Source: Providencia vermicola
GTDB taxonomy: Bacteria; Pseudomonadota; Gammaproteobacteria; Enterobacterales; Enterobacteriaceae
Direction of reading: 5' to 3'
Assembly (NCBI RefSeq): GCF_020381325.1
Contig: NZ_JAGSPI010000005.1
Location: 1-64,000 of the forward strand
Length of the DNA: 64,000 bases
This document shows, one piece after another, positions 1 to 64,000 of the stretch. The first letter of the stretch is position 1. Each line of letters begins with the position of its first letter. The translations under genes were made by a program, and so were the position numbers. The notes under the pieces were generated by a model that worked only from the letters and a program-made list of their open reading frames with translations, searched no databases and was not told where the DNA came from.

Positions 1-19
1 AGATGTGTATAAGAGACAG
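1..19 (+). other. Tn5/Nextera mosaic-end adapter remnant
   Basis: The first 19 bases, AGATGTGTATAAGAGACAG, are exactly the hyperactive Tn5 mosaic end used in Nextera library preparation. No transposase or other transposon sequence follows. I read this as untrimmed adapter at a contig end, so the biological sequence starts at about base 20. The remainder up to 202 is AT-rich and holds only the promoter region of the LysR gene. Confidence 0.93.
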
Positions 20-202
20 ATAAGAAATAATTGACCATTTAAAAACTAATGTTTTAAATTTTAAGAAAATCAACTTAAAAAAAGCTAAACAAATGTTTGT
101 TAATTAACCTGTATGTATAAGTACTTATTAACGCATTTAAAATATGTTGCTATATTTTAATGGAATTATAAAAATAACTTCAGGCTAATACTTGGAGAGA
201 TT

Positions 203-1060
203 ATGGAAAAAACCCGAACGACATTAGATCAATGGATTACTTTACAAGCTGTCGTTGATTATGGTGGCTTTGCTCAAGCAGCTGAAATTTTGCATAGAAC
301 ACAATCATCAATTAGTTATACGATTAGCAAATTAGAGCAAACATTGGAACTTGAGATATTTTCTTTAGAGAGACGCCGTGCAGTACTCACTAAACAGGGC
401 GAACAACTTTTAGCATTATCTAGGGAGGTTACAAATAAAGCAATTTCATTAGAGGAGTTGGCTAAGTCATTGAATTATGATGGTAATGGGAAAATTAACA
501 TTGTAATGGACTCTTTATATCAAAGTGATGAAATACTTGAAAAAATAGGACAATTCACACGTCTAAGAAAGGATTATGACATTGATTTTAAAAGAGTTTC
601 ATTAAATAGGGCTGATGTGCTATCACTGAAAAATTATGATTTGCTCATTACTCATCATAAAATTGAGTCTTTAAACCCAATTTATTTAGAGCAAGTTGAT
701 GCTATTTTAGTGACAAGCCCAGACCATAAATTACAATCATGTAATGAATCTAATGTACTGAATTTATTAGAAAAAACAACACATATTGTTCTGCTTCCTG
801 CTTTTGGTGAAGTTGAGAAAAGCATTCAGACAATTAATGTAGCTAACGTTGAGATAGCGGTAAAATTAACTGAAAATTCAGTTGGATACTCATGGTTGCC
901 TAAAAATCTAATACAGGATAAGCTGAATAATAATTCACTAAAAGAGCTGAGAATTGCAAATAAAAGCAATGAATATCGCTTTTATATGTATTTGAATAAA
1001 AATTCAATGGTGAGTGATATTTTAAAATATTACCTTATCGATAATGATAAAAATAAATAA
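203..1060 (+). CDS. LysR-family transcriptional regulator
   Basis: This 285-residue protein has an N-terminal winged helix-turn-helix at about residues 8-66 (WITLQAVVDYGGFAQAAEIL, then TQSSISYTISKLE). An effector-binding domain of the LysR type follows, and is poorly conserved to the eye. The ATG at 203 has a purine-rich GGAGAG ribosome site 4-9 bases upstream. The gene lies 188 bp upstream of a fimbrial operon on the same strand, so it probably regulates that operon, but no binding site could be assigned. The target is inferred from position only. The protein is not recognisable as a named E. coli regulator. Confidence 0.85.
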   Translation: MEKTRTTLDQWITLQAVVDYGGFAQAAEILHRTQSSISYTISKLEQTLELEIFSLERRRAVLTKQGEQLLALSREVTNKAISLEELAKSLNYDGNGKINIVMDSLYQSDEILEKIGQFTRLRKDYDIDFKRVSLNRADVLSLKNYDLLITHHKIESLNPIYLEQVDAILVTSPDHKLQSCNESNVLNLLEKTTHIVLLPAFGEVEKSIQTINVANVEIAVKLTENSVGYSWLPKNLIQDKLNNNSLKELRIANKSNEYRFYMYLNKNSMVSDILKYYLIDNDKNK

Positions 1061-1248
1061 ATACATCTTTTTTTGAATGATAAAAATAAACATAAAAATT
1101 TTAGATGTAATTTAAAAAAATTCAATGTATCAATTTGTTAACTTAACTAAAGGTAAATGGTATATTCCGTCCGCACTCCCAATATGAGTAATGTAATTAT
1201 TCATTAAGTAATAATTAATAATTAAAGATCTATATTATAGGAACTATT

Positions 1249-1770
1249 ATGAGTATTCTAAAAAAATCCCTAACAGTAATAGGGGTGGCTTTAGCTGTAA
1301 CATCTGCGTCAACCGTTTTAGCTTCAGGTACAATTAATTTTACTGGAGAAATAACAGATATCGCTTGTACAGTAGATAGCAACTCTAAAAATTTAAATGT
1401 TGACCTTGGGAAAGTTTCATCAAAAAGCTTAGCTGCACAAGGTGAAGTTGCTGGACTAAAGGATTTTACAATTAAGCTTGTTGATTGCCCAGCTAACTCT
1501 AAAGTGACAGTACGTTTTGGCGGCACACGTGATACGGCTGACCGTGACATTCTAGCGATCAACCAAGCTGCGGGCGTTGCTAAAAATGTGGGTATTGCCT
1601 TATTTGAAAAAGATGCAACTACACAAATTAAACTGTTTGAAGATTCAAAAGAAGTTGAATTTGATGGTGCAACAGTTGATTTAGACTATGTTGCTCGTTA
1701 TAAAGCAACAGGCGCTGCAACCGCAGGTCCTGCAAACAGCAGTGCAGTTTATAGTATTCAATACCATTAA
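1249..1770 (+). CDS. Fimbrial major subunit (type 1-like pilin)
   Basis: A 173-residue pilin of the chaperone/usher class. A Sec signal peptide ends near residue 25 (VLA, then SGTINFTG). The mature part has the usual pilin start, with C40 and C80 placed for the conserved disulfide, and ends in an aromatic beta-zipper (VYSIQYH). It should be the shaft subunit, secreted through the usher at 2497 with the chaperone at 1829. The ATG follows a TAGGAAC ribosome site. A hairpin directly downstream probably lowers expression of the later genes relative to this one. It is the first gene of a four-gene operon. Confidence 0.92.
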   Translation: MSILKKSLTVIGVALAVTSASTVLASGTINFTGEITDIACTVDSNSKNLNVDLGKVSSKSLAAQGEVAGLKDFTIKLVDCPANSKVTVRFGGTRDTADRDILAINQAAGVAKNVGIALFEKDATTQIKLFEDSKEVEFDGATVDLDYVARYKATGAATAGPANSSAVYSIQYH

Positions 1771-1777
1771 TACTATT

Positions 1778-1810
1778 AGAGGGTGGTATTCGCCACTCTC
1801 TATCTCTTTT
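1778..1810 (+). terminator. Hairpin between pilin and chaperone genes (partial terminator)
   Basis: Arms 1778-1786 and 1793-1801 pair over 9 bp with one G-T wobble and a 6-base loop, followed by a T-rich run to 1810. The position between major pilin and chaperone is typical of an attenuating terminator or 3' mRNA stabiliser in fimbrial operons. Confidence 0.6.
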
Positions 1811-1828
1811 TAAATCCAGGCTGTGTTT

Positions 1829-2500
1829 ATGAAAAGAATATTACTTTCAGTATTTTTATTTGCGTTCACTATGTCCAATTTTTCTTACGCAGCAGGTATT
1901 AGCGTTGGGGGAACACGATTTGTTTATGAAGAGAATAAACGTGAAATTGATATTCCAATTTATAATAGTGATAAAGAAAAACCATTTTTAATACAAAGTT
2001 GGGTATCACCCTATGAAGGTGAAGGAAAAACGCCATTTATAGCGACGCCACCTTTATTTAGGATTGAACCTGACACAAATGGTTCTGCACGTATTTCATA
2101 TATAGGTGAGCCAATAGGGGCTAATCAGGAAAAACTGTATTTATTGAATATCAAATCTATACCGCCAAAGGATAGTGGAATAGAAAACGAATTACAGATA
2201 ATTATCAACTCACAGTTTAAATTATTTTTGCGTTCAAAAGATATTGAGCCATTTGACTTCGAAAAGGTTTTTTTAGTAAAAAAAACAGATGGAATTATGA
2301 TTGATAATCAAACACCTTACCATTTGTCGATAAAAAATATATTAGTGAATGGCAATGTGGTGGCTGGCAAAAACCTAATTTACCCGTTTAAAAACGATTA
2401 TATTCTTAAGAAAAATACGAACAATGATAATTCTATAGTGGTGCAATTTATTAATGATTATGGCGCCATTATTGAGAAAAAAACAAGTAAGAGTATATGA
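1829..2500 (+). CDS. Periplasmic fimbrial chaperone (PapD/FimC family)
   Basis: An immunoglobulin-fold pilus chaperone of 223 residues. The signal peptide ends about residue 21 (NFSYA, then AGISVGGTRFVY). The G1-strand and domain-linking motifs of the family are visible (TRFVYEENKREIDIPIYN; LYLLNIKSIPPK). It caps pilins in the periplasm by donor-strand complementation and delivers them to the usher. A GTG lies in frame at 1823, but the ATG at 1829 is 8 bases after the CCAGG ribosome site and starts directly at the basic signal-peptide n-region, so I chose it. The stop overlaps the usher start by four bases, indicating translational coupling. Confidence 0.92.
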   Translation: MKRILLSVFLFAFTMSNFSYAAGISVGGTRFVYEENKREIDIPIYNSDKEKPFLIQSWVSPYEGEGKTPFIATPPLFRIEPDTNGSARISYIGEPIGANQEKLYLLNIKSIPPKDSGIENELQIIINSQFKLFLRSKDIEPFDFEKVFLVKKTDGIMIDNQTPYHLSIKNILVNGNVVAGKNLIYPFKNDYILKKNTNNDNSIVVQFINDYGAIIEKKTSKSI

Positions 2501-4989
2501 AAATGTCAGTTGTATGCGCGAAAAATAAGCTAGCCTATTCTAAAATATTTATACCTATCAGCATGGTGATTTATACAAATAGTGCTATTTCTGAAGATAT
2601 ATTTGATATTAATGCAATTAACACAGGCATTGAAAGCCAAGTGGCGGACGTTAATAGTTTAGGCTACCTTTCGCAAGTCGGTGGACAATTGCCAGGTACT
2701 TACTATGTCGATATTTATATAAACAATAATTTAGTTGTGAACAAGAGTATAACCTTTGTTTATGATGATAAAATAAAAAAACTGATCCCTGAAGTGACAA
2801 AAAAAATGTTATTAGAATGGGGGGTGAAAAATTCAGTAAGCCAAGAATTTTCAGATATGAGTGAAAACGAATATGTGAAAAATATTGAGACACTTATTCC
2901 GAGTGCGAAGCTGGGCTATCATTTTGAAGTTAATCAATTGCAATTAAGTATTCCTCAAATTGGGTTAGAGAATACGAGCCGCGGTTACGTTGAACCAAGC
3001 GAATGGGACGACGGAATTAATGCCGCGTTTGTTAATTATACAGCAAGATATAACAAGTATTGGTATAAAGACAGAGATAACAATAATAACTCATTTCTAG
3101 GTTTGAGAAGTGGCATTAATTTAAATGCATGGCGGCTAAGAAATCATAGTACATACAGTAAAACTATGGATGAAAGCCATTGGAATAACCTACAAACTTA
3201 TTTAGAACGGGATATTCGGACATTAAAAAGCCGTTTAACGATTGGCGAAACATCTTCTGATAATGGTGTAATGGAAAGCAACCCGTTTCGTGGGGTTAGG
3301 TTAGCGTCAGATGAGAGCATGTTACCACAAAGCCAGAGGGGCTTTGCGCCTGTTGTAACGGGAATTGCACAGACCAATGCCATTGTGACGGTAAGGCAAA
3401 ATGGTAATGTCATTTACCAGACGACGGTACCACCAGGTGAGTTTTCGATTAATGATCTTTACCCGACATCTTATAGTGGTGATTTAGACGTTACTATTGA
3501 AGAAACAAATGGTACGACACGTTCTTTTATTCAACCATTTTCAGCTGTACCAATGATGCAAAGGGCTGGAGCGCTTAAATACAGTCTCGATATCGGTAAA
3601 TATAATGTTGATAATGCGCGAAGAAAACCTAATTTTGCACAAGCTTCTGCAATTTATGGTTTACCTTATAACATGTCGATATATGGTGGTTTTTTAGTTT
3701 CCGCTGATTACCAAGCTTATACAATGGGAACTGGCGTCAATTTGGGGAATATTGGGGCGATATCAACGGATATTACGCAAGCCTCGACAACATTAATTGA
3801 TAAAACAAAAGCGGATGGGCAATCATATCGTGTTCAATATTCAAAATACCTGCCAGGTACAGGAACATCATTTTCGTTAGCTTCATATCGTTATTCAACC
3901 AAAAACTATTATGATTTTTCTTCATCAAATAATTATTTTTACGATATAGGCAGGAAAAAGCAACAATTCCAAGCGTCCATTTCACAGTCATTGGATGGGA
4001 TTGGCTATTTTTCCATTAATGGCTATCAACAGTATTACTGGGATAAGGGCGGTTCAGATAAAAATTTGACAATGAGTTTCAGCTCAAATTACAACGCGAT
4101 GAACTACAGTGTTGCTTATTCATATATGAAGCAAGACTACTCTAATACAAATGATCAAATGCTTTCGGTGAATTTGAGTATCCCATTTGATATTGGTCAG
4201 AAAAATAATTGGGTTAATTATAGTTATAATACTAGCCGCAAAGGGGATTCAACAAGTTCGCTTAGCTTTAATGGGACACGTTTAGAAGATAATAACCTTC
4301 AATACGACATTACTCAACGTTATAACCATAGCAGAAATGAATACAGTAATTCGGTCAGTGCTAACTATATTATTTCTGCAGGAGAATACAGTGCTGGATA
4401 TAACTATGATCCTAAATATAACTCTGTAGATTTAGGTGCAACGGGTGCGCTGTTACTGCATTCTGGCGGAATAACGGCATCCCGAACAATTTATGATTCA
4501 GCGGTATTAGTTAAAGCGGAAGATATCGATAATCTTAAAGTGAATAACGCCCAAGCTTTATATACGGATGCCTCGGGTTATGCGGTTATTCCAACCGTGA
4601 CACGCTATGAACGTAATAAGGTAAGTGTGGATACCGCCACATTGACAGGAAATAATGATGTTGCAATCAATACGACGACTGTTGTTCCGACACAAGGTGC
4701 AATTGTATTAGCGAATTTCCAAGCAAAGCGTGGGGCAAGAATTTTATTAAGGTTAATGAATAAAGGTAAGCCAATTGCTTTTGGTACTCAAGTATTTGTA
4801 TTTGAAAAAGATAACCAAGTGACTAGTGGTATTGTTGCCAATGATGGAGAAGTGTATTTAAGTGGTGTACCAGAGCAAAGTGTTATCAAAGTGAAGTGGG
4901 GTAATAACCAGACTCAGCAATGCACGGTGCCGCTTTTATTATCACTAGAGAGTGACAAAATTCAGTTTATAGAACGCGTGTGTGAATAG
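2497..4989 (+). CDS. Fimbrial outer-membrane usher (FimD/PapC family)
   Basis: An 830-residue usher, full length for the family. After the signal region (TNSAISEDIFDINAI) come the N-terminal chaperone-binding domain, the 24-strand barrel with the usher signature around residues 275-300 (RGFAPVVTGIAQTNAIVTVR), the plug domain and two C-terminal domains ending with a Cys pair. It forms the assembly pore in the outer membrane. The ATG at 2497 overlaps the chaperone stop (ATGA); a second ATG at 2503 is possible. The following adhesin gene starts 8 bases after its stop. Confidence 0.94.
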   Translation: MKMSVVCAKNKLAYSKIFIPISMVIYTNSAISEDIFDINAINTGIESQVADVNSLGYLSQVGGQLPGTYYVDIYINNNLVVNKSITFVYDDKIKKLIPEVTKKMLLEWGVKNSVSQEFSDMSENEYVKNIETLIPSAKLGYHFEVNQLQLSIPQIGLENTSRGYVEPSEWDDGINAAFVNYTARYNKYWYKDRDNNNNSFLGLRSGINLNAWRLRNHSTYSKTMDESHWNNLQTYLERDIRTLKSRLTIGETSSDNGVMESNPFRGVRLASDESMLPQSQRGFAPVVTGIAQTNAIVTVRQNGNVIYQTTVPPGEFSINDLYPTSYSGDLDVTIEETNGTTRSFIQPFSAVPMMQRAGALKYSLDIGKYNVDNARRKPNFAQASAIYGLPYNMSIYGGFLVSADYQAYTMGTGVNLGNIGAISTDITQASTTLIDKTKADGQSYRVQYSKYLPGTGTSFSLASYRYSTKNYYDFSSSNNYFYDIGRKKQQFQASISQSLDGIGYFSINGYQQYYWDKGGSDKNLTMSFSSNYNAMNYSVAYSYMKQDYSNTNDQMLSVNLSIPFDIGQKNNWVNYSYNTSRKGDSTSSLSFNGTRLEDNNLQYDITQRYNHSRNEYSNSVSANYIISAGEYSAGYNYDPKYNSVDLGATGALLLHSGGITASRTIYDSAVLVKAEDIDNLKVNNAQALYTDASGYAVIPTVTRYERNKVSVDTATLTGNNDVAINTTTVVPTQGAIVLANFQAKRGARILLRLMNKGKPIAFGTQVFVFEKDNQVTSGIVANDGEVYLSGVPEQSVIKVKWGNNQTQQCTVPLLLSLESDKIQFIERVCE

Positions 4990-4997
4990 GAGTTATC

Positions 4998-6017
4998 ATG
5001 AAAAAATTAGGTTTAATATTCTGTATTCCAACGCTTTTATATTCACAATTTGGTTTTGCAGAATATAGAGCTGAATTCACAACAAGAACAAAAGATGTTG
5101 CAAAAACACTTTATGTGCCTCGAACTTTACCTGTAGGCAGTTTTATTGATTCAGTTGATTTGGGCAGTTACACACCGTGGGTTTGGTGGAATGCAACAGG
5201 TCGAACAGAAGTGGGTATTTATCTCACAGGGCTTTCATCTCCATCAATGAAAATCCCTGGTGTTGGTTATGTAAGAGAAATCAACAGCTCAGGTGTAGGC
5301 TATGCGCTTCATGGCACGGTGACAAGCCCTTGTGCAGGAAATGCATATGTTGACGGCGTAAATACTAAAGATGGAAATATTAGCAATAGAATAATTTGTG
5401 GCGTTACTTCATCTTCAGCATCCTATTCCGTACAGTTAAGAGCCGATTTTTATAAAGTGGGGGAAAATGTTAAAACACAAACACTACCTAGCGTGACGGC
5501 TGCAATGCTTATTTTGTACAACAATGGTTTTATCACTTCTGATACATATGGGAAAACGGAACCTCGGGTCACAATGGGGCCTGTAAAAGTGGTTTCAAGC
5601 GGATGCGAAGTAAAAAATAAAAATATTGATGTTCCTTTTGGAAGTGTTAGCAAAGCAACTTTTTCAGGCGTGGGCTCAACGAGCCCAGAGAGTCAGAAAA
5701 ATCTTCAAATACAACTCGATTGTGACCCTGTTTCGGCAATTAGGGTAACGTTTATCGGAACACCAGATGCGAGCCAAACACCAGGGGCTATTGCATTGAA
5801 TGACTTAAGTGACATCAACACAGCGCAAGGTTACGCTATTCAAGTAAAATATAAAGGTGAGCCAATTAAGTTGAATCAGTTGATGACTTTAGTCGAAAAA
5901 AATAGCAGTGCAGGGTTATATAATATTCCTTTAGAAGCAGTCTATATACAAACACAATCTGCAACGAAAACGGGCAAAGCGAACGGCACATTACAGTTTA
6001 ATCTACAATATCACTAA
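4998..6017 (+). CDS. Two-domain fimbrial tip adhesin
   Basis: A 339-residue protein with a signal peptide (FGFA, then EYRAEFTT). An N-terminal receptor-binding domain of about 175 residues contains a Cys pair (near SPCAGNAY and RIICGV). A C-terminal pilin domain starts about residue 200 (SSGCEVKNKNIDVPFG) and ends LQFNLQYH, which fits donor-strand exchange at the tip. The size, two domains and last-gene position match tip adhesins such as F17G or FimH, but the lectin domain is not recognisable and the ligand is unknown. AGGAGT precedes the ATG. It ends the operon. Confidence 0.85.
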   Translation: MKKLGLIFCIPTLLYSQFGFAEYRAEFTTRTKDVAKTLYVPRTLPVGSFIDSVDLGSYTPWVWWNATGRTEVGIYLTGLSSPSMKIPGVGYVREINSSGVGYALHGTVTSPCAGNAYVDGVNTKDGNISNRIICGVTSSSASYSVQLRADFYKVGENVKTQTLPSVTAAMLILYNNGFITSDTYGKTEPRVTMGPVKVVSSGCEVKNKNIDVPFGSVSKATFSGVGSTSPESQKNLQIQLDCDPVSAIRVTFIGTPDASQTPGAIALNDLSDINTAQGYAIQVKYKGEPIKLNQLMTLVEKNSSAGLYNIPLEAVYIQTQSATKTGKANGTLQFNLQYH

Positions 6018-6153
6018 CGATGACGGTTTCTGTGTCTAGCAATGGCTAAATACAGAAACACGTTATTTTCCCTCCAAACTTCCTATCTATTAAATGAATT
6101 TAACCCTGTATAGTCATTATCGTTGATAAATAATAATGAAGGTGTGAAAGACA

Positions 6154-6582
6154 ATGGCAATTGATCGTATGGATTGGCACTATGGCGGTGATTACCCTGA
6201 AGGGCTTCCTACTGAAAATGGTGGAACACACATCGGTTTTTACCTGACGTGGATCATTCAACATGGTTTAGTGGGTGAGTTTCACCTTGAAGAATCGGAA
6301 GATGAAATTGCGTTAGTTAAAGCGCGAAAAATGGATGGCCGCGAATTCTTAATTTCTATGTGTGATGAAAAATTTATCAGTGAAGATTTAAACGATGAAG
6401 GTAATGCATTCACTGAGTTTTATTACGCAGCGGAAGAAGGTGGATACTTCGATGATTATGAACGTGTTTTACAAAGTGATTTACCGTCCACTTATCATGT
6501 TGAAAATAGTTGGGAAAATTACGATAAAATTGCCGCAATAATTAGCGATGCGTTTGCCAAATGGAAACAGGCAAAAGCTTGA
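6154..6582 (+). CDS. Conserved hypothetical protein, soluble and acidic
   Basis: A 142-residue protein with no signal peptide or membrane segment. It contains the pattern WHYGGDYPEGLP followed by GGTHIGFYLTW near the N-terminus. That pattern occurs in a family of uncharacterised bacterial proteins, which I recall as DUF7832 without being able to verify it. The composition is acidic, with many Glu and Asp residues and clustered aromatics. The gene stands alone between the fimbrial operon and the convergent pykA, with its own AAGGTG ribosome site. The role is unknown; no toxin or immunity function can be claimed from the sequence. Confidence 0.8.
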   Translation: MAIDRMDWHYGGDYPEGLPTENGGTHIGFYLTWIIQHGLVGEFHLEESEDEIALVKARKMDGREFLISMCDEKFISEDLNDEGNAFTEFYYAAEEGGYFDDYERVLQSDLPSTYHVENSWENYDKIAAIISDAFAKWKQAKA

Positions 6583-6597
6583 AGATACGGATATGAT

Positions 6598-6626
6598 AAA
6601 GGCAGCGAATAACTGCTGCCTTTTAT
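6598..6626. terminator. Bidirectional terminator between the 6154 gene and pykA
   Basis: Perfect 9-bp stem AAAGGCAGC / GCTGCCTTT (6598-6606 and 6614-6622) with an A run on the left and a T run on the right. It can end transcripts from both convergent genes. Confidence 0.8.
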
Positions 6627-6655
6627 TTGATAACCTAATTCCGTTCAGTTGAAGA

Positions 6656-8098
6656 TTATTCGACTTCTAAGATACGGCAAGTGTTAGTGCTTCCTACTGT
6701 ACCCATCAGGTCACCTTGAGTCACGAGGACGATATCCCCACTCATTAAGTAGCCGTTATCACGTAAGCGAGTGACAGCTTCAGCTGCAGCTTCAATACCA
6801 TCAGTGTGTGTGCTACAGAAAACAGGGGTAACGCCGCGATACAATGAACATTGGTTCAGTGTTTTTTCGTGACGTGACATAGCGAAAATAGGTAAGCCAG
6901 AACTGATGCGGGACATCATACGCGCGGTACGGCCTGATTCAGTCATCGCAATAATTGCTTTTACCCCTTTCAGATGGTTAGCTGCGTACATCGTTGACAT
7001 CGCGATGGCTTCTTCAGGGCTGCTAAATTCAGCATCTAGACGGTGTTTAGACACATTCAAACCAGGCATTTTTTCTGCGCCAAAACAAACTTGTGCCATG
7101 GCGGCAACGGTTTCTGCTGGGTACTGACCTGCGGCGGTTTCTGCGGATAACATCACCGCATCCGTGCCATCTAACACTGCATTCGCCACATCCATGACTT
7201 CTGCACGTGTTGGCATTGGGTTTGTTATCATTGACTCCATCATTTGGGTTGCAGTGATAACGACACGGTTTAATTGACGTGAACGGCGGATCAGCTTTTT
7301 CTGGACAGCAACGAGTTCAGGATCACCAATTTCCACGCCTAAGTCACCACGAGCGACCATAACAACGTCAGAGGCAAGGATAACTTCATCCATAACTTGG
7401 TCGTTTGCAACAGCTTCTGCACGCTCAACTTTTGCTACGATTTGGCATTCACAACCTGCATCACGCGCTAAACGACGCGCATAATCTAAATCTTCCCCTG
7501 AGCGCGGGAAAGAAACGGCTAAGTAGTCGACATCAATTTTAGCGGCAGTTTTGATGTCTTCTTTATCTTTGTCTGTTAACGCTTCAGCAGAAAGGCCACC
7601 ACCTAATTTATTGATACCTTTATTATTTGATAGTTGGCCGCCAACGGTTACTTCAGTAAAGACTTGCAAGCCTTGTACTTCACGGACTTTTAATTGAACT
7701 CGGCCATCATCAAGAAGCAGGATATCACCAGGAACGACATCAGCAGGTAACCCTTTATAGTCGATGCCAACTTTTTGCTGGTCACCTTCACCTTTGCCTA
7801 AGTTAGCATCAAGAATGAATTTATCACCGATATTTAAGAATACTTTACCGTCTTTAAACGTAGAAACACGAATTTTAGGACCTTGTAAATCGCCGAGGAT
7901 CGCAACATGGCGACCTAAACGAGCGGCAATTTCACGCACTTTGTTAGCACGTAGCTGATGGTCTTCTGGAGTTCCGTGGGAGAAGTTAAGGCGAACAACG
8001 TTGGCACCTGCATTGATAATTTTTTCGAGGTTATTATCACGATCGGTAGCTGGACCAAGGGTTGTAACAATTTTAGTTCTTCTAAGCCGTCTAGACAT
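6656..8098 (-). CDS. pykA: Pyruvate kinase II
   Basis: Converts phosphoenolpyruvate and ADP to pyruvate and ATP in glycolysis. The 480-residue protein matches E. coli PykA almost throughout: N-terminal [19 protein letters not shown], substrate-binding RLNFSHG, catalytic-region lysine in [25 protein letters not shown], and the C-terminal [13 protein letters not shown]. An upstream in-frame extension to 8146 is not homologous, so the ATG at 8098 is the start. It lies downstream of hexR on the same strand with a 199-bp gap. A partial HexR-like sequence is present in that gap (8239-8253) but is weak. Confidence 0.97.
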
Positions 8099-8297
8099 GT
8101 ATGACTCCGTTGACCTGTAATGGCGTTGATAAAAGGGTGAAACCATTTCACCCCATTTCGAAACCTGTTTACTGCAAATAGGGATGCTGACACGAGCACA
8201 GCTATTATATACTGCGAATTTCTTAATGCTATCAGGTCTGTAAAACTATTAAAGTCCGATGAGCATAGAAAGACATTTTATCCTGTCAGTTTTAGCT

Positions 8298-9143
8298 TTA
8301 GACGTTATCAAACCGCGAATCGCGTAAGGCTTCTTTGACACGCTTCAAGTTATCTCTAAATTTTTCACCTCTTCTTAACGTAAACCCAGTTGTTAATACA
8401 TCAACAACAGCAAGTTGCGCCATTCGAGAAACCATCGGCATGTATATGTCAGTATCTTCAGGAACATCAATAATGATAGATAACGAAGCGGCTCGTGCTA
8501 GAGGGGCATTTTCTGAAGTGATAGCGATGACCGTTGCATCATTTTGTCGGGCCAATTGGGCCATCTCAACAAGGGCTTTGGTTCTTCCTGTGTGGGAAAT
8601 TAACACAATGACATCCCCTTCAGTACTATTCATACAGCTCATGCGTTGCATGACAATATCGTCAAAATACATGACAGGAATATTAAAGCGAAAAAACTTA
8701 TTCATTGCATCGTGAGCGACGGCAGCAGATGCACCGAAGCCAAAAAAACTAATTTTTCGTGCTTGGGTGAGTAAGTCAACAGCTCGATTAATTGCGCCGA
8801 TGTCAAGCGTATGTTTCACATGATCAAGACCCGCCATCGCGGATTCGAAAATTTTGTGGGTATAGGTGTTTACTGTATCCGTTTCTTCTACATGCCGATT
8901 AACGTAGGGGGTGCCATTAGCCAAGTTTTGGGCGAGGCGAAGCTTGAAATCGGGGAACCCTTTGGTATCCATCTTCCGGCAAAATCGGTTAACTGTAGGC
9001 TCACTGACATCAGCTAATTGAGCAAGGGCAGCGATACTCAGATGAATAGCGCGCTGTGGCATCCCTAAAATCACTTCAGCCACTTTTTTCTCCGATTTAC
9101 TTAAAAAATCGAGGCTGGTTTTCATTTGTTCTAAAATATTCAT
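8298..9143 (-). CDS. hexR: HexR, RpiR-family repressor of central carbon metabolism
   Basis: A 281-residue protein collinear with E. coli HexR (YebK). An N-terminal RpiR helix-turn-helix at about residues 1-77 includes VSEPTVNRFCRKMDTKGFPDFK. A SIS sugar-phosphate-binding domain follows, from about residue 120 to 255 (FFGFGASAAVAHDAM; VLISHTGRTK). In Enterobacteria and relatives HexR senses 2-keto-3-deoxy-6-phosphogluconate and represses zwf and other carbon genes. It is divergent from zwf and upstream of pykA, the conserved arrangement. The C-terminus is several residues shorter than in E. coli. The ATG at 9143 starts MNILEQMKTSLDFLSKSEKK. Confidence 0.95.
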   Translation of the reverse strand: MNILEQMKTSLDFLSKSEKKVAEVILGMPQRAIHLSIAALAQLADVSEPTVNRFCRKMDTKGFPDFKLRLAQNLANGTPYVNRHVEETDTVNTYTHKIFESAMAGLDHVKHTLDIGAINRAVDLLTQARKISFFGFGASAAVAHDAMNKFFRFNIPVMYFDDIVMQRMSCMNSTEGDVIVLISHTGRTKALVEMAQLARQNDATVIAITSENAPLARAASLSIIIDVPEDTDIYMPMVSRMAQLAVVDVLTTGFTLRRGEKFRDNLKRVKEALRDSRFDNV

Positions 9144-9543
9144 AATAGCAAAAGCGCCTATTTCATCAAAAGGAGAAATTTTTCTGCCATCACGCTATGT
9201 TATGTTTCATTATAAGCTGGCTGTCGTGAGGCAATCACTTAGAGTGAAAATATACTATGTGAGGTAAGTAGGCTATCTGAATGCAGGTGATAAATGGCAG
9301 CTTTTTTGTAAACTTTGAAGCGTATCTAATTTTCACCTCAGTAAGTTGACCACGTTTTTTGTCATTTTATTACGGAAGCTGGCTCCTTTCAGTTTTCGAG
9401 TTAGTTTTACGGGTAGGATGACATAAAGTGTATAATGACAGTCAAGAACAATGATATGCTGCTTTTTTCAGCATAAAAACTGTGATCAGTATCATGAAGA
9501 TTTACTGAACACTAGCAACAGGGTACATTAGCGGAATTAGGGC

Positions 9544-9560
9544 TAATTTTAACAAAATTA
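9544..9560. promoter_or_regulatory. 17-bp palindrome upstream of zwf, possible HexR operator
   Basis: TAATTTTAACAAAATTA is a perfect inverted repeat (7-bp arms, 3-base centre) 55-71 bp before the zwf start. Read on the minus strand from 9562, it begins TGTAATTTT, sharing 11 of 15 positions with the HexR consensus as I recall it. The role is inferred from hexR being adjacent. A TATAAT hexamer at 9431-9436 may be the zwf -10 element. Confidence 0.35.
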
Positions 9561-9563
9561 CAA

Positions 9564-9588
9564 TAAGGCCTATCCTAGTTAGGCCTTA
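9564..9588 (+). promoter_or_regulatory. Strong hairpin in the zwf leader
   Basis: TAAGGCCTA (9564-9572) and TAGGCCTTA (9580-9588) form a perfect 9-bp stem with a 7-base loop. The hairpin ends about 14 bases before the zwf ribosome site GAGGAG (9602-9607). There is no T run, so it is not a terminator; it could affect mRNA stability or ribosome loading. Confidence 0.5.
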
Positions 9589-9614
9589 GATTCCGCAAAT
9601 TGAGGAGAACCAAT

Positions 9615-11090
9615 ATGGCGGTACATAATGCTGCTCAAGCTTGTGACTTAATTATTTTCGGTACCAAGGGAGATCTCGCGCGTCGTAAGCTGCTTCCTTC
9701 TTTATATCAGTTGGAAAAAGCGGGTTATATCCACCCTGACACCCGAATTATCGGCGTAGGCCGTGCAGATTGGACACAAGCTGATTATGTCGAATTCGTT
9801 AAAGAAGCGTTAGACAAATTCTTAAAAGAAGAACTCGATTCAGCATTGTGGGAAAAACTCAGCGCCCGCTTAGATTTCTGTAATTTAGACGTTAACGAAA
9901 CAGACAGTTTTGTGCGTTTAGCTGACATGTTAAAGCAAGATTCACACCCAGCTATCCATTACTTTGCCATGCCACCAAGTACATTCGGCGCAATGTGCCA
10001 AGGCCTTGGTCACGCAAAATTAAACAAAAAACCAAACCGTGTCGTGATGGAAAAACCATTAGGCACTGATTTAGAATCTTCTCAAGAAATCAATAATGAA
10101 GTGGCGAAATACTTTGACGAAAGCCAAGTTTATCGTATTGACCACTATTTAGGTAAAGAAACAGTTTTAAACCTGTTAGCGCTGCGCTTTGCAAACTCGT
10201 TGTTTATCAACAACTGGGATAATCGTACGATTGATCATGTGCAAATTACTGTTGCAGAAGAAGTTGGGATTGAAGGCCGTTGGGGCTATTTTGACCAAGC
10301 AGGTCAAATGCGCGATATGATTCAAAACCACTTACTGCAAATTCTGACGATGATTGCAATGTCGCCACCTGCTGATTTAACCACTGACCGTATTCGTGAC
10401 GAGAAAGTTAAAGTATTGCGTTCATTACGCCGTATTGACCATACCAATGTGCGTGAAAAAGCAGTGCGTGGGCAATACACCTCTGGTTTTGTTCAAGGTA
10501 AAAAAGTCCCTGGCTATCTCGAGGAAGAGGGGGCTAACAAGCAGAGTATGACGGAGTCATTCGTTGCACTACGTGTGGATATTGACGATTGGCGTTGGGC
10601 GGGTGTGCCTTTCTATTTACGTACAGGTAAGCGCCTACCAGCAAAATGTTCAGAAGTGGTTGTGTACTTTAAAAAGCCTGCACTGAATATTTTCTCTGAA
10701 AGCTATCAAGATTTACCACAAAACAAACTGACTATCCGTTTGCAGCCAGATGAAGGGATTGATATCGAAATTATGAATAAGGCTCCAGGCCTTGATCATA
10801 AACACCGTTTGCAAACCACTAAACTGGACTTAAGTTTCTCTGAAACCTTTAATCAAACTCATCTAGCCGATGCCTATGAGCGTCTACTGCTTGAAGCAAT
10901 GCGCGGTATCCAAGCGTTATTCGTACGACGTGATGAAGTTGAAGAAGCATGGAAATTTGTTGATTCCATCATGGATGCATGGGCAATGGATAACGAAGCT
11001 CCAAAACCATATCAAGCGGGAACATGGGGGCCAATTGCTTCTGTTGCAATGATTGCTCGCGATGGCCGTTCTTGGAATGAGTTTGAATAA
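9615..11090 (+). CDS. zwf: Glucose-6-phosphate 1-dehydrogenase
   Basis: Oxidises glucose-6-phosphate to 6-phosphogluconolactone with NADP, the entry to the oxidative pentose phosphate and Entner-Doudoroff routes. The 491-residue protein is collinear with E. coli Zwf: N-terminal nucleotide-binding IIFGTKGDLARRKL, active-site RIDHYLGKE, and the C-terminus SVAMIARDGRSWNEFE. The ATG at 9615 follows GAGGAG by seven bases and aligns with the E. coli start; the in-frame TTG at 9600 is rejected. It is transcribed away from hexR, its likely repressor. Confidence 0.97.
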   Translation: MAVHNAAQACDLIIFGTKGDLARRKLLPSLYQLEKAGYIHPDTRIIGVGRADWTQADYVEFVKEALDKFLKEELDSALWEKLSARLDFCNLDVNETDSFVRLADMLKQDSHPAIHYFAMPPSTFGAMCQGLGHAKLNKKPNRVVMEKPLGTDLESSQEINNEVAKYFDESQVYRIDHYLGKETVLNLLALRFANSLFINNWDNRTIDHVQITVAEEVGIEGRWGYFDQAGQMRDMIQNHLLQILTMIAMSPPADLTTDRIRDEKVKVLRSLRRIDHTNVREKAVRGQYTSGFVQGKKVPGYLEEEGANKQSMTESFVALRVDIDDWRWAGVPFYLRTGKRLPAKCSEVVVYFKKPALNIFSESYQDLPQNKLTIRLQPDEGIDIEIMNKAPGLDHKHRLQTTKLDLSFSETFNQTHLADAYERLLLEAMRGIQALFVRRDEVEEAWKFVDSIMDAWAMDNEAPKPYQAGTWGPIASVAMIARDGRSWNEFE

Positions 11091-11118
11091 TCGATAGCTA
11101 AACGCAATTTTAATGATA

Positions 11119-11147
11119 AAAGCCAAACCCACGAGTTTGGCTTTTTT
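11119..11147. terminator. zwf / pdxK bidirectional terminator
   Basis: Stem AAAGCCAAAC / GTTTGGCTTT (11119-11128, 11135-11144), a 6-base loop and a T run. It lies between the convergent zwf and pdxK. Confidence 0.85.
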
Positions 11148-11163
11148 ATGATATCGGAACGAA

Positions 11164-12012
11164 TTAGAGCACTAATTCACTGCGCCCTGTTGCAACCATA
11201 TGGATAATCCCTTGTTCGATGCGTAAGCACGCCATTTTTGCCGCATCGGGAACGGAAAGACCCGCAAGTAGCTGTGCTGTCAGTTCTGCCCCAAATAAGT
11301 CGCCTGTCCCTTTTGGTGTGACAGGGTAACGTTTATGACGGATCACGGCGACATCGTTTTTCGTCACGCAGACCACTTCAATATTATCGTCATCAGGTTG
11401 GAAGGCACTAGTAATAATTACCCATTGCGTATGACCTTTTAATAAGCTGCGAGCGGCAATAATTGCTTCGTTTAAGTTATTAACCTGCTGCCCACTTAAC
11501 GTCATTAATTCAAATTTATTCGGGATAATACCTGTTGCTAATGGGATAACTTTATCACGGTAGACATCAGCAATCTCAGGTGGAATATAAAAGCCACTAT
11601 CTTCATCCCCCATGACGGGGTCGACAATAACAGGTAATGTAGGGCGCTGTTCACGCACTTTTTCCAGCCAACAGGCTAAATCCCGAGCTTTGTCTGGGGA
11701 GCCTAAATAACCCGTTAAAATTGACCTGACGGAGTCTAAGCTACCGCGTTCTACAAAACCGTTTAAATAGCCGCGGAACCATTCACCGGGTAACTCACCA
11801 CCATAACAGGTTGGATAGTGAGGCGTATTGCTTAATACTACGGTTGGAATTGCGGCAACACGTAAGCCTTGCTTAGTCATTGCAGGAACTGCGATGCTGT
11901 TTCCCACACTGCCATAAATTACCTGAGATTGAATGGATACGACATCATAAGGGAGTGGCGTTGCGTCTGCGGCATTTTGAAAGCTGTTGGAGGTTAGGCT
12001 GAAGGTGTTCAT
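11164..12012 (-). CDS. pdxK: Pyridoxine/pyridoxal/pyridoxamine kinase
   Basis: A ribokinase-superfamily vitamin B6 kinase of 282 residues in the salvage pathway to pyridoxal phosphate. It resembles E. coli PdxK rather than PdxY: VVSIQSQVIYGSVGNSIAVP at the N-terminus, LSNTPHYPTCYGG, VDPVMGDEDSGFY, and the anion-hole motif GTGDLFGAEL. The ATG at 12012 has a GAGAGAG ribosome site; an upstream extension to 12036 lacks homology. The gene is monocistronic and convergent with zwf, as far as I can see. Confidence 0.93.
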   Translation of the reverse strand: MNTFSLTSNSFQNAADATPLPYDVVSIQSQVIYGSVGNSIAVPAMTKQGLRVAAIPTVVLSNTPHYPTCYGGELPGEWFRGYLNGFVERGSLDSVRSILTGYLGSPDKARDLACWLEKVREQRPTLPVIVDPVMGDEDSGFYIPPEIADVYRDKVIPLATGIIPNKFELMTLSGQQVNNLNEAIIAARSLLKGHTQWVIITSAFQPDDDNIEVVCVTKNDVAVIRHKRYPVTPKGTGDLFGAELTAQLLAGLSVPDAAKMACLRIEQGIIHMVATGRSELVL

Positions 12013-12280
12013 GTCTCTCTCTTTGGTGTAACTCAATCATATGGCTACTATAAGAAGCTTGTTCCTTTAGCTTGTCAATGTGAAAGATCAAACAGCGCAC
12101 GCATTGGGCTAGCAAAGTCAAAAAAGTGGTATAAATAAATTTTTTTATTTAAAAATGCTAAAGGAAAATGCCAAAATTACGGTTGACTATTCGGTCGAAG
12201 CTTGATGGCACTAGGGTTAGTTAGCATATTAATGAATAAGTATGCATATTTTTATGCAATATAAAAGGCGTTTGTATTCA

Positions 12281-12309
12281 TTGACTTAATAAAAAAGGCA
12301 TGCTAAAAA
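12281..12309 (+). promoter_or_regulatory. Candidate mdtJI promoter with long leader
   Basis: TTGACT (12281-12286), a 17-bp spacer and TAAAAA (12304-12309) form a fair sigma-70 promoter. Transcription would begin near 12316, leaving a leader of about 330 bases before mdtJ. The stretch from 12013 to 12280 shows nothing else that I can name. Confidence 0.45.
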
Positions 12310-12387
12310 TAGTGTGTAATCAACTATCAACATGAGGGTTCGGAGTAAATTGGGTGGATGTCCGCCTGATGAAAAGAATAAGATATC

Positions 12388-12498
12388 ATGCTTAGCTCAA
12401 CTAGCGGCAAGATCAGCAAGTCCCAAAAAAGAACGACACACAGGCTTTTCCTTTCAGCTATCCTTTCCAGTGAACACTACTGGTGTGGTGCATTATAG
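12388..12498 (+). CDS. Candidate 36-codon upstream ORF in the mdtJI leader (MdtU-like position)
   Basis: The reading frame starts MLSSTSGKISKSQKRTTHRL and ends SSEHYWCGAL. It lies inside the mdtJI leader, 147 bp before mdtJ. E. coli mdtJI is preceded by the small uORF mdtU, which links spermidine to transcription read-through, and the length and position here are similar. The ribosome site is weak. A 64-codon frame (12332-12526) overlaps it in another phase, so the choice of frame is uncertain. A perfect 6-bp hairpin (12522-12537) follows the stop. The call is an inference from context. Confidence 0.4.
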   Translation: MLSSTSGKISKSQKRTTHRLFLSAILSSEHYWCGAL

Positions 12499-12645
12499 CG
12501 TCTCTCTCGATTATTCATTTCGCTGAATAAATTCAGCATCGCATTGTTTTTATTTGAATTTTCAACAACTGCGTTAACGCTTTTTGTTTGCATGCTCTGT
12601 ACAAAAAACAGGCTATGACGCAGCTGTATATAGAGAGATATTATA

Positions 12646-13074
12646 ATGATTTATTGGATATTTTTAGTATTAGCTATCGTAACTGAAGTTATTGGTACCT
12701 TATCAATGAAACACGCCAGTGTGAGTGGCGATTTCACTGGCATGGTGGTCATGTACGTGATGATAGCCACATCATACATTCTTCTCGCCATCGCAGTGAA
12801 AAAAGTTGCATTAGGTGTTGCCTACGCACTTTGGGAAGGTATCGGCATTTTGTTCATTACCACTTTTAGTGTCATGTGGTTTGGTGAAACCTTATCACCG
12901 ATGAAAATAGGTGGATTGGTATTATTGATCACTGGTATCGGCCTGATTAAATCAGGAACCAAAAAAGCGACAGTTCGCGGATCGGCTCAAAAAGTAAAAC
13001 AGGCCACTCAGCATGCGGTCAATGCAGCTAAATCAAGTGCTTTAGTTGGACGCGAAGCTAAGTCGGAGGCGTAA
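12646..13074 (+). CDS. mdtJ: Spermidine export protein MdtJ (SMR family)
   Basis: A four-helix small-multidrug-resistance transporter of the inner membrane, one half of the MdtJI spermidine exporter. The core aligns with E. coli Mdt[21 protein letters not shown] with the essential membrane Glu of the SMR family in helix 1, and [14 protein letters not shown] in helix 3. It is 142 residues against about 121 in E. coli, the extra being a basic and Ala-rich C-terminal tail after LIKSGTKK. The ribosome site is AGAGAGAT. The stop is one base before the mdtI start. Confidence 0.94.
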
Positions 13075-13075
13075 T

Positions 13076-13408
13076 ATGGCCAGTCATTTTGAATGGTGGC
13101 ATGCAGCGTTTTTGATCTTAGCGGTGGTATTGGAAATTATAGCGAATATCTTGTTAAAAATGTCGAATGGCTTTAAACGATATTGGCTAGGGATACTCTC
13201 GCTGTTGGCCGTACTTGGGGCATTTAGCTCTCTTGCACAAGCAGTAAAAGGTATCGAGCTATCCATCGCATATGCGCTCTGGGGAGCTTTCGGGATCATC
13301 GCGACAGTGGCAGCAGGGTGGATACTGTTTAATCAACGGCTGAATTATAAAGGCTGGGGTGGAATAGTGTTACTGTTGCTGGGAATGGTGTTGATTAAGA
13401 TGTCTTAA
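13076..13408 (+). CDS. mdtI: Spermidine export protein MdtI (SMR family)
   Basis: A 110-residue four-helix SMR protein that pairs with MdtJ to export spermidine. It aligns with E. coli MdtI from the start ([20 protein letters not shown]) to the end (MVLIKMS), with the conserved Glu in helix 1 and [11 protein letters not shown] in helix 3. The ATG at 13076 has a GGAGG site overlapping the end of mdtJ, so the two are translationally coupled. An upstream in-frame start at 13046 would overlap mdtJ and is not supported. Confidence 0.94.
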
Positions 13409-13423
13409 TGCGCGTTATATTTT

Positions 13424-13536
13424 GCGTTGTCGCGTTGTTGGCTGCACTTGCTAACCCAAGTCACATACTACTGTATGCTCCTTGGGATTAGCGCGATTGC
13501 CGCCTAGCGACACCACAAACTATTTAGCGCATGAAT
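13424..13536. repeat. ERIC-like palindromic repeat, copy A
   Basis: A roughly 113-bp imperfect palindrome. The core GCTAACCCAAGTCACATAC, then GTATGCTCCTTGGGATTAGC, corresponds base for base to much of the ERIC core (ACCCCAGTCACTTAC and GTAAGCTCCTGGGGATT). Outer arms GTCGCG and TAGCGAC also pair. It lies 15 bp after mdtI. Confidence 0.8.
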
Positions 13537-13600
13537 ACATTATTATATTTTGCGCGTGAATGTGTGTAAATGTATCGCTGTTCGCACCGCGGATCTAACA

Positions 13601-13635
13601 AAAAAGGGCTAACCAAAAATGGTAGCCCTTTTTTC
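13601..13635. terminator. Bidirectional terminator between repeat copies
   Basis: An A run, the stem GGGCTAACCA / TGGTAGCCC with small bulges, then six T bases. It can end transcription from mdtJI on the plus strand and from the kinase gene on the minus strand. Confidence 0.75.
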
Positions 13636-13656
13636 TATGAAGAAATTGACTTAGTC

Positions 13657-13698
13657 AATTGCCGCCTAGCGACACCACAAACTATTTAGCGCATGAAT
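13657..13698. repeat. ERIC-like repeat fragment (right end only)
   Basis: About 42 bp identical to the right end of the full copies (ATTGCCGCCTAGCGACACCA onwards to GCGCATGAAT). The left part is missing. It directly precedes full copy B, as the right end of one unit precedes the next in the tandem series. Confidence 0.75.
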
Positions 13699-13707
13699 GT
13701 GTATTTT

Positions 13708-13820
13708 GAGCTGTCGCGTTGTTGGCTGCACTTGCTAACCCAAGTCACATACTCATGTATGCTCCTTGGGATTAGCGCGATTGCCGCCTAGCGACACCAC
13801 AAACTATTTAGCGCATGAAT
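13708..13820. repeat. ERIC-like palindromic repeat, copy B
   Basis: A full copy, nearly identical to copy A. The central loop reads CATACTCATGTATG instead of CATACTACTGTATG. It is the first of three copies at exact 122-bp spacing. Confidence 0.8.
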
Positions 13821-13829
13821 GTGTATTTT

Positions 13830-13942
13830 GAGCTGTCGCGTTGTTGGCTGCACTTGCTAACCCAAGTCACATACTACTGTATGCTCCTTGGGATTAGCGC
13901 GATTGCCACCTAGCGACACCACAAACTATTTTGCGCATGAAT
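13830..13942. repeat. ERIC-like palindromic repeat, copy C
   Basis: A full copy, 122 bp after copy B, differing at only a few bases (GCCACC for GCCGCC, TTTTGCGC for TTTAGCGC). Confidence 0.8.
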
Positions 13943-13951
13943 GTGCATATC

Positions 13952-14025
13952 GAGCTGTCGTGTTGTTGGCGCACTTGCTAACTCAAGCAGTCTACTTATG
14001 TAGATGAATTAGGTTTTTATGCTAT
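13952..14025. repeat. ERIC-like repeat, diverged and truncated copy D
   Basis: It starts 122 bp after copy C with GAGCTGTCGTGTTGTTGG but has a diverged core (GCTAACTCAAG, then TCTACTTATGTAGA) and no right end. It runs up to the stop codon of the kinase gene. Confidence 0.65.
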
Positions 14026-15528
14026 TTAATGCACTGATTTTCTTAATTGATTATCGAGTTGATAAACAGGTTGTAATGCAGTGTATAACGCATCAAAAAC
14101 ACGGTAAGTATCACTATATTCAGCATTGCTTTTCGGTAAATAGCGAGTTTTAATCTTCACACATTGTGAGATAGCGTCTTTGAAAGAGGCAAAATATCCC
14201 TCATCAACAGCAGCAATAATAGCGGCGCCTAAGCTTGATGCTTCCTCATTCTCAGGTATTTCAATCGGCTGATTGGCAAAATTAGATTTTAGCTGTGTCC
14301 AAAAGGCTGATTTTGCGCCACCACCGACAGAAACAATTTTTATCACTTCAACACCTGCATCTTGCATATGTTGTAAATTCTTCTTCAAAAGACATGCGAC
14401 GCCTTGCATCACCGATAAAGCAAAATCATATTTATCATGGTGTGCATTGACAGCAAAAAAAGCACCTGTGGCATGTTCATTAAAATCGGGTGCATTCACT
14501 CCAGTTAAATAAGGCAAAAATATGGGCGGCGGTAATTGACGATGCTTATTTTTAATTTGCTGAGTTATTTCATTAAAAGACAGAGTTTCGCAAAATTGAT
14601 TCTTAAACCACTCCAAACTATAACCACCGCTTTCACAAACAGGCAATAGCACATATGAATTAGGGAAAGGGCCACAATTGAGTGGGATTTTACTGCCATC
14701 AAAAATCGGTTGGTTAACCAGTGTTGCAATAGACAACACGGTGCCCGCCGATTCGCTAATAACGCCTTCTTGAATATTCCCCGTTCCTATCATCCCAGCG
14801 AAATGGTCTAAAGTACCGATATTAATTTTCGTTTCTTGGGTTAGCCCATAATCCTCGCAAACCCATTGTTCTATAAGGTTTCCTGCAATACTCCCAGAGG
14901 GGTGAACCTCAGGTAATTGGGATAATTTAACCCCGCAGTAGTCTAAAATATCAGTCCAATATTGTTTTTTGGTAATATCAAAGTAATGGGAAAAACTGTA
15001 AATAGAATAGTCGCCTAACATCCGACCGCTAAGCCTAAAAACAATATAATCTTTTAATAATAAATAATGCGCAGTACGAGAGAATATCTCGGGTTGGTGG
15101 CGCTTCAACCATAACATTTTGGTGATGGGCCATGTCGGAATAAGTTTGGGTTGACCTGTTGTGTGATAACACAGTGTTTCATCAAAAGCGTGAGACAATT
15201 CATCACATTCTTTTTTAGACCGCATATCCAACCATGAAATAGCAGGGTAACAAGGTTGTTGTGATTCAGCTAATAAAACCAAGGACTCTGCTTGCCCCGT
15301 TAGGACAATCTGCACAACATTATGTTGGTTGTGATTTTTGCCTAATAGGGCAGATTGCTTAACCATGGATTGAATACGGTTAAAATAGTCATTTGGGTCA
15401 AATTCAACCCTATCATCTGTTTGCTGGTAGGTAACTGTTTCAGATAATAACGATAATAACGTTAATTTTGAATCATAGATGGAGACTTTAATATTGGTAG
15501 TTCCCAGGTCAATGGCAATAATGTTCAT
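14026..15528 (-). CDS. FGGY-family carbohydrate kinase (xylulokinase/ribulokinase-like)
   Basis: A 500-residue sugar kinase with the two-lobed actin-like ATPase fold. The N-terminal phosphate-binding MNIIAIDLGTTNIKVSIYD and the second-lobe motifs GTLDHFAGMIGTG and KIVSVGGGAKSAFW are clear. FGGY kinases phosphorylate ketoses or polyols. Here the neighbours (polyol-type transporter, SDR dehydrogenase, epimerase, triosephosphate-isomerase homologue) suggest a ketose made from a polyol, or the polyol itself. The substrate cannot be named. AGGA stands 8 bases before the ATG. The gene is 13 bp after the LacI regulator gene on the same strand, so the two are probably co-transcribed. Confidence 0.88.
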   Translation of the reverse strand: MNIIAIDLGTTNIKVSIYDSKLTLLSLLSETVTYQQTDDRVEFDPNDYFNRIQSMVKQSALLGKNHNQHNVVQIVLTGQAESLVLLAESQQPCYPAISWLDMRSKKECDELSHAFDETLCYHTTGQPKLIPTWPITKMLWLKRHQPEIFSRTAHYLLLKDYIVFRLSGRMLGDYSIYSFSHYFDITKKQYWTDILDYCGVKLSQLPEVHPSGSIAGNLIEQWVCEDYGLTQETKINIGTLDHFAGMIGTGNIQEGVISESAGTVLSIATLVNQPIFDGSKIPLNCGPFPNSYVLLPVCESGGYSLEWFKNQFCETLSFNEITQQIKNKHRQLPPPIFLPYLTGVNAPDFNEHATGAFFAVNAHHDKYDFALSVMQGVACLLKKNLQHMQDAGVEVIKIVSVGGGAKSAFWTQLKSNFANQPIEIPENEEASSLGAAIIAAVDEGYFASFKDAISQCVKIKTRYLPKSNAEYSDTYRVFDALYTALQPVYQLDNQLRKSVH

Positions 15529-15541
15529 GGAGTGATCCTCG

Positions 15542-16582
15542 TTATTTTTGTAATAGATTTTTTACTGAACCACGGTTAATTAGCGTTGGTTCAGACGAGA
15601 AAAAGCAGGTTTCAGATCGACCTTTTAATAAACACGCACGTAAAATACTAATATGGCTTTCCGCTATTTTTTCTTTCGGTAGTTGTATCGTTGTTAGTGG
15701 AGGCGTGGAAAAAATAGATAATGGATTGTTATCGAAGCCAATAACACTGATATCTTCAGGAATTGAAAACTGATACTGCATTGCGGCCTTATACACCCCG
15801 TATGCCAGATTATCGTCAAATGTCATTACGGCAGTTAAAGGTAGGTTGAATGCATGCTTTTTCGTATCCCAGAGGGATTGAATGACCTGAAAACCATTCA
15901 TTATTGAGGAGCTGGCAATTTTTACGCGTTCATCATCAAACGGTACTCCATATTCAGCAAAGGCTTTTTTGATTCCTAATACATAGTTACGGCTGGTTGG
16001 AAAATTCAGTGTTTCTGTGATCACTAAACAATCTTTATGGCCCTGACTCAATAAATGAGAGGCTGCTAAATAACCACCTTGTTCATAATCAACATGAACA
16101 TGGTGGCTGCTAATATTGTCATAGTGGGCACCTTGCACAATTAATTTATTTGAGAATTCAGATAAAAGCTGCAAATTAGCAGGGTTCATTGACGTTGGTT
16201 CAAGAATAATAAAGTCAGGTAAACGAGATAACACTGCTTGGATATTAGCTCGTTCAATTTTTTCACTAAATTGTGAGTCAAAAATCATGGTGGTATAGCC
16301 ATGCTTTGCCATCGTAATGGCAATATCACGAAAAATGTAGGTTAAAACTGGATTTTCAATATCATTAAAAATAATGGCAATTGTTTTTGTTGAATCACCA
16401 CGTAAACCTTTCGCCAATGAATTTGGGGTATACCCCATTTCATTGGCTTTATGCAGCACAAGCTTACGCGTTTCTTCTTTAATCGCAGGGTTATGATTGA
16501 GCGCTTTTGAGACAGTTGAAAATGAAATATTCAGCTCTTTGGCTATCGATTTTATCGTAACAGGTTTATTGGTTGATGCCAT
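15542..16582 (-). CDS. LacI-family transcriptional repressor of the sugar locus
   Basis: A 346-residue regulator. The LacI helix-turn-helix is at residues 8-30 (IKSIAKELNISFSTVSKALN), followed by a periplasmic-binding-protein-like effector domain (VIGFDNNPLSIFSTPPLTTI is typical). The ATG at 16582 has AGG 8 bases upstream; an in-frame TTG at 16606 is less likely. It is divergent from the catabolic operon. Three copies of ATTACAACGTTGTAAT-type palindromes lie in the shared intergenic region, the size and symmetry expected for LacI-family operators. It very likely represses both directions and is relieved by a sugar or sugar phosphate. Confidence 0.92.
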   Translation of the reverse strand: MASTNKPVTIKSIAKELNISFSTVSKALNHNPAIKEETRKLVLHKANEMGYTPNSLAKGLRGDSTKTIAIIFNDIENPVLTYIFRDIAITMAKHGYTTMIFDSQFSEKIERANIQAVLSRLPDFIILEPTSMNPANLQLLSEFSNKLIVQGAHYDNISSHHVHVDYEQGGYLAASHLLSQGHKDCLVITETLNFPTSRNYVLGIKKAFAEYGVPFDDERVKIASSSIMNGFQVIQSLWDTKKHAFNLPLTAVMTFDDNLAYGVYKAAMQYQFSIPEDISVIGFDNNPLSIFSTPPLTTIQLPKEKIAESHISILRACLLKGRSETCFFSSEPTLINRGSVKNLLQK

Positions 16583-16647
16583 CGTATCGGCCTTATTCGA
16601 ATTCAAAATTATAGATAAAATGGTTAACTAACTTCAGAGTAAATAAC

Positions 16648-16665
16648 AATTACAACGTTGTCAAT
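16648..16665. promoter_or_regulatory. LacI-type operator, imperfect copy O3
   Basis: AATTACAACGTTGTCAAT shares the core ATTACAACGTTGT with the two perfect sites downstream. It lies 66 bp upstream of the LacI-family gene, so it probably serves autoregulation. Confidence 0.75.
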
Positions 16666-16952
16666 GAGTGTTATAGCGATTTTGAAATAGGTAAATTATT
16701 TTTTGATATGGCCAGAAGAAATTTCACATTTATATGAATTATTAATTACCTACTGTTTTTCGGTTTAGTTTCAATAATTAATTGTTTCTGATTTATTTAG
16801 TTGATATTAAACAGTATTTGTTATCTTTTGGGCTTTCGGGTTTAAAAGGAAATAAAATTAAGATATCCATCACAAAATGGATTTGTTGTTATTTTTCTGT
16901 AAATACATCTATTGACTTTAAATTGCGATTTAGCGACATTAAGTAAAAAATA

Positions 16953-16970
16953 AATTACAACGTTGTAATT
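16953..16970. promoter_or_regulatory. LacI-type operator, perfect palindrome O1
   Basis: AATTACAACGTTGTAATT is an 18-bp perfect palindrome with the central CG typical of LacI-family operators. Its centre is 119 bp from that of O2, a distance compatible with DNA looping. Confidence 0.85.
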
Positions 16971-17071
16971 ATAACACTGATTTAAACGTTAAAAAAACTT
17001 GTAGGTAGAGGTTTTAAGCAAAAGATAGGAAGACGTTATACGAAGCTTAATGCAAAAAATTTTTACCCAAT

Positions 17072-17089
17072 AATTACAACGTTGTAATT
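17072..17089. promoter_or_regulatory. LacI-type operator, perfect palindrome O2
   Basis: A second exact copy of the 18-bp palindrome, 47 bp upstream of the first gene of the catabolic operon. It probably overlaps the promoter or the start of its transcript. The rest of 16583-17136 is AT-rich with no ORF. Confidence 0.85.
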
Positions 17090-17136
17090 CTAGCGAAGGT
17101 AACAAGAGAAATATCACAATTAAAAATGAGGTCATG

Positions 17137-17940
17137 ATGAAAATAGCAGCCGCCAACCTAATGGTGTCAGGGAAAACAATAACAGAAAAAGCACAACAAC
17201 TTGAAAAATGGGGATTTGATGGGATTGCGTTATTTATAAAGTATAGCGAATGGACGGATGAACTTTATCAAGAAGTCCTTGATTTAGAAAAAAACACAGG
17301 AGTCAAACCGTGTGAATTTGCTTTTAGTGATGATTTATATGGTCATTTGATGAGTGATGATTTGGTATTGCGAGAAAAAAGCCGCGCAATGTATAAGCTT
17401 GCTGCGAAAATTGCGGGTGAACTAGGTGCCGTTACTGAACTTGAATTTGCTTACGGCGTTCAAGACCCACTGCCATTGTTTAATCCCTATCAGTCAATGA
17501 ATGCCGAGCTGCATGCAGGCTTTTTAGACATGTATCGTGAGTTGACCGCACCATTGGCTGGGACGCAGGGTTATATGTTATTGGAGGGCATTAATCGTTA
17601 TGAAAGCCCTTATTTAAATAGTATCAAACAATGTAAAGACATTATTGATGAGCTTGCTTTAGCGAACACAGGTGTACTTGCCGATTTTTTCCATATGTCT
17701 ATCGAAGAAAGCAATATCACAGATAGCATTCGCTATGCAGGAAAAGATATTCGACATGTGCACTTAGGGGACAACAACCGCTTATTACCAGGGTATGGCT
17801 CAATTGATTGGATGGCAGGGTTTAATGTATTGAGAGAAGTTGGGTTTGATGGGTTTGTTTGTCTTGAATGTAGCACTTGTGGCATTTCAGCAAAAACGCT
17901 GCCCGAAACAGCAAAATTCTTAAAAAAATTAATTGGGTAG
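17137..17940 (+). CDS. Sugar phosphate isomerase/epimerase (xylose isomerase-like TIM barrel)
   Basis: A 267-residue protein of the AP-endonuclease-2/xylose-isomerase-like TIM-barrel family. Residues placed for a divalent metal site are visible in YMLLEGINR (Glu), GVLADFFHM (Asp, His), IRHVHLGDNNR (His) and GFVCLECSTC (Glu). Family members epimerise or isomerise ketoses and their phosphates; Brucella EryC is one example. Two ATGs are adjacent (17134 and 17137); the second has better spacing from the GAGG site. It is the first gene of a five-gene operon under the two perfect operators. The substrate is unknown. Confidence 0.85.
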   Translation: MKIAAANLMVSGKTITEKAQQLEKWGFDGIALFIKYSEWTDELYQEVLDLEKNTGVKPCEFAFSDDLYGHLMSDDLVLREKSRAMYKLAAKIAGELGAVTELEFAYGVQDPLPLFNPYQSMNAELHAGFLDMYRELTAPLAGTQGYMLLEGINRYESPYLNSIKQCKDIIDELALANTGVLADFFHMSIEESNITDSIRYAGKDIRHVHLGDNNRLLPGYGSIDWMAGFNVLREVGFDGFVCLECSTCGISAKTLPETAKFLKKLIG

Positions 17941-17946
17941 GGCTGC

Positions 17947-18666
17947 ATGAAGACAATGCTAAACCTGAATACGCCTTTTTTTGAGATTGGCCCTAAAACC
18001 TACCTTTATGGTGAAGCAGCACTTGAGCTGGCACAAGCAGCAGACAGCTTATGTGAAAAATATAGTGTAGATATTATCTTTACTGCGCAATACACAGATA
18101 TTGAAAATATTGCGAAAAACACACGATTTATCAAAGTATTTGCACAGCACATGGACTGTAACGAGCCTGGCCGGGGAGTTGGAGCAGTATTACCCGAAGC
18201 GATTAAACAGGCTGGAGCTGTTGGGGTACTACTTAATCATGCAGAAAAACCGCTATCCCTCGATGTGCTAGCAAAAACAATTGTACGAGCAAAGCTGGTT
18301 GGCTTAGCAACGCTAGTCTGTGCGGGAAGTTGCGAAGAGGCGATGATGATCGCGCATTTAACCCCCAACATTATCTTAGCGGAATCACCCGCGTTGATAG
18401 GTAAAGGTATTCGAACTGAGCAAGATATGGCGGAAATTCAGAGAATTAACCAATCCATTCATGCTATTAACCCAACTATTTTAGTCTTGCATGGCGCGGG
18501 GATCAGTAATGAAAAAGATGTGTACGCAATCATTCAAGCAGGTGCAGATGCAACAGGTTCAACAAGCGGGATTATAAAAGCGGATGATCCCATTCTGATG
18601 CTGGAAAAAATGATAGCTGCGGTGAATGACGCGTGGCAGTTAAGAAATCAAGCGAATGGAGAATAA
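17947..18666 (+). CDS. Triosephosphate isomerase-family protein
   Basis: A 239-residue member of the triosephosphate isomerase fold, closer in length to short or archaeal-type TIMs than to the 255-residue glycolytic TpiA. Catalytic elements are recognisable: His in KVFAQHMDC, the catalytic-Glu region in NIILAESPALIGKG, and the phosphate-binding GADATGSTSGIIKA near the end. A second TIM in a sugar operon suggests a substrate other than glyceraldehyde-3-phosphate. In Brucella the TIM homologue EryH acts on tetrulose phosphates, so a tetrose role is a fair guess. It starts 6 bases after the preceding gene. Confidence 0.82.
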   Translation: MKTMLNLNTPFFEIGPKTYLYGEAALELAQAADSLCEKYSVDIIFTAQYTDIENIAKNTRFIKVFAQHMDCNEPGRGVGAVLPEAIKQAGAVGVLLNHAEKPLSLDVLAKTIVRAKLVGLATLVCAGSCEEAMMIAHLTPNIILAESPALIGKGIRTEQDMAEIQRINQSIHAINPTILVLHGAGISNEKDVYAIIQAGADATGSTSGIIKADDPILMLEKMIAAVNDAWQLRNQANGE

Positions 18667-18668
18667 GT

Positions 18669-19166
18669 ATGGCTGTTTTTCATAAAATAATTCCAATTGA
18701 AACAACACGAAGAGTCAGTTTTGACGACATTACGGAGAGTGTTCAAAAGTTGGTCAAAGAATCGGGTATTCAAAATGGTATGGTCAATGTCTTCTCTCAA
18801 CATACCAGTTGTAGTGTATTTATTCAGGAAGACTCTGAGGATACAACTTATTGGAATACCCCATTGATTCTACAGGATATGTTGAATGTTTTCGAAAAAG
18901 TGATCCCAACTTGCCAATATGAAACCCAGTATCTGCATCCAGGGCCTATTCATATGGAAAATGCGCAGAAGTTGCGTGATGAAAAACCTGAATGGTTGCT
19001 AAACACGGATGGGCACCTGCGCTCCGTGCTACTAGGGCGTTCGGAAACAATTCCATTGCTGGATGGGGCGATGACACTTGGGGAGTTTGGTCGGATTTAC
19101 TTTTCAGATATGGATCAAACTCGTGAGCGTAGTCGTATTGTACGAGTGCAGATTATTGGCGAATAA
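18669..19166 (+). CDS. YjbQ/UPF0047-family protein
   Basis: A 165-residue protein of the YjbQ family (Pfam UPF0047), about 25 residues longer than E. coli YjbQ. The family signature is visible: VNVFSQHTSCSVFIQEDSED near residue 45, a His-rich YLHPGPIH, and the C-terminal SRIVRVQIIGE. E. coli YjbQ has weak thiamine-phosphate-synthase activity, but its true role is unsettled. The ATG at 18669 is 2 bases after the previous stop with a GGAG site, so it is tightly coupled to the isomerase gene. A function in this sugar pathway is inferred from the operon only. Confidence 0.85.
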   Translation: MAVFHKIIPIETTRRVSFDDITESVQKLVKESGIQNGMVNVFSQHTSCSVFIQEDSEDTTYWNTPLILQDMLNVFEKVIPTCQYETQYLHPGPIHMENAQKLRDEKPEWLLNTDGHLRSVLLGRSETIPLLDGAMTLGEFGRIYFSDMDQTRERSRIVRVQIIGE

Positions 19167-19199
19167 CGATTAGATAGAACAAATAAGAAGGAATACACT

Positions 19200-19976
19200 A
19201 TGGGTATTTTAGAGAAAATGCGTTTAGATGGCAAAAAAATTTTTGTTACTGGAGGCGCTCGCGGCATAGGCAAGCGCTTGGCGATTGCGTTATCTGAGGC
19301 GGGAGCTGATGTGGCTATCGTTGATGTTGATTTAGCGGAAGCACAAAAAACGGCATTAGAAATTGCAAAAGCCAATAATAATAAAACTATCGCGATTCGC
19401 ACTGATATTACTCAGCCTGCTGACGTCAATGAAATGATTGAAACTATTTTACGTGAATTTGGCCGTATTGATGTGGCTTTTTGTAATGCAGGTATTGGTC
19501 ACACCGTCCCTGTTGAAGAAGATACACTTGAGGATTGGCATCGTGTGATTAATGTGAATTTAAATGGGACATTTTTAACTGCACAAGCGGCGGCAAAAGT
19601 GATGTTAAAACAAGGTGGTGGTTCCATTATTAATACTGCGTCTATGTCAGCACACATTACCAATATTCCGCAAAAAGAATGCTCTTATGCCGCATCTAAG
19701 GCGGGTGTCATTGCGATGTCGCGCAATATGGCGGTTGAATGGGCAGATAGAAATGTTCGAGTGAATACCATTAGTCCAGGTTATATGGCAACCGAAATGA
19801 CATTAAATGATCCCAATTTAGCACCATTAATTAAAGAATGGGAACAGCTTATCCCTGTACATCGTATGGGTAAACCTGAAGAGTTAGAAGCACTTGCAGT
19901 GTATTTGGCGGGGGATATGAGCTCCTATACCACAGGTGCAGATTTCCGTGTCGATGGGGCATATACCTGCTTCTAA
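19200..19976 (+). CDS. SDR-family oxidoreductase, probable polyol/sugar dehydrogenase
   Basis: A classical short-chain dehydrogenase of 258 residues. It has the cofactor motif TGGARGIG at about residues 18-25, NAG near residue 97, catalytic Ser in NTASMSAHI and Tyr-Lys in YAASK, and ends DFRVDGAYTCF. An Asp in VDVDLA after the second strand suggests NAD rather than NADP. In an operon with an RbtT-type polyol transporter and FGGY kinase, oxidation of a polyol to a ketose, as for ribitol dehydrogenase RbtD, is the likely role. AAGAAGGAA precedes the ATG. Confidence 0.87.
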   Translation: MGILEKMRLDGKKIFVTGGARGIGKRLAIALSEAGADVAIVDVDLAEAQKTALEIAKANNNKTIAIRTDITQPADVNEMIETILREFGRIDVAFCNAGIGHTVPVEEDTLEDWHRVINVNLNGTFLTAQAAAKVMLKQGGGSIINTASMSAHITNIPQKECSYAASKAGVIAMSRNMAVEWADRNVRVNTISPGYMATEMTLNDPNLAPLIKEWEQLIPVHRMGKPEELEALAVYLAGDMSSYTTGADFRVDGAYTCF

Positions 19977-20150
19977 GATAAACACTTATCAATATTAATA
20001 TTCCAATAAAAAACATAATCTAATGGGGTTATATCGGGATGCTTTTGCCTAAAACCCCATGAATAGACAATTTTATTGTTAATTGAGCCTTTAATCCGAA
20101 CATGAAGTACAAACCAAAATATTTAAAAGAATAATTCAATGAGGTTTGAA

Positions 20151-21425
20151 ATGAATCAGAATAATAAGCACAACGTTCTCGACAAAATAGGCATTCCCAG
20201 CTCACTCTCATGGGGGTATTTAGGTGTATTAATCTTTATGATTGGTAATGGAGTCGAAATTGGCTGGTTAAGCCCTTATTTAATTGATAACGGCTTGACA
20301 ATTCAGCAAGTCTCTACGCTGTTTGCCATCTATGGTGTGACCGTTGCATTGTCATCGTGGTTTGCGGGGGTATTTTTCGAAACCTTCGGTGCAAAACGCA
20401 CCATGTTTATTGGCACATTGGCTTGTCTCGTGGGTATTACAGGCTTTATTGCCCTTGGCCTAAAAGAAATGTCATATTCTATCTTATTGTTAATGCAGGC
20501 AATTAAAGGGTTTGGCTATCCGTTATTTGCTTATGCATTTTCGGTGTGGATAGCATATCGCAGCCCAAGAAATAAACTCAGTACTGCCTATGGTTGGTTC
20601 TATTTTATGTTTTCCGGCGGCATGCAGGTATTAGCGACATTCTATGCAACATGGGCAGTAACAGAATTAGGAAATATTAATACGCTTTGGACAACGTTGG
20701 CCTTTATTATTGTCGGTGCATTCTTTGCGTTAAGTTTAAATAAAGATGACATTAAACCCGAAAGCCAAAGAACAACATCGGAAAAAGTCCAAGAAGTATT
20801 AAAAGGGTTAACCATCGTTAAGCAACATCCTAAATTGTTTATCGCCTGTATATTGCGAATCATAAACTCATTATCACAATACGCATTCCCTGTTTATCTA
20901 CCGATTTATATGATTGAGCAAGGCTTCACCACAACGGAATGGTTGAGTATTTGGGGCGCTGCATTTACCAGTAACATTATTTTTAACCTTGTTTGGGGGA
21001 TCACAGGTGATAAGTTCGGACATAAAAGAACCATCATCTGGTGTGGTGGTGTATTAACAGGAGTGAGTATGCTGCTTCTATTCTATGCACCGCAATTTGT
21101 TGGCGCAAACTACGTGGTTGTTCTTATGTTATCGATGGTTTGGGGAGCAGGGGTTGCGGGTTATATTCCATTAGATGCTATGTCAGCTAATATGGTGGAA
21201 AAAGATAAAGGCGCAATCATGTCCGTATTGAATTTAGGTACAGGGCTTTCTGTGGTTATAGGGCCTGCAATAGTTGGTTTATTTATTCACCTAATCGGGC
21301 CAAGCGGCGTGACTTGGTTGGTGGCAGGTTTGTATTTTGTTGGGGCGTTAATTACCAATTTCCTTGATGAGCCTGTTAAAAAACATGTTCAAGTGATAGA
21401 TAATAAAAAATTAATTAACGAATAA
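20151..21425 (+). CDS. MFS polyol transporter (RbtT/DalT-like)
   Basis: A 424-residue, 12-helix major-facilitator permease. It strongly resembles the Klebsiella ribitol and D-arabitol transporters RbtT/DalT: NVLDKIGIPSSLSWGYLGVL, FFETFGAKRTMF, IKGFGYPLFAYAFSVW and AIMSVLNLGTGLSVVIGPA. The ATG at 20151 has GAGG 6 bases before it; an ATG at 20139 overlaps that site and is rejected. A hairpin with ATGGGGTT / AACCCCAT arms (20023-20060) sits in the 174-bp gap after the SDR gene and may tune its expression. It should import the polyol metabolised by this locus. Confidence 0.9.
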   Translation: MNQNNKHNVLDKIGIPSSLSWGYLGVLIFMIGNGVEIGWLSPYLIDNGLTIQQVSTLFAIYGVTVALSSWFAGVFFETFGAKRTMFIGTLACLVGITGFIALGLKEMSYSILLLMQAIKGFGYPLFAYAFSVWIAYRSPRNKLSTAYGWFYFMFSGGMQVLATFYATWAVTELGNINTLWTTLAFIIVGAFFALSLNKDDIKPESQRTTSEKVQEVLKGLTIVKQHPKLFIACILRIINSLSQYAFPVYLPIYMIEQGFTTTEWLSIWGAAFTSNIIFNLVWGITGDKFGHKRTIIWCGGVLTGVSMLLLFYAPQFVGANYVVVLMLSMVWGAGVAGYIPLDAMSANMVEKDKGAIMSVLNLGTGLSVVIGPAIVGLFIHLIGPSGVTWLVAGLYFVGALITNFLDEPVKKHVQVIDNKKLINE

Positions 21426-21447
21426 ATTACAGCATACTTAATATAGT

Positions 21448-21476
21448 AAAAAGGCAACGGTTAAGTTGCCTTTTTT
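21448..21476. terminator. Bidirectional terminator after the transporter
   Basis: Perfect 11-bp stem AAAAAGGCAAC / GTTGCCTTTTT with a 6-base loop and T run. It separates the sugar operon from convergent yoaB. Confidence 0.88.
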
Positions 21477-21478
21477 GA

Positions 21479-21826
21479 TCAGTCAATTGCCGCAACAACT
21501 TTGATTTCAACCTTATATTCAGGTTTCATCAACAGAGCTTGAACAGTGCAGCGAACGGGGGCGCTACCTGCAACAACCCACGCGTCCCATGCTTGGTTCA
21601 TACCCGCAAAATCGGCTTTATCCGCTAGAAAAATAGTGGCATCTAGAATTTTACTTTTATCAGAACCGACACGCTCTAACATCACATCAATCGCGGCAAG
21701 TGTGTTAGCGGTTTGAGCGACAATATCAGCATCCAAATTTTCGGGAACACTGGTGTAATAAATCACATTATTGTGAATAACTGCTTCAGACCAACGATTA
21801 TCGGGGTCAATACGTTTAATAGTCAT
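21479..21826 (-). CDS. yoaB: RidA-family protein YoaB
   Basis: A 115-residue member of the YjgF/RidA family, which deaminates reactive enamine/imine intermediates. It matches E. coli YoaB nearly residue for residue (MTIKRIDPDNRWSEAVIHNN; LDATIFLADKADFAGMN; SAPVRCTVQALL with the conserved RidA arginine). It is divergent from yoaA with a 151-bp gap, the same order as in E. coli. The ATG follows a TAAGGAAT site. Confidence 0.94.
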   Translation of the reverse strand: MTIKRIDPDNRWSEAVIHNNVIYYTSVPENLDADIVAQTANTLAAIDVMLERVGSDKSKILDATIFLADKADFAGMNQAWDAWVVAGSAPVRCTVQALLMKPEYKVEIKVVAAID

Positions 21827-21977
21827 AATTATTCCTTATTATTTATTCTGTTCAAGGATAACAGCTTGCGAGTGGGATGAAAATCGCTTGATCACTGAAA
21901 CTACAATTAGAACAGCACAGAGCCATAACTCATGGTAAAGTGAGCGTCTTATCTTTACTAATGAATAGGTTTCTGTA

Positions 21978-23900
21978 GTGCGCGACGACTTTTCCTCTGA
22001 CGGCTTTTTGGCTAAAACAATTTCAGGTTTTCAACCTCGCGCTGCACAGGTGACAATGTCTAATGCAGTCACTGAAGCTATTGAACAAAAACAGGTTTTA
22101 GTTGCAGAAGCAGGGACTGGAACAGGGAAAACTTACGCGTATTTAGTGCCTGCGCTAAGAAGTGGCAAAAAAGTGATTGTTTCTACGGGCTCAAAAGCAC
22201 TGCAAGACCAACTTTATCATCGTGACCTGCCAACCATTATTAATGCCATGAATTATACTGGGCGCACGGCGTTACTTAAAGGGCGCTCGAACTACTTGTG
22301 TTTAGAACGATTAGACCAGCAATCATTAGGTGGTGGGAGTTTAGAACCTGAAATTTTATCAGCCGTTGTACGATTACGCAGTTGGTCTATCGAATCAGAG
22401 CTAGGTGATACCAGTACTTGCCATGATATTGCAGAAGACAGCCCCGTATGGCCTTTAGTGACGAGCACCAATGATAACTGCCTTGGCAGTGACTGCCCTC
22501 GTTATCAAGAATGCTTTGTGTTAAAAGCGCGCCGTAAAGCCTTGGAAGCGGATGTTGTGGTTGTTAACCATCACCTGTTTATGGCTGATCGCGTCGTTAA
22601 AGACACCGGTTTTGGCGAGTTGATCCCAGAAGCTGAAGTCATGATTTTTGACGAAGCCCACCAAATTCCTGATATTGCTAGTCAATATTTTGGCCAGCAG
22701 CTGAGTAGCCGCCAACTACTCGACCTTGCTCGCGATATGATAATGGCCTATCGCACGGAACTAAAAGACCAGGTCCAACTGCAAAAAAGTGCCGATAGGC
22801 TAACACAGAGTACTTTAGATTTCCGTTTGAATCTGGGGGAAAACAGCTTCCGTGGAAATCTGCGTGATTTGTTAAAGCTAAATGAAGTCCAGCGAGCTCT
22901 AACACTACTCGATGATTCTTTGGAACTTTGCTATGAAGTCATCAAAACCTCGTTAGGGCGTTCCCAAAGTTTAGATTCTATCTTTGAACGTGTTACCGTT
23001 TATCGTAATCGTTTGAATCGATTAAAAGATGTCACAATTCCAGGTTACAGTTATTGGTTTGAAAGTTATGGGCGTCACTTTTTATTGGCGTTAACGCCAC
23101 TTACCGTTGCAGATAAATTCAGCGAAATGATAGCGAGTACGCCAGCGAGCTGGGTATTTACCTCTGCAACGCTGTCTGTGAATGAAAAATTGAGCCACTT
23201 TACTGACCGTTTAGGGCTCACTAAAGCGAAAACGTTGTTGTTAGCTAGCCCCTTTGACTACGAAAGCCAAACGATGTTGTGTGTCCCGCGTTTTTTACCT
23301 GAACCAAATCAACGGGGAATTGCACAGAAACTAGCAACAATGTTGCGGCCACTCATCGAGAAAAATCAGGGACGCTGTTTTTTCCTCTGTACGTCTCACT
23401 TAATGATGCGAGAGCTGGCTGAGGAATTTAAAGCCTCGTTGACTTTGCCCGTTATGGTGCAAGGGGAAAGCAGTAAAAACAAACTACTTGCACAGTTTAT
23501 TGCGGCAGGCAATGCAGTCTTAGTCGCAACGAGTAGCTTCTGGGAAGGTGTCGATGTGCGCGGCGATGAGTTAACCTGTGTGATTATCGATAAACTGCCT
23601 TTTACTGCGCCAGATGACCCGCTTTTAAGAGCACGTATTGAGGATTGTGAGCTAAGAGGCGGTGATCCGTTTGCGGATGTGCAGTTGCCAGATGCGGTGA
23701 TCACGTTGAAACAAGGAGTGGGGCGTTTGATTCGTGATACCAGTGACTACGGTGTAATCGTGATTTGTGATAATCGCTTAGTAACGCGCCCTTATGGTGA
23801 AGTGTTTTTGCGTAGCTTGCCGCCTTCGCCACGAACACGCAGTCTAACCAAAGCGATAAATTTTCTAGCAGAAAAAAGCGCGCTAGCAGCCGAGAAATAA
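21978..23900 (+). CDS. yoaA: DinG/XPD-family ATP-dependent DNA helicase YoaA
   Basis: A 640-residue superfamily 2 helicase with an iron-sulfur cluster. Walker A AEAGTGTGKTYAY is at about residues 38-50, and the DEAH box is in MIFDEAHQIPD. Four cluster Cys are visible (SNYLCLERL, NDNCLGSDCPRYQEC). The C-terminal motif VGRLIRDTSD is present. E. coli YoaA works with the HolC (chi) subunit of DNA polymerase III in replication-fork repair. The start is GTG at 21978, since MRDDFSSDGFLAKTI aligns with the E. coli start. Confidence 0.95.
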   Translation: MRDDFSSDGFLAKTISGFQPRAAQVTMSNAVTEAIEQKQVLVAEAGTGTGKTYAYLVPALRSGKKVIVSTGSKALQDQLYHRDLPTIINAMNYTGRTALLKGRSNYLCLERLDQQSLGGGSLEPEILSAVVRLRSWSIESELGDTSTCHDIAEDSPVWPLVTSTNDNCLGSDCPRYQECFVLKARRKALEADVVVVNHHLFMADRVVKDTGFGELIPEAEVMIFDEAHQIPDIASQYFGQQLSSRQLLDLARDMIMAYRTELKDQVQLQKSADRLTQSTLDFRLNLGENSFRGNLRDLLKLNEVQRALTLLDDSLELCYEVIKTSLGRSQSLDSIFERVTVYRNRLNRLKDVTIPGYSYWFESYGRHFLLALTPLTVADKFSEMIASTPASWVFTSATLSVNEKLSHFTDRLGLTKAKTLLLASPFDYESQTMLCVPRFLPEPNQRGIAQKLATMLRPLIEKNQGRCFFLCTSHLMMRELAEEFKASLTLPVMVQGESSKNKLLAQFIAAGNAVLVATSSFWEGVDVRGDELTCVIIDKLPFTAPDDPLLRARIEDCELRGGDPFADVQLPDAVITLKQGVGRLIRDTSDYGVIVICDNRLVTRPYGEVFLRSLPPSPRTRSLTKAINFLAEKSALAAEK

Positions 23901-23990
23901 CTGTGTGTTTTTCTGCAATCCTATCGGCGGTTTATGCTACTATAAGCCGCATCTTTCAATTGAAATCTGTTAATTTGCCGGAGTTTAGGC

Positions 23991-24689
23991 ATGTCGAGTC
24001 GTATTCTTGCTGTCGATACAGCAACTGAAGCCTGTTCTGTCGCACTATTATGTGGTGACGACATTATCTCACGTTTTGCTATTTCACCTCGTGAACACAC
24101 GCAAAAAGTTTTACCAATGGTAGAGGAAGTGTTAACTGAAGCGGGGGTCACGCTAAATCAACTGGATGCGTTAGCTTTTGGCCGCGGACCAGGAAGTTTT
24201 ACTGGGGTACGTATTGGGGTAGGTATCGCTCAAGGCTTAGCATTAGGGGCAGATTTACCAATGATTGGCGTGTCATCATTGATGGCGTTGGCGCAAGGTG
24301 TATTCCGCACAACCTGTCAATCAAACGTGCTGGTGGCGATAGATGCCCGTATGTCTGAAATTTATTGCGCGCAATATTCACGTACTGCTGAAGGTGTTTG
24401 GCAAGGCGAAGAGACTGAAGCTGTCTTATTACCTGATGATTTTAAAACTAGATTTGCAGGTATTTCAGGGCAATGGAGTTATGCAGGCACTGGCTGGGAA
24501 GCATACCCATCCTTACTCAGTGGTGATGAGCCCATTAAGGACAGCCAAATAACATTGCCTGATGCTCAAGACATGTTACCGATTGCAGCACAATTATGGC
24601 TTCAAGGTAAAACAGTTGCCGTTGAGAATGTGGAACCGACCTATTTACGTAATGAAGTGACGTGGAAAAAACTTCCAGGTCGTGAATGA
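23991..24689 (+). CDS. tsaB: tRNA threonylcarbamoyladenosine biosynthesis protein TsaB
   Basis: A 232-residue ASKHA-fold protein that forms the t6A37 tRNA-modifying complex with TsaD and TsaE. It has N-terminal [16 protein letters not shown] and the conserved [20 protein letters not shown]. Length and sequence match E. coli TsaB (YeaZ). The ATG at 23991 has a CGGAG site. The order yoaA-tsaB-yeaY is the enterobacterial one. Confidence 0.95.
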
Positions 24690-24716
24690 GTCTAACGACG
24701 ACACGACCAAAATAAT

Positions 24717-24746
24717 AGGCTATTTTTTAACAGATAGCCTTTTTTA
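24717..24746 (+). terminator. tsaB terminator
   Basis: Stem AGGCTAT / ATAGCCT (24717-24723, 24734-24740) followed by six T bases, 28 bp after tsaB. Confidence 0.75.
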
Positions 24747-24903
24747 ATGCATAAAAAACACATCGAATCATTCATAAAGATAGGATATGATTAATAAGTA
24801 TCCTATTTATATCTAACCGATTTAACATATCGTGTCTTCTTTGCTACAGACTATTTTAAACCGTATGACCTGAATTTATACTGTTGCTAATCGGAGGTAG
24901 TCT

Positions 24904-25500
24904 ATGAACATTGAATTGAACTGCCGTAATGTACTGAAAAGCCTGTTTGTTGCCAGCGTATTAACATTAACTGGGTGCGTTTCTATACCTGCATCAATCC
25001 AAGGGTCAGTTCAAAATCCCGCTGATAGCTTAACATCCATTCAAAATGCCCCTGAAATGTATATTGGTCAGGAAGCACGTTTTGGCGGTAAAGTCCTCGC
25101 AGTAGCGAATGAGCCTACACGGACACGTTTAGAAATCGCGGTGATGGCACTGAGCAAATACGATGCGGCACCAGAACTCAATGCGCCGTCAGTTGGGCGT
25201 ATCTATGCCTATATTAACGGTTTTCGTGAGCCAAGTGACTTTACGAACCGCTATGTGACTGTTGTTGGGAAAGTGACGGGAGAACAGCAGGGGAAAGTTG
25301 GGCAAGTTCCTTATAAATATGTGACGCTTGATGTTACCGGTTTTCAACGCTGGAATGTCGCGCAAAGTGTGATGATCCCGCCATCAGGCCCATGGGGTTA
25401 TGGCTATTATGGCGATCCATACTACTATAACCACCCATGGGGTTATGGTTACGGCTACCCAGGTGGCCCCGCACAAGTCCATACTTATCTCACTGAATAA
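24904..25500 (+). CDS. yeaY: Slp-family outer-membrane lipoprotein YeaY
   Basis: A 198-residue lipoprotein. The signal peptide has lipobox LTGC (Cys at about residue 25). The body matches the Slp/YeaY family (YIGQEARFGGKVLAV; RIYAYINGFREPSDF; YKYVTLDVTGFQRWNV). The C-terminus is Gly/Tyr/Pro-rich (WGYGYYGDPYYYNHPWGYGY) before HTYLTE. It lies between tsaB and fadD as in E. coli, although here an SDR gene is inserted before fadD. The function is unknown; Slp proteins are linked to starvation and acid stress. CGGAGG precedes the ATG. Confidence 0.92.
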   Translation: MNIELNCRNVLKSLFVASVLTLTGCVSIPASIQGSVQNPADSLTSIQNAPEMYIGQEARFGGKVLAVANEPTRTRLEIAVMALSKYDAAPELNAPSVGRIYAYINGFREPSDFTNRYVTVVGKVTGEQQGKVGQVPYKYVTLDVTGFQRWNVAQSVMIPPSGPWGYGYYGDPYYYNHPWGYGYGYPGGPAQVHTYLTE

Positions 25501-25515
25501 CCAAGGGTATTCCCA

Positions 25516-25546
25516 AAGCTGGCATAGAGGTACAATATGCCAGCTT
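25516..25546 (+). terminator. Hairpin after yeaY
   Basis: Perfect 11-bp stem AAGCTGGCATA / TATGCCAGCTT with a 9-base loop. Only a short T-poor tail follows, so termination is probable rather than certain. Confidence 0.55.
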
Positions 25547-25679
25547 AATTCACCTCTTTCGGAAAAATAATAATAACAATGTGATAAATATAGTTGTTAT
25601 TGTTGGCATTTCAGGTTTTCTCTTTAATAATGCTCTTTATCTGTGGGGGGTAAAGATCTGTGTATCTGTGGGAGAAAAA

Positions 25680-26555
25680 ATGCAGAAAGTCTTCGTTGCT
25701 GGTGCAACAGGGTATTTAGGCCAGTACCTTGTTTGTGAATTGAAGCGCCAAGGGTATTGGGTTAGAGCATTAGTGAGAAATACAGCTCAGGTAAATTTAG
25801 TGACGGCGGCGGATGATATCGTTGTAGGACAAGTGACCGAGCCGACAACATTGATGAATGTGGCTGACGGGATGGATATTGTGATCAGCACTGTGGGCAT
25901 AACAAGGCAAAAAGATGGTATGACCTACATGGATGTGGACTACCAAGGTAATTCAAATCTGTTACGAGAAGCGGAGCGTTCCGCAGTTCAACATTTCGTT
26001 TATGTGTCTGCCATTGATGGTGACAAACATCAGGATTTAAAAATCTTCCAAGCAAAAGAGCGATTTGTTAATGAGCTAAAACGTTCAACAATCGCGTCGA
26101 CGGTTATTCGACCAAATGGTTACTTCAGTGATATGCGCGATTTTCTTAACATGGCAGCATCAGGGCGCATATACTTGTTTGGTGATGGTAAGGTTAAAAT
26201 TAACCCGATATCTGGTAGGGATTTGGCCGAATTTATTGTCAGTGGACTATCACAACCACAAAATACGCTCTCTGTTGGAGGGCCAGAAATCCTCTCATTG
26301 AATGAAATAAGCCAAATAGCGGCTCAGGCACTAAACAGAGAGATTAAAATCAAATATTTGCCTGATTGGATACGAAAAGCCACGATTATACTTGCTAGAC
26401 GATTAACAAGTCAGAAAACATACGGCCCCATTGAGTTCTTTTTGACCTTTATGGGGGAAAGCCATATAGGCCAACAAGTGGGTTCAGACCGGCTGAGTGA
26501 TTTTTATCAAGAAGAAGCGAAGAAATTACCCAATCGTAAGAAAAAGAATGCATGA
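25680..26555 (+). CDS. NAD(P)-binding SDR-family protein (atypical, NmrA/YbjT-like)
   Basis: A 291-residue extended/atypical short-chain dehydrogenase fold. The N-terminal KVFVAGATGYLGQYLV is the GxxGxxG dinucleotide motif. The pattern VISTVGITRQKDGMTYMDVD, HFVYVSAIDG and VIRPNGYFSDM is typical of NmrA-like proteins. The ATG at 25680 follows GGGAG; the reading frame upstream to 25581 is unlikely to be translated. It sits between yeaY and fadD, which are neighbours in E. coli, so it is an insertion here. Substrate unknown. Confidence 0.85.
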   Translation: MQKVFVAGATGYLGQYLVCELKRQGYWVRALVRNTAQVNLVTAADDIVVGQVTEPTTLMNVADGMDIVISTVGITRQKDGMTYMDVDYQGNSNLLREAERSAVQHFVYVSAIDGDKHQDLKIFQAKERFVNELKRSTIASTVIRPNGYFSDMRDFLNMAASGRIYLFGDGKVKINPISGRDLAEFIVSGLSQPQNTLSVGGPEILSLNEISQIAAQALNREIKIKYLPDWIRKATIILARRLTSQKTYGPIEFFLTFMGESHIGQQVGSDRLSDFYQEEAKKLPNRKKKNA

Positions 26556-26728
26556 TCCCTTTCGTTTATTATTTGTTGGGTGTTATCTATCGATTAGCAT
26601 TAGATATAAATACGTAAAAAGTGATTTAAATAATATTTTATTCCTCATTCACCTATGAATCTGCGCTTACAAGCTGAATTGATTGCAGAATTTTCTGAAC
26701 ACATCTCCAAAATTAGCCAAGATCAGTG

Positions 26729-26811
26729 TATAATTAGGCATAACTTATACAGATTTACATCTGGTTAACGAAATTTAAGAAAGCAGGGCGGCGTATGTCG
26801 CCTTGTTTTTT
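26729..26811 (+). ncRNA. Candidate small RNA between the SDR gene and fadD
   Basis: A consensus -10 TATAAT (26729-26734) is followed by about 70 bases of non-coding sequence. This holds one perfect hairpin, CAGAT / ATCTG (26750-26763), and a terminator: stem CAGGGCG / CGCCTTG (26784-26790, 26799-26805) with six T bases to 26811. A promoter, two stem-loops and an intrinsic terminator in a gene gap fit a short RNA of about 70 nt, starting near 26741. No good -35 was found and no family is recognised. It could instead be a terminated fadD leader. Confidence 0.4.
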
Positions 26812-26852
26812 CTTGAAGGAACAAAATTTATTTAGTGATAGACCTCTCAACC

Positions 26853-26889
26853 TTGACATTGTCTGTTTTTCAAACTGGTACAATGAGTT
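26853..26889 (+). promoter_or_regulatory. fadD promoter with FadR-like operator
   Basis: TTGACA (26853-26858) and TACAAT (26879-26884) could be -35 and -10, although the 20-bp spacer is long. AACTGGTACAATGAGTT (26873-26889) resembles the FadR operator (ACTGGT with a symmetric AGT half) and overlaps the -10. FadR repression of fadD is established in E. coli; here it is inferred. Confidence 0.55.
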
Positions 26890-26948
26890 AATAATTTGTT
26901 AAAAGAGATGTTGGGTACAATAACTTCACTAAATTTAGGAGCAACATT

Positions 26949-28637
26949 TTGGAAAAAATCTGGCTAAAAAACTACCCTGCTGATGTGCCGGAAGAAATCA
27001 ATCCTGATCGCTTCGCTTCTTTAGCAGAGTTACTGGAAAACGCAGTTTCCCAATATGCCGATCAGCCTGCATTCATTAATATGGGGGCAGTGATGACGTA
27101 TCGGAAATTAGAAGAAAGAAGCCGCGCTTTTGCTGCCTACTTACAGAATGGGCTTGGTCTTAAAAAGGGTGATCGCGTTGCCTTAATGATGCCTAACTTA
27201 TTACAATACCCAATTGCTTTATTTGGAATATTGCGTGCGGGAATGGTTGTTGTGAATGTTAACCCCCTCTATACCCCAAGGGAGTTAGAACACCAGCTTA
27301 ATGATAGCGGCACTACCGCGATAGTCATTGTTTCTAATTTTGCATCGACACTTGAAAAGATTGTTTATAACACCAAAGTTAAACACGTTATTTTAACCCG
27401 GATGGGCGATCAACTTTCACGGCCGAAAGCGACGATTGTTGATTTTGTCGTTAAATACGTAAAACGATTAGTACCAAAATACAATTTACCCGATGCCATC
27501 TCGTTCCGTCGTGCTATGCATTACGGTTATCGGATGCAATATATTAAACCCAATATTGCAGGCAGCGATTTAGCCTTCTTGCAATATACTGGGGGGACTA
27601 CAGGGGTGGCTAAAGGGGCGATGCTAACTCATCGCAATATGTTAGCAAATCTAGAACAAGCAAGAGCAGCCTATGGCCCTGTATTGAAATTTGGTGCAGA
27701 GTTCGTGGTGACTGCATTGCCGCTATACCATGTTTTTGCTCTCACAGTAAATTGCTTGCTTTTCATCAATGTGGGGGGAGTTAATTTATTAATCACCAAC
27801 CCGCGGGACGTACCTGATACAGTCAAACAGCTTGGTCGTTATCCCATCACCTCAATTACAGGGGTTAATACACTCTTTAATGCTTGGATCCATAATGAAG
27901 AATTCCAAAAGCTGGACTTCTCGCGCTTAAGATTATCGGTCGGCGGCGGGATGCCAGTGCAAAAGGCAGTGGCTGAAAAATGGCAAAAGCTGACAGGTAA
28001 ACATCTTCTTGAAGGTTATGGCTTAACAGAATGTTCTCCGCTAGTTACGGGGAATCCATATAATCTCACGGCATATAGTGGTAGTATTGGCTTACCCGTT
28101 CCATCCACGGATGTGAAATTTCTTAATGATGAAGGTCAAGAGGTTCCGCTGGGTGAGCCTGGCGAAATGTGGGTAAAAGGCCCTCAGGTGATGAAAGGTT
28201 ATTGGAACCGTCCAGACTCTACCGCTGAGGCGATAATTGATGGTTGGATAGCCACGGGCGACATCGCAGAAATGGATAGTGAAGGTTATATCCGCATTGT
28301 TGATCGTAAAAAAGATATGATCATCGTGTCGGGTTTTAATGTTTATCCAAATGAAATTGAAGATGTTATTGCAACTCACCCTGATGTCATTGAATGTGCG
28401 GCGATTGGCGTACCAAGTGAAAGTACTGGGGAAGCAGTGAAAGTTTTCGTTGTCACGACAAATGCGAATCTGACGGGGGATGAACTAAAAACATTTTGCC
28501 GTCGTTCATTAACGGCGTATAAAGTCCCTAAAATATTTGAGTTTCGTGATGAATTGCCTAAATCAAACGTTGGGAAAATTCTCCGTAAAGATTTGCGCGA
28601 TGAAGAAAAATTGAAAAGAAATAAGTCACCTGCTTAA
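26949..28637 (+). CDS. fadD: Long-chain fatty acid-CoA ligase
   Basis: Activates long-chain fatty acids to acyl-CoA at the inner membrane, coupling uptake to beta-oxidation. The 562-residue protein is collinear with E. coli FadD: ATP-binding [13 protein letters not shown] near residue 213, [25 protein letters not shown] and the final [18 protein letters not shown]. The start codon is TTG at 26949, after AGGAGCAAC. E. coli fadD also starts with TTG, so the weak start is conserved and probably limits translation. A terminator-like hairpin lies between it and rnd. Confidence 0.96.
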
Positions 28638-28672
28638 AAGTGATTTAGAATGTATAAACATAACGAATAGAT

Positions 28673-28694
28673 GACGCCGGTTTATACCGGCGTC
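28673..28694 (+). terminator. Hairpin between fadD and rnd
   Basis: Perfect 8-bp GC-rich stem GACGCCGG / CCGGCGTC with a 6-base loop, 36 bp after fadD. No clear T run follows, so it may pause transcription or protect the fadD 3' end. Confidence 0.5.
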
Positions 28695-28727
28695 TCTGTA
28701 ATGAAAATAGAAAAAGAGAAACTTGTT

Positions 28728-29849
28728 TTGAATTATCGTTTAGTGACCACAGATAGCGAACTAGCCCAAATATGCCAAGACGCCAGTGATGCACCCTGGC
28801 TTGCATTGGATACCGAGTTTGTTCGTACAAGAACATATTATCCTCAATTAGGTTTGCTACAGCTGTATGATGGAAAGCAAGTTTCATTGATTGACCCACT
28901 CTCAATATCTGATTTCAGCCCTTTTAAAGCGCTGTTAACGAACCCAAATCAGCTTAAATTCTTGCACGCAGGGAGTGAAGACCTTGAAGTATTTATGCAT
29001 GATTTTGACTGCGTACCCGAACCGATGATTGATACCCAAGTGGTTGCAGCTTTTCTGGGTTATCCAATTTCATGTGGGTTTGCTTCATTGGTCGCGGAGC
29101 ATCTTGGTATTGAGCTGGACAAAAGTGAATCACGGACAGATTGGTTAGCGCGGCCGCTAAGTGAGAAACAATGTGACTATGCAACCGCGGATGTGCTGTA
29201 TTTACTGCCACTAGCTGAAATTCTTATGCAGAAGGTCACGGAGTCAGGGTATTTAGAAGATGCTAAAGATGAATGTCAGCGTGTGGTGGCCCGTCGCCAA
29301 AAACTGCTGAAACCCGAAAGAGCCTACTTAAACATTCACAATGCATGCCAGTTACGTGATGAGCAGCTAGCATGCTTGCAATTACTTGCTGATTGGCGTT
29401 TGAACCAAGCTAAAGCACGGGATATGGCGATTAACTTTGTCGTGAAAGAAGAACATTTGTGGAAAGTTGCGCGCTTTCTACCAACCTCTCTCAGCGAACT
29501 AGATAGCTTAGGGTTGACAGGGCAAGAAATTCGTTGTCATGGTAAACGCTTATTGAGTATTGTTGAACAAGCTAAGAAGCTTGATGCAAGCCAATACCCA
29601 GCACCAGTGGCGAATATTACCGAACAAAGCCAATATAAAAATGTCTTTAAAGAAATTAAAGCGCTGGTTAAAGATATTGCTGAGAATGAAAGGTTTAATA
29701 CAGAATTATTAGCATCAAGACGCCAAATAAATCAGTTGTTATCTATTCATTGGGGAATTAAATCTTCCACCACACCACCTGAATTATTGGTAGGCTGGCG
29801 TGGTAAATTACTGGCTGAGCCACTCACAAAGTTATTAGAAAATTTGTAA
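28728..29849 (+). CDS. rnd: Ribonuclease D
   Basis: A DEDDy 3'-5' exoribonuclease that trims tRNA precursors. Exo motifs are LALDTEFVRTRTYYPQLGL, HAGSEDLEV and CDYATADVLYLL. A HRDC domain (CLQLLADWRLNQAKARDMAI) and a second C-terminal domain follow. I chose TTG at 28728 (gives MNYRLVTTDSEL, 373 residues). It aligns with the E. coli start, which is also TTG, and has AAAGAGA 8 bases upstream. The in-frame ATG at 28701 sits just after the hairpin and lacks a ribosome site. Confidence 0.93.
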   Translation: MNYRLVTTDSELAQICQDASDAPWLALDTEFVRTRTYYPQLGLLQLYDGKQVSLIDPLSISDFSPFKALLTNPNQLKFLHAGSEDLEVFMHDFDCVPEPMIDTQVVAAFLGYPISCGFASLVAEHLGIELDKSESRTDWLARPLSEKQCDYATADVLYLLPLAEILMQKVTESGYLEDAKDECQRVVARRQKLLKPERAYLNIHNACQLRDEQLACLQLLADWRLNQAKARDMAINFVVKEEHLWKVARFLPTSLSELDSLGLTGQEIRCHGKRLLSIVEQAKKLDASQYPAPVANITEQSQYKNVFKEIKALVKDIAENERFNTELLASRRQINQLLSIHWGIKSSTTPPELLVGWRGKLLAEPLTKLLENL

Positions 29850-29880
29850 TTTAAATTTAGTCTGAAAATAATCGGCTAAA

Positions 29881-29910
29881 AAAGGAATAATTAATTTTAT
29901 TCCTTTTTTT
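29881..29910 (+). terminator. rnd terminator
   Basis: Stem AAAGGAATAA / TTATTCCTTT (29881-29890, 29897-29906), a 6-base loop and a T run. The rest of the gap to 30094 is AT-rich and holds the presumed promoter of the Slam cassette, which I could not place. Confidence 0.85.
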
Positions 29911-30094
29911 ATTTTTTATTCTTATTTGTTTTCAATTGATTATTGATTGGCTTCTTTAAATTATTATAAAGGAAATAATAAAAGACATATTTGTATTTTG
30001 ATATGGCATAAATATACTCAATTAGCTTTAATAAAAAGGCTAACAGAAGTTAGTCTGAAATAATATTAATCTGAGTATAGAAAAGGACGTGTAT

Positions 30095-30835
30095 ATGAAG
30101 AAAGTATCAACCGTAATATCAGTTGTTTCATTTATATTTTTACCTGTAATGGGAATGGCAGGCGTTTTATCTCAACAAAGCCAAAATTATAACCAAGGCG
30201 AGACAGACATCGACGTTGGTAAAACACAGTATGAAGGCGGTGGTGGGGCAAATGAGGGTAACCCTGGCTTAGGTTATCGTTTCGTGACAGAAGGCATCAC
30301 AATTTCATTGTCAGGGCTAAAGGATAAAGCCTCTAAAGTAGCTAATGGCGTTTATGTCATAGATAAAGTCGAAGGTCATCACGGTAGTATAGGTAAGTTT
30401 AGCTTTTCACAAGTTGCTGATGCAGAAATCTATTATGGAGATTGGTCTCAAACAGGGGATGTTACTGATCCCAAACACACCGCGTTTTATTCGGGGAAAG
30501 AGCCAACAAATGAAATCCCAACAGAAGGCCAAGCCAGTTATACCATTATGGGTCTGAACCAATATGAAAGCGGTGGGAAAATGCCTGGAGTTTACCTTGT
30601 TGACTTTGGTAAGAAACTTTATGAGGGCTCATTAGATGGGGAGTTCGCTAAAATTGAACTTCATGGTGAAATTGGTGAGAACGGGAAATTTTCAGGTGCT
30701 GCACTTGTCAATGACGAAGCCGAAGGGATAAGCACTGGGCAGTTATTTGGGCAAGATGCAGCACTGGTCGCAGGCATGGTTAGTTTCCCAGAAAATCACC
30801 AGTACGATACAGCATTTGGTGGTGTTAAAAATTAA
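30095..30835 (+). CDS. Slam-dependent secreted hemophilin/HphA-like protein, cargo 1
   Basis: A 246-residue exported protein. The signal peptide ends about residue 22 (MGMA, then GVLSQQ) with no lipobox Cys, so the product is soluble. The N-terminal half has GHHGSIGKF (His95-His96) and YYGDWSQTG, a pattern of the heme-binding hemophilin group. The C-terminal half is a TbpB-type beta-barrel ending GQLFGQDAALVAG, the known Slam recognition domain. It shares an identical 17-residue block (residues 105-121) with the next gene. The ATG at 30095 follows AAAGGA; a GTG at 30089 is in frame. It has its own terminator. Heme binding is inferred. Confidence 0.82.
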   Translation: MKKVSTVISVVSFIFLPVMGMAGVLSQQSQNYNQGETDIDVGKTQYEGGGGANEGNPGLGYRFVTEGITISLSGLKDKASKVANGVYVIDKVEGHHGSIGKFSFSQVADAEIYYGDWSQTGDVTDPKHTAFYSGKEPTNEIPTEGQASYTIMGLNQYESGGKMPGVYLVDFGKKLYEGSLDGEFAKIELHGEIGENGKFSGAALVNDEAEGISTGQLFGQDAALVAGMVSFPENHQYDTAFGGVKN

Positions 30836-30859
30836 TTTATAGATAAATTAATTTTATTC

Positions 30860-30889
30860 AATGGGCAAATAGCATGTGCCCATTTTTTA
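30860..30889 (+). terminator. Terminator after cargo 1
   Basis: Perfect stem AATGGGCA / TGCCCATT (30860-30867, 30877-30884) with a T run. Cargo 2 therefore probably has its own promoter in the 383-bp gap 30836-31218, which is otherwise AT-rich without ORFs. Confidence 0.85.
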
Positions 30890-31106
30890 TTTAATAAACT
30901 ATTAAATCTAATTATTATAAAGATAGCTTTACCTTTTGATTTGAATTTAGTCTTAAAAATAAATCAACTTAAGTAAAATATTATCGTTGAGTTTGATTTT
31001 ATGACCATTATTAATGTATGGGTTATAAAATAATTTATTGAAATGAAAAGAAAACAAAATTCTCTTTGAATTAATTATTTAAATTCAAATTATAATTAGC
31101 CTATTT

Positions 31107-31125
31107 GTAAATAAAAATCATTTTT
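31107..31125. promoter_or_regulatory. Fur-box-like sequence upstream of cargo 2
   Basis: GTAAATAAAAATCATTTTT matches 13 of 19 positions of the Fur consensus GATAATGATAATCATTATC, with the right half best. It lies 94 bp upstream of cargo 2. Iron control is expected for a hemophore but this AT-rich DNA gives chance matches. A perfect 9-bp hairpin (AATGACTAA / TTAGTCATT, 31151-31174) lies between it and the gene. Confidence 0.4.
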
Positions 31126-31218
31126 ATATACTCAGTCTCGTTTTAAACGGAATGACTAAATAGAGTTAGTCATTAATATGAAGGTACACTTCGTTATATC
31201 CAAAACAAGGAAAGACAA

Positions 31219-31977
31219 ATGAAAAAATTAACGTTTGTTGTTTTAATGGCGTCATTATCAGGGGCTTCTACCAATGTATTTGCAGAGGCTACATCACAGC
31301 AAAGCCAAAGTTATACCGAGGGTGAAAAGATTGTCGATATTCGTATCGATAAGACTGAGGCAATGGGGGGGCCTCATGGTGGTGTTGCTGGTGCACCGGG
31401 TATCGGTTATCGCGGTACGCATAATGGTAAAACAATTGCATTTTCAGGGTTAAAGAATTTGGTCACACAGAAGCCCGATAATGTATATCTGCTAGAAAGT
31501 GGTGGAAGCCCACACGGCGGTATGGGGAAATTCCAATTTAGTCAAGTTGCGGATGCCGAAATCTATTATGGGGACTGGTCGCAAACTGGGGTAAATGGCG
31601 ATAGTACGCATACCGCTTATTTTTCAGGTAACAATGCTAGTACCGAGGTTCCCACTGATGGAAGCGCCGTATATAACATCGAGGGGGTTAACCAATTTGA
31701 TGGTGAAAGTAAGCTAACGGGTACCTTTAATGTCGACTTTGGTCAGAAGTCGTATGAGGGGTTACTGGAGGGGAATGAATTAAAGCAATCCATGGCGGGG
31801 GACATTCTTGAAGATGGTAAATTTAAGGGAATAGCCGAAGCCGTTTCCCATGATTCTATTTCAGGGAAAAGCATGGGGCAATTCTTTGGGGATAATGCGG
31901 AGCATGTCGCGGGTATCACCAAATATGAGGGGCACCACGAGCTAGACACCGCATTTGGTGGCAAAAAAGCTGACTAA
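31219..31977 (+). CDS. Slam-dependent secreted hemophilin/HphA-like protein, cargo 2
   Basis: A 252-residue paralogue of cargo 1. The signal peptide ends near residue 22 (TNVFA, then EATSQQ) with no lipobox Cys. It has His residues in Gly-rich loops (GGPHGGVAG near residue 53; GSPHGGMGKF near residue 99), the same 17-residue block ending YYGDWSQTG, and a C-terminal barrel with GQFFGDNAEHVAG, the TbpB-like motif recognised by Slam. Both proteins end with the motif DTAFGG. The different His loops suggest altered ligand or heme geometry. AAGGAAAG precedes the ATG. It is followed by a strong terminator before the Slam gene. Confidence 0.83.
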   Translation: MKKLTFVVLMASLSGASTNVFAEATSQQSQSYTEGEKIVDIRIDKTEAMGGPHGGVAGAPGIGYRGTHNGKTIAFSGLKNLVTQKPDNVYLLESGGSPHGGMGKFQFSQVADAEIYYGDWSQTGVNGDSTHTAYFSGNNASTEVPTDGSAVYNIEGVNQFDGESKLTGTFNVDFGQKSYEGLLEGNELKQSMAGDILEDGKFKGIAEAVSHDSISGKSMGQFFGDNAEHVAGITKYEGHHELDTAFGGKKAD

Positions 31978-32013
31978 TTATTGCTAAATAACCATTCTTA
32001 AACATGAAAGAGT

Positions 32014-32050
32014 AAAAAGTAGGCACAATACGTTGCCTACTTTTTATTTT
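32014..32050 (+). terminator. Terminator/attenuator between cargo 2 and Slam
   Basis: Stem AAAAAGTAGGCA / TGCCTACTTTTT (32014-32025, 32034-32045 approximately) with a T-rich tail to 32050. It ends only a few bases before the Slam ribosome site, so Slam depends on read-through. Confidence 0.85.
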
Positions 32051-32067
32051 TGAAAGGTAATTTATGT

Positions 32068-33480
32068 ATGTTTAATATTATTAAATTTGGAATTAATGTC
32101 TGTACCATTATTGTATTATCATGTTTGTCTTTTTTGGTTTTTTCCCAACCTGAAAATCATGAACCTTTTGTTGGTATTTTAAATAAAACAAATAATCACA
32201 ATCAACAACCTCCTCATTATTTAGACGTAAATAATCAAAAAAACATCGACGAAATGGGTTTTCTCCTTTATGATTTCCTGCGTAAAAGAGAGCTCAAAAA
32301 AATTGATGCGATTATTAATGAATACATAAGTTATCAACAACATGATAGAAATTTGGTTAAATTTATCCTTGCTGAAAAAGAAATAATAAAACGAAACTAT
32401 GATAAGGCGATTTCATTTTATCATGAAATATTAGAGGATAAACCGAATACACTCGCTGTTGAATTAAAACTAGCACGGGTTTTATTTGACATTAAGCGTG
32501 ACGAAGAGGCCTTATCTGTATATCAAGGAATACAAATTAGTTATGAAAATAAATTACCGATTAAAATAAAAAATTTTGTTAACCAGCAAATCGCCTACTT
32601 ACAAAATAAAAATAGTTGGCAAGGGGTAATCAGCTTTGGCTCCAGTTATAATTTGAATTTAAATGAGGCCTCAAATAAAAATAAACAACATTGTGCTTAT
32701 CGAATCTGTATGGGCAGTGGGAGTAAACCGATAGCGGGCGGGAAATTGCAGTATAGCGTTGAAGCTTCCAAGCGATACCCTATTTACCAGCAGCATGCAG
32801 GAAAGTGGTTATTGGGTGGCTCGGGTATTGAGCCCATGAAGGACGTAACAAGTCGGAAAAATAGCCTATTTATTGGTATGGGTTATCAGTTTCAGAATGA
32901 CGTTAAAATAATTGAATTATTCCCTGTGTTTAAAACACACTGGTGTGATAACCAATTTCGACATGCAAGTATCGGTATTAAATCGGCAATAGGCTATTCG
33001 TTAGATGAACAAGTAGTATTATCGGGTCATTTATCCGTAGATAAAAATTACCATATTGCTAATTATGATTTTAATGATGGCCTTGATGTATCTTATTTTC
33101 TAATGGGGCGACATATAATAACCCCAAGCACAGTACTATCATTAAGCTTTCATGGGGTGAATAGGGATAAAAAACTATCGAGTGATAGTTATCAACAACA
33201 GGGCGTTAAAGTTGATGTTTTAAATTATTATGATCTATTCGAACTATTAATAAGTACGGGTTATAAGAATACGCAGTTTAAGTCATTTGATAGAAGCATT
33301 AATGTCAAAAGGGAAGATCATAACTGGTATTTAAATACGCAGTTATCACTCAGGAATAAAACTATATTTAAATTTACTCCATCTATCTATTTTAATAATC
33401 AATTAAATAAAAGCACAGCGGATGTTATTTATTCTTTTAAGCAAAGTGAAGTCGGTGTCAATTTTATTAAGCGATTTTAA
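32068..33480 (+). CDS. Slam-type outer-membrane translocon (type XI secretion, DUF560 family)
   Basis: A 470-residue protein with the Slam architecture. A signal peptide ends near residue 27 (LVFS, then QPENHE). A periplasmic TPR-like helical domain spans about residues 60-180 (ILAEKEIIKRNYDKAISFYH; AVELKLARVLFDIKRDEEAL). A C-terminal beta-barrel of about 290 residues ends in Phe (VGVNFIKRF). Slam proteins move TbpB-barrel cargo across the outer membrane. Cargo genes immediately upstream and a receptor downstream match known cassettes (Acinetobacter hph, Xenorhabdus hrp/crp). The ATG at 32068 lies 10 bases after AAAGG; TTG at 32050 is less likely. Confidence 0.87.
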   Translation: MFNIIKFGINVCTIIVLSCLSFLVFSQPENHEPFVGILNKTNNHNQQPPHYLDVNNQKNIDEMGFLLYDFLRKRELKKIDAIINEYISYQQHDRNLVKFILAEKEIIKRNYDKAISFYHEILEDKPNTLAVELKLARVLFDIKRDEEALSVYQGIQISYENKLPIKIKNFVNQQIAYLQNKNSWQGVISFGSSYNLNLNEASNKNKQHCAYRICMGSGSKPIAGGKLQYSVEASKRYPIYQQHAGKWLLGGSGIEPMKDVTSRKNSLFIGMGYQFQNDVKIIELFPVFKTHWCDNQFRHASIGIKSAIGYSLDEQVVLSGHLSVDKNYHIANYDFNDGLDVSYFLMGRHIITPSTVLSLSFHGVNRDKKLSSDSYQQQGVKVDVLNYYDLFELLISTGYKNTQFKSFDRSINVKREDHNWYLNTQLSLRNKTIFKFTPSIYFNNQLNKSTADVIYSFKQSEVGVNFIKRF

Positions 33481-33498
33481 TTTTCACCGGAAGGATTA

Positions 33499-36400
33499 AT
33501 GAAAGTAAAGATAGTGATAGCAATCAATATCGCGACAGGGTTATCCCTATGCTGTATGCCAAGCGTATTATCTGCACAATTACGTGAAGATGTTGGTTCA
33601 ATTCAGGTTAATGATAAAGCGAACACAATTAAACAGCGGGATAAAAAAAAGGCGGATGAACAGTACGATAAAGATGAATCAAACATCTATATTGGTAAAG
33701 AGGAAGTGGAACGTTATAAAGGCAGCAACCCTGCGGATACCATTAACCATGCAGTTGGTGTTTACAGTGGTGATGCACGTAACAGTGGCGCATTAGACCC
33801 GAATGTCCGTGGGATACAAGGGCAAGGGCGGGTGCCTGTGACCGTTGACGGCACGGAGCAAGCGATCACGGTTTGGCGCGGCTATAACGGGGCAAATAAC
33901 CGTAATTATATCGACCCTAATATGATTAGCAGTATTTTGGTAATGAAAAGCGCAACATTAGACCGTGATGTACGTACATCAACAGGGGGCGGCATTGCAA
34001 TTAGCACAATAGGTATTGATGATGTGGTTAACCCTGATGACAAATTTGGCTTTGATATTAAATTAGAAACCAGCAGTAATACCACTAAGCCGAGGCTTGG
34101 TACATTAAACCACGGTATTGATTACCGCGACGATAAACGTTTTATTGACTCTTTAGATTATCAAACATTTCGTGGTATTTATTTTCAAGACCAAGAGGTA
34201 TTAGTTAACCCACACACGAAGGGCAGTGCCAATTTTTTTAATTTACAAGATAACGCAGCACGTATTGCCGTCGGAACACGGCAAGAAAAATTTAATGTTA
34301 CGATGGCATACAGTGTTCGCCGTCAAGGTAATTATTTTGCAGGAAGCCGTGGTGCGGAGCAATATGATGAAGAGATGATTACCTATAACGGCAATTATGG
34401 CAAAAAACAGATTGACCCTTATATTCCTTTTGCGGCTAAAGTTTTTGGCCCAAATAAAGAGGTCAGCAATACTTCAGCGGAAATGTCAACATGGTTAGCT
34501 AAGCTAAATTTTATGTTACCACATGGGCAAGATATCTCTTTTGGTTATTACCGAACAGGCAGTCATTATGGGGAGATAATGCCATCCAAAATCCGTTACC
34601 ATGATTTGAACGGTAAAGTAGTCCAATGGCCATTAGCCAACCTCACCTTGAATACTTTTTACGCTAATTACGCATTTAAGCCTGATGCACATAATTGGGT
34701 CGATTTTCGTTTAAGTTATTGGTTAACTCGAACAGATTTAAATTCAAATACGGCAGGGGGGCAGCCGAGAGAGCCCTTTGATAGAGATTGGCAGAATGAG
34801 TTTAAGAGTCATAACAGACCAAGAGACCCTAATATTGATGGGACATTAGTCGATGGTATTAAATTAAATCAGCTAAATAACCGCCACGGTGTTTCACTTT
34901 CGAATAAATTTCAGCTTGCCCCAGACTTTAGCCTAACATTGATGGGCAATTTAATTGATGAGCATATAGGCAGCCGAGTTGATGTTTATAGTTCTCGCAC
35001 CACCCCGAAATCAGGCATGTTTAGAGCCGTTCCACGGGAAGGCCAGCGCAGGGAATATAACGGCGCAGTTAGGGTGGATTGGCAGCCCACAGATTGGTTA
35101 AAGTTCAATGCAGGGGCACAATATATCAGCTATTGGTCGAAAGATACCTTAAAAGAAAGGCGAGTGGCAGCCAAAGATGAACGGTTTGCCTTAAATAGCG
35201 AAAAAACGGCAAGAAACTTCCAGTTATCCCGTGTGCTTACAGTTGAAGAATACCAGAAAATCCAAAGCTACGTTGATAGAAAAGGGCAGACATTTGAAGA
35301 ACTAAGAGATGACCGAACATTTGATAGAGTAAAGCTGGTTGAAGAGGCATTAGGCATGCCAGCTCGTTCTTTAGAGTATGCAGATTTTTGGAGAAAAAGG
35401 GGAAATAAAAAAGACTTGGAGTTTCGAATTTTAGAAACAAACCGAATAGTTAAATGGCAGGCGGATGAAAACAAACGCTTTGTCCGCAAAAACAACCCTT
35501 TTTATAACGGTGAAATAGATTTAAAAGAAACGGTTGTTGACCCCGTCACGCAGCTCACAGCCCTAAAATATAGGGCAAGTGATGCGCCAAATCGCTGGGA
35601 TGAAATTAAATTCGAAGGTGACGAACGGTTTAGACCACCAAAAAGAAAGGAAGACGCTGCGTGGGCACCTGCATTAGGGGCTACTATTTATGTGACTGAA
35701 AATGACCGTATTTTTGCACGTTATTTAGAAACGGTCAGAATGCCCAGCATTTTTGAAAGCACGGTCGGTTTTTCTGGTGGCTCAGTGGATAACTATATTG
35801 CCCCCACATTTTTACCCGAACGTAGCCACACCATAGAGCTGGGTTATGTTCGTAATTTCCAAGAGTTCTTGAATGCACAAAACCATGCTGATTTACGAGT
35901 CAATTATTATAATACCGTCGTGGCGAATGCTTTTGATAGGGATATGGACTTAAACTTTACCCAAGTTGATAAACATAATACGGCAGGGGTAGAGTTACTC
36001 GCCCGTTACGATAACGGTAGTGTTTTTGGCGATGTTGGTTTTGATTACCGCTTAAAGAATGAGGTGTGTGACCAAGTCAATTTTATGTTGATGGATCCTA
36101 AAAATGAATTTGGGGGTTCTGAATGCATAACAGCTGGCTTCCCAGGTGGTTATTTGCGTACCCAATTACAACCGAAATACAGCATTCATGCCAATTTTGG
36201 TCTGCGTTTCTTAGATGAAACATTAGAAGTTGGAAGCCGTATGCGTTATCACAGCACGGCAAAAAATGAAGATGAAGCGGAATTTATGGATAAATACCCT
36301 TATCAATTTATGCCGTTAAATAACAGCCCAATGCGTTGGAATGCGGTGTTTACTACGGATGCTTACGCGAATTTTCATGTGAATAAAAATCTCTCGTTGG

Positions 36401-36510
36401 AGTTTATTGCGACAAATCTACTGGATGAATATTACATTGACCCACTGACGCGTAGCATGATGCCAGCACCAGGTCGGACTTTCCGCTTTAGTGTAACTAG
36501 CAAATTCTAA
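33499..36510 (+). CDS. TonB-dependent outer-membrane receptor, probably for hemophore/heme
   Basis: A 1003-residue receptor. The signal peptide ends near residue 26 (VLSA, then QLREDV). The plug domain spans about residues 60-170 (NPADTINHAVGVYSGDARNS; VRGIQGQGRVPVTVDG; TSTGGGIAIS). The 22-strand barrel ends MPAPGRTFRFSVTSKF with terminal Phe. It is 150-300 residues longer than most heme receptors. Much of the excess is a charged segment at about residues 550-690 that would be an extracellular loop. It lies 18 bp after Slam. By context it recovers heme from the secreted cargo, as HphR does for HphA. A terminator follows. Confidence 0.88.
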   Translation: MKVKIVIAINIATGLSLCCMPSVLSAQLREDVGSIQVNDKANTIKQRDKKKADEQYDKDESNIYIGKEEVERYKGSNPADTINHAVGVYSGDARNSGALDPNVRGIQGQGRVPVTVDGTEQAITVWRGYNGANNRNYIDPNMISSILVMKSATLDRDVRTSTGGGIAISTIGIDDVVNPDDKFGFDIKLETSSNTTKPRLGTLNHGIDYRDDKRFIDSLDYQTFRGIYFQDQEVLVNPHTKGSANFFNLQDNAARIAVGTRQEKFNVTMAYSVRRQGNYFAGSRGAEQYDEEMITYNGNYGKKQIDPYIPFAAKVFGPNKEVSNTSAEMSTWLAKLNFMLPHGQDISFGYYRTGSHYGEIMPSKIRYHDLNGKVVQWPLANLTLNTFYANYAFKPDAHNWVDFRLSYWLTRTDLNSNTAGGQPREPFDRDWQNEFKSHNRPRDPNIDGTLVDGIKLNQLNNRHGVSLSNKFQLAPDFSLTLMGNLIDEHIGSRVDVYSSRTTPKSGMFRAVPREGQRREYNGAVRVDWQPTDWLKFNAGAQYISYWSKDTLKERRVAAKDERFALNSEKTARNFQLSRVLTVEEYQKIQSYVDRKGQTFEELRDDRTFDRVKLVEEALGMPARSLEYADFWRKRGNKKDLEFRILETNRIVKWQADENKRFVRKNNPFYNGEIDLKETVVDPVTQLTALKYRASDAPNRWDEIKFEGDERFRPPKRKEDAAWAPALGATIYVTENDRIFARYLETVRMPSIFESTVGFSGGSVDNYIAPTFLPERSHTIELGYVRNFQEFLNAQNHADLRVNYYNTVVANAFDRDMDLNFTQVDKHNTAGVELLARYDNGSVFGDVGFDYRLKNEVCDQVNFMLMDPKNEFGGSECITAGFPGGYLRTQLQPKYSIHANFGLRFLDETLEVGSRMRYHSTAKNEDEAEFMDKYPYQFMPLNNSPMRWNAVFTTDAYANFHVNKNLSLEFIATNLLDEYYIDPLTRSMMPAPGRTFRFSVTSKF

Positions 36511-36514
36511 CTGC

Positions 36515-36547
36515 AAGCCCTTTGTACCTCGGTATAAGGGGCTTTTT
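36515..36547 (+). terminator. Terminator between receptor and tonB
   Basis: A long stem from AAGCCC (36515) to GGGCTT (36538-36543) with two G-T wobbles and a five-T tail. It lies directly before the tonB ribosome site. Confidence 0.75.
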
Positions 36548-36560
36548 ATTGGAATGTAAA

Positions 36561-37337
36561 ATGACGAATTTACGTTTTCTATTTGCCATAATTGGCTCTT
36601 TAGCACTGCATGGTGGGCTGGTGTATTACCATCTACTGAATCACAGTGATTCGAGCAAAATAATGATGCCAATAAATGCACCGGTTACCGCCATTGCGGT
36701 GACCCAAGCGATGATTGAGAAACACATCGCTAAGGTGGATGAGATTGTTGATGACAGTGGGGGGGCAATTTATTCGCCTATTGAGGTCGATAAAGCCGTT
36801 ATTGAAGTGGCAAAAGCGCCTAGCGAGAAAGCCAAAGACGGTCAATCGTCTAAAAAGCCAACCATACCCACAAAGCCAGAGAAACCGCGAAAGACAGAGC
36901 CTAAAAAACGCATTGAAACGGAGAAAAAAGTAAAAAAAGACAAAAGTGATGAAATAGAGCAGCAGGCAAAAGTAGGGGAAAACCAAGCCGAATCTGTTGC
37001 TAGTGGTGAAGGAGGTGCACAGAAAAACGCGGTTGCAGGGGAAAATATTACTGATATTCGGCTCGCATATTTAGCCAAAGTACGTAATGAATTGGAACGT
37101 CATAAACAATACCCACGACGAGCACGCGCTATGCAAATTCAAGGCTCTGTTGTGGTACATTTTCAAATTACGCAACAAGGTGATTTGGTGAATGCCACGA
37201 TAGTTAAATCTGAGCGCAGTGAGATATTGGGAAAGGCGGTACTTGATGCGACAAAACAGTATAAATCGGTGGGTGAAAGGCCTGCTGGGGTATCTCCGCT
37301 AGTGAGTTTAGTGATCCATTTTAATTTAGATAAATAA
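36561..37337 (+). CDS. TonB-family energy transducer dedicated to the Slam/receptor cassette
   Basis: A 258-residue TonB-like protein. One N-terminal membrane helix carries the S-x3-H motif (S13, H17) needed for contact with ExbB/ExbD. A Pro/Lys/Glu-rich periplasmic spacer follows at about residues 95-150 (KPTIPTKPEKPRKTEPKKR). The C-terminal TonB domain begins about residue 170 (YLAKVRNELERHKQYPRRAR; IQGSVVVHFQITQQGDLVNA). The ATG at 36561 has GGA 7 bases upstream. No exbB or exbD lies nearby, so it must use those encoded elsewhere. It should energise the adjacent receptor. Confidence 0.9.
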   Translation: MTNLRFLFAIIGSLALHGGLVYYHLLNHSDSSKIMMPINAPVTAIAVTQAMIEKHIAKVDEIVDDSGGAIYSPIEVDKAVIEVAKAPSEKAKDGQSSKKPTIPTKPEKPRKTEPKKRIETEKKVKKDKSDEIEQQAKVGENQAESVASGEGGAQKNAVAGENITDIRLAYLAKVRNELERHKQYPRRARAMQIQGSVVVHFQITQQGDLVNATIVKSERSEILGKAVLDATKQYKSVGERPAGVSPLVSLVIHFNLDK

Positions 37338-37398
37338 AACCAATAGAAAAACGTTGGCGCTTGGAGCCAAAAAATGGAGGAATATTTAACGTAAAAGC

Positions 37399-37427
37399 AA
37401 GCCGCCATACAACATAGCGGCTTCTTT
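37399..37427. terminator. Bidirectional hairpin between tonB and minE
   Basis: Stem AAGCCGC / GCGGCTT (37399-37405, 37417-37423) between convergent genes, with a T-rich tail on the plus strand. Confidence 0.65.
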
Positions 37428-37432
37428 GCGAA

Positions 37433-37717
37433 TTATTTTTCTGTTGTAGTTGTTTTAATTTCGTCACCTTCTGGTAGTGTGACGTTTAACTCAAGAACAG
37501 AAATATCATCGTCTTTTTGTTCAAATTGCACTGAGAGCATCTCAGGGTCAACTTGAACATATTTACAGATGACTTGCAAAATATCACGTTTCATATCAGC
37601 AAGGTATGCAGGTTCGCTATCACCACGGCGGCGTTCCGCAACGATGATTTGTAATCGCTCTTTTGCGATATTCGCTGTCGTCTTTTTTCTCGACAGAAAG
37701 AAATCCAATAAAGCCAT
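37433..37717 (-). CDS. minE: Cell division topological specificity factor MinE
   Basis: A 94-residue protein that stimulates MinD ATPase and drives pole-to-pole Min oscillation. N-terminal [20 protein letters not shown] includes the membrane-targeting and MinD-binding helix. [20 protein letters not shown] is the dimerisation domain. It is the last gene of minCDE, 3 bp after minD, and slightly longer than the 88-residue E. coli protein at the C-terminus. Confidence 0.97.
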
Positions 37718-37720
37718 TAT

Positions 37721-38536
37721 TTACCCCCCAAATAGGCGTTTTAAGAAGCCTTTTTTCTCTTCTTCAATGAAACGGATAGGGCGATCTTCACCTAAAATAC
37801 GCGCAACACAGTCATCGTAAGCTTGGCCTGCTTCAGACTCTTTATCTAAAATAACAGGTTCACCTTGGTTAGATGAGCGCAAAACAGATTGATCTTCTGG
37901 AATAACCCCAATTAATGGAATGCAAAGGATTTCCAGCACATCTTCCATACTTAACATATCACCGCGGGTCACACGCCCTGGGTTATAACGGGTCAGTAGA
38001 AGGTGTTCTTTTATCGGGTCTAGGCCTTTTTCTGCACGACGTGATTTAGAGGCTAAAATACCTAAAATGCGGTCTGAGTCACGAACTGAAGACACTTCTG
38101 GGTTGGTTGTAATAATGGCTTCGTCAGCAAAATACAGCGCCATCAATGCACCACTTTCAATACCTGCAGGTGAATCGCAGACAATAAAATCAAAACCAAG
38201 ATTATCACCGAGCTCATCAAGAATTTTTTCCACGCCTTCACGGGTTAATGCGTCTTTATCACGCGTTTGTGAGGCTGGTAAAATAAACAGATTTTCGGTA
38301 CGTTTGTCTTTAATTAAGGCTTGATTCAGCGTTGCATCACCTTGGATAACGTTGACGAAGTCATAGACAACCCGACGTTCACACCCCATGATGAGGTCAA
38401 GGTTACGTAGACCGATATCGAAATCGATTACGACAGTTTTTTTCCCTTTTTGTGCTAGGCCAGTTGCTATGGCCGCGCTTGAAGTGGTTTTACCAACACC
38501 ACCTTTACCAGAAGTCACTACAATTATGCGTGCCAT
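37721..38536 (-). CDS. minD: Septum site-determining ATPase MinD
   Basis: A 271-residue deviant Walker A ATPase that recruits MinC to the membrane. It has MARIIVVTSGKGGVGKTTSS with the K11-GGVGKT motif, FIVCDSPAGIESGA, and the C-terminal amphipathic membrane-targeting helix (EEKKGFLKRLFGG). It is the middle gene of minCDE. Confidence 0.98.
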   Translation of the reverse strand: MARIIVVTSGKGGVGKTTSSAAIATGLAQKGKKTVVIDFDIGLRNLDLIMGCERRVVYDFVNVIQGDATLNQALIKDKRTENLFILPASQTRDKDALTREGVEKILDELGDNLGFDFIVCDSPAGIESGALMALYFADEAIITTNPEVSSVRDSDRILGILASKSRRAEKGLDPIKEHLLLTRYNPGRVTRGDMLSMEDVLEILCIPLIGVIPEDQSVLRSSNQGEPVILDKESEAGQAYDDCVARILGEDRPIRFIEEEKKGFLKRLFGG

Positions 38537-38559
38537 GAATAATTCCTTGTAAATAAGGT

Positions 38560-39261
38560 CTAATTTAAATATTCGATGTTAAGTTTGTTATCAACTAAAC
38601 GAAGTTTAGCTGCTTTGGCGAGAAATTCAGCAGGGATTTGATCGCTCAGCCAATATTCACCTGCAATAGACACTAACTCTGCTTGCAAATGCGTACAATA
38701 AATCTGACTTTCAATATCACCAGAAGCACCCGCTAAGGCACGACCGCGCATCACACCATATATATGAATATTACCATCTGCTAACAGTTCTGCACCTGCA
38801 CTTACATTACTTGTGACGATAAGATCACTATTTGGTGCGTAAATACGTTGCCCAGAACGAACAGGGGTATTGATAATTCGAGTCTTACGATAAACGGGCT
38901 CATTTTGTACCGCGGCAACACTTGCCTCAGTCTGAATTTCAACAGGTTTCTGGCTTTTACCTTCACTTAATATTGGTAAGCCTGCTTCATTGGCTTTTTG
39001 GCGCAATAAAGGGTCTGTACACCCACTAACTCCAACAATACGCAACCCCGCAGAAACCACAGATTTATGTATGCTGTATAAATCTGCCTGTGCAGTTAAT
39101 TCCGCAATATTGATGACAACTGGGGCATTTTTAAAGAAATCAGGGGCTTGGCTTACTTTATCTTGCAGCGCTTTTTTGATGAGTTTAGGCTCTTCACTGT
39201 ATAAGTGAATAACTGAAAGAGTAAAACTGCTGCCTTTAAGTTCTATTGGCGATTGTGGCAT
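38560..39261 (-). CDS. minC: Septum site-determining inhibitor MinC
   Basis: A 233-residue inhibitor of FtsZ ring assembly. An N-terminal FtsZ-binding domain ([18 protein letters not shown]) is joined by a linker to a C-terminal beta-helix that binds MinD ([20 protein letters not shown]). It is the first gene of the minCDE operon, divergent from ycgL. The ATG at 39261 starts [10 protein letters not shown]. Confidence 0.96.
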
Positions 39262-39390
39262 CTATCTAGACTCAGCAAATTAAAATTTCCGAAACAATCC
39301 TCGGGTGAAGATATTCTGTAAAACAATAGCATGTTATAGTTACTGTATTCTTCAAGCAAGCTAATGAACTAAGAAAAAGAGTTAAATATA

Positions 39391-39660
39391 ATGATTTGTG
39401 CAATTTATAGAAGCCCTAAGCGTGAACAAACCTATCTTTATGTTGAAAAGAAAGATGATTTTTCACGCGTTCCTGAAGAGTTATTAGCCCAATTTGGAAC
39501 ACCTCAATTTGCTATGGTGATTGCGTTAGACAAGCGTGAAAAGCTTGCTAATGCTGATTTATCACGAGTTAAGGCTGACTTACAAGAAGTTGGTTATTAC
39601 TTACAATTCCCGCCTCCAGTGGAGGATCTGCTTTCAGAACATAAAGAGCTTAATATTTAA
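39391..39660 (+). CDS. ycgL: YcgL-family protein
   Basis: An 89-residue protein (YcgL domain, DUF709). [20 protein letters not shown] at the start and [14 protein letters not shown] near the end match E. coli YcgL. The gene is divergent from minC, as in E. coli. Function unknown. Confidence 0.93.
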
Positions 39661-39709
39661 AGTAATTTAAGAAAAACCTGAAAAGCTTTGTGTGTTCTGG
39701 AGGATACAA

Positions 39710-40798
39710 ATGAAACCAACGTTATTATATACATTAGTCGCTGGTTTGCTTTTAGCAAGTTGCTCAGCGAAACAACATGAAACGGTTACAACTCAACCGA
39801 TTACTGCGGAACAAAATGCCGCAATTACCCAAGAAGTTGTTGCGCTAGATAAAGCGTTTCCTATTGAGCAGCGTGAACCTTCGCAATTTCCTGCTTATGT
39901 GGAATTATTGAAAGAACATGCTATTGCACAAGGGATCGAGCCCGCCACGATTGAACGTGGTTTTGCGAATATTCATTTTATCGAACGCGTGGTAAAAGCG
40001 GATAAAGGGCAGCCAGAAAAAAGAGCAACGGTCACATTAGCAAGCTACCTGAAAAATGTCCTTCCGCAATCACGTATCAATGCGGGATATGATAAGTACA
40101 TTGAAAACAAGGCGCTGCTTGATTCAACTAGCCAGAAATATGGCGTTCCACCGCAATTTATTGTTTCTCTTTGGGGACTTGAAAGTGGCTTTGGCCGCTC
40201 ACAAGGAAAAGAAGACGTCATTTCAGCACTCGCAACGTTATCGTTCGAGGGGCGCCGTGAAGCGCTTTTTAGCAAGCAATTGCTGGCAGCACTAGAGATA
40301 ATGGATAAGGGGTATATCCCTGAAGACCAGCAATTAAAAGGCTCATGGGCCGGTGCGATGGGTCAGAGCCAGTTTATGCCAACATCCTATTTGTCTTATG
40401 CGGCAGATGGTGATGGCGATGGAAAGATGGATATTTGGAATAATAAAGCGGATGTTTTCGCCTCAATCGCCAATTATTTATCAACAGAAGGTTGGCAATC
40501 CCAATTACCATGGGGTTACCAAGTCAGTTTACCAGCGGACTTTGACCGAGCTTTAGAAGGTGTTAAAGCAGAGCAAGGCAAAACCGTCAGTGACTGGCAG
40601 CAATTAGGGGTTAAGTTACCTGCATTTGCACAACTATCGCCGGATGTAAAAACATGGGTTGTTGTTCCGGATGATCCTGAAGGTAGAACATTTTTAGTGA
40701 CAGAGAACTTTCGCACCATCATGCATTGGAATCGCTCATACTATTTTGCATTGAGTGTTAGCTTGATGGCCGATGGCATCGCTCAAAAAATACAATAA
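39710..40798 (+). CDS. Lytic murein transglycosylase, MltB family lipoprotein
   Basis: A 362-residue lipoprotein (lipobox LLASC, Cys near residue 18). The MltB-type transglycosylase domain cleaves peptidoglycan to 1,6-anhydro products. The catalytic Glu is in VSLWGLESGFGRSQG, with family motifs GSWAGAMGQSQFMPTSYL. The EF-hand-like DGDGDGKMDIW corresponds to the calcium site of Slt35/MltB. The ATG at 39710 follows GGAGG; the upstream in-frame start lacks a signal peptide. The gene sits between ycgL and ycgM, which are adjacent in E. coli. I do not call it mltB, because the E. coli gene of that name lies elsewhere. Confidence 0.9.
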   Translation: MKPTLLYTLVAGLLLASCSAKQHETVTTQPITAEQNAAITQEVVALDKAFPIEQREPSQFPAYVELLKEHAIAQGIEPATIERGFANIHFIERVVKADKGQPEKRATVTLASYLKNVLPQSRINAGYDKYIENKALLDSTSQKYGVPPQFIVSLWGLESGFGRSQGKEDVISALATLSFEGRREALFSKQLLAALEIMDKGYIPEDQQLKGSWAGAMGQSQFMPTSYLSYAADGDGDGKMDIWNNKADVFASIANYLSTEGWQSQLPWGYQVSLPADFDRALEGVKAEQGKTVSDWQQLGVKLPAFAQLSPDVKTWVVVPDDPEGRTFLVTENFRTIMHWNRSYYFALSVSLMADGIAQKIQ

Positions 40799-40818
40799 CG
40801 ATAATAGGAGTTACCCTT

Positions 40819-41475
40819 ATGTATCAACATCGTGACTGGCAAGGTGCTTTACTTGATTTTCCAGCAAACAAAGTTGTTTGTGTAGGTAGTAACTATGCCA
40901 AACATATCAAAGAGATGGGCTCAGCTGTACCTGAGGAGCCTGTTATCTTTATCAAACCTGAAACTGCACTTTGTGATATCACTCAATCGATTGTTATTCC
41001 AAAGGATTTGGGGGCAGTTCACCATGAAGTCGAAATGGCAATCTTGATTGGTATGCCATTAAAAAATGCGGACGAAGACCGTGTTTCTCGTGCAATTGCA
41101 GGCTATGCCGTTGCACTGGACTTAACATTGCGTGATTTACAGGCAAAATTTAAGAAAGCGGGTCAGCCATGGGAAAAAAGTAAAGCGTTCGATGGTTCTT
41201 GCCCAATTTCAGGGTTTATTCCAGTCAATAATCCAAGTGAATTGCAGAATGTTCAGTTATCACTGGAAATTAATGGGGAAATTCGCCAAGAAGGCTCAAC
41301 GCGTGATATGATCACTCCGATTTTACCTCTTATTAGCTATATGTCCCGCTTCTTCACATTACGTGCAGGGGATGTCATTTTGACGGGGACCCCAGAAGGT
41401 GTCGGTCCATTGGCCTCTGGTGATATGTTAAAGCTATCGATTAATGACCACTCGCTGACAACTCGAGTTATTTAA
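40819..41475 (+). CDS. ycgM: Fumarylacetoacetate hydrolase-family protein YcgM
   Basis: A 218-residue FAH-superfamily enzyme collinear with E. coli YcgM ([40 protein letters not shown] with metal-binding Glu residues; [14 protein letters not shown]). Family members are acylpyruvases or oxaloacetate decarboxylases/tautomerases. TAGGAG precedes the ATG; ycgN follows closely. Confidence 0.94.
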
Positions 41476-41495
41476 GTATAGGATTGATAAGTATT

Positions 41496-41936
41496 ATGTC
41501 GCAGTTCTGGCAGGTTAAGACACTAGATGAAATGACAGATGATGAATGGGAATCTTTGTGTGATGGATGTGGGCAATGTTGCTTACATAAATTAATGGAT
41601 GAAGATACTGATGAAATCTATTTCACCAATGTGGCTTGCAACCAATTAAATTTGAAAACCTGCCAGTGCAAACATTATGAAAATCGCTTTGAGTACGAGG
41701 CGGATTGCATCAAGCTCAACCGTTATAATTTAGAAACTTTTGAGTGGCTACCAACGACTTGTGCTTATCGTTTATTGCTTGAAGGAAAAAGCTTACCTGC
41801 TTGGCACCCGTTAAAAACAGGTTCCAAAGCTGCAATGCATAATGAAGGTGTGTCTGTGCGGCACATTGCCGTTAGGGAAATTGATGTGGTTGATTGGGAA
41901 GACCACATCATGAATAGGCCAAAAGGCCGGGGTTAA
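41496..41936 (+). CDS. ycgN: UPF0260 protein YcgN
   Basis: A 146-residue protein with a Cys-rich putative metal-binding domain ([34 protein letters not shown]), matching E. coli YcgN. The ATG at 41496 gives [17 protein letters not shown] at 41484 is in frame but would begin immediately after the AGGA site. Function unknown. Confidence 0.92.
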
Positions 41937-41972
41937 CGACTCCGATTTTTCGTTGAAAGTTAGTATTGCTTT

Positions 41973-42719
41973 TTACTTGATGGCAGAATTTCCGCCATCT
42001 ACAAACAGCGCAGTTCCTGTCACAAAGCTTGACATTGAACTGGCTAAAAATAGTGTGGCTGAAGCGATTTCTTCAGGCTCAGCCAATCTTTTCATCGCAT
42101 GTAGATTAGCAGCCCAATCTCTTTGCTGTTGATCGCCAGCCATATCTGTATTTACACCTCCTGGTAATAGAGCATTCGCTCGAATATTTTGTGTAGCATA
42201 ATCCGCAGTGATCCCTTTAGCCAAGGCAATTAAAGCCGTTTTCGCTACACCATAGGCTGTCATATAAGGTAAAGCTGAGCTGGTTCCAACAAAGCTAGAT
42301 GTAAAGACAAGTGATCCACCACCTGTTTTAATCATGGCAGGAATTTGACTTTTCGCCCCCATAAATGCAGCGGTAATATTTGTATTTTGTACTTGAAACC
42401 ATTCTTCTAACGTAAAGTCTGCTAAAGGTTTTAAAGTACCAACAGCGCCTGCATTATTTATTGCAATATCAAGCTTACCAAATTCATTAAGTGTTTTATC
42501 GATGATGGCACTATGCGTTTCTTCTGCACAGATATCCCCTACGTGATAAATGACCTTACCGCTATACCCTTGTATTTCACTTACAATCTTGCGGAGATTT
42601 TCTTCGCGTCTTGCAGTTAAACAGACAGATGCCCCATGTTTAGCAAATAGAAGGGCTATCGATTTACCTATGCCAGAAGATGCTCCCGTAATAATTGCAA
42701 CTTTGTTTTTTAATAACAT
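41973..42719 (-). CDS. SDR-family oxidoreductase
   Basis: A classical short-chain dehydrogenase of 248 residues. It has VAIITGASSGIGKSIAL with the cofactor motif, INNAGAVG, TSSFVG with catalytic Ser, YGVAK with Tyr and Lys, and a C-terminal GTALFVDGGNSAIK. Arg after the second strand (LTARREENL) suggests NADP. Two tandem ATGs (42722 and 42719) follow AGGAG; the second has better spacing. It is convergent with ycgN and is the first of a run of accessory genes. Substrate unknown. Confidence 0.87.
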   Translation of the reverse strand: MLLKNKVAIITGASSGIGKSIALLFAKHGASVCLTARREENLRKIVSEIQGYSGKVIYHVGDICAEETHSAIIDKTLNEFGKLDIAINNAGAVGTLKPLADFTLEEWFQVQNTNITAAFMGAKSQIPAMIKTGGGSLVFTSSFVGTSSALPYMTAYGVAKTALIALAKGITADYATQNIRANALLPGGVNTDMAGDQQQRDWAANLHAMKRLAEPEEIASATLFLASSMSSFVTGTALFVDGGNSAIK

Positions 42720-42899
42720 CATGATGCTCCTTAGTTTATGTGTATAAACCATAACCTAGGCGAGATGATAGCAATCTCTGTTTCTTGCTTTATAATTTAA
42801 TGATAGGGATTTAAATATGTAGAGAGTTATAGATAGGATTATCTTTGATGAATATCTTTTTATGGTTTTCTTAAATATACTTGATGATAGTTGGGCTAG

Positions 42900-42998
42900 A
42901 TGGAAGGCCTAATGTGGTTACTATTTTGGGGGACTATTATTACAGTTGGGACGATAGAACTTTTCTTAGTTTTTAAATTATCACTGTTGGTTTTATAG
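42900..42998 (+). CDS. Candidate 32-residue hydrophobic peptide
   Basis: A short frame reading MEGLMWLLFWGTIITVGTIE and ending FKLSLLVL, almost entirely one membrane helix. An internal ATG at 42912 is preceded by GGAAGG, giving 28 residues. It lies in the 683-bp gap 42723-43405, opposite a second hydrophobic small frame. No homologue is recognised. The coding call is weak because AT-rich DNA often yields hydrophobic frames. Confidence 0.3.
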   Translation: MEGLMWLLFWGTIITVGTIELFLVFKLSLLVL

Positions 42999-43027
42999 TT
43001 GTTGTACAAATAGGGACGGAAAGCGAG

Positions 43028-43063
43028 CTGCGTGCCTTTTCCTATCGTATAACAAGCACGCAG
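43028..43063. other. Inverted repeat between two small hydrophobic frames
   Basis: CTGCGTGC (43028-43035) and GCACGCAG (43056-43063) pair perfectly over 8 bp around a 20-base loop. It is the only GC-rich element in the gap. There is no T run, so an ordinary terminator is unlikely. Confidence 0.5.
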
Positions 43064-43107
43064 TTTGTTAGAAAGTTTAGGTAAATAAACCTATTTTTGC
43101 TGGTGTA

Positions 43108-43188
43108 TTAAATATGAGAATAAAGGATCCCAACACTCAGTGCTAGAATTGACCAAAACCCGATAAATAAAGTGTATTTCGTTATCAT
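43108..43188 (-). CDS. Small membrane peptide, 26 residues
   Basis: The minus-strand frame begins MITKYTLFIGFWSILALSVG and ends ILYSHI. It is a single membrane helix with a basic N-terminal side. AGGAG lies exactly 8 bases before the ATG, an ideal ribosome site, which makes it more credible than most frames of this size. No family is recognised. Its position facing another hydrophobic frame recalls small stress or type I toxin peptides, but no antisense RNA could be shown. Confidence 0.5.
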   Translation of the reverse strand: MITKYTLFIGFWSILALSVGILYSHI

Positions 43189-43405
43189 GGAGTTTACTCC
43201 TGTTGTTTTATATTAGTGTATCTACTTAATTTTTTTAAAGTTAAATGCACAGGTGAATAAGCTAACAAATTTTTACATCTATTACAATGTTGTATCAATT
43301 TACATTTAAATTAAAATTTATATAGTCAAAAGTACTTAATTAATTGTTATTATTCGCCGAATTTGCTAAATTTATTGCTTATTTTCAATGAAATGATGTA
43401 ATAAC

Positions 43406-43618
43406 ATGAAATCTATATATGCACTGCTTTGTTTATGCATTATCTCTGGATGTTCTTCAAATCCAACTTTTGAACCTAATAAGTCGACATGGCCAAAGCC
43501 GCATAAAGATTTGCGTACATCGGAGCAAAAGCGCATAGATAGAGAAGCAGTTCACGAACAACAACGCGCCGTTATGAGAGGAGAAAGACCAGATTACGGT
43601 GTTTTTGAACGTTACTAG
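43406..43618 (+). CDS. Small lipoprotein of unknown function
   Basis: A 70-residue protein with a lipoprotein signal (MKSIYALLCLCIISGC, Cys16) and a short, charged mature part rich in Lys, Arg, Glu and Pro (WPKPHKDLRTSEQKRIDREA) ending RPDYGVFERY. No family is recognised. The absence of Asp at +2 (CSSN) favours the outer membrane. The gene stands alone among accessory genes. Confidence 0.7.
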   Translation: MKSIYALLCLCIISGCSSNPTFEPNKSTWPKPHKDLRTSEQKRIDREAVHEQQRAVMRGERPDYGVFERY

Positions 43619-43705
43619 TGGGTTTTTTGTTAGATACCCGCGATTTCTTATAACTAGCTAACTTATATTGCTCTTATTGTTTCTGATAGGAGGTGAATTT
43701 TAATT

Positions 43706-43735
43706 ATGTTCACCGCAAATGGTTTTTCATTATGA
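43706..43735 (+). CDS. Nine-codon leader peptide coupled to the next gene
   Basis: MFTANGFSL and stop. A consensus-strength AGGAGGTGA ribosome site lies just upstream, far better than anything at the next gene, whose ATG overlaps this stop (ATGA). The arrangement suggests translational coupling or a regulatory leader. It is a short frame, so the call rests on the ribosome site and the overlap. Confidence 0.4.
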   Translation: MFTANGFSL

Positions 43736-44151
43736 TTACAACCTTCTTTCGCATACTCTGTTTTTTAATATTGATACTATTTGCGTTTGTGCTTGGTGTC
43801 TCATTTAACCTTAATCCACAATTGGATGTAACGGCTCAGGCTAAATTGATGGTGGCAAACTTTATGTATCAACCGCAAGCGACAGAGTTTAGAAATGTGA
43901 AACTGTATGCAGCAGCTGTAGGCTCCCCTCATAATATAATAGGGAATGTGTGTGGTGAAGTATTCACCTTTAAAGATGAAGTACCTTACCAGTATGAGAA
44001 ATTTATTATTCAAGTCGCAAAAGATAAAAATGGAAAGAATATTTTATCTTTTCCTTTATTTGATTTTGAAGGTGAGATGATCCCTGAAGCTGATTTTCAA
44101 AAAATTTGGCAACAACGTTGTGTGAATGAAATTCCAGTAATGGCACCATAA
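43732..44151 (+). CDS. Membrane-anchored hypothetical protein
   Basis: A 139-residue protein with one N-terminal membrane helix (FFRILCFLILILFAFVLGVS) and a periplasmic domain containing two Cys (NVCGEVFTF; QRCVNEIPVMAP), perhaps disulfide-bonded. The start at 43732 overlaps the stop of a nine-codon leader. An alternative GTG at 43693 would overlap the strong ribosome site. No family is recognised. Confidence 0.65.
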   Translation: MITTFFRILCFLILILFAFVLGVSFNLNPQLDVTAQAKLMVANFMYQPQATEFRNVKLYAAAVGSPHNIIGNVCGEVFTFKDEVPYQYEKFIIQVAKDKNGKNILSFPLFDFEGEMIPEADFQKIWQQRCVNEIPVMAP

Positions 44152-44199
44152 TATTAATATCATGACGTAGTTTTTTATTCTTTAATTATAGGTATTAAA

Positions 44200-44322
44200 A
44201 TGGAAGCATCCTTACCTGAGCTTGATTTAATTACATTATTGGATATCCTTTTTTCAACATCACCATCTCCTTTATTAGAAAAGTTTAGTCATTATGCATT
44301 AATGATTAATTATGCTTTTTAA
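44200..44322 (+). CDS. Possible 40-residue ORF
   Basis: A frame starting MEASLPELDLITLLDILFST, with TATAGG 8 bases upstream, in the 378-bp gap 44152-44529. No family or motif is recognised. It may be chance or the remnant of a longer gene. Nothing else was seen in this gap. Confidence 0.25.
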   Translation: MEASLPELDLITLLDILFSTSPSPLLEKFSHYALMINYAF

Positions 44323-44529
44323 CTAATCACTCATGATTACCTTTAAATAATTAGACTAATTTTTGAATATAATTTTAATGATCAAATCGCGCTGAAAATA
44401 GTTTGTGGTGTTGCTAATACGCTGCGCATTATTTGTTAAAATACAAGGTGTAATGATAAGTATAAGCTTTGCTTTTATTTAGGTAGTTAGTTAACATATC
44501 CTAAATTAATGCAATCCAAGGGGAACAGA

Positions 44530-44739
44530 ATGAAAACGTTTGGTGTCGTTTTAACGATTATTGGGCTCATTACTGCTTTTCTGTCATATAATATGGATGT
44601 AAGTATACCTATCGTCTATGGTGAGAATATAAAAGATGCAGGCCTCGCCTTTGATAGGCAAAATTACATTATTGGAAGTCTTGTTGTTGCTTGCTTAGGG
44701 ATTGTAATTGTTCTTTTTGATAATCGTAAGAAGAAATGA
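44530..44739 (+). CDS. Small two-helix membrane protein
   Basis: A 69-residue protein with two hydrophobic helices (TFGVVLTIIGLITAFLSY; YIIGSLVVACLGIVIVLF) joined by a polar loop (ENIKDAGLAFDRQN), and a basic tail DNRKKK. AAGGGGA lies before the ATG at 44530; the longer frame from 44509 is not supported. No named family is recognised; similar short proteins are common as hypothetical genes in Enterobacterales. Confidence 0.65.
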   Translation: MKTFGVVLTIIGLITAFLSYNMDVSIPIVYGENIKDAGLAFDRQNYIIGSLVVACLGIVIVLFDNRKKK

Positions 44740-44912
44740 TTTAGTTTAGGAGTTTATTCATAACATAAGTTGTTTATAGCGCTTGGGCTAGAGCCGTAAA
44801 TATATAGCCTGGTAATGTTCTTATGGAGCATGTTAAGAAGACTCATTGCAGGAGTATTGGGATACTGTTTTCCGTCACGAGACGAATTAACTTAACCTAA
44901 ATAGGGATGTGT

Positions 44913-45143
44913 ATGAAAAAATATCTGGTCTTTTCAGCCTTAGTTTTAGTTGTGGGGTGTACCGCAAAAGAAACAAATATGACAAAGCCTATTGGAATGG
45001 CTAATCCAGCTTCAGTTTATTGTGGAAAAATTGGTGGAACATCTGAAATTACTGATACTGGGGAAGGGCAAGTGGGGGTTTGTACATTACCTTCAGGTGA
45101 GAAGATAGAAGAGTGGGCCTTATACCGCAGAGATCAACAATAA
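44913..45143 (+). CDS. yoaF: DUF333 lipoprotein YoaF
   Basis: A 76-residue lipoprotein (lipobox VVGC) with the DUF333 signature NPASVYCGKIGGTSEI, then LPSGEKIEEWALYRRD, matching E. coli YoaF. The ATG at 44913 follows AGGG by six bases; the ATG at 44907 is too close to it. Function unknown. Confidence 0.88.
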   Translation: MKKYLVFSALVLVVGCTAKETNMTKPIGMANPASVYCGKIGGTSEITDTGEGQVGVCTLPSGEKIEEWALYRRDQQ

Positions 45144-45162
45144 ATTATCTAGCCTTTCTCCT

Positions 45163-45195
45163 AAAGCAAAAATCTGTTTTGGTTTTTGCTTTTCC
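45163..45195 (+). terminator. yoaF terminator
   Basis: Stem AAAGCAAAAA / TTTTTGCTTT (45163-45172, 45183-45192) with a T-rich tail. Confidence 0.7.
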
Positions 45196-46706
45196 TTAAT
45201 CAAAAATAAATCATTTTTCACTCACCTTTTACTGTTATTGGCCGATAACAGTAGTGTCGTTATCTATGCAATAGTTATCATGAGTCTAGTATAAATTTTG
45301 TAGAGCACCTTAAGTGCTCCGATGGCAACATTTTTATCGTTTCATATGGCTTTTAATGTTGAACATGATCGAACTATCGTAAATTGTTGATGTAAAATAT
45401 TTTTATGGGGCATTGTCTCATTATGTTCAAAAAACAATACTAAAATAGAGTTAGCTATTTTATGTTATGTAATAGAGGTAAAAATAGGCCTTATTGCACG
45501 AATCGAATATGTATAAAAACGATATGATGCAATTTAAGCTAGGATATTGTTTATTTACTGGTCTTTTTTTGATGTGTTTAAGGTGGTTGATCACACTCTT
45601 ACACACCATATGCGTAAATTAGGAATATTCTTAATGCTAAAAATGAAGGTTAATATCTTTTTTTGAGGAGGTGTTCGTTTTAAGAAATCATTATGGTTTT
45701 CATATGGTTATGAAATCCAAAAATTGATATGGAACAGTTTGTTTTTTATACTAACTGATGGCTTTTTTTATTCTATATCAAAAACAATGATAATTTTTTT
45801 TTACATTGTCTCTATTGTTGATACTCTCATTAAGATGTATTACTTGTTTGTGCTGTTGAATGAATAAAGCATTTTATTGCGATTTTATTATTATTTTCCC
45901 ATCTATTTTTTTTTAGCCTTCCATTTATATATTTCTATTTGGATTAAATCAGGTTCAAATAATTCCTTAGTACATATATATTAACTATTATTTTGTATAA
46001 AGCTAATTACTACTATGATTAACTCTAAATACTCGTTTTGTGTGTTTTCTCGGGGTTAAGCATAACAATTCGCTATTATCATTTCTTTAATCTTTGAGAA
46101 TTTAATCCTTAACCCCACAAAAATACATTAAAATAATTTATATTTAATGTTCTGTTTACTATTCTAAATATGATGTATCTGAATGATATTTTGCGATGAA
46201 AAGTATCTAAATGTAAGTCAAATGTCACTTTTTTCACTATAAGTCAAAAAAATACGTTTTACAAAAAACTATATAAATTTAAATTTAATCACTTAAATTC
46301 CATAAAATTATTATAAATCACTTTTTTATCTAAAAATTGAACTTTTTACGTGTAAATCAGCGAAAACAACACATCAGATAACTCAATCAATAGATCATTT
46401 TCAATAGGTATCATCTATCAAATAATTTGATATGTAATGATAAAAACGATTTAATAAAATTTAAGTTATTATGTATCCTCTTTTCGAAATCATATAGAGC
46501 ATATGATTATTAATTGAAAATAGGACTAATTAAGAAACATATTTATTTGTATTAATGCAGAAGGTTTCAAAATGAAACATAAGCCTTAATATTCGTATAT
46601 TCATTGTACGATAGGATTTTTGTTTTCATTTTTACCACTAAATAAAACAAAAACTTAATGAGTTCTTGTAAGCGTAAGAATAAAAATCTCATATTAGGAA
46701 ATGAAA
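45196..46706. other. 1.5-kb AT-rich region without genes upstream of a fimbrial operon
   Basis: No frame longer than a few dozen codons with a ribosome site was found on either strand. It holds a small hairpin, GAGCAC / GTGCTC (45302-45318), a strong but orphan GAGGAGG (near 45664), and many A/T tracts, the kind of DNA that H-NS binds. The fimbrial promoter must be in the last part. No inverted repeats or recombinase gene for phase inversion were seen. Confidence 0.6.
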
Positions 46707-47327
46707 ATGAAGAAAGTACTACTGACTGCAGTTGCAACAACAATTATCGGTTTATCAACAGCTAACGCTGCTGGTACAAACGTTGGCGGCGGCCAAGTTA
46801 ACTTTCACGGTAAAGTGACTGATGTTTCTTGTACTGTTTCTGTTGACGGCCAAGGTAGCGATGCTAGCGTTTATTTAGCGCCAGTTTCATTAGCAGAAGT
46901 TCGTGACGGTGGTGCAGACGTTTTACTGAAAGCTAAACCATTTGTTATTGATGTAACTAATTGCGTTGCTGCAGATGTACAAGATAAAGCGAATGATGCA
47001 GCAATTGATAAAACATTATTAAATGTCAACTGGACTGGTGGTAACTTACTGCAAGGTGCATCTGGTAAATCAGAAGGTTACTTAGCAAATACTGAAAGCA
47101 CAGGCGCTTCTAATATCCAATTAGCATTATCTGTTGATGATAGCGCTGACTTAACAGGTAAAATTATCCCTGGTAACCCAACACAGAAAAAAGTTACTGG
47201 TGATGTGACAAAAGTTGAGAATGGTGCTCGTTTCCAATATTACGTTGGTTATGCAACTTCTACACCTAAAACGGTAACTACAGGTGAAGTTAAAAGCTAT
47301 GCTACTTATGAGATCACTTATCAATAA
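46707..47327 (+). CDS. Fimbrial major subunit, second operon
   Basis: A 206-residue pilin. The signal peptide ends ANA, then [16 protein letters not shown]. There is a Cys pair (DVSCTVSV and VTNCVAAD), and the C-terminal beta-zipper is ATYEITYQ. It is about 30 residues longer than the pilin of the first operon, with insertions after the second Cys. The ATG at 46707 has AGGAA 6 bases upstream; the ATG at 46701 is too close. Codon use is strongly biased to frequent codons, consistent with high expression. It is the first gene of a four-gene operon. Confidence 0.93.
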
Positions 47328-47402
47328 GAGATTCGTAAGTTAATTATTTATTAGTGTTATTCCTATGACATTATTTGAATATTAAGTAAATATTACTTTA
47401 AT

Positions 47403-47432
47403 AAGCGGTAGGTATACTGCCGCTTTTATTTT
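47403..47432 (+). terminator. Hairpin between pilin and chaperone genes, second operon
   Basis: Stem AAGCGGTAG / CTGCCGCTT (one wobble) with a 5-base loop and TTTATTTT. It is followed within 10 bases by the chaperone ATG, so downstream genes depend on read-through. Confidence 0.7.
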
Positions 47433-47441
47433 GAGGTTTAA

Positions 47442-48143
47442 ATGAAAGCAATAGTATTTATATTCTGCTTCATTTTCAGTATGCATTCATTTGCTAATAA
47501 TATTATCGTCAATGGCACACGGTTTATTTACCCTGGAAATGAAAAAGAAATTACCGTGCAATTAAACAATACAGCGGATCGTCCTGCGATTGCACAAGCT
47601 TGGCTTGATACCGGTGACGCATCAGAGACGCCAGACACGATAAAAACACCTTTTCAAATTACACCGCCAATTTCACGTGTAGAGGCTAAAGGTGGCCAAA
47701 CATTACGAATCAAATTAATGGATAAAGGAAGTATTCCTCAGGATAGAGAAAGTTTATGGTGGTTAAATATTTTAGACATTCCACCGATGGCTAAAGGTAA
47801 GGAAACTGATAATCAGAATGTATTGCAATTAGCGATCCGCTCTCGATTTAAATTTTTTTATCGCCCTACAGGACTAGGTAGTCGTGAATTAGCGCCAGAG
47901 CAACTGGTTATCAAATCAAGTGGTAAGAATATTATTATCGATAATCCAACGCCTTATTATATTACGGTTACAAAGATCTCAACAGATGGTAAGTCTGGCT
48001 TAAATGAAAAAACTGTTTTATTAGAGCCCAAAAGTCAAACAACGGTAGGATTAAAAAAAGTCGTAAGTTCAGGAAGTAACATCGTAATTAATAATATTAA
48101 TGATTATGGATCAGATATTGCGGTGAAAACTACCGTTAAATAG
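47442..48143 (+). CDS. Periplasmic fimbrial chaperone, second operon
   Basis: A 233-residue PapD-family chaperone. The signal peptide ends HSFA, then NNIIVNGTRFIYPGNEKEIT. The subunit-binding motif RESLWWLNILDIPP and the conserved Arg/Lys cleft residues are seen. TTGAGG precedes the ATG. The usher starts 6 bases after its stop. Confidence 0.93.
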   Translation: MKAIVFIFCFIFSMHSFANNIIVNGTRFIYPGNEKEITVQLNNTADRPAIAQAWLDTGDASETPDTIKTPFQITPPISRVEAKGGQTLRIKLMDKGSIPQDRESLWWLNILDIPPMAKGKETDNQNVLQLAIRSRFKFFYRPTGLGSRELAPEQLVIKSSGKNIIIDNPTPYYITVTKISTDGKSGLNEKTVLLEPKSQTTVGLKKVVSSGSNIVINNINDYGSDIAVKTTVK

Positions 48144-48149
48144 GAATAT

Positions 48150-50639
48150 ATGATGAAACAGCGAGAGTTAATAAATAAATATAGCAATACGCTCTCTGTG
48201 ACCTGCTTTGTCACTGCATGCATGGTACCTACATTTTATGCATGGAGTGAAGAAGATACAACCTATGAGTTTAATAGTGGTTTTATTATAGGTAGTAAAG
48301 AAGAAGTTGATCTGGCACGCTTCAATTCTTCAGGAATTAGCCCTGGAAAATATTCAGTTGATGTTTACACAAATAACAACTGGAAGGGGCGTTATGACCT
48401 CAATTTTGAAGAGCAGAAAGATGGTCGATTAGCGGTGTGCTATACGCCAGCAATGCTTTCTGATTTTGGTATTAATACTGAAAAATTGAACCCAACACTT
48501 AACGAAGATAGTGACAGTTGCTTACCATTAAAAGATTGGAATAATGAAAAAGATGTCGTGGATATTTTCCACGCATCGACATTACGTTTAGATATTTCTG
48601 TTCCACAAATCTATGAGCAGCGAATTTCCCGTGGATATGTTTCTCCTCAGTTTTGGGAAACAGGGATCCCTGCATTGAATGTAAGCTATATGGCTAACTA
48701 TTATGATAATCATACTAGTGGTTCTCAAGGAACTGATAACGCCAGCGCTTACCTTGGATTAAATGCAGGATTGAGCTTTGATGGCTGGTTGTTCAAACAT
48801 ATTGGCAACCTTAACTGGCAGCGCCATGATGGTACGAATTGGAATAGCAATCAAACTTACTTACAAAAACCTATTGCCGGATTAAAATCAAAAGCGACTG
48901 CTGGGCAATTTTATACAGATGGCGATCTGTTCGATAGTATCAGCTTACGTGGTGCAAAGTTGGCGACAGATGACAACATGTACCCTGATGGGATGTCAAC
49001 ATATGCGCCTGAAATTAGAGGTATAGCACAAAGTAATGCTTTGGTAACTGTCAGGCAAAATGGCTCTATTATTTATCAAACAACCGTCTCTCCAGGTCCT
49101 TTTAGCTTAACGGATGTTTATCCATCAGGTTATGGGAATGATTTGGTTGTAACAGTAAAAGAAGCTGATGGTAATGAAACAACTTTCAGTGTGCCATATT
49201 CATCGTTAGCGCAATTATTACGCCCAGGTTTCACTCGATATCAAGTTGCTAGCGGTAAAGCAGATGCTGATGGATTAAGAAATCGTCCCTTTATTATGCA
49301 GGGAACTATTCAGCATGGTTTGAATAATACATTTACACTTTATGGCGGTGTGACAGCATTTGATGACTACCAGGCTTATTTAGTTGGTACAGGTATCAAT
49401 ACTGGATTTGGTGCAGTTGCAGTTGACTTAACACAATCAAGAACGGCATTTAAATATAGGACCGAGAATGGGCAAAGTTATCGTTTAACATTTAGCCGTT
49501 TATTCACACAGACAGATACTAATCTAGTATTAGCTGCTTATCGATATTCAACAAAAGATTATTACAATATTAATAATGCATTGTATGCAATAGATAACGA
49601 TAAGCGTGGTGTAGAAAATACACTAGGTCGCGAAAAGAATGGCTTTAGCTATACAATAAATCAAAACTTACCAGAAGGGTTCGGTGGGGTTTATTTTACT
49701 GGCCGTATCTCTAATTATTGGGATAAATCAGGAACTGAAGAGCAATATCAACTGAGTTATAACAATAATTATAACCGTCTCTCATATGGTATAGCGCTGA
49801 TGAGAGTATATGCAGATAATACTAATAATAATAAAAAAGACGACCGTATAAGTTTAAATCTGAGTTATCCCCTGTATTTTGGCGAAAGCCAAAGTGCAAC
49901 ATTGACGTCAAATACAGTATTCAATAACGAAAAATTTGGTTCAACTCAAATTGGTGCGAGTGGTGCATTTGATAAAGAGAATAACTGGACTTATGGTGTA
50001 AACACTTCGGTTGCAAATGGTGGTGAGAAAAATATTGGTTTGAATACGGGATACCGTACTTCACTCGTAAATACCAACGCTAACTATAGCCAAGGCCAGG
50101 GATACCGCCAATTTGGATTGGGTGCTAATGGTTCTATGATAGTGCACTCGGGGGGAGTGACATTGACGCCTAATAGTTCAACAACATTAGCGTTAATTGA
50201 AGCAAAAGGTGCTGAAGGTGCGTCCATTATGGGGGCGCCAGGAACGCGTGTAGATAGTAATGGTTATGCTATCGCACCTTATGTAAGAGCTTATCGTATT
50301 AACAATGTAGAAATAGACCCTAAGGGCAGCCCAGAAGATATTGTTTTCGAAAATACATCAAGCCAAGTTGTACCTTATGAAGGTAGCGTAGTTAAAGTTA
50401 AGTTTGGTACTAAAGTAGAAAAAAATATTGCATTTAATGTCGTAAGACCTGGCAATAAATCATTACCGTTCGGCGCTAATGTGACTGATAAAAATGGCGA
50501 GTCAATCGGTATTGTTGGGCAAGGTGGAACTGTGTTTATTAGCAGTGAAACCGCGAAAGAAGCATTCATTAAATGGGACAACGGCCAGTGTTCATTCTCT
50601 TTAGAAGCTGGAAACAGCAAGGAAAGTTTATGTCAATAA
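48150..50639 (+). CDS. Fimbrial outer-membrane usher, second operon
   Basis: An 829-residue usher with the same layout as the one at 2497. It has an N-terminal chaperone-binding domain after YAWSEEDTTYEFNSGF, the signature TYAPEIRGIAQSNALVTVRQ, a barrel, a plug, and C-terminal domains ending CSFSLEAGNSKESLCQ with a Cys pair. Adjacent ATGs at 48150 and 48153 both fit the AGGA site. The adhesin gene overlaps its end by 10 bases. Confidence 0.94.
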   Translation: MMKQRELINKYSNTLSVTCFVTACMVPTFYAWSEEDTTYEFNSGFIIGSKEEVDLARFNSSGISPGKYSVDVYTNNNWKGRYDLNFEEQKDGRLAVCYTPAMLSDFGINTEKLNPTLNEDSDSCLPLKDWNNEKDVVDIFHASTLRLDISVPQIYEQRISRGYVSPQFWETGIPALNVSYMANYYDNHTSGSQGTDNASAYLGLNAGLSFDGWLFKHIGNLNWQRHDGTNWNSNQTYLQKPIAGLKSKATAGQFYTDGDLFDSISLRGAKLATDDNMYPDGMSTYAPEIRGIAQSNALVTVRQNGSIIYQTTVSPGPFSLTDVYPSGYGNDLVVTVKEADGNETTFSVPYSSLAQLLRPGFTRYQVASGKADADGLRNRPFIMQGTIQHGLNNTFTLYGGVTAFDDYQAYLVGTGINTGFGAVAVDLTQSRTAFKYRTENGQSYRLTFSRLFTQTDTNLVLAAYRYSTKDYYNINNALYAIDNDKRGVENTLGREKNGFSYTINQNLPEGFGGVYFTGRISNYWDKSGTEEQYQLSYNNNYNRLSYGIALMRVYADNTNNNKKDDRISLNLSYPLYFGESQSATLTSNTVFNNEKFGSTQIGASGAFDKENNWTYGVNTSVANGGEKNIGLNTGYRTSLVNTNANYSQGQGYRQFGLGANGSMIVHSGGVTLTPNSSTTLALIEAKGAEGASIMGAPGTRVDSNGYAIAPYVRAYRINNVEIDPKGSPEDIVFENTSSQVVPYEGSVVKVKFGTKVEKNIAFNVVRPGNKSLPFGANVTDKNGESIGIVGQGGTVFISSETAKEAFIKWDNGQCSFSLEAGNSKESLCQ

Positions 50640-51625
50640 CGAAACAATATCGTTTGTATATCGGAATTGGATTGCTTCTTACTGCAACTTATGCTTCTGC
50701 ATATTGTAATCGTACTTCGACCCGTACATATGAACTTAATATGCAGATGGGGCGGGTCGTCGTAGATCCTAATTTAAATGTTGGGGATACAATCGCTGAA
50801 CAAACGTGGGATATGAGAGAAAACTCAAGTGCTATTTATGCATACTGTACTCGAAATACACCGATCTCAGCATTAGTTACTATGTCGAGCCTTGTTCCTG
50901 TAGGGAATAAAATTTATCAGACAAATGTGCCTGGAATTGGTATGAAATTTCACCGTGAAGGTGCGATAAGGATGACATACCCAGATACATTTTATGCACC
51001 AACATCAAGTAACTATTACTTAGCTGGGTCAAAGTTTATTTTAACCTTAGTGAAAACAGCTCCTGTTACAGGATCTGGTGTTATTGCCAGTGGCTACTAT
51101 ACATCTTATGGATATATCCCAAATAACAATCCATTTTTAGTAACGAAGTTAGATGCTGAAGCAATTACAATAGTTTCTCCTTCTTGCCAAGTTGAAGGTG
51201 GCACTGAAAAAAATGTTTACCTAGACCCGATTAAACGTTCTCAATTAAGTGGTGTAGGATCAACAGCAGGTGAGAAAAACTTTGATATTAGATTGATCTG
51301 TAGTGGTGGTGTTAGCTATTCTGGCTTTGCAAATGTTAATATGACTTTTAATGGTGATGTACCAGACAAGATGAATAACCGACAAGGTGTTTTGATTAAT
51401 CAAATTAAGTCATCAAATGGAGCTGCTGGCGTCGGAGTACAGGTTTTAGAACGTAATACAAATAAACCACTTATATTTAATGACAAGTATAAAGTTGGAG
51501 TCTTGGCAGATCGACAAACTAAGTATCTTGATTTAAATTATAAGGCCCGATATTACCAATATGACAGTTCAACTTCAGCGGGTGAAGTAAATTCAAAAAT
51601 GGTATTTAATATCACTTATGATTAA
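50630..51625 (+). CDS. Two-domain fimbrial tip adhesin, second operon
   Basis: A 331-residue protein. The signal peptide ends TYASA, then YCNRTSTRTYEL. An N-terminal domain of about 170 residues has a Cys pair (YCNRT, YCTRNT). The C-terminal pilin domain starts near SPSCQVEGGTEKNVY and ends KMVFNITYD. It shares the domain plan of the adhesin at 4998 (both have a SGVGSTxxE stretch at the same place) but the N-terminal domain is different, so the receptor probably differs. The ATG at 50630 lies within the usher end after AAGGAAAG; a longer frame from 50573 lacks a signal peptide. Confidence 0.85.
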   Translation: MSITKQYRLYIGIGLLLTATYASAYCNRTSTRTYELNMQMGRVVVDPNLNVGDTIAEQTWDMRENSSAIYAYCTRNTPISALVTMSSLVPVGNKIYQTNVPGIGMKFHREGAIRMTYPDTFYAPTSSNYYLAGSKFILTLVKTAPVTGSGVIASGYYTSYGYIPNNNPFLVTKLDAEAITIVSPSCQVEGGTEKNVYLDPIKRSQLSGVGSTAGEKNFDIRLICSGGVSYSGFANVNMTFNGDVPDKMNNRQGVLINQIKSSNGAAGVGVQVLERNTNKPLIFNDKYKVGVLADRQTKYLDLNYKARYYQYDSSTSAGEVNSKMVFNITYD

Positions 51626-51690
51626 TTGAATAGGTTTTTTGAGGAGTATTCAAGAAACTAATTAATATCTGTTGAGTTTAAATTATTATA

Positions 51691-51726
51691 AAATGCCAGT
51701 TGTTATTATAACGACTGGCATTTTAT
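51691..51726. terminator. Bidirectional terminator, fimbrial operon / mrpJ-like gene
   Basis: Stem AAATGCCAGT / ACTGGCATTT (51691-51700, 51714-51723) with T and A runs on the two sides, between convergent genes. Confidence 0.85.
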
Positions 51727-51806
51727 TTAGATCAAGCTATAAAAATAACATGGTGCTAATGCATTCATGTTATTTTTATAATTAATGGCCATCTTAATGG
51801 AATTTT

Positions 51807-52118
51807 TTAGGGACGGTTTTTGGTTGGTGCAATGACACTTTCAGCTGTATATTTTAATTCTTGGCTAGTTTCATTAGATAGCTTGTTTTTATTTGATTTT
51901 GAACTAGTTGTATAACCATGAAAAAACCATTCGATTGGGCAATCCAAAACTTCTGCGATATCAACTAAATGGTTAATAGGTATTTTATTTATACCATTCT
52001 CATATCGAGATATTTGTTGCTGACTTAAATTTAATTTATTAGCTAAATCAGCGCCAGAAAGACCAAGCTCTTTTCTCCGGTTTTTTATTTTTATACCGAT
52101 AATACTATGAATGTCCAT
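51807..52118 (-). CDS. MrpJ-like XRE-family regulator
   Basis: A 103-residue DNA-binding protein with a Cro/CI-type helix-turn-helix at about residues 10-65 (IKNRRKELGLSGADLANKLN; LSQQQISRYENGINKIP; LDCPIEWFF). The size and sequence fit the MrpJ family, fimbria-linked regulators that repress flagellar genes in Proteus. In Proteus the gene usually ends the fimbrial operon on the same strand; here it is convergent, with a terminator between, so it has its own promoter. Control of motility is inferred from the family. Confidence 0.82.
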   Translation of the reverse strand: MDIHSIIGIKIKNRRKELGLSGADLANKLNLSQQQISRYENGINKIPINHLVDIAEVLDCPIEWFFHGYTTSSKSNKNKLSNETSQELKYTAESVIAPTKNRP

Positions 52119-52615
52119 ATGACATCCTCGATTTTTGTGAAGGGTTATTATTTGATATTTATAGTCAACTATTACAGGAATAGTATATTAAAAATTAAAG
52201 CGGTTTAAAAGTTTTAATGCTCATAATTATGATAAAAATCTCTGTTTATAATAAAATAATTAAAGTCATTGTTTTTAGTGTGGGATATTGACGATATTAA
52301 AAGAAAAAATTCATTTTTAATTGTTAATATAACCGATAAAATTAATAGTACTGGTGTTATCAAGTTGTCATTATAATATGATTTCAACAATCTAATTCAG
52401 CGTGAATTTTAAATCATTGATTAAAATCAATATATTAAGGCTTTATTAAACGTAAGTATTCAAATTTTTAAATGAGTTAATACATGGATAATTCATTGTT
52501 AATATTCTGATCATTAATATCTAATTTAGATAATTAAATATTGATTATACTCATTGGTAAATAACATAACACAATAAATATTTGATAAGGTAGAGGATAA
52601 AAACTAAAAAACATC
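52119..52615. other. AT-rich gap without recognisable features
   Basis: 497 bp between the MrpJ-like gene and the DJ-1/PfpI gene. I see only A/T tracts and no ORF, terminator with GC stem, or repeat. The promoter of the MrpJ-like gene should lie near 52120-52250. Confidence 0.5.
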
Positions 52616-53215
52616 TTATATGATGTTTTTTGCAAAAGGGTCGTTACTCGGATCTTGATTCCATATATATTCCATTCTTAATGCAATGCTTTTAGCTATT
52701 TCAACACCATAAAAATCACTGACGATTTGTAGAGACATATCAATACCAGCACTAATGCCAGAGGATGTATAAAACTTTCCGTCATGGACCCAACGTGCAA
52801 GTGGTTGCCATTTAACAAGATGATTCAGACTGGTTACCCAATCATAAGCAAGTTTGTTCGTTGTTGCTTTTACTCCATTTAACAGTGAGGTTTTTGCCAG
52901 TATGGCAGAACCTGTACAAACCGAAATGGCGGTGTCTGCAAATTCAAACTGTGTTTTTACCCACTGGATATAATCTTCATCCATAGAAAGAGGGCGAGAG
53001 CCTTGACCTCCAGGGATCAATATATGCCGATAGGATGGAGTTGAAATCATGTGCGTATTAACAGTTACACCTTGAGAGCTTGTCATTGGCATTCCTGTTG
53101 GTGAAATAAAATCGATTTGGCAATGGTCGAGCCGACCAAATACTTCCACAGGCCCCATCACATCAAGGGTTTCAAATCGATCAAACAGGATAATAGCAAT
53201 ATTGTTTATAGGCAT
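52616..53215 (-). CDS. DJ-1/PfpI-family protein
   Basis: A 199-residue class I glutamine amidotransferase-like protein. The family fold is shown by IAIILFDRFETLDVMGPVEV, ILIPGGQGSRPL and the nucleophile elbow ISVCTGSAILA (Cys near residue 102), then SGISAGIDMSL. This pattern resembles isonitrile hydratase and AraC-type N-terminal domains rather than YajL. The ATG at 53215 is chosen; an in-frame TTG at 53239 is possible. Substrate unknown. Confidence 0.85.
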   Translation of the reverse strand: MPINNIAIILFDRFETLDVMGPVEVFGRLDHCQIDFISPTGMPMTSSQGVTVNTHMISTPSYRHILIPGGQGSRPLSMDEDYIQWVKTQFEFADTAISVCTGSAILAKTSLLNGVKATTNKLAYDWVTSLNHLVKWQPLARWVHDGKFYTSSGISAGIDMSLQIVSDFYGVEIAKSIALRMEYIWNQDPSNDPFAKNII

Positions 53216-53394
53216 AGGGGATTGATTTCTTATTTTCAAAACAGATATTCTGCCATAATGCTATTTTTTAGATTGGGATTTTGTGCACTAAACACTAAAG
53301 TGTCTAAAAACAAAAATTAATCCCAAAATATGCGCATTAACATATACTATTATTAAGGTTTTACTGGCGTTTATCACTATCCGTGAGGTGAAAA

Positions 53395-54033
53395 ATGAAA
53401 CTGTATATCTATGACCACTGCCCATTTTGCGTTAGAGCAAGAATGATTTTAGGCTTAAAAAATATTGCAGTAGAGCAAATCGTTCTGTTGGATAACGACC
53501 ATGAGACCCCCATCCGAATGATCGGTAAAAAAATGCTACCGATCTTAGAAAAAGATGACGGGAGCTATTTACCAGAAAGCCTAGACATCGTGCATTACAT
53601 TGACCAGATAGGTGAAAAAAAATACGCTACGGGGGTTTTATCACCACAAATAGAAACTTGGTCTAAAGCCGTATCTGGTGTCGTCTCTAAATTAGTGACT
53701 CCCCGTTTTGTCGAAACGGATTTTCCTGAAATAAGCACAAATGAAGCTAGAGCTGCATATAAAGAGAGAACGTCAAAATCCTATGGTGACTTGGCTGAAT
53801 TTCGAAAAGAAACACACACTTTACTCGTCGAACTCGCACCTCAAATGTCATTATTAGATGTCTGGCTAGAAAACCGCGGTGAGACTATTGATATAAATGA
53901 TTTTTATATCTTTCCTACGTTACGTAGCTTAAGTATTGTTGCTGGCTTAGCTTTCAGTAGCAATATCCGTAATTATATGGATAAAATGTCACATATCACG
54001 AAAGTGGACTTGTTGTTCGATAAGGCTAAGTAG
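53395..54033 (+). CDS. grxB: Glutaredoxin 2
   Basis: A 212-residue GST-fold glutaredoxin that uses glutathione to reduce disulfides. The N-terminal active site is MKLYIYDHCPFCVRARMILG (CPFC; E. coli has CPYC). MLPILEKDDGSYLPESLDIV is the glutathione-binding region, and an all-helical C-terminal domain follows. It is collinear with E. coli GrxB. GTGAGGTG precedes the ATG. A bidirectional terminator follows. Confidence 0.94.
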   Translation: MKLYIYDHCPFCVRARMILGLKNIAVEQIVLLDNDHETPIRMIGKKMLPILEKDDGSYLPESLDIVHYIDQIGEKKYATGVLSPQIETWSKAVSGVVSKLVTPRFVETDFPEISTNEARAAYKERTSKSYGDLAEFRKETHTLLVELAPQMSLLDVWLENRGETIDINDFYIFPTLRSLSIVAGLAFSSNIRNYMDKMSHITKVDLLFDKAK

Positions 54034-54056
54034 TTTTGAATGGATACAGGCCTATA

Positions 54057-54098
54057 AAAGCCGTACCCATTTGAAATCACATTAATGAGTACGGTTTT
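54057..54098. terminator. grxB / hslJ bidirectional terminator
   Basis: Stem AGCCGTACCCATT / AATGAGTACGGTT (with two wobbles) and a T-rich tail, between convergent genes. Confidence 0.7.
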
Positions 54099-54115
54099 GT
54101 ATTTAGAATATGAGG

Positions 54116-54553
54116 CTAATTGACGTAATCACGCAAGGAATACACTAATTTGTAATGTCCTTGAATTAAGACGAGTTGATTATTTTTTAAATTAATAGTC
54201 GCACCTTCTATAAGCATGCGTTTTAACATGGTATCCCATTTAGACAAATCTTCATCAACACATTCAAGTTCCGTCTTGGTCAAGTTTTTAACGGTGATAT
54301 TGGCGTTATTAATATAACCTAATCCATTAAAGTCATTACACATTGAGGCAGAAACAAACATCTTTTCACCAAAAGCGATGTAAGGAACAGTTTGTTTTGC
54401 TTTAATGGGTTTGCCGTCAACTTCAGTTAAAACATAACGATGGTGAATTAAAGCATCTCGAATCGATTTATCATCGTTTTTCGCATCGACTTGATGAGTT
54501 TGGCAAGCCGCTAATAATAAACCCAATAGGGTCAGTGGAATTAAACGTTTCAT
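54116..54553 (-). CDS. hslJ: META-domain lipoprotein HslJ
   Basis: A 145-residue lipoprotein (lipobox LAAC) with a META/HslJ domain (HHRYVLTEVDGKPI; SASMCNDFNGLG; LKNNQLVLIQG), as in E. coli HslJ, which is linked to heat shock and novobiocin resistance. The start is ATG at 54553, 15 bp downstream of ldhA; a longer frame to 54568 has no signal at its start. Same order as in E. coli (ldhA-hslJ). Confidence 0.92.
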   Translation of the reverse strand: MKRLIPLTLLGLLLAACQTHQVDAKNDDKSIRDALIHHRYVLTEVDGKPIKAKQTVPYIAFGEKMFVSASMCNDFNGLGYINNANITVKNLTKTELECVDEDLSKWDTMLKRMLIEGATINLKNNQLVLIQGHYKLVYSLRDYVN

Positions 54554-54568
54554 CAATCCAACGTCCAA

Positions 54569-55567
54569 TTAAGCATTAACAATATTCGGGCAGGCTTTGC
54601 CATGGCTAACCTGATCAATATTGCTAAGCGTTGTTTGACTAATACTGGTTAAAGCCTCTTCAGTTAAAAATGCTTGATGGCCTGTAAATAATACGTTGTG
54701 ACAAGATGAAAGGCGGCGGAAAACGTCATCTTGAATCACATCATTAGATTTATCTTCAAAAAATAAATCACGTTCATTTTCATAGACATCCATGCCAAGT
54801 GAACCGATTTTTTGTGATTTCAATGCGTTAATTGCGGCGACAGAGTCAACCAAGGCTCCTCGACTTGTGTTGATGATCATGACCCCTTTTTTCATCTTAT
54901 TGAAAGCACTTTCATCGAGTAAATGATGATTTTCAGGTGTTAAGGGGCAATGAAGAGAGATAACGTCTGATTGTTTATATAAAGTATCTAAATCGACATA
55001 CTCTGCACCTAAGTCTAACACTGCTTGGTTAGGGTAGGGGTCGTGTGCAAGTAAGCGCATGCCAAAACCTTTTAAAATACGTAAAGTTGCTTGCCCAATT
55101 TTGCCTGTTCCGATGATCCCTGCGGTACGATTATGCATGTTAAAGCCAGTTAAACCCTCGAGCGAAAAGTTTGCATCACGGGTTCGTTGGTAAGCACGGT
55201 GGATTCGTCGGTTTAGGCACAACATCATTCCAACCGCATGTTCAGCAACCGCTTCTGGCGAATAAGCTGGAACACGAACAACGTGAATTCCAAGCTCTTT
55301 TGCAGCTTCAAGATCAACATTATTAAACCCAGCGCAGCGTAAAGCTAAAATGTGAATATTTAACGCTGCAAGCTCTTCTAAAACAGCACGATTGGCTTCA
55401 TCATTAACAAAAATACATACTGCATCAGCCCCCACGGCATTTTTGGCGGTTTGAACAGTTAATGGAAAATCAAAGTATTCAATACTAAAATTAAATTCTG
55501 AGCCTTGATTAACTTGCTCCATGTGCTTGCGATCATACTGTTTGGTACTATAAGAAACAATTTTCAT
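54569..55567 (-). CDS. ldhA: D-lactate dehydrogenase (fermentative)
   Basis: A 332-residue NAD-dependent enzyme reducing pyruvate to D-lactate. It has MKIVSYSTKQYDRKHMEQVN, NAD-binding GIIGTGKIGQATLRILKGFG, INTSRGALVDS with substrate-binding Arg nearby, MDVYENERDLFFEDKS and catalytic His in LFTGHQAFLT. It is collinear with E. coli LdhA. The gene is transcribed with hslJ and divergent from ydbH. Confidence 0.97.
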   Translation of the reverse strand: MKIVSYSTKQYDRKHMEQVNQGSEFNFSIEYFDFPLTVQTAKNAVGADAVCIFVNDEANRAVLEELAALNIHILALRCAGFNNVDLEAAKELGIHVVRVPAYSPEAVAEHAVGMMLCLNRRIHRAYQRTRDANFSLEGLTGFNMHNRTAGIIGTGKIGQATLRILKGFGMRLLAHDPYPNQAVLDLGAEYVDLDTLYKQSDVISLHCPLTPENHHLLDESAFNKMKKGVMIINTSRGALVDSVAAINALKSQKIGSLGMDVYENERDLFFEDKSNDVIQDDVFRRLSSCHNVLFTGHQAFLTEEALTSISQTTLSNIDQVSHGKACPNIVNA

Positions 55568-55799
55568 CGAAGAGACTCCAATTTTTAGGAACCAATAAAA
55601 ATAGTAGATAAAATAGTGTACCTACAAAAGATAAACTCAGAATAAGACAATTAAGTTTGTAAATCACCTAGAAATTAAGAAAATAGGTATCTGTTTACAT
55701 ATGAATATGGTTTATGCTTTTTAGACAACGAGTTAATGTAAAGATTGAATTAAAATTCAACAATCATGGTACTGAGCTAATCTCACAAGGACGAAGTTG

Positions 55800-58400
55800 A
55801 TGCAGGTATTTAAAAGAGCTGGCAAAATTTTACTCTGGTTTTTCGGAGGAAGTGCTGTTCTCTTAGCTATATTATGGATAACAGTCGCACGCTGGCTTCC
55901 TGTTGTTGCTTCTTATTACTTACCAAAGCCACTTCAATTATCATTTTCAGATCCTAGAATATCTCAGGGGCAATTACAGATCGCTGAGCTCAGTTTAACA
56001 GCAAAGAATTGCCAACTTGTTGATTTGCAAAATGCTCGTCTTTCTCTTTTTCCACTTCATTTAAATATAGATAATGTTAACGTTTCTACGGAGTGTATTA
56101 GCGCACTTGAATCGGATGAAGTGGCATCTGGAGAACCGTTAAATATTGCTGAGCTGATTGACGAAATTCCTCTTTTTTCTATAGTCATAAATAATATCAA
56201 TATCCAACCATGGGGTGACTACCAGGGAAGTATTTGGTTACGCCGTTCAGATAAAAACATCCCTTTGCAGTTTGATTTTAGAGGAGATAATTTAAGATTA
56301 TCTTCGCTGATTACTAAAGACAAACAGTTGGTGATCAGTGAGTTCTCGGCATTTTTACCAGAACAACAGCAAACAATAACATTAACAGGTGATGTTCAAT
56401 TACCACTCATTGCAAGCCAACTTCCACAAAAAGGAATGTTGGAGGCTAATTTTAAATTATTAAGTCCTGAAAAACATTTACAAGCAAAATTAGCATGGCT
56501 AGATGAAAATGGAGTGTTAATTGTCACTGACACGGATATGCAAAAAACGGTACTGAATCTTCCATGGGCGTTATCGCCATCAATAGTTACCGTTTCACAA
56601 GGAAAATGGCAATGGGAAGAGGCAGGGATACCCATAGAAGGTGGTGTCAGCTTTCAAATTGAAAATTGGGAAAAACCATTAGGCGATATGATTTTTTCTG
56701 GCCGCTTGAATATGTTGACGCAGGCGAAGAAAGGTAAGGGGAATATTGTATTAACGCTACCAGAAACGCATCTCGACTTATTAAATACGGATGTTGATTT
56801 TAAGCTAAATGGGCAAGTTAAATATGATGATATGGTTCTTGATATTAATCTGCCTGCGAAAATTTCAGGGCAATTAACCTCGCCTAAAATCTCTTTACTA
56901 TCAGGTTCATTATTAAGAGCCTATGGGCGAGCCTCGCCAACGATCATGTTAAAAGAGATCCGTTTACCTTTAGCTGGAACATCTTTAAGCGAAGAAGGAA
57001 TATCGGGAAGGCTGCAGGCAATATTAAAAGTACAAGAGCAATATTGGGGGGACTTTGATATTCACCTTGATGGTAAAGCCAATAAATTTACCCTTGATAA
57101 TGGTAAATGGTTTTGGAATTACTGGGGAAATGCCAAATTACCTTCATTAGCAGCACGTTGGGATATTAAGGGCAATGGTAGTTGGCAAGATTCATTAATT
57201 ACCTTAAATAACCTGACAACAGGCTTCGATCAAATTAAATATGGTTTGTTATCGATGAGTGCTCCGCGCTTAAAACTCACAAAGCCATTGCAGTGGCAAA
57301 GAGATGGGACAAAAGCTAGCTTTAATGGAGCCTTACAATTAACCAGTAATCGAATGCAGTTCGGTGTCGAAAGTTATTTACCAAAAATAACAGTGAACGC
57401 GGATATTAAAGGAAAGTCACCTGCTGAATTTCAATTAAAAGGTGATTTAAGCACGCAAGATGTGGGGCCCATTGTTATTTTTGGGCGTTGGGATGGTGAG
57501 CGTTTAAGAGGGGAAGCACGCTGGCCAGAACAGTCTGTCACAGCATTTCAAACATTAATACCTGCCGATCTTGGACTCGAACTTAAGCAAGGTAAGTTAT
57601 TCTCACAAGCGGCATTTTCAATTACCCCAGAGGATGGGTTTATTGCTGGTGGGCATTGGCGTGTGGAAAACACAAGTCTTTGGTTAAAAGATGGTGAATT
57701 ATCTGGCTTAAATTTTGTATTACCGTGGCGTTTAAAGCAAAGCACATGGACTTTTGGGGAAAAATCTCCCGTAGAATTGCGAATTAAAAAGCTCAACAAC
57801 CTTTTTGAACTGACGGATATTAAAGCCGACTTAGTTGGAACTTATCCGCCAACAGATGCAGCACCACTGAAACTCACAAATGTTGGGTTTAAAATGTTGG
57901 GCGGTGATGTCTCTATGGACTTATTACATTGGCCACAAACGGATGCATCGACGATACGGTTACATCAAATTGAGCTGAGCCAATTATTTACCATACTAAA
58001 AGTGTCTCAATTTGCCGTTTCAGGCAAAGTAAATGGTGAACTTCCATTTTATTTGAATAATCCTGAGTGGATAGTCAAGCAAGGATGGGTAGAAAACAGT
58101 GGCCCTCTAACATTACGGTTAGATACACAATTTGTAGAATCTATTCAGAAAGATAATATTTCTGCGGGGTCTGCTATTGGCTGGTTACAGTATTTAGAAA
58201 TAAAACGTAGCCGTACTGATGTGAATATCACTAATCTAGGGCAGCTAACGATGAAAACAATCCTTGAAGGCTTTAATGCTCAAGAAAAGAAAAAACGGGA
58301 GGTGCATTTAAACTACCAACATGAAGAAAATATTTTTCAGCTATGGCGTAGTTTACGATTTGGTAGCTCTTTAGAAGAATGGCTTGAAAAGAACCTATGA
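55800..58400 (+). CDS. ydbH: YdbH, AsmA-like inter-membrane phospholipid transport protein
   Basis: An 866-residue inner-membrane-anchored protein. One N-terminal helix (ILLWFFGGSAVLLAILWITV) is followed by a long periplasmic beta-rich body typical of the TamB/YhdP/YdbH group. In E. coli these three bridge the envelope and move phospholipids to the outer membrane; YdbH works with the lipoprotein YnbE. The ATG at 55800 follows AAGGA; TTG at 55797 is in frame. ynbE and ydbL follow closely, as in E. coli. Confidence 0.92.
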   Translation: MQVFKRAGKILLWFFGGSAVLLAILWITVARWLPVVASYYLPKPLQLSFSDPRISQGQLQIAELSLTAKNCQLVDLQNARLSLFPLHLNIDNVNVSTECISALESDEVASGEPLNIAELIDEIPLFSIVINNINIQPWGDYQGSIWLRRSDKNIPLQFDFRGDNLRLSSLITKDKQLVISEFSAFLPEQQQTITLTGDVQLPLIASQLPQKGMLEANFKLLSPEKHLQAKLAWLDENGVLIVTDTDMQKTVLNLPWALSPSIVTVSQGKWQWEEAGIPIEGGVSFQIENWEKPLGDMIFSGRLNMLTQAKKGKGNIVLTLPETHLDLLNTDVDFKLNGQVKYDDMVLDINLPAKISGQLTSPKISLLSGSLLRAYGRASPTIMLKEIRLPLAGTSLSEEGISGRLQAILKVQEQYWGDFDIHLDGKANKFTLDNGKWFWNYWGNAKLPSLAARWDIKGNGSWQDSLITLNNLTTGFDQIKYGLLSMSAPRLKLTKPLQWQRDGTKASFNGALQLTSNRMQFGVESYLPKITVNADIKGKSPAEFQLKGDLSTQDVGPIVIFGRWDGERLRGEARWPEQSVTAFQTLIPADLGLELKQGKLFSQAAFSITPEDGFIAGGHWRVENTSLWLKDGELSGLNFVLPWRLKQSTWTFGEKSPVELRIKKLNNLFELTDIKADLVGTYPPTDAAPLKLTNVGFKMLGGDVSMDLLHWPQTDASTIRLHQIELSQLFTILKVSQFAVSGKVNGELPFYLNNPEWIVKQGWVENSGPLTLRLDTQFVESIQKDNISAGSAIGWLQYLEIKRSRTDVNITNLGQLTMKTILEGFNAQEKKKREVHLNYQHEENIFQLWRSLRFGSSLEEWLEKNL

Positions 58401-58416
58401 AGGTTTAAGGAATAAC

Positions 58417-58623
58417 GTGAGTACATTAAAAGTAAGTACAGTGATTATTATGGCTTTTTTCTTAGTGGCATGTTTACGAGTCGAAGTTGCGACACCAGAT
58501 AAGCCAATTAATATTAATATGAATGTGAAAATAGAGCATGAAATACAGATAAAAGCGGACAGACAAGTTGAAGAGTTACTCAAAGAAAACAGTGATTTAT
58601 TCGGGGAGGTCATCGATAAATGA
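58417..58623 (+). CDS. ynbE: YnbE, outer-membrane lipoprotein partner of YdbH
   Basis: A 68-residue lipoprotein (lipobox LVAC) with the family core VEVATPDKPININMNVKIEH, then EIQIKADRQVEELL, as in E. coli YnbE. It forms the outer-membrane end of the YdbH bridge. The start is GTG at 58417 with AAGG 6 bases upstream, 16 bases after ydbH. The C-terminus is a few residues longer than in E. coli and its stop overlaps the ydbL start (ATGA). Confidence 0.88.
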   Translation: MSTLKVSTVIIMAFFLVACLRVEVATPDKPININMNVKIEHEIQIKADRQVEELLKENSDLFGEVIDK

Positions 58624-58949
58624 GCCGAATAATAAAGGTATTAACTCTGTGTTCACTACTAAGTGTATTTTCAGCATTTTCACTTACGGTGGATGAGGCA
58701 AAAGAAAAAGGGGTTTTGGGTGAAACGCTATCAGGCTACTTAGCGGTAGTAAAAACTGAAAATGCGGAAGCCGTTAAATTAGCAGAACAAATTAATCGTG
58801 AACGAGAAAAAAAGTACAGCGAAATTGCGTCCAAAAATAACCTTAAAACCAATGAAGTCGCTCGAATAGCAGGGCAAAAACTAGTCGAAAGGGCGAACGC
58901 TGGGGAATATGTGCGAGGTATTAATGGTCAATGGCTAAAGAAAAAATAA
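58620..58949 (+). CDS. ydbL: YdbL (DUF1318) periplasmic protein
   Basis: A 109-residue protein with a signal peptide (CSLLSVFSAFS, then LTVDEAKEKG) and the DUF1318 body (GETLSGYLAVVK; INREREKKYSEIASKNN; NGQWLKKK). In E. coli YdbL limits YnbE oligomerisation. It is translationally coupled to ynbE by the ATGA overlap. Confidence 0.92.
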   Translation: MSRIIKVLTLCSLLSVFSAFSLTVDEAKEKGVLGETLSGYLAVVKTENAEAVKLAEQINREREKKYSEIASKNNLKTNEVARIAGQKLVERANAGEYVRGINGQWLKKK

Positions 58950-58952
58950 AAA

Positions 58953-58974
58953 TGCGCACTTAAGAAAGTGCGCA
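58953..58974. terminator. Hairpin after ydbL
   Basis: Perfect 9-bp stem TGCGCACTT / AAGTGCGCA with a 4-base loop, between convergent ydbL and azoR. The T run is missing on the plus strand. Confidence 0.55.
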
Positions 58975-59023
58975 AAGTATAACAAAATAACAAAGGTAGT
59001 TTAGGTTGTTTTGATGATTGATA

Positions 59024-59623
59024 TTAGACAATAAGGCCATTAATGTGTTGTTGAGCTTGCTGATGGGCTTTTTCGACTGAATCATTACCTAAAGCTGTGC
59101 CTTCGGCAAAAATAAACTCAACATCTTTAATACCCAGAAAATTTAAAAATAAAGTCATATAAGGCACCATGGTATCTGCTGGGGTATCTTTATATATTCC
59201 ACCACGGCTGGTTAAGACAAATGCCCGTTTATTTTCCAGTAAACCGACAGAACCTTGTTCGGTATATTTAAATGTATGGCCTGATCTCGCAATAAAATCA
59301 AAGTAATGCTTTAAGTGCGAGGGGATCGTAAAATTATACATTGGCGCAGCAATAACAATGACATCATGTGCTTTTATTTCTTCAATTAATGAATTAGACA
59401 GGTCTAAATGTGCTTGTTGTTGCTCTGTTTTCGTGTCACTAGGGCCAAAAGCTGCTAAAATTTCACCATCAATGGCAGGGATTGGCTCATTGACGAGATC
59501 TCGAACAGTCACTGTGTCCTCAGGGTTCTTTTCTTGCCATTGTTGAATAAAGTAATCGGCCATTTTATTGCTTTGAGAATTGTCTGCCAGAATACTTGAT
59601 TTCAATAGTAATACGTTACTCAT
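59024..59623 (-). CDS. azoR: FMN-dependent NADH-azoreductase
   Basis: A 199-residue flavodoxin-fold quinone/azo reductase. FMN-contact elements are NVLLLKSSILADNSQSN, APMYNFTIPSHLKHYFDFIA and TSRGGIY. It matches E. coli AzoR in length and order next to hrpA. The ATG at 59623 has AAGGA upstream; a longer frame to 59665 is not homologous. It protects against thiol and quinone stress in E. coli. Confidence 0.94.
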   Translation of the reverse strand: MSNVLLLKSSILADNSQSNKMADYFIQQWQEKNPEDTVTVRDLVNEPIPAIDGEILAAFGPSDTKTEQQQAHLDLSNSLIEEIKAHDVIVIAAPMYNFTIPSHLKHYFDFIARSGHTFKYTEQGSVGLLENKRAFVLTSRGGIYKDTPADTMVPYMTLFLNFLGIKDVEFIFAEGTALGNDSVEKAHQQAQQHINGLIV

Positions 59624-59837
59624 TATGGTCCTTAAATTTATTGATATTGCTTTACGTATAATCATACGTGATAGCTAACTGATTGATAGAAAGAAAATTA
59701 GACTGCCTTCTTCAAAAAAACTGATGGTATTATTTATGTAATAACAAGAACTAAAAAATAAAACGAAATATTGCTGCTATACGACGAAGTAAAAGGCCGT
59801 CGTGAATTGTACTTGATTAAAAATAAGGGTTTAAAGC

Positions 59838-62800
59838 GTGAAATCCATACTGATGGCATTAAATGCTGAAATAGGACAAACTTCACTGCGTGATCAGTGG
59901 TTACTGAAAAAAAGAATTCAAGGTATTGCAAAAATCCGTGATGAAAAATCACGTAATGCGGTACTCGATGTGATTAAAGCAGATATTGAATTAGCAAAAC
60001 AAAAAGTTGCGATAAAAAAACTGAATCCACCTAAAATTGTCTATCCAGATAATCTTCCTGTTAGTCAAAAGAAAGACGCTATCTTGGATGCAATTAAGAA
60101 GCACCAAGTGGTAATTATTGCAGGTGAAACAGGATCAGGGAAAACCACTCAAATACCGAAAATTTGCCTTGAACTAGGCCGTGGTCTCCAAGGTTTTATT
60201 GGTCATACACAGCCGAGGCGACTGGCGGCTCGTTCAGTTGCGACCCGTCTTGCTCATGAATTAGAGTGCGAGCTTGGTACTAATGTGGGGTATAAGGTAC
60301 GTTTTAGTGACCAAGTGAGTGAAACAACTCAGGTCAAATTAATGACAGACGGCATTTTGCTGGCGGAATTGCAAAATGATAAATTGCTCCTGCAATACGA
60401 TACCATCATCATTGATGAGGCCCATGAAAGAAGTTTAAATATTGATTTTATTCTAGGCTATTTGCGCCAATTATTACCAAAGCGTCCTGATTTAAAAGTT
60501 ATCATTACTTCCGCAACCATTGATCCTGAACGTTTTTCTAAACACTTTAACCATGCTCCTATTGTAGAGGTTTCAGGGCGTACTTATCCGGTTGAGGTGC
60601 GTTATCGCCCTATAATGGGGGATGATAACGATAGTGAACGTGACCAGATTGATGGGATTATTGATGCAGTAAATGAATTATCTGTTGAAGGTAATGGCGA
60701 CATTTTAATTTTTATGAGCGGAGAGCGGGAGATTCGTGATACCGCGGATGCACTGTCCAAATTGTCATTGCGCCATACGGAAATTTTACCTTTATTTGCA
60801 AGGTTATCTAATAGCGAGCAGAACCGAATTTTTCATCCCCATGGTGGCAGACGCATAATTTTAGCGACTAACGTTGCGGAAACATCACTCACAGTTCCAG
60901 GTATCAAGTATGTTATTGATACTGGTTATGCTCGAATTAGCCGTTATAGCTATCGAACTAAAGTTCAACGCTTACCCGTTGAAGCCATTTCACAAGCATC
61001 AGCCAACCAGCGTAAAGGGCGTTGTGGACGGGTTTCGGATGGTATTTGTATTCGGTTATATTCAGAGGAAGACTTTCTTTCTCGCCCTGAATTTACCGAT
61101 CCTGAAATTCTAAGAACTAATTTAGCTTCCGTTATTTTGCAAATGACCTCTATTGGGTTAGGGGATATTGCTGCATTCCCATTTGTTGAAGCACCAGATA
61201 AGCGCAATATTCAAGATGGTGTGAAGTTACTCGAAGAACTCGGTGGTATTAAACCGCATAAACAAGTAGATAAAGGCTATCAACTCACGGATATAGGCCG
61301 ACAACTCGCACAATTGCCCGTTGATCCTCGATTGGCGCGCATGGTGATTGAGGCGCGAAAACACGGTGCAGTACGTGAGGCGATGGTTATTGTATCGGCG
61401 CTATCGATTCAAGACCCAAGAGAACGCCCATTAGATAAGCAGCAGGCTTCTGATGAAAAACACCGTCGCTTCCATGATAAGCAATCGGATTTTATGGCGT
61501 TTTTAAATCTTTGGGATTATCTCAAAGAGCAGCAAAAGCAGCTTTCCAATGCGCAGTTTCGCAAAATGTGCCGCCAAGATTTTCTAAATTATTTACGCAT
61601 TCGTGAATGGCAAGATCTTTATACCCAGTTACGTCAAGTAGTGAAAGAGCAAGGCTTTGCAATTAATAGCGTTGAAGCGGATTTTCGTGGGATCCATGTT
61701 TCATTATTAGCGGGCTTGCTTTCTCATATTGGGCAAAAAGATGCCGATAAACATGAGTTTACTGGAGCAAGGAATGCGCGCTTTACTATTTTTCCAGGTT
61801 CCGGTTTATTCAAAAAACCGCCTAAATGGGCCATGGTTGCAGAGTTGGTCGAAACATCAAAATTATGGGGGCGTATTGCTGCCGCTATTGATGTTGAGTG
61901 GGTTGAGCCTCTAGCGGCGCACCTGACTAAGCACAACTACAGTGAACCACATTGGTCAAAATCAGAAGGCGCAGTGATGGCATCTGAAAAAGTGACATTA
62001 TATGGTTTGCCAATTGTGTCATCACGGCAAGTGAATTATGGCAATATTGACCCGCTGCTTTGTCGTGAACTTTTTATCCGCCACGCCTTGGTTGAAGGGG
62101 ATTGGTCAACACGCCATGCATTCTTTAAAGAAAACCTGAAGTTGCTGTCAGAAGTTGAAGATTTAGAACATAAGTCTCGTCGCCGTGACATCCTTGTTGA
62201 TGATGAAACCCTGTTTGCCTTTTATGACCAACGTATTCCAAACGATGTGATTTCATCTCGTCATTTTGATCATTGGTGGAAAACAGCCTCAAAACAGCAA
62301 GCTGACTTGCTGAATTTTGAAAAGAGCATGTTAATTAAGGAAGATGCAGGCAATGTCTCCGCGCTTGATTATCCCAATTATTGGCATCAAGGTGATTTGA
62401 AATTCCGCTTAAGTTATCAGTTTGAACCTGGAACAGATGCGGATGGCGTGACGGTATATATTCCGTTAGCAATTTTAAATCAGGTGCAAAATAGTGGGTT
62501 TGACTGGCAGGTGCCAGGATTACGCCACGAACTGATAGTCGCGTTAATTAAATCATTGCCTAAGCCAATCAGACGAAACTTTGTTCCTGCTCCTAATTAT
62601 GCATCGGCGTTTCTTGAGCGAGTAGCAGAGCCAGAAGGAAGTGTATTAGATAAACTAGAAAAAGAGCTACGACGGATGACTGGCGTTACGGTTGATCGTG
62701 ATGCGTGGCAACTTGACCAACTTCCTGTGCATTTAAAAATGACTTACCGAGTGATTGGTGAAAAAAATAAAACTATTGCGGAAGGGCAAGACCTTGATGT

Positions 62801-63737
62801 TCTAAAAAACAATTTAAAAGAAAAAGTACAAGAAACGCTTTCTGAAGTTGTTGACGATGGTATTGAGCAATCAGGATTACACATCTGGAGTTTTGGCGAA
62901 CTACCACAACGCTATGAGCAAAAGCGGGGCGGTTATTCAGTGAAAGCCTACCCAGCGTTGGTTGATGAAAAAAACAGTGTCGGTATTCGGGTGTTTGAAA
63001 CGGAATTTGAGCAACAACAAGCCATGTGGAGTGGTGTTCGTCGATTATTATTGCTTAATATTCCTTCTCCAATTAAATATCTACATGAAAAATTACCTAA
63101 TAAATCTAAATTAGGTTTGTATTTTAACCCGTATGGCAAGGTATTAGACCTTATTGACGATTGTATCGCTTGTGGGGTTGATCAACTGATATCTAATTTT
63201 GGTGGTACTGTATGGGATGAAGCGCAATTTGAGAAGCTTAAAGAGTTTGCTCGTGCGGAACTCAATGACGTTGTGGTCAATATTGCGAAGCAAGTTGAGC
63301 AAATTCTAAGCGCGGTGTTTGCCATTAATAAACGTTTGAAAGGGCGGGTCGATTTTTCTATGGCACTAGCACTTTCTGATTTAAAAGCGCAAATGGGGAA
63401 CTTAGTCTTCAAAGGGTTTGTGACCGCACATGGCTGGAAGCGTTTGCCTGATGTGCTGCGTTATTTAAATGGCATTGAACGCCGTCTTGAAAAATTGGCT
63501 ATTGACCCGAATCGTGATCGCGCACAAATGAGCAAAATTGAACATGTGCAAAATATGTGGCAACAATGGTTAACGAAACTTTCACCCATTCAAAAAAATA
63601 TGCCAGAGGTGCAGGAAATTCGCTGGATGATTGAAGAATTACGTATAAGCCTATTTGCTCAACAATTAGGAACGCCATATCCAATTTCAGACAAACGTAT
63701 CATTCAAACGATGGAAAGTTTGTCACAAAAACTCTAA
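59838..63737 (+). CDS. hrpA: ATP-dependent RNA helicase HrpA
   Basis: A 1299-residue DEAH-box helicase, the same size as E. coli HrpA. Walker A GETGSGKTT is at residues 96-104, DEAH at 193-196 (IIDEAHERSL), motif III SAT, and motif VI QRKGRCGR. Helicase-associated and OB-type domains and a long DUF3418 C-terminal region (LHIWSFGELPQRYEQKRGGY; GLYFNPYGKVLDLI) follow. E. coli HrpA rescues stalled or collided ribosomes. GTG at 59838 is the best start (AAGGG 9 bases upstream); ATG at 59853 is an alternative. Confidence 0.96.
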   Translation: MKSILMALNAEIGQTSLRDQWLLKKRIQGIAKIRDEKSRNAVLDVIKADIELAKQKVAIKKLNPPKIVYPDNLPVSQKKDAILDAIKKHQVVIIAGETGSGKTTQIPKICLELGRGLQGFIGHTQPRRLAARSVATRLAHELECELGTNVGYKVRFSDQVSETTQVKLMTDGILLAELQNDKLLLQYDTIIIDEAHERSLNIDFILGYLRQLLPKRPDLKVIITSATIDPERFSKHFNHAPIVEVSGRTYPVEVRYRPIMGDDNDSERDQIDGIIDAVNELSVEGNGDILIFMSGEREIRDTADALSKLSLRHTEILPLFARLSNSEQNRIFHPHGGRRIILATNVAETSLTVPGIKYVIDTGYARISRYSYRTKVQRLPVEAISQASANQRKGRCGRVSDGICIRLYSEEDFLSRPEFTDPEILRTNLASVILQMTSIGLGDIAAFPFVEAPDKRNIQDGVKLLEELGGIKPHKQVDKGYQLTDIGRQLAQLPVDPRLARMVIEARKHGAVREAMVIVSALSIQDPRERPLDKQQASDEKHRRFHDKQSDFMAFLNLWDYLKEQQKQLSNAQFRKMCRQDFLNYLRIREWQDLYTQLRQVVKEQGFAINSVEADFRGIHVSLLAGLLSHIGQKDADKHEFTGARNARFTIFPGSGLFKKPPKWAMVAELVETSKLWGRIAAAIDVEWVEPLAAHLTKHNYSEPHWSKSEGAVMASEKVTLYGLPIVSSRQVNYGNIDPLLCRELFIRHALVEGDWSTRHAFFKENLKLLSEVEDLEHKSRRRDILVDDETLFAFYDQRIPNDVISSRHFDHWWKTASKQQADLLNFEKSMLIKEDAGNVSALDYPNYWHQGDLKFRLSYQFEPGTDADGVTVYIPLAILNQVQNSGFDWQVPGLRHELIVALIKSLPKPIRRNFVPAPNYASAFLERVAEPEGSVLDKLEKELRRMTGVTVDRDAWQLDQLPVHLKMTYRVIGEKNKTIAEGQDLDVLKNNLKEKVQETLSEVVDDGIEQSGLHIWSFGELPQRYEQKRGGYSVKAYPALVDEKNSVGIRVFETEFEQQQAMWSGVRRLLLLNIPSPIKYLHEKLPNKSKLGLYFNPYGKVLDLIDDCIACGVDQLISNFGGTVWDEAQFEKLKEFARAELNDVVVNIAKQVEQILSAVFAINKRLKGRVDFSMALALSDLKAQMGNLVFKGFVTAHGWKRLPDVLRYLNGIERRLEKLAIDPNRDRAQMSKIEHVQNMWQQWLTKLSPIQKNMPEVQEIRWMIEELRISLFAQQLGTPYPISDKRIIQTMESLSQKL

Positions 63738-63760
63738 CGTATTTTTTAATACGGATGAAT

Positions 63761-63799
63761 AAAACCGCTTTGGGCTTGATAGTCTAAAGCGGTTTTTTA
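63761..63799 (+). terminator. hrpA terminator
   Basis: Stem AAAACCGCTTT / AAAGCGGTTTT (63761-63771, 63786-63796) with a T tail. The last 200 bases of the window are AT-rich and end in AGGAGGAAAGG, probably the ribosome site of a gene that starts just outside. Confidence 0.9.
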
Positions 63800-64000
63800 T
63801 ATCTAGTCGTATACCACTAACAATTTAGTTACAACATACTATTTTTTGGTAAAATTTATATACATCTGCGTAAGTACAATAGTTTTAGGTCACTAATCGT
63901 AAAATGGGAAACAATGCATAATAAAGTCAGGGAAGACTGAGCTAAAATAAAATTTGATATAATACAGTGAGTTATGCTGAGTAGAGGATAGGAGGAAAGG

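Follow-up and report, generated by a model that had tools for sequence, protein, structure and literature searches.

The long-form YjbQ/UPF0047 protein encoded in the window (the whole 64,000-nucleotide stretch of DNA analyzed here) belongs to a subfamily that forms a near-obligate pair with an archaeal-type triose-phosphate isomerase (TPI) in Clostridia and on bacterial plasmids. YjbQ/UPF0047 is a known family without an agreed function, and the pairing makes that function testable without yet answering the question. Our proposal, tentative and somewhat short of probable, is drawn from gene context: long YjbQ would be a dedicated sugar-phosphate isomerase acting on the product of the adjacent TPI and, if the sugar has four carbons, would convert erythrulose-4-phosphate to erythrose-4-phosphate as a stand-in for EryI. 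A first-pass annotation of the same DNA had suggested an action on a reactive sugar-phosphate intermediate, and the gene context would indeed place YjbQ on a compound of this kind.

The gene lies in a set (Table 1) that looks like a compact and inducible catabolic sugar locus, a LacI-type operon in which the kinase and regulator genes run leftwards and those for the barrel, TPI, YjbQ, the short-chain dehydrogenase (SDR) and the MFS transporter run rightwards. The YjbQ gene has an ATG start and a TAA stop; it begins 2 bp after the TPI gene and ends 33 bp before the SDR gene, exactly the spacings given in the first-pass annotation. With a second possible start, an in-frame GTG at 18633, the gene would run into that of TPI, and the ATG at 18669 is aligned with the starts of relatives. 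The transporter gene likewise has a possible alternative in-frame start, at 20139, and known members of its family presumably carry polyols. The kinase falls under every listed equivalog cut-off (296.7 bits against TIGR01312, cut-off 380.25), and the models nearest to the barrel are IolO (109 bits, cut-off 300) and psicose 3-epimerase; PDB comparisons of the barrel, the SDR and the kinase named no substrate. The GC content per kb is 0.31-0.42 in the operon, only slightly below the 0.38-0.46 of its flanks, and scans for promoters and terminators gave signals at the level of shuffled sequence.

Table 1. Genes and operator-like sites of the sugar locus, in window coordinates.
Feature	Position	Strand	Matches and remarks
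FGGY-family sugar kinase	14026..15528	-	PF00370/PF02782; xylulokinase-like, under every listed equivalog cut-off
LacI-family regulator	15542..16606	-	PF00356 + Peripla_BP_3
Operator-like palindrome, copy 1	16648..16665	.	2 mismatches
Operator-like palindrome AATTACAACGTTGTAATT, copy 2	16953..16970	.	perfect
Operator-like palindrome, copy 3	17072..17089	.	perfect
Sugar-phosphate isomerase/epimerase-type TIM barrel	17134..17940	+	PF01261, 97.5 bits (AP_endonuc_2; xylose-isomerase superfamily)
Archaeal-type triose-phosphate isomerase (TPI) paralogue	17947..18666	+	PRK04302, 180.5 bits, cut-off 132
Long-form YjbQ/UPF0047 protein, 165 aa	18669..19166	+	PF01894, TIGR00149
Short-chain dehydrogenase (SDR)	19200..19976	+	PF13561, 222.1 bits
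RbtT/DalT/CsbX-family MFS transporter	20151..21425	+	TIGR00897, 493 bits, cut-off 375

Three copies of the palindrome AATTACAACGTTGTAATT lie between the LacI and barrel genes, against 0.14 expected in the window, and across the 4.24-Mb genome, matches to its 14-base core with one mismatch or none are confined to these three places. When eight upstream regions were aligned, a similar site, mismatched in some of them, was seen before the barrel gene in Paenibacillus, Clostridiales/Lachnospiraceae, Pluralibacter and Xenorhabdus, and 15 of the 16 operator-like sites in six other genomes are at the homologous locus. A reversed control pattern gave 4 sites vs 3 real ones in the window's genome and 7 vs 16 in the six others, so that the signal consists mainly of where the sites are located. 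The LacI regulator would be expected to bind these sites and, as they occur at this locus only, the dedicated steps of the pathway should be encoded here.

The assignment of the gene to the YjbQ family, already made in the first-pass annotation, is borne out by matches above the cut-offs of both PF01894 (UPF0047; 102.4 bits, cut-off 27, model positions 1-115 of 117) and TIGR00149 (YjbQ; 100.5 bits, cut-off 67.75, model positions 3-132 of 132). Taking E. coli YjbQ to be 138 aa long, the protein is 27 residues longer, close to the earlier estimate of about 25, and the extra length consists of two inserts (approximately residues 57-63 and 93-109) that are absent from the 13 short YjbQ sequences aligned. 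Eight residues (H45, T46, E54, D70, H116, S125, G138 and R156) are each conserved in more than 90% of the rows in both groups, 58 long and 13 short; H45 and H116 are found in 71/71 and E54 in 70/71, rows shorter than 150 aa and a broken Xenorhabdus copy having been left out of this alignment beforehand. In a tree of 89 rows, one branch with an SH-aLRT of 100 splits 76 long from 13 short sequences, and the window protein falls within a clade of 11 (SH-aLRT 100). The tree was built by a quick method with SH-aLRT support only, and because its groups were labelled from the gene contents that they then describe, all it can show is that gene context goes along with ancestry. The long form thus shares with the YjbQ/UPF0047 family both model matches and the eight conserved residues, but differs in its two inserts, its separate clade, its steady TPI partner and its place in an apparently inducible catabolic operon. 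A second, short YjbQ is encoded elsewhere in the window's genome (G000:C8:79627-79971); this separate copy, together with the long/short split in the tree, rules out that the operon gene is a displaced housekeeping YjbQ.

Of 14 bacterial and archaeal control genomes, 10 encode YjbQ/UPF0047 proteins, and the nine distinct sequences of the family in the PDB are titled hypothetical, uncharacterised or by code. An AlphaFold model of long YjbQ, computed from a ten-row alignment, has a mean pLDDT of 53.5 and values below 50 across residues 45-123. Weak thiamin phosphate synthase activity is ascribed to the family by a title cited within PMC4731195.

The pairing with TPI was followed in 391 genomes sampled evenly across the Clostridia, with thresholds of E<=1e-20 for YjbQ and E<=1e-30 for TPI. 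Long YjbQ was found in 47 genomes, TPI in 48 and both in 47, a single genome (G382) having TPI alone; the hypergeometric value for this co-occurrence, which ignores shared ancestry, is 3e-60. The linkage is physical as well: 44 of the 69 places with long YjbQ are at most 150 bp from TPI and 15 more are at most 5 kb away (59/69 within 5 kb), while 10 are not within 5 kb. Conversely, 50 of 58 TPI matches, a few of which are fragments, lie within 5 kb of a long YjbQ. A pair within 5 kb is missing from 3 of the 47 genomes, a count limited by draft contigs. Among 72,556 plasmid records, 16 encode TPI (E<=1e-10), 12 of them bacterial and 4 archaeal, and YjbQ is directly downstream of TPI in all 12 bacterial copies, as judged by annotation, coordinates or HMM; beside the one haloarchaeal plasmid copy inspected of the four there was no YjbQ. 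A mere chance neighbour is ruled out by the linkage in Clostridia, the 12/12 plasmids and the 75-locus survey described below.

The first-pass annotation had named freely varying neighbours as the outcome that would speak against a tie to the pathway. The long subfamily does not behave in this way, and among the short YjbQ listed in TPI-bearing Clostridia genomes, 0 of 18 lie within 5 kb of TPI; genomic context is accordingly a route to function for the long subfamily, as had been anticipated. Since the linkage is confined to this subfamily, nothing as yet carries over to E. coli YjbQ except the shared candidate active-site residues. Short YjbQ too can occur in what look like catabolic clusters: on Enterococcus faecium DO plasmid 2 (L033, 5986-6411), a short-type gene directly follows an amidohydrolase gene and precedes genes for an amino acid permease and a fructoselysine kinase.

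The TPI of the window matches the archaeal-type enzymes of PRK04302 significantly and keeps their Lys/His/Glu, but unlike them it is encoded among sugar kinases, epimerases and aldolases. It also differs from canonical glycolytic TPI, scoring 86 bits against TIGR00419, under the cut-off of 130.6. Its solved relatives are four TPI sequences (PDB 1hg3, 2h6r and 1w0m among them), which we take to be archaeal enzymes, and 15 aligned bacterial relatives are 41-69% identical to it. K17, H98 and E146 are invariant in the 16 aligned rows. With the catalytic roles of Lys, His and Glu assigned, on our assumption, from TIM, their retention leads us to expect an enzyme that shifts a carbonyl between neighbouring carbons beside the phosphorylated end.

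Outside Clostridia, the long form was found in 0 of 23 other genomes of the window's genus, nine of which have a weak YjbQ match (E 2.6e-7 or higher; short type where aligned), in 11 of 365 genomes of the window's order, the window's own included, and in 4 of 398 Bacilli genomes, one of them the Paenibacillus that was part of the query set. When 84,980 species, each represented by a single genome, were scanned with peptide patterns from the window YjbQ, 11 loci were returned. One of them (L026) had a match of 31 residues only and was dropped; the other ten, from Paenibacillus, Clostridiales/Lachnospiraceae, Pluralibacter and Xenorhabdus, code for long YjbQ with identities of 69-83%. TPI and the barrel accompany long YjbQ in 10/10 of these loci, the kinase in 9/10 and the SDR in 8/10. 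At the DNA level, the operon gave no plasmid match by megablast and was not found in E. coli genomes by blastn, and protein-level relatives do occur on plasmids: the YjbQ gene is present in five Shinella plasmid records, with the same gene set in both of the two inspected. On those two (L027 and L028, approximately positions 80-5400), a dihydroxyacetone-kinase-type gene and a sugar ABC transporter adjoin the YjbQ operon on the opposite strand; kinases of this type also serve for erythrulose. A match to YjbQ, at 29.8%, was obtained from one phage record as well.

Within the operon, YjbQ is among the best conserved proteins. With the window as reference and the broken Xenorhabdus copy left out, mean identities across the 11 relatives are 82.6% for the SDR (9 loci), 75.8% for the MFS transporter (3), 73.2% for YjbQ (11) and 67.2% for the LacI regulator (7 of the 11, 62-75%), followed by TPI (63.7%), the barrel (58.8%) and the kinase (57.0%, range 47-66%), each in all 11. 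YjbQ ranks second after the SDR in 8 of 9 SDR-bearing loci and first in the two loci without an SDR, which, with the Clostridia and plasmid counts, sustains the original view of a gene tightly bound to its pathway. The broken copy lies on a Xenorhabdus yunnanensis contig (L025, 9347-10494), where frame changes disrupt the TPI gene as well as that of YjbQ, the kinase was not found in the stretch, and LacI, SDR and MFS retain long matches; TPI and YjbQ seem to be decaying together there, or the assembly is poor at this point. Downstream of the operon in Paenibacillus tianmuensis (L016, 12961-13366) is a partial second SDR with its own operator-like site, probably a duplication remnant.

The genes around long YjbQ were surveyed at 75 loci after manual removal of overlapping stretches; some genomes contribute two different stretches, and several stretches are cut off by the end of a contig. 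From each neighbour family, one or two members were compared with Pfam/NCBIfam, and the others were labelled by HMMs made from the clusters found here. TPI is present at 58 loci, a SIS gene at 37, one or the other at 69 and a kinase or PTS at 50; Rpe occurs at 14, the barrel and a class II aldolase at 12 each and TalC/FSA at 9, and 6 of the 75 have neither TPI nor SIS in the stretch seen. Around YjbQ, the epimerase-type gene can be the barrel, Rpe or absent, the activating step a kinase or a PTS, and transporter and regulator also change between loci; YjbQ stays. Besides the gene set of the window, three settings were seen. The first combines a PTS or an FGGY kinase (where seen) with a class II aldolase, TPI and YjbQ, sometimes with Rpe. 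The second, a cassette of PTS, YjbQ, Rpe and a SIS isomerase with no TPI within the stretch seen, was found in the one E. faecium plasmid record of this type that was inspected and in nine genomes, all from a single genus within the window's order, eight of the nine having the PTS genes. The third, in Clostridia, has an arabinose-isomerase-like or weakly fucose-isomerase-like enzyme, an FGGY kinase, TPI, SIS, one or two YjbQ and sometimes a TalC/FSA-type gene; its first enzymes suggest aldoses, possibly pentoses, as substrates. The Clostridia SIS protein scanned resembles arabinose-5-phosphate isomerase (127 bits, below cut-offs), and the one from E. faecium passes the cut-off of HxlB, a 3-keto to 2-keto isomerase (208.4 bits vs 160).

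The closest known system is the erythritol pathway of Brucella and Rhizobium. In Brucella, according to PMC5992420 and PMC11508834, the racemase EryC is followed by EryH, acting on 3-tetrulose-4-phosphate, and by the RpiB-type EryI, which yields erythrose-4-phosphate; the former source, citing Barbier et al., also gives the product of L-erythrulose phosphorylation by a kinase as D-3-tetrulose-4-phosphate, which makes a ketose-first route sensible. Both systems gather a kinase, a dehydrogenase, a barrel of the xylose-isomerase superfamily and a TPI homologue in one locus, and the route encoded in the window could likewise lead into the pentose phosphate pathway. The window, however, has an SDR and an FGGY kinase instead of EryB and EryA, and it has an archaeal-type TPI, no RpiB, and YjbQ where EryI would be expected. 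The counterpart of EryC is a PF01261 barrel, a match that does not establish whether it is closer to EryC than to tagatose 3-epimerases, and the counterpart of EryH is the TPI homologue with its three catalytic residues; as RpiB is missing, we do not file the locus as a member of the EryC/EryH/EryI pathway. By analogy, it may nevertheless work like that tetrulose pathway.

RpiB was detected at 0 of the 75 loci with an HMM that was derived from a pair of sequences from a single genome and had no further validation. With PF02502, RpiB-type genes were found in 12 of 13 genomes or records searched, on a different contig from the operon in six of the seven genomes with a known operon contig and 540 kb away in the seventh; on both Shinella plasmids they are more than 260 kb from the operon. 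The window's genome has two RpiB-type genes elsewhere. It also has a cluster of DeoR, PTS-IIB, PTS-IIC, Rpe, SDR and SIS isomerase genes (L118, G000:C4, approximately 80000-88000), flanked by RpiB, a second PTS and a SorC regulator, which resembles the PTS, YjbQ, Rpe and SIS cassette but includes an SDR and lacks YjbQ.

In the pathway that we envisage, a polyol would enter through the MFS transporter and be oxidized to a ketose by the SDR, and the FGGY kinase would form the ketose-1-phosphate. The barrel would then epimerize the carbon beside the carbonyl, TPI would shift the carbonyl by one position, away from the phosphorylated end, and YjbQ would shift it once more to give a central metabolite; in the four-carbon case, YjbQ would take the role of EryI and turn erythrulose-4-phosphate into erythrose-4-phosphate. 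How the steps follow one another, their chemistry and the use of a four-carbon substrate are all predicted from the gene set. YjbQ is proposed for the isomerization after the TPI step because it stands where RpiB is expected and RpiB was detected at no locus. The near-obligate pairing with TPI, the exchange of other partners for functional analogues while YjbQ stays, and the residues from H45 to R156 shared by long and short YjbQ are further points in favor of an isomerase. The class II aldolases of the first setting could use erythrose-4-phosphate, though these enzymes also work in other pathways; the one gene of TalC type that was scanned scores above the cut-off of a fructose-6-phosphate aldolase model (215.6 over 214) and is therefore not evidence for erythrose-4-phosphate use. 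Against an isomerase, the last step could fall to housekeeping RpiA/RpiB, and the ten Clostridia YjbQ without TPI within 5 kb and the six surveyed loci with neither TPI nor SIS also count against the proposal. Replacement of EryI is further questioned by Clostridia loci, which often carry, together with TPI and YjbQ, an SIS gene that a simple replacement does not need, and whose first enzymes point to aldoses.

The variety of partners would also suit a different activity, in which long YjbQ, as an anomerase or mutarotase (or a converter of hydrate and open-chain forms), feeds TPI, SIS or the aldolase a sugar phosphate in its reactive form, much as N-acetylneuraminate aldolase is served by YhcH. 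Such a form-converter would fit beside enzymes as different as TPI, SIS/HxlB, class II FBA and Rpe, and the shared His and Glu residues suit acid-base catalysis. However, tetrulose phosphates form no ring anomers, so that a C5 or C6 substrate would be required, and a general helper would not call for so close a link with a single TPI subfamily; we consider this activity unlikely. An isomerase of pentose rather than tetrose phosphates is similarly doubtful. Here, TPI and YjbQ (or SIS) would walk the carbonyl of a pentulose-1-phosphate through a 3-keto pentulose to ribulose- or xylulose-5-phosphate. The transporter belongs to a family of ribitol and arabitol transporters, genes for Rpe and for arabinose-isomerase-like, weakly fucose-isomerase-like and arabinose-5-phosphate-isomerase-like enzymes lie near YjbQ in other genomes, and the HxlB match of the E. 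faecium SIS is of the kind required. No single reaction fits, however, as YjbQ would have to perform the shift of TPI in the PTS, YjbQ, Rpe and SIS cassette and the next shift where it stands beside TPI.

Observations on E. coli YjbQ bear on the proposed isomerase and on a further reading. According to the review PMC7954711, a bypass of pdxB is obtained with overexpressed yjbQ, as it is with six other genes; the review suggests an entry upstream of SerC and PdxJ and describes the reactions as unidentified. To judge from the structures, erythrulose-4-phosphate oxidized at C1 would be the SerC substrate, which lends the proposed isomerase thin support, given the six other rescuing genes. Such odd rescue effects of overexpression, on pdxB (PMC7954711) and on thiamin phosphate synthase (by a title cited in PMC4731195), could equally come from a damage-control enzyme that clears a by-product of TPI-type enediol chemistry, for example a dicarbonyl or a dephosphorylated product, and a tight bond to one enzyme suits the repair of a side product. 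This is an improbable role all the same, given the absence of TPI beside the PTS, YjbQ, Rpe and SIS cassettes and a conservation within the operon that, as a general expectation, is too strong for a repair gene. Very improbable, finally, is a non-catalytic partner that alters the specificity of TPI in a complex: the near-obligate adjacency, often with a few bases between the genes, would suit it, but there are cassettes with YjbQ and no TPI in view, catalytic-looking residues are kept, and two different YjbQ surround one TPI in some Clostridia.

The proposed isomerase can be taken further, to a new structural type of sugar-phosphate isomerase that converts erythrulose-4-phosphate to erythrose-4-phosphate as an unrelated replacement of EryI/RpiB, is usually paired with archaeal-type TPI, and moves as an exchangeable module through pathways with a PTS, a kinase or an aldolase in two or more phyla, with the same chemistry in short YjbQ. 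Taken as a whole, this extension seems to us rather unlikely; if it were true, a function would be found for the short housekeeping form in bacteria and archaea. Should YjbQ be the isomerase after TPI, the annotation 'secondary thiamine-phosphate synthase' would be misleading for the long subfamily, and a set of enterobacterial, rhizobial and Clostridia sugar pathways would become nameable. In the open-licence literature, neither a YjbQ function in sugar pathways (titles and starts of abstracts) nor a long YjbQ subfamily tied to archaeal-type TPI was found. With a subfamily that keeps to a single partner, in small pathways with few unknown steps, an open question is reduced to a short list of enzyme assays.

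Two minor observations were made alongside. Ten Clostridia loci (L080, L084, L086, L088, L089, L100, L101, L103, L106 and L107) encode a second long-YjbQ paralogue of approximately 206 aa with a conserved C-terminal tail; it is found near the SIS gene and the 164-aa form by TPI, and at some loci the two forms flank TPI. Elsewhere in the window, 30089-30835 and 31219-31977 encode tandem paralogous secreted-looking proteins, which we guess may be haem-binding and of the hemophilin type.
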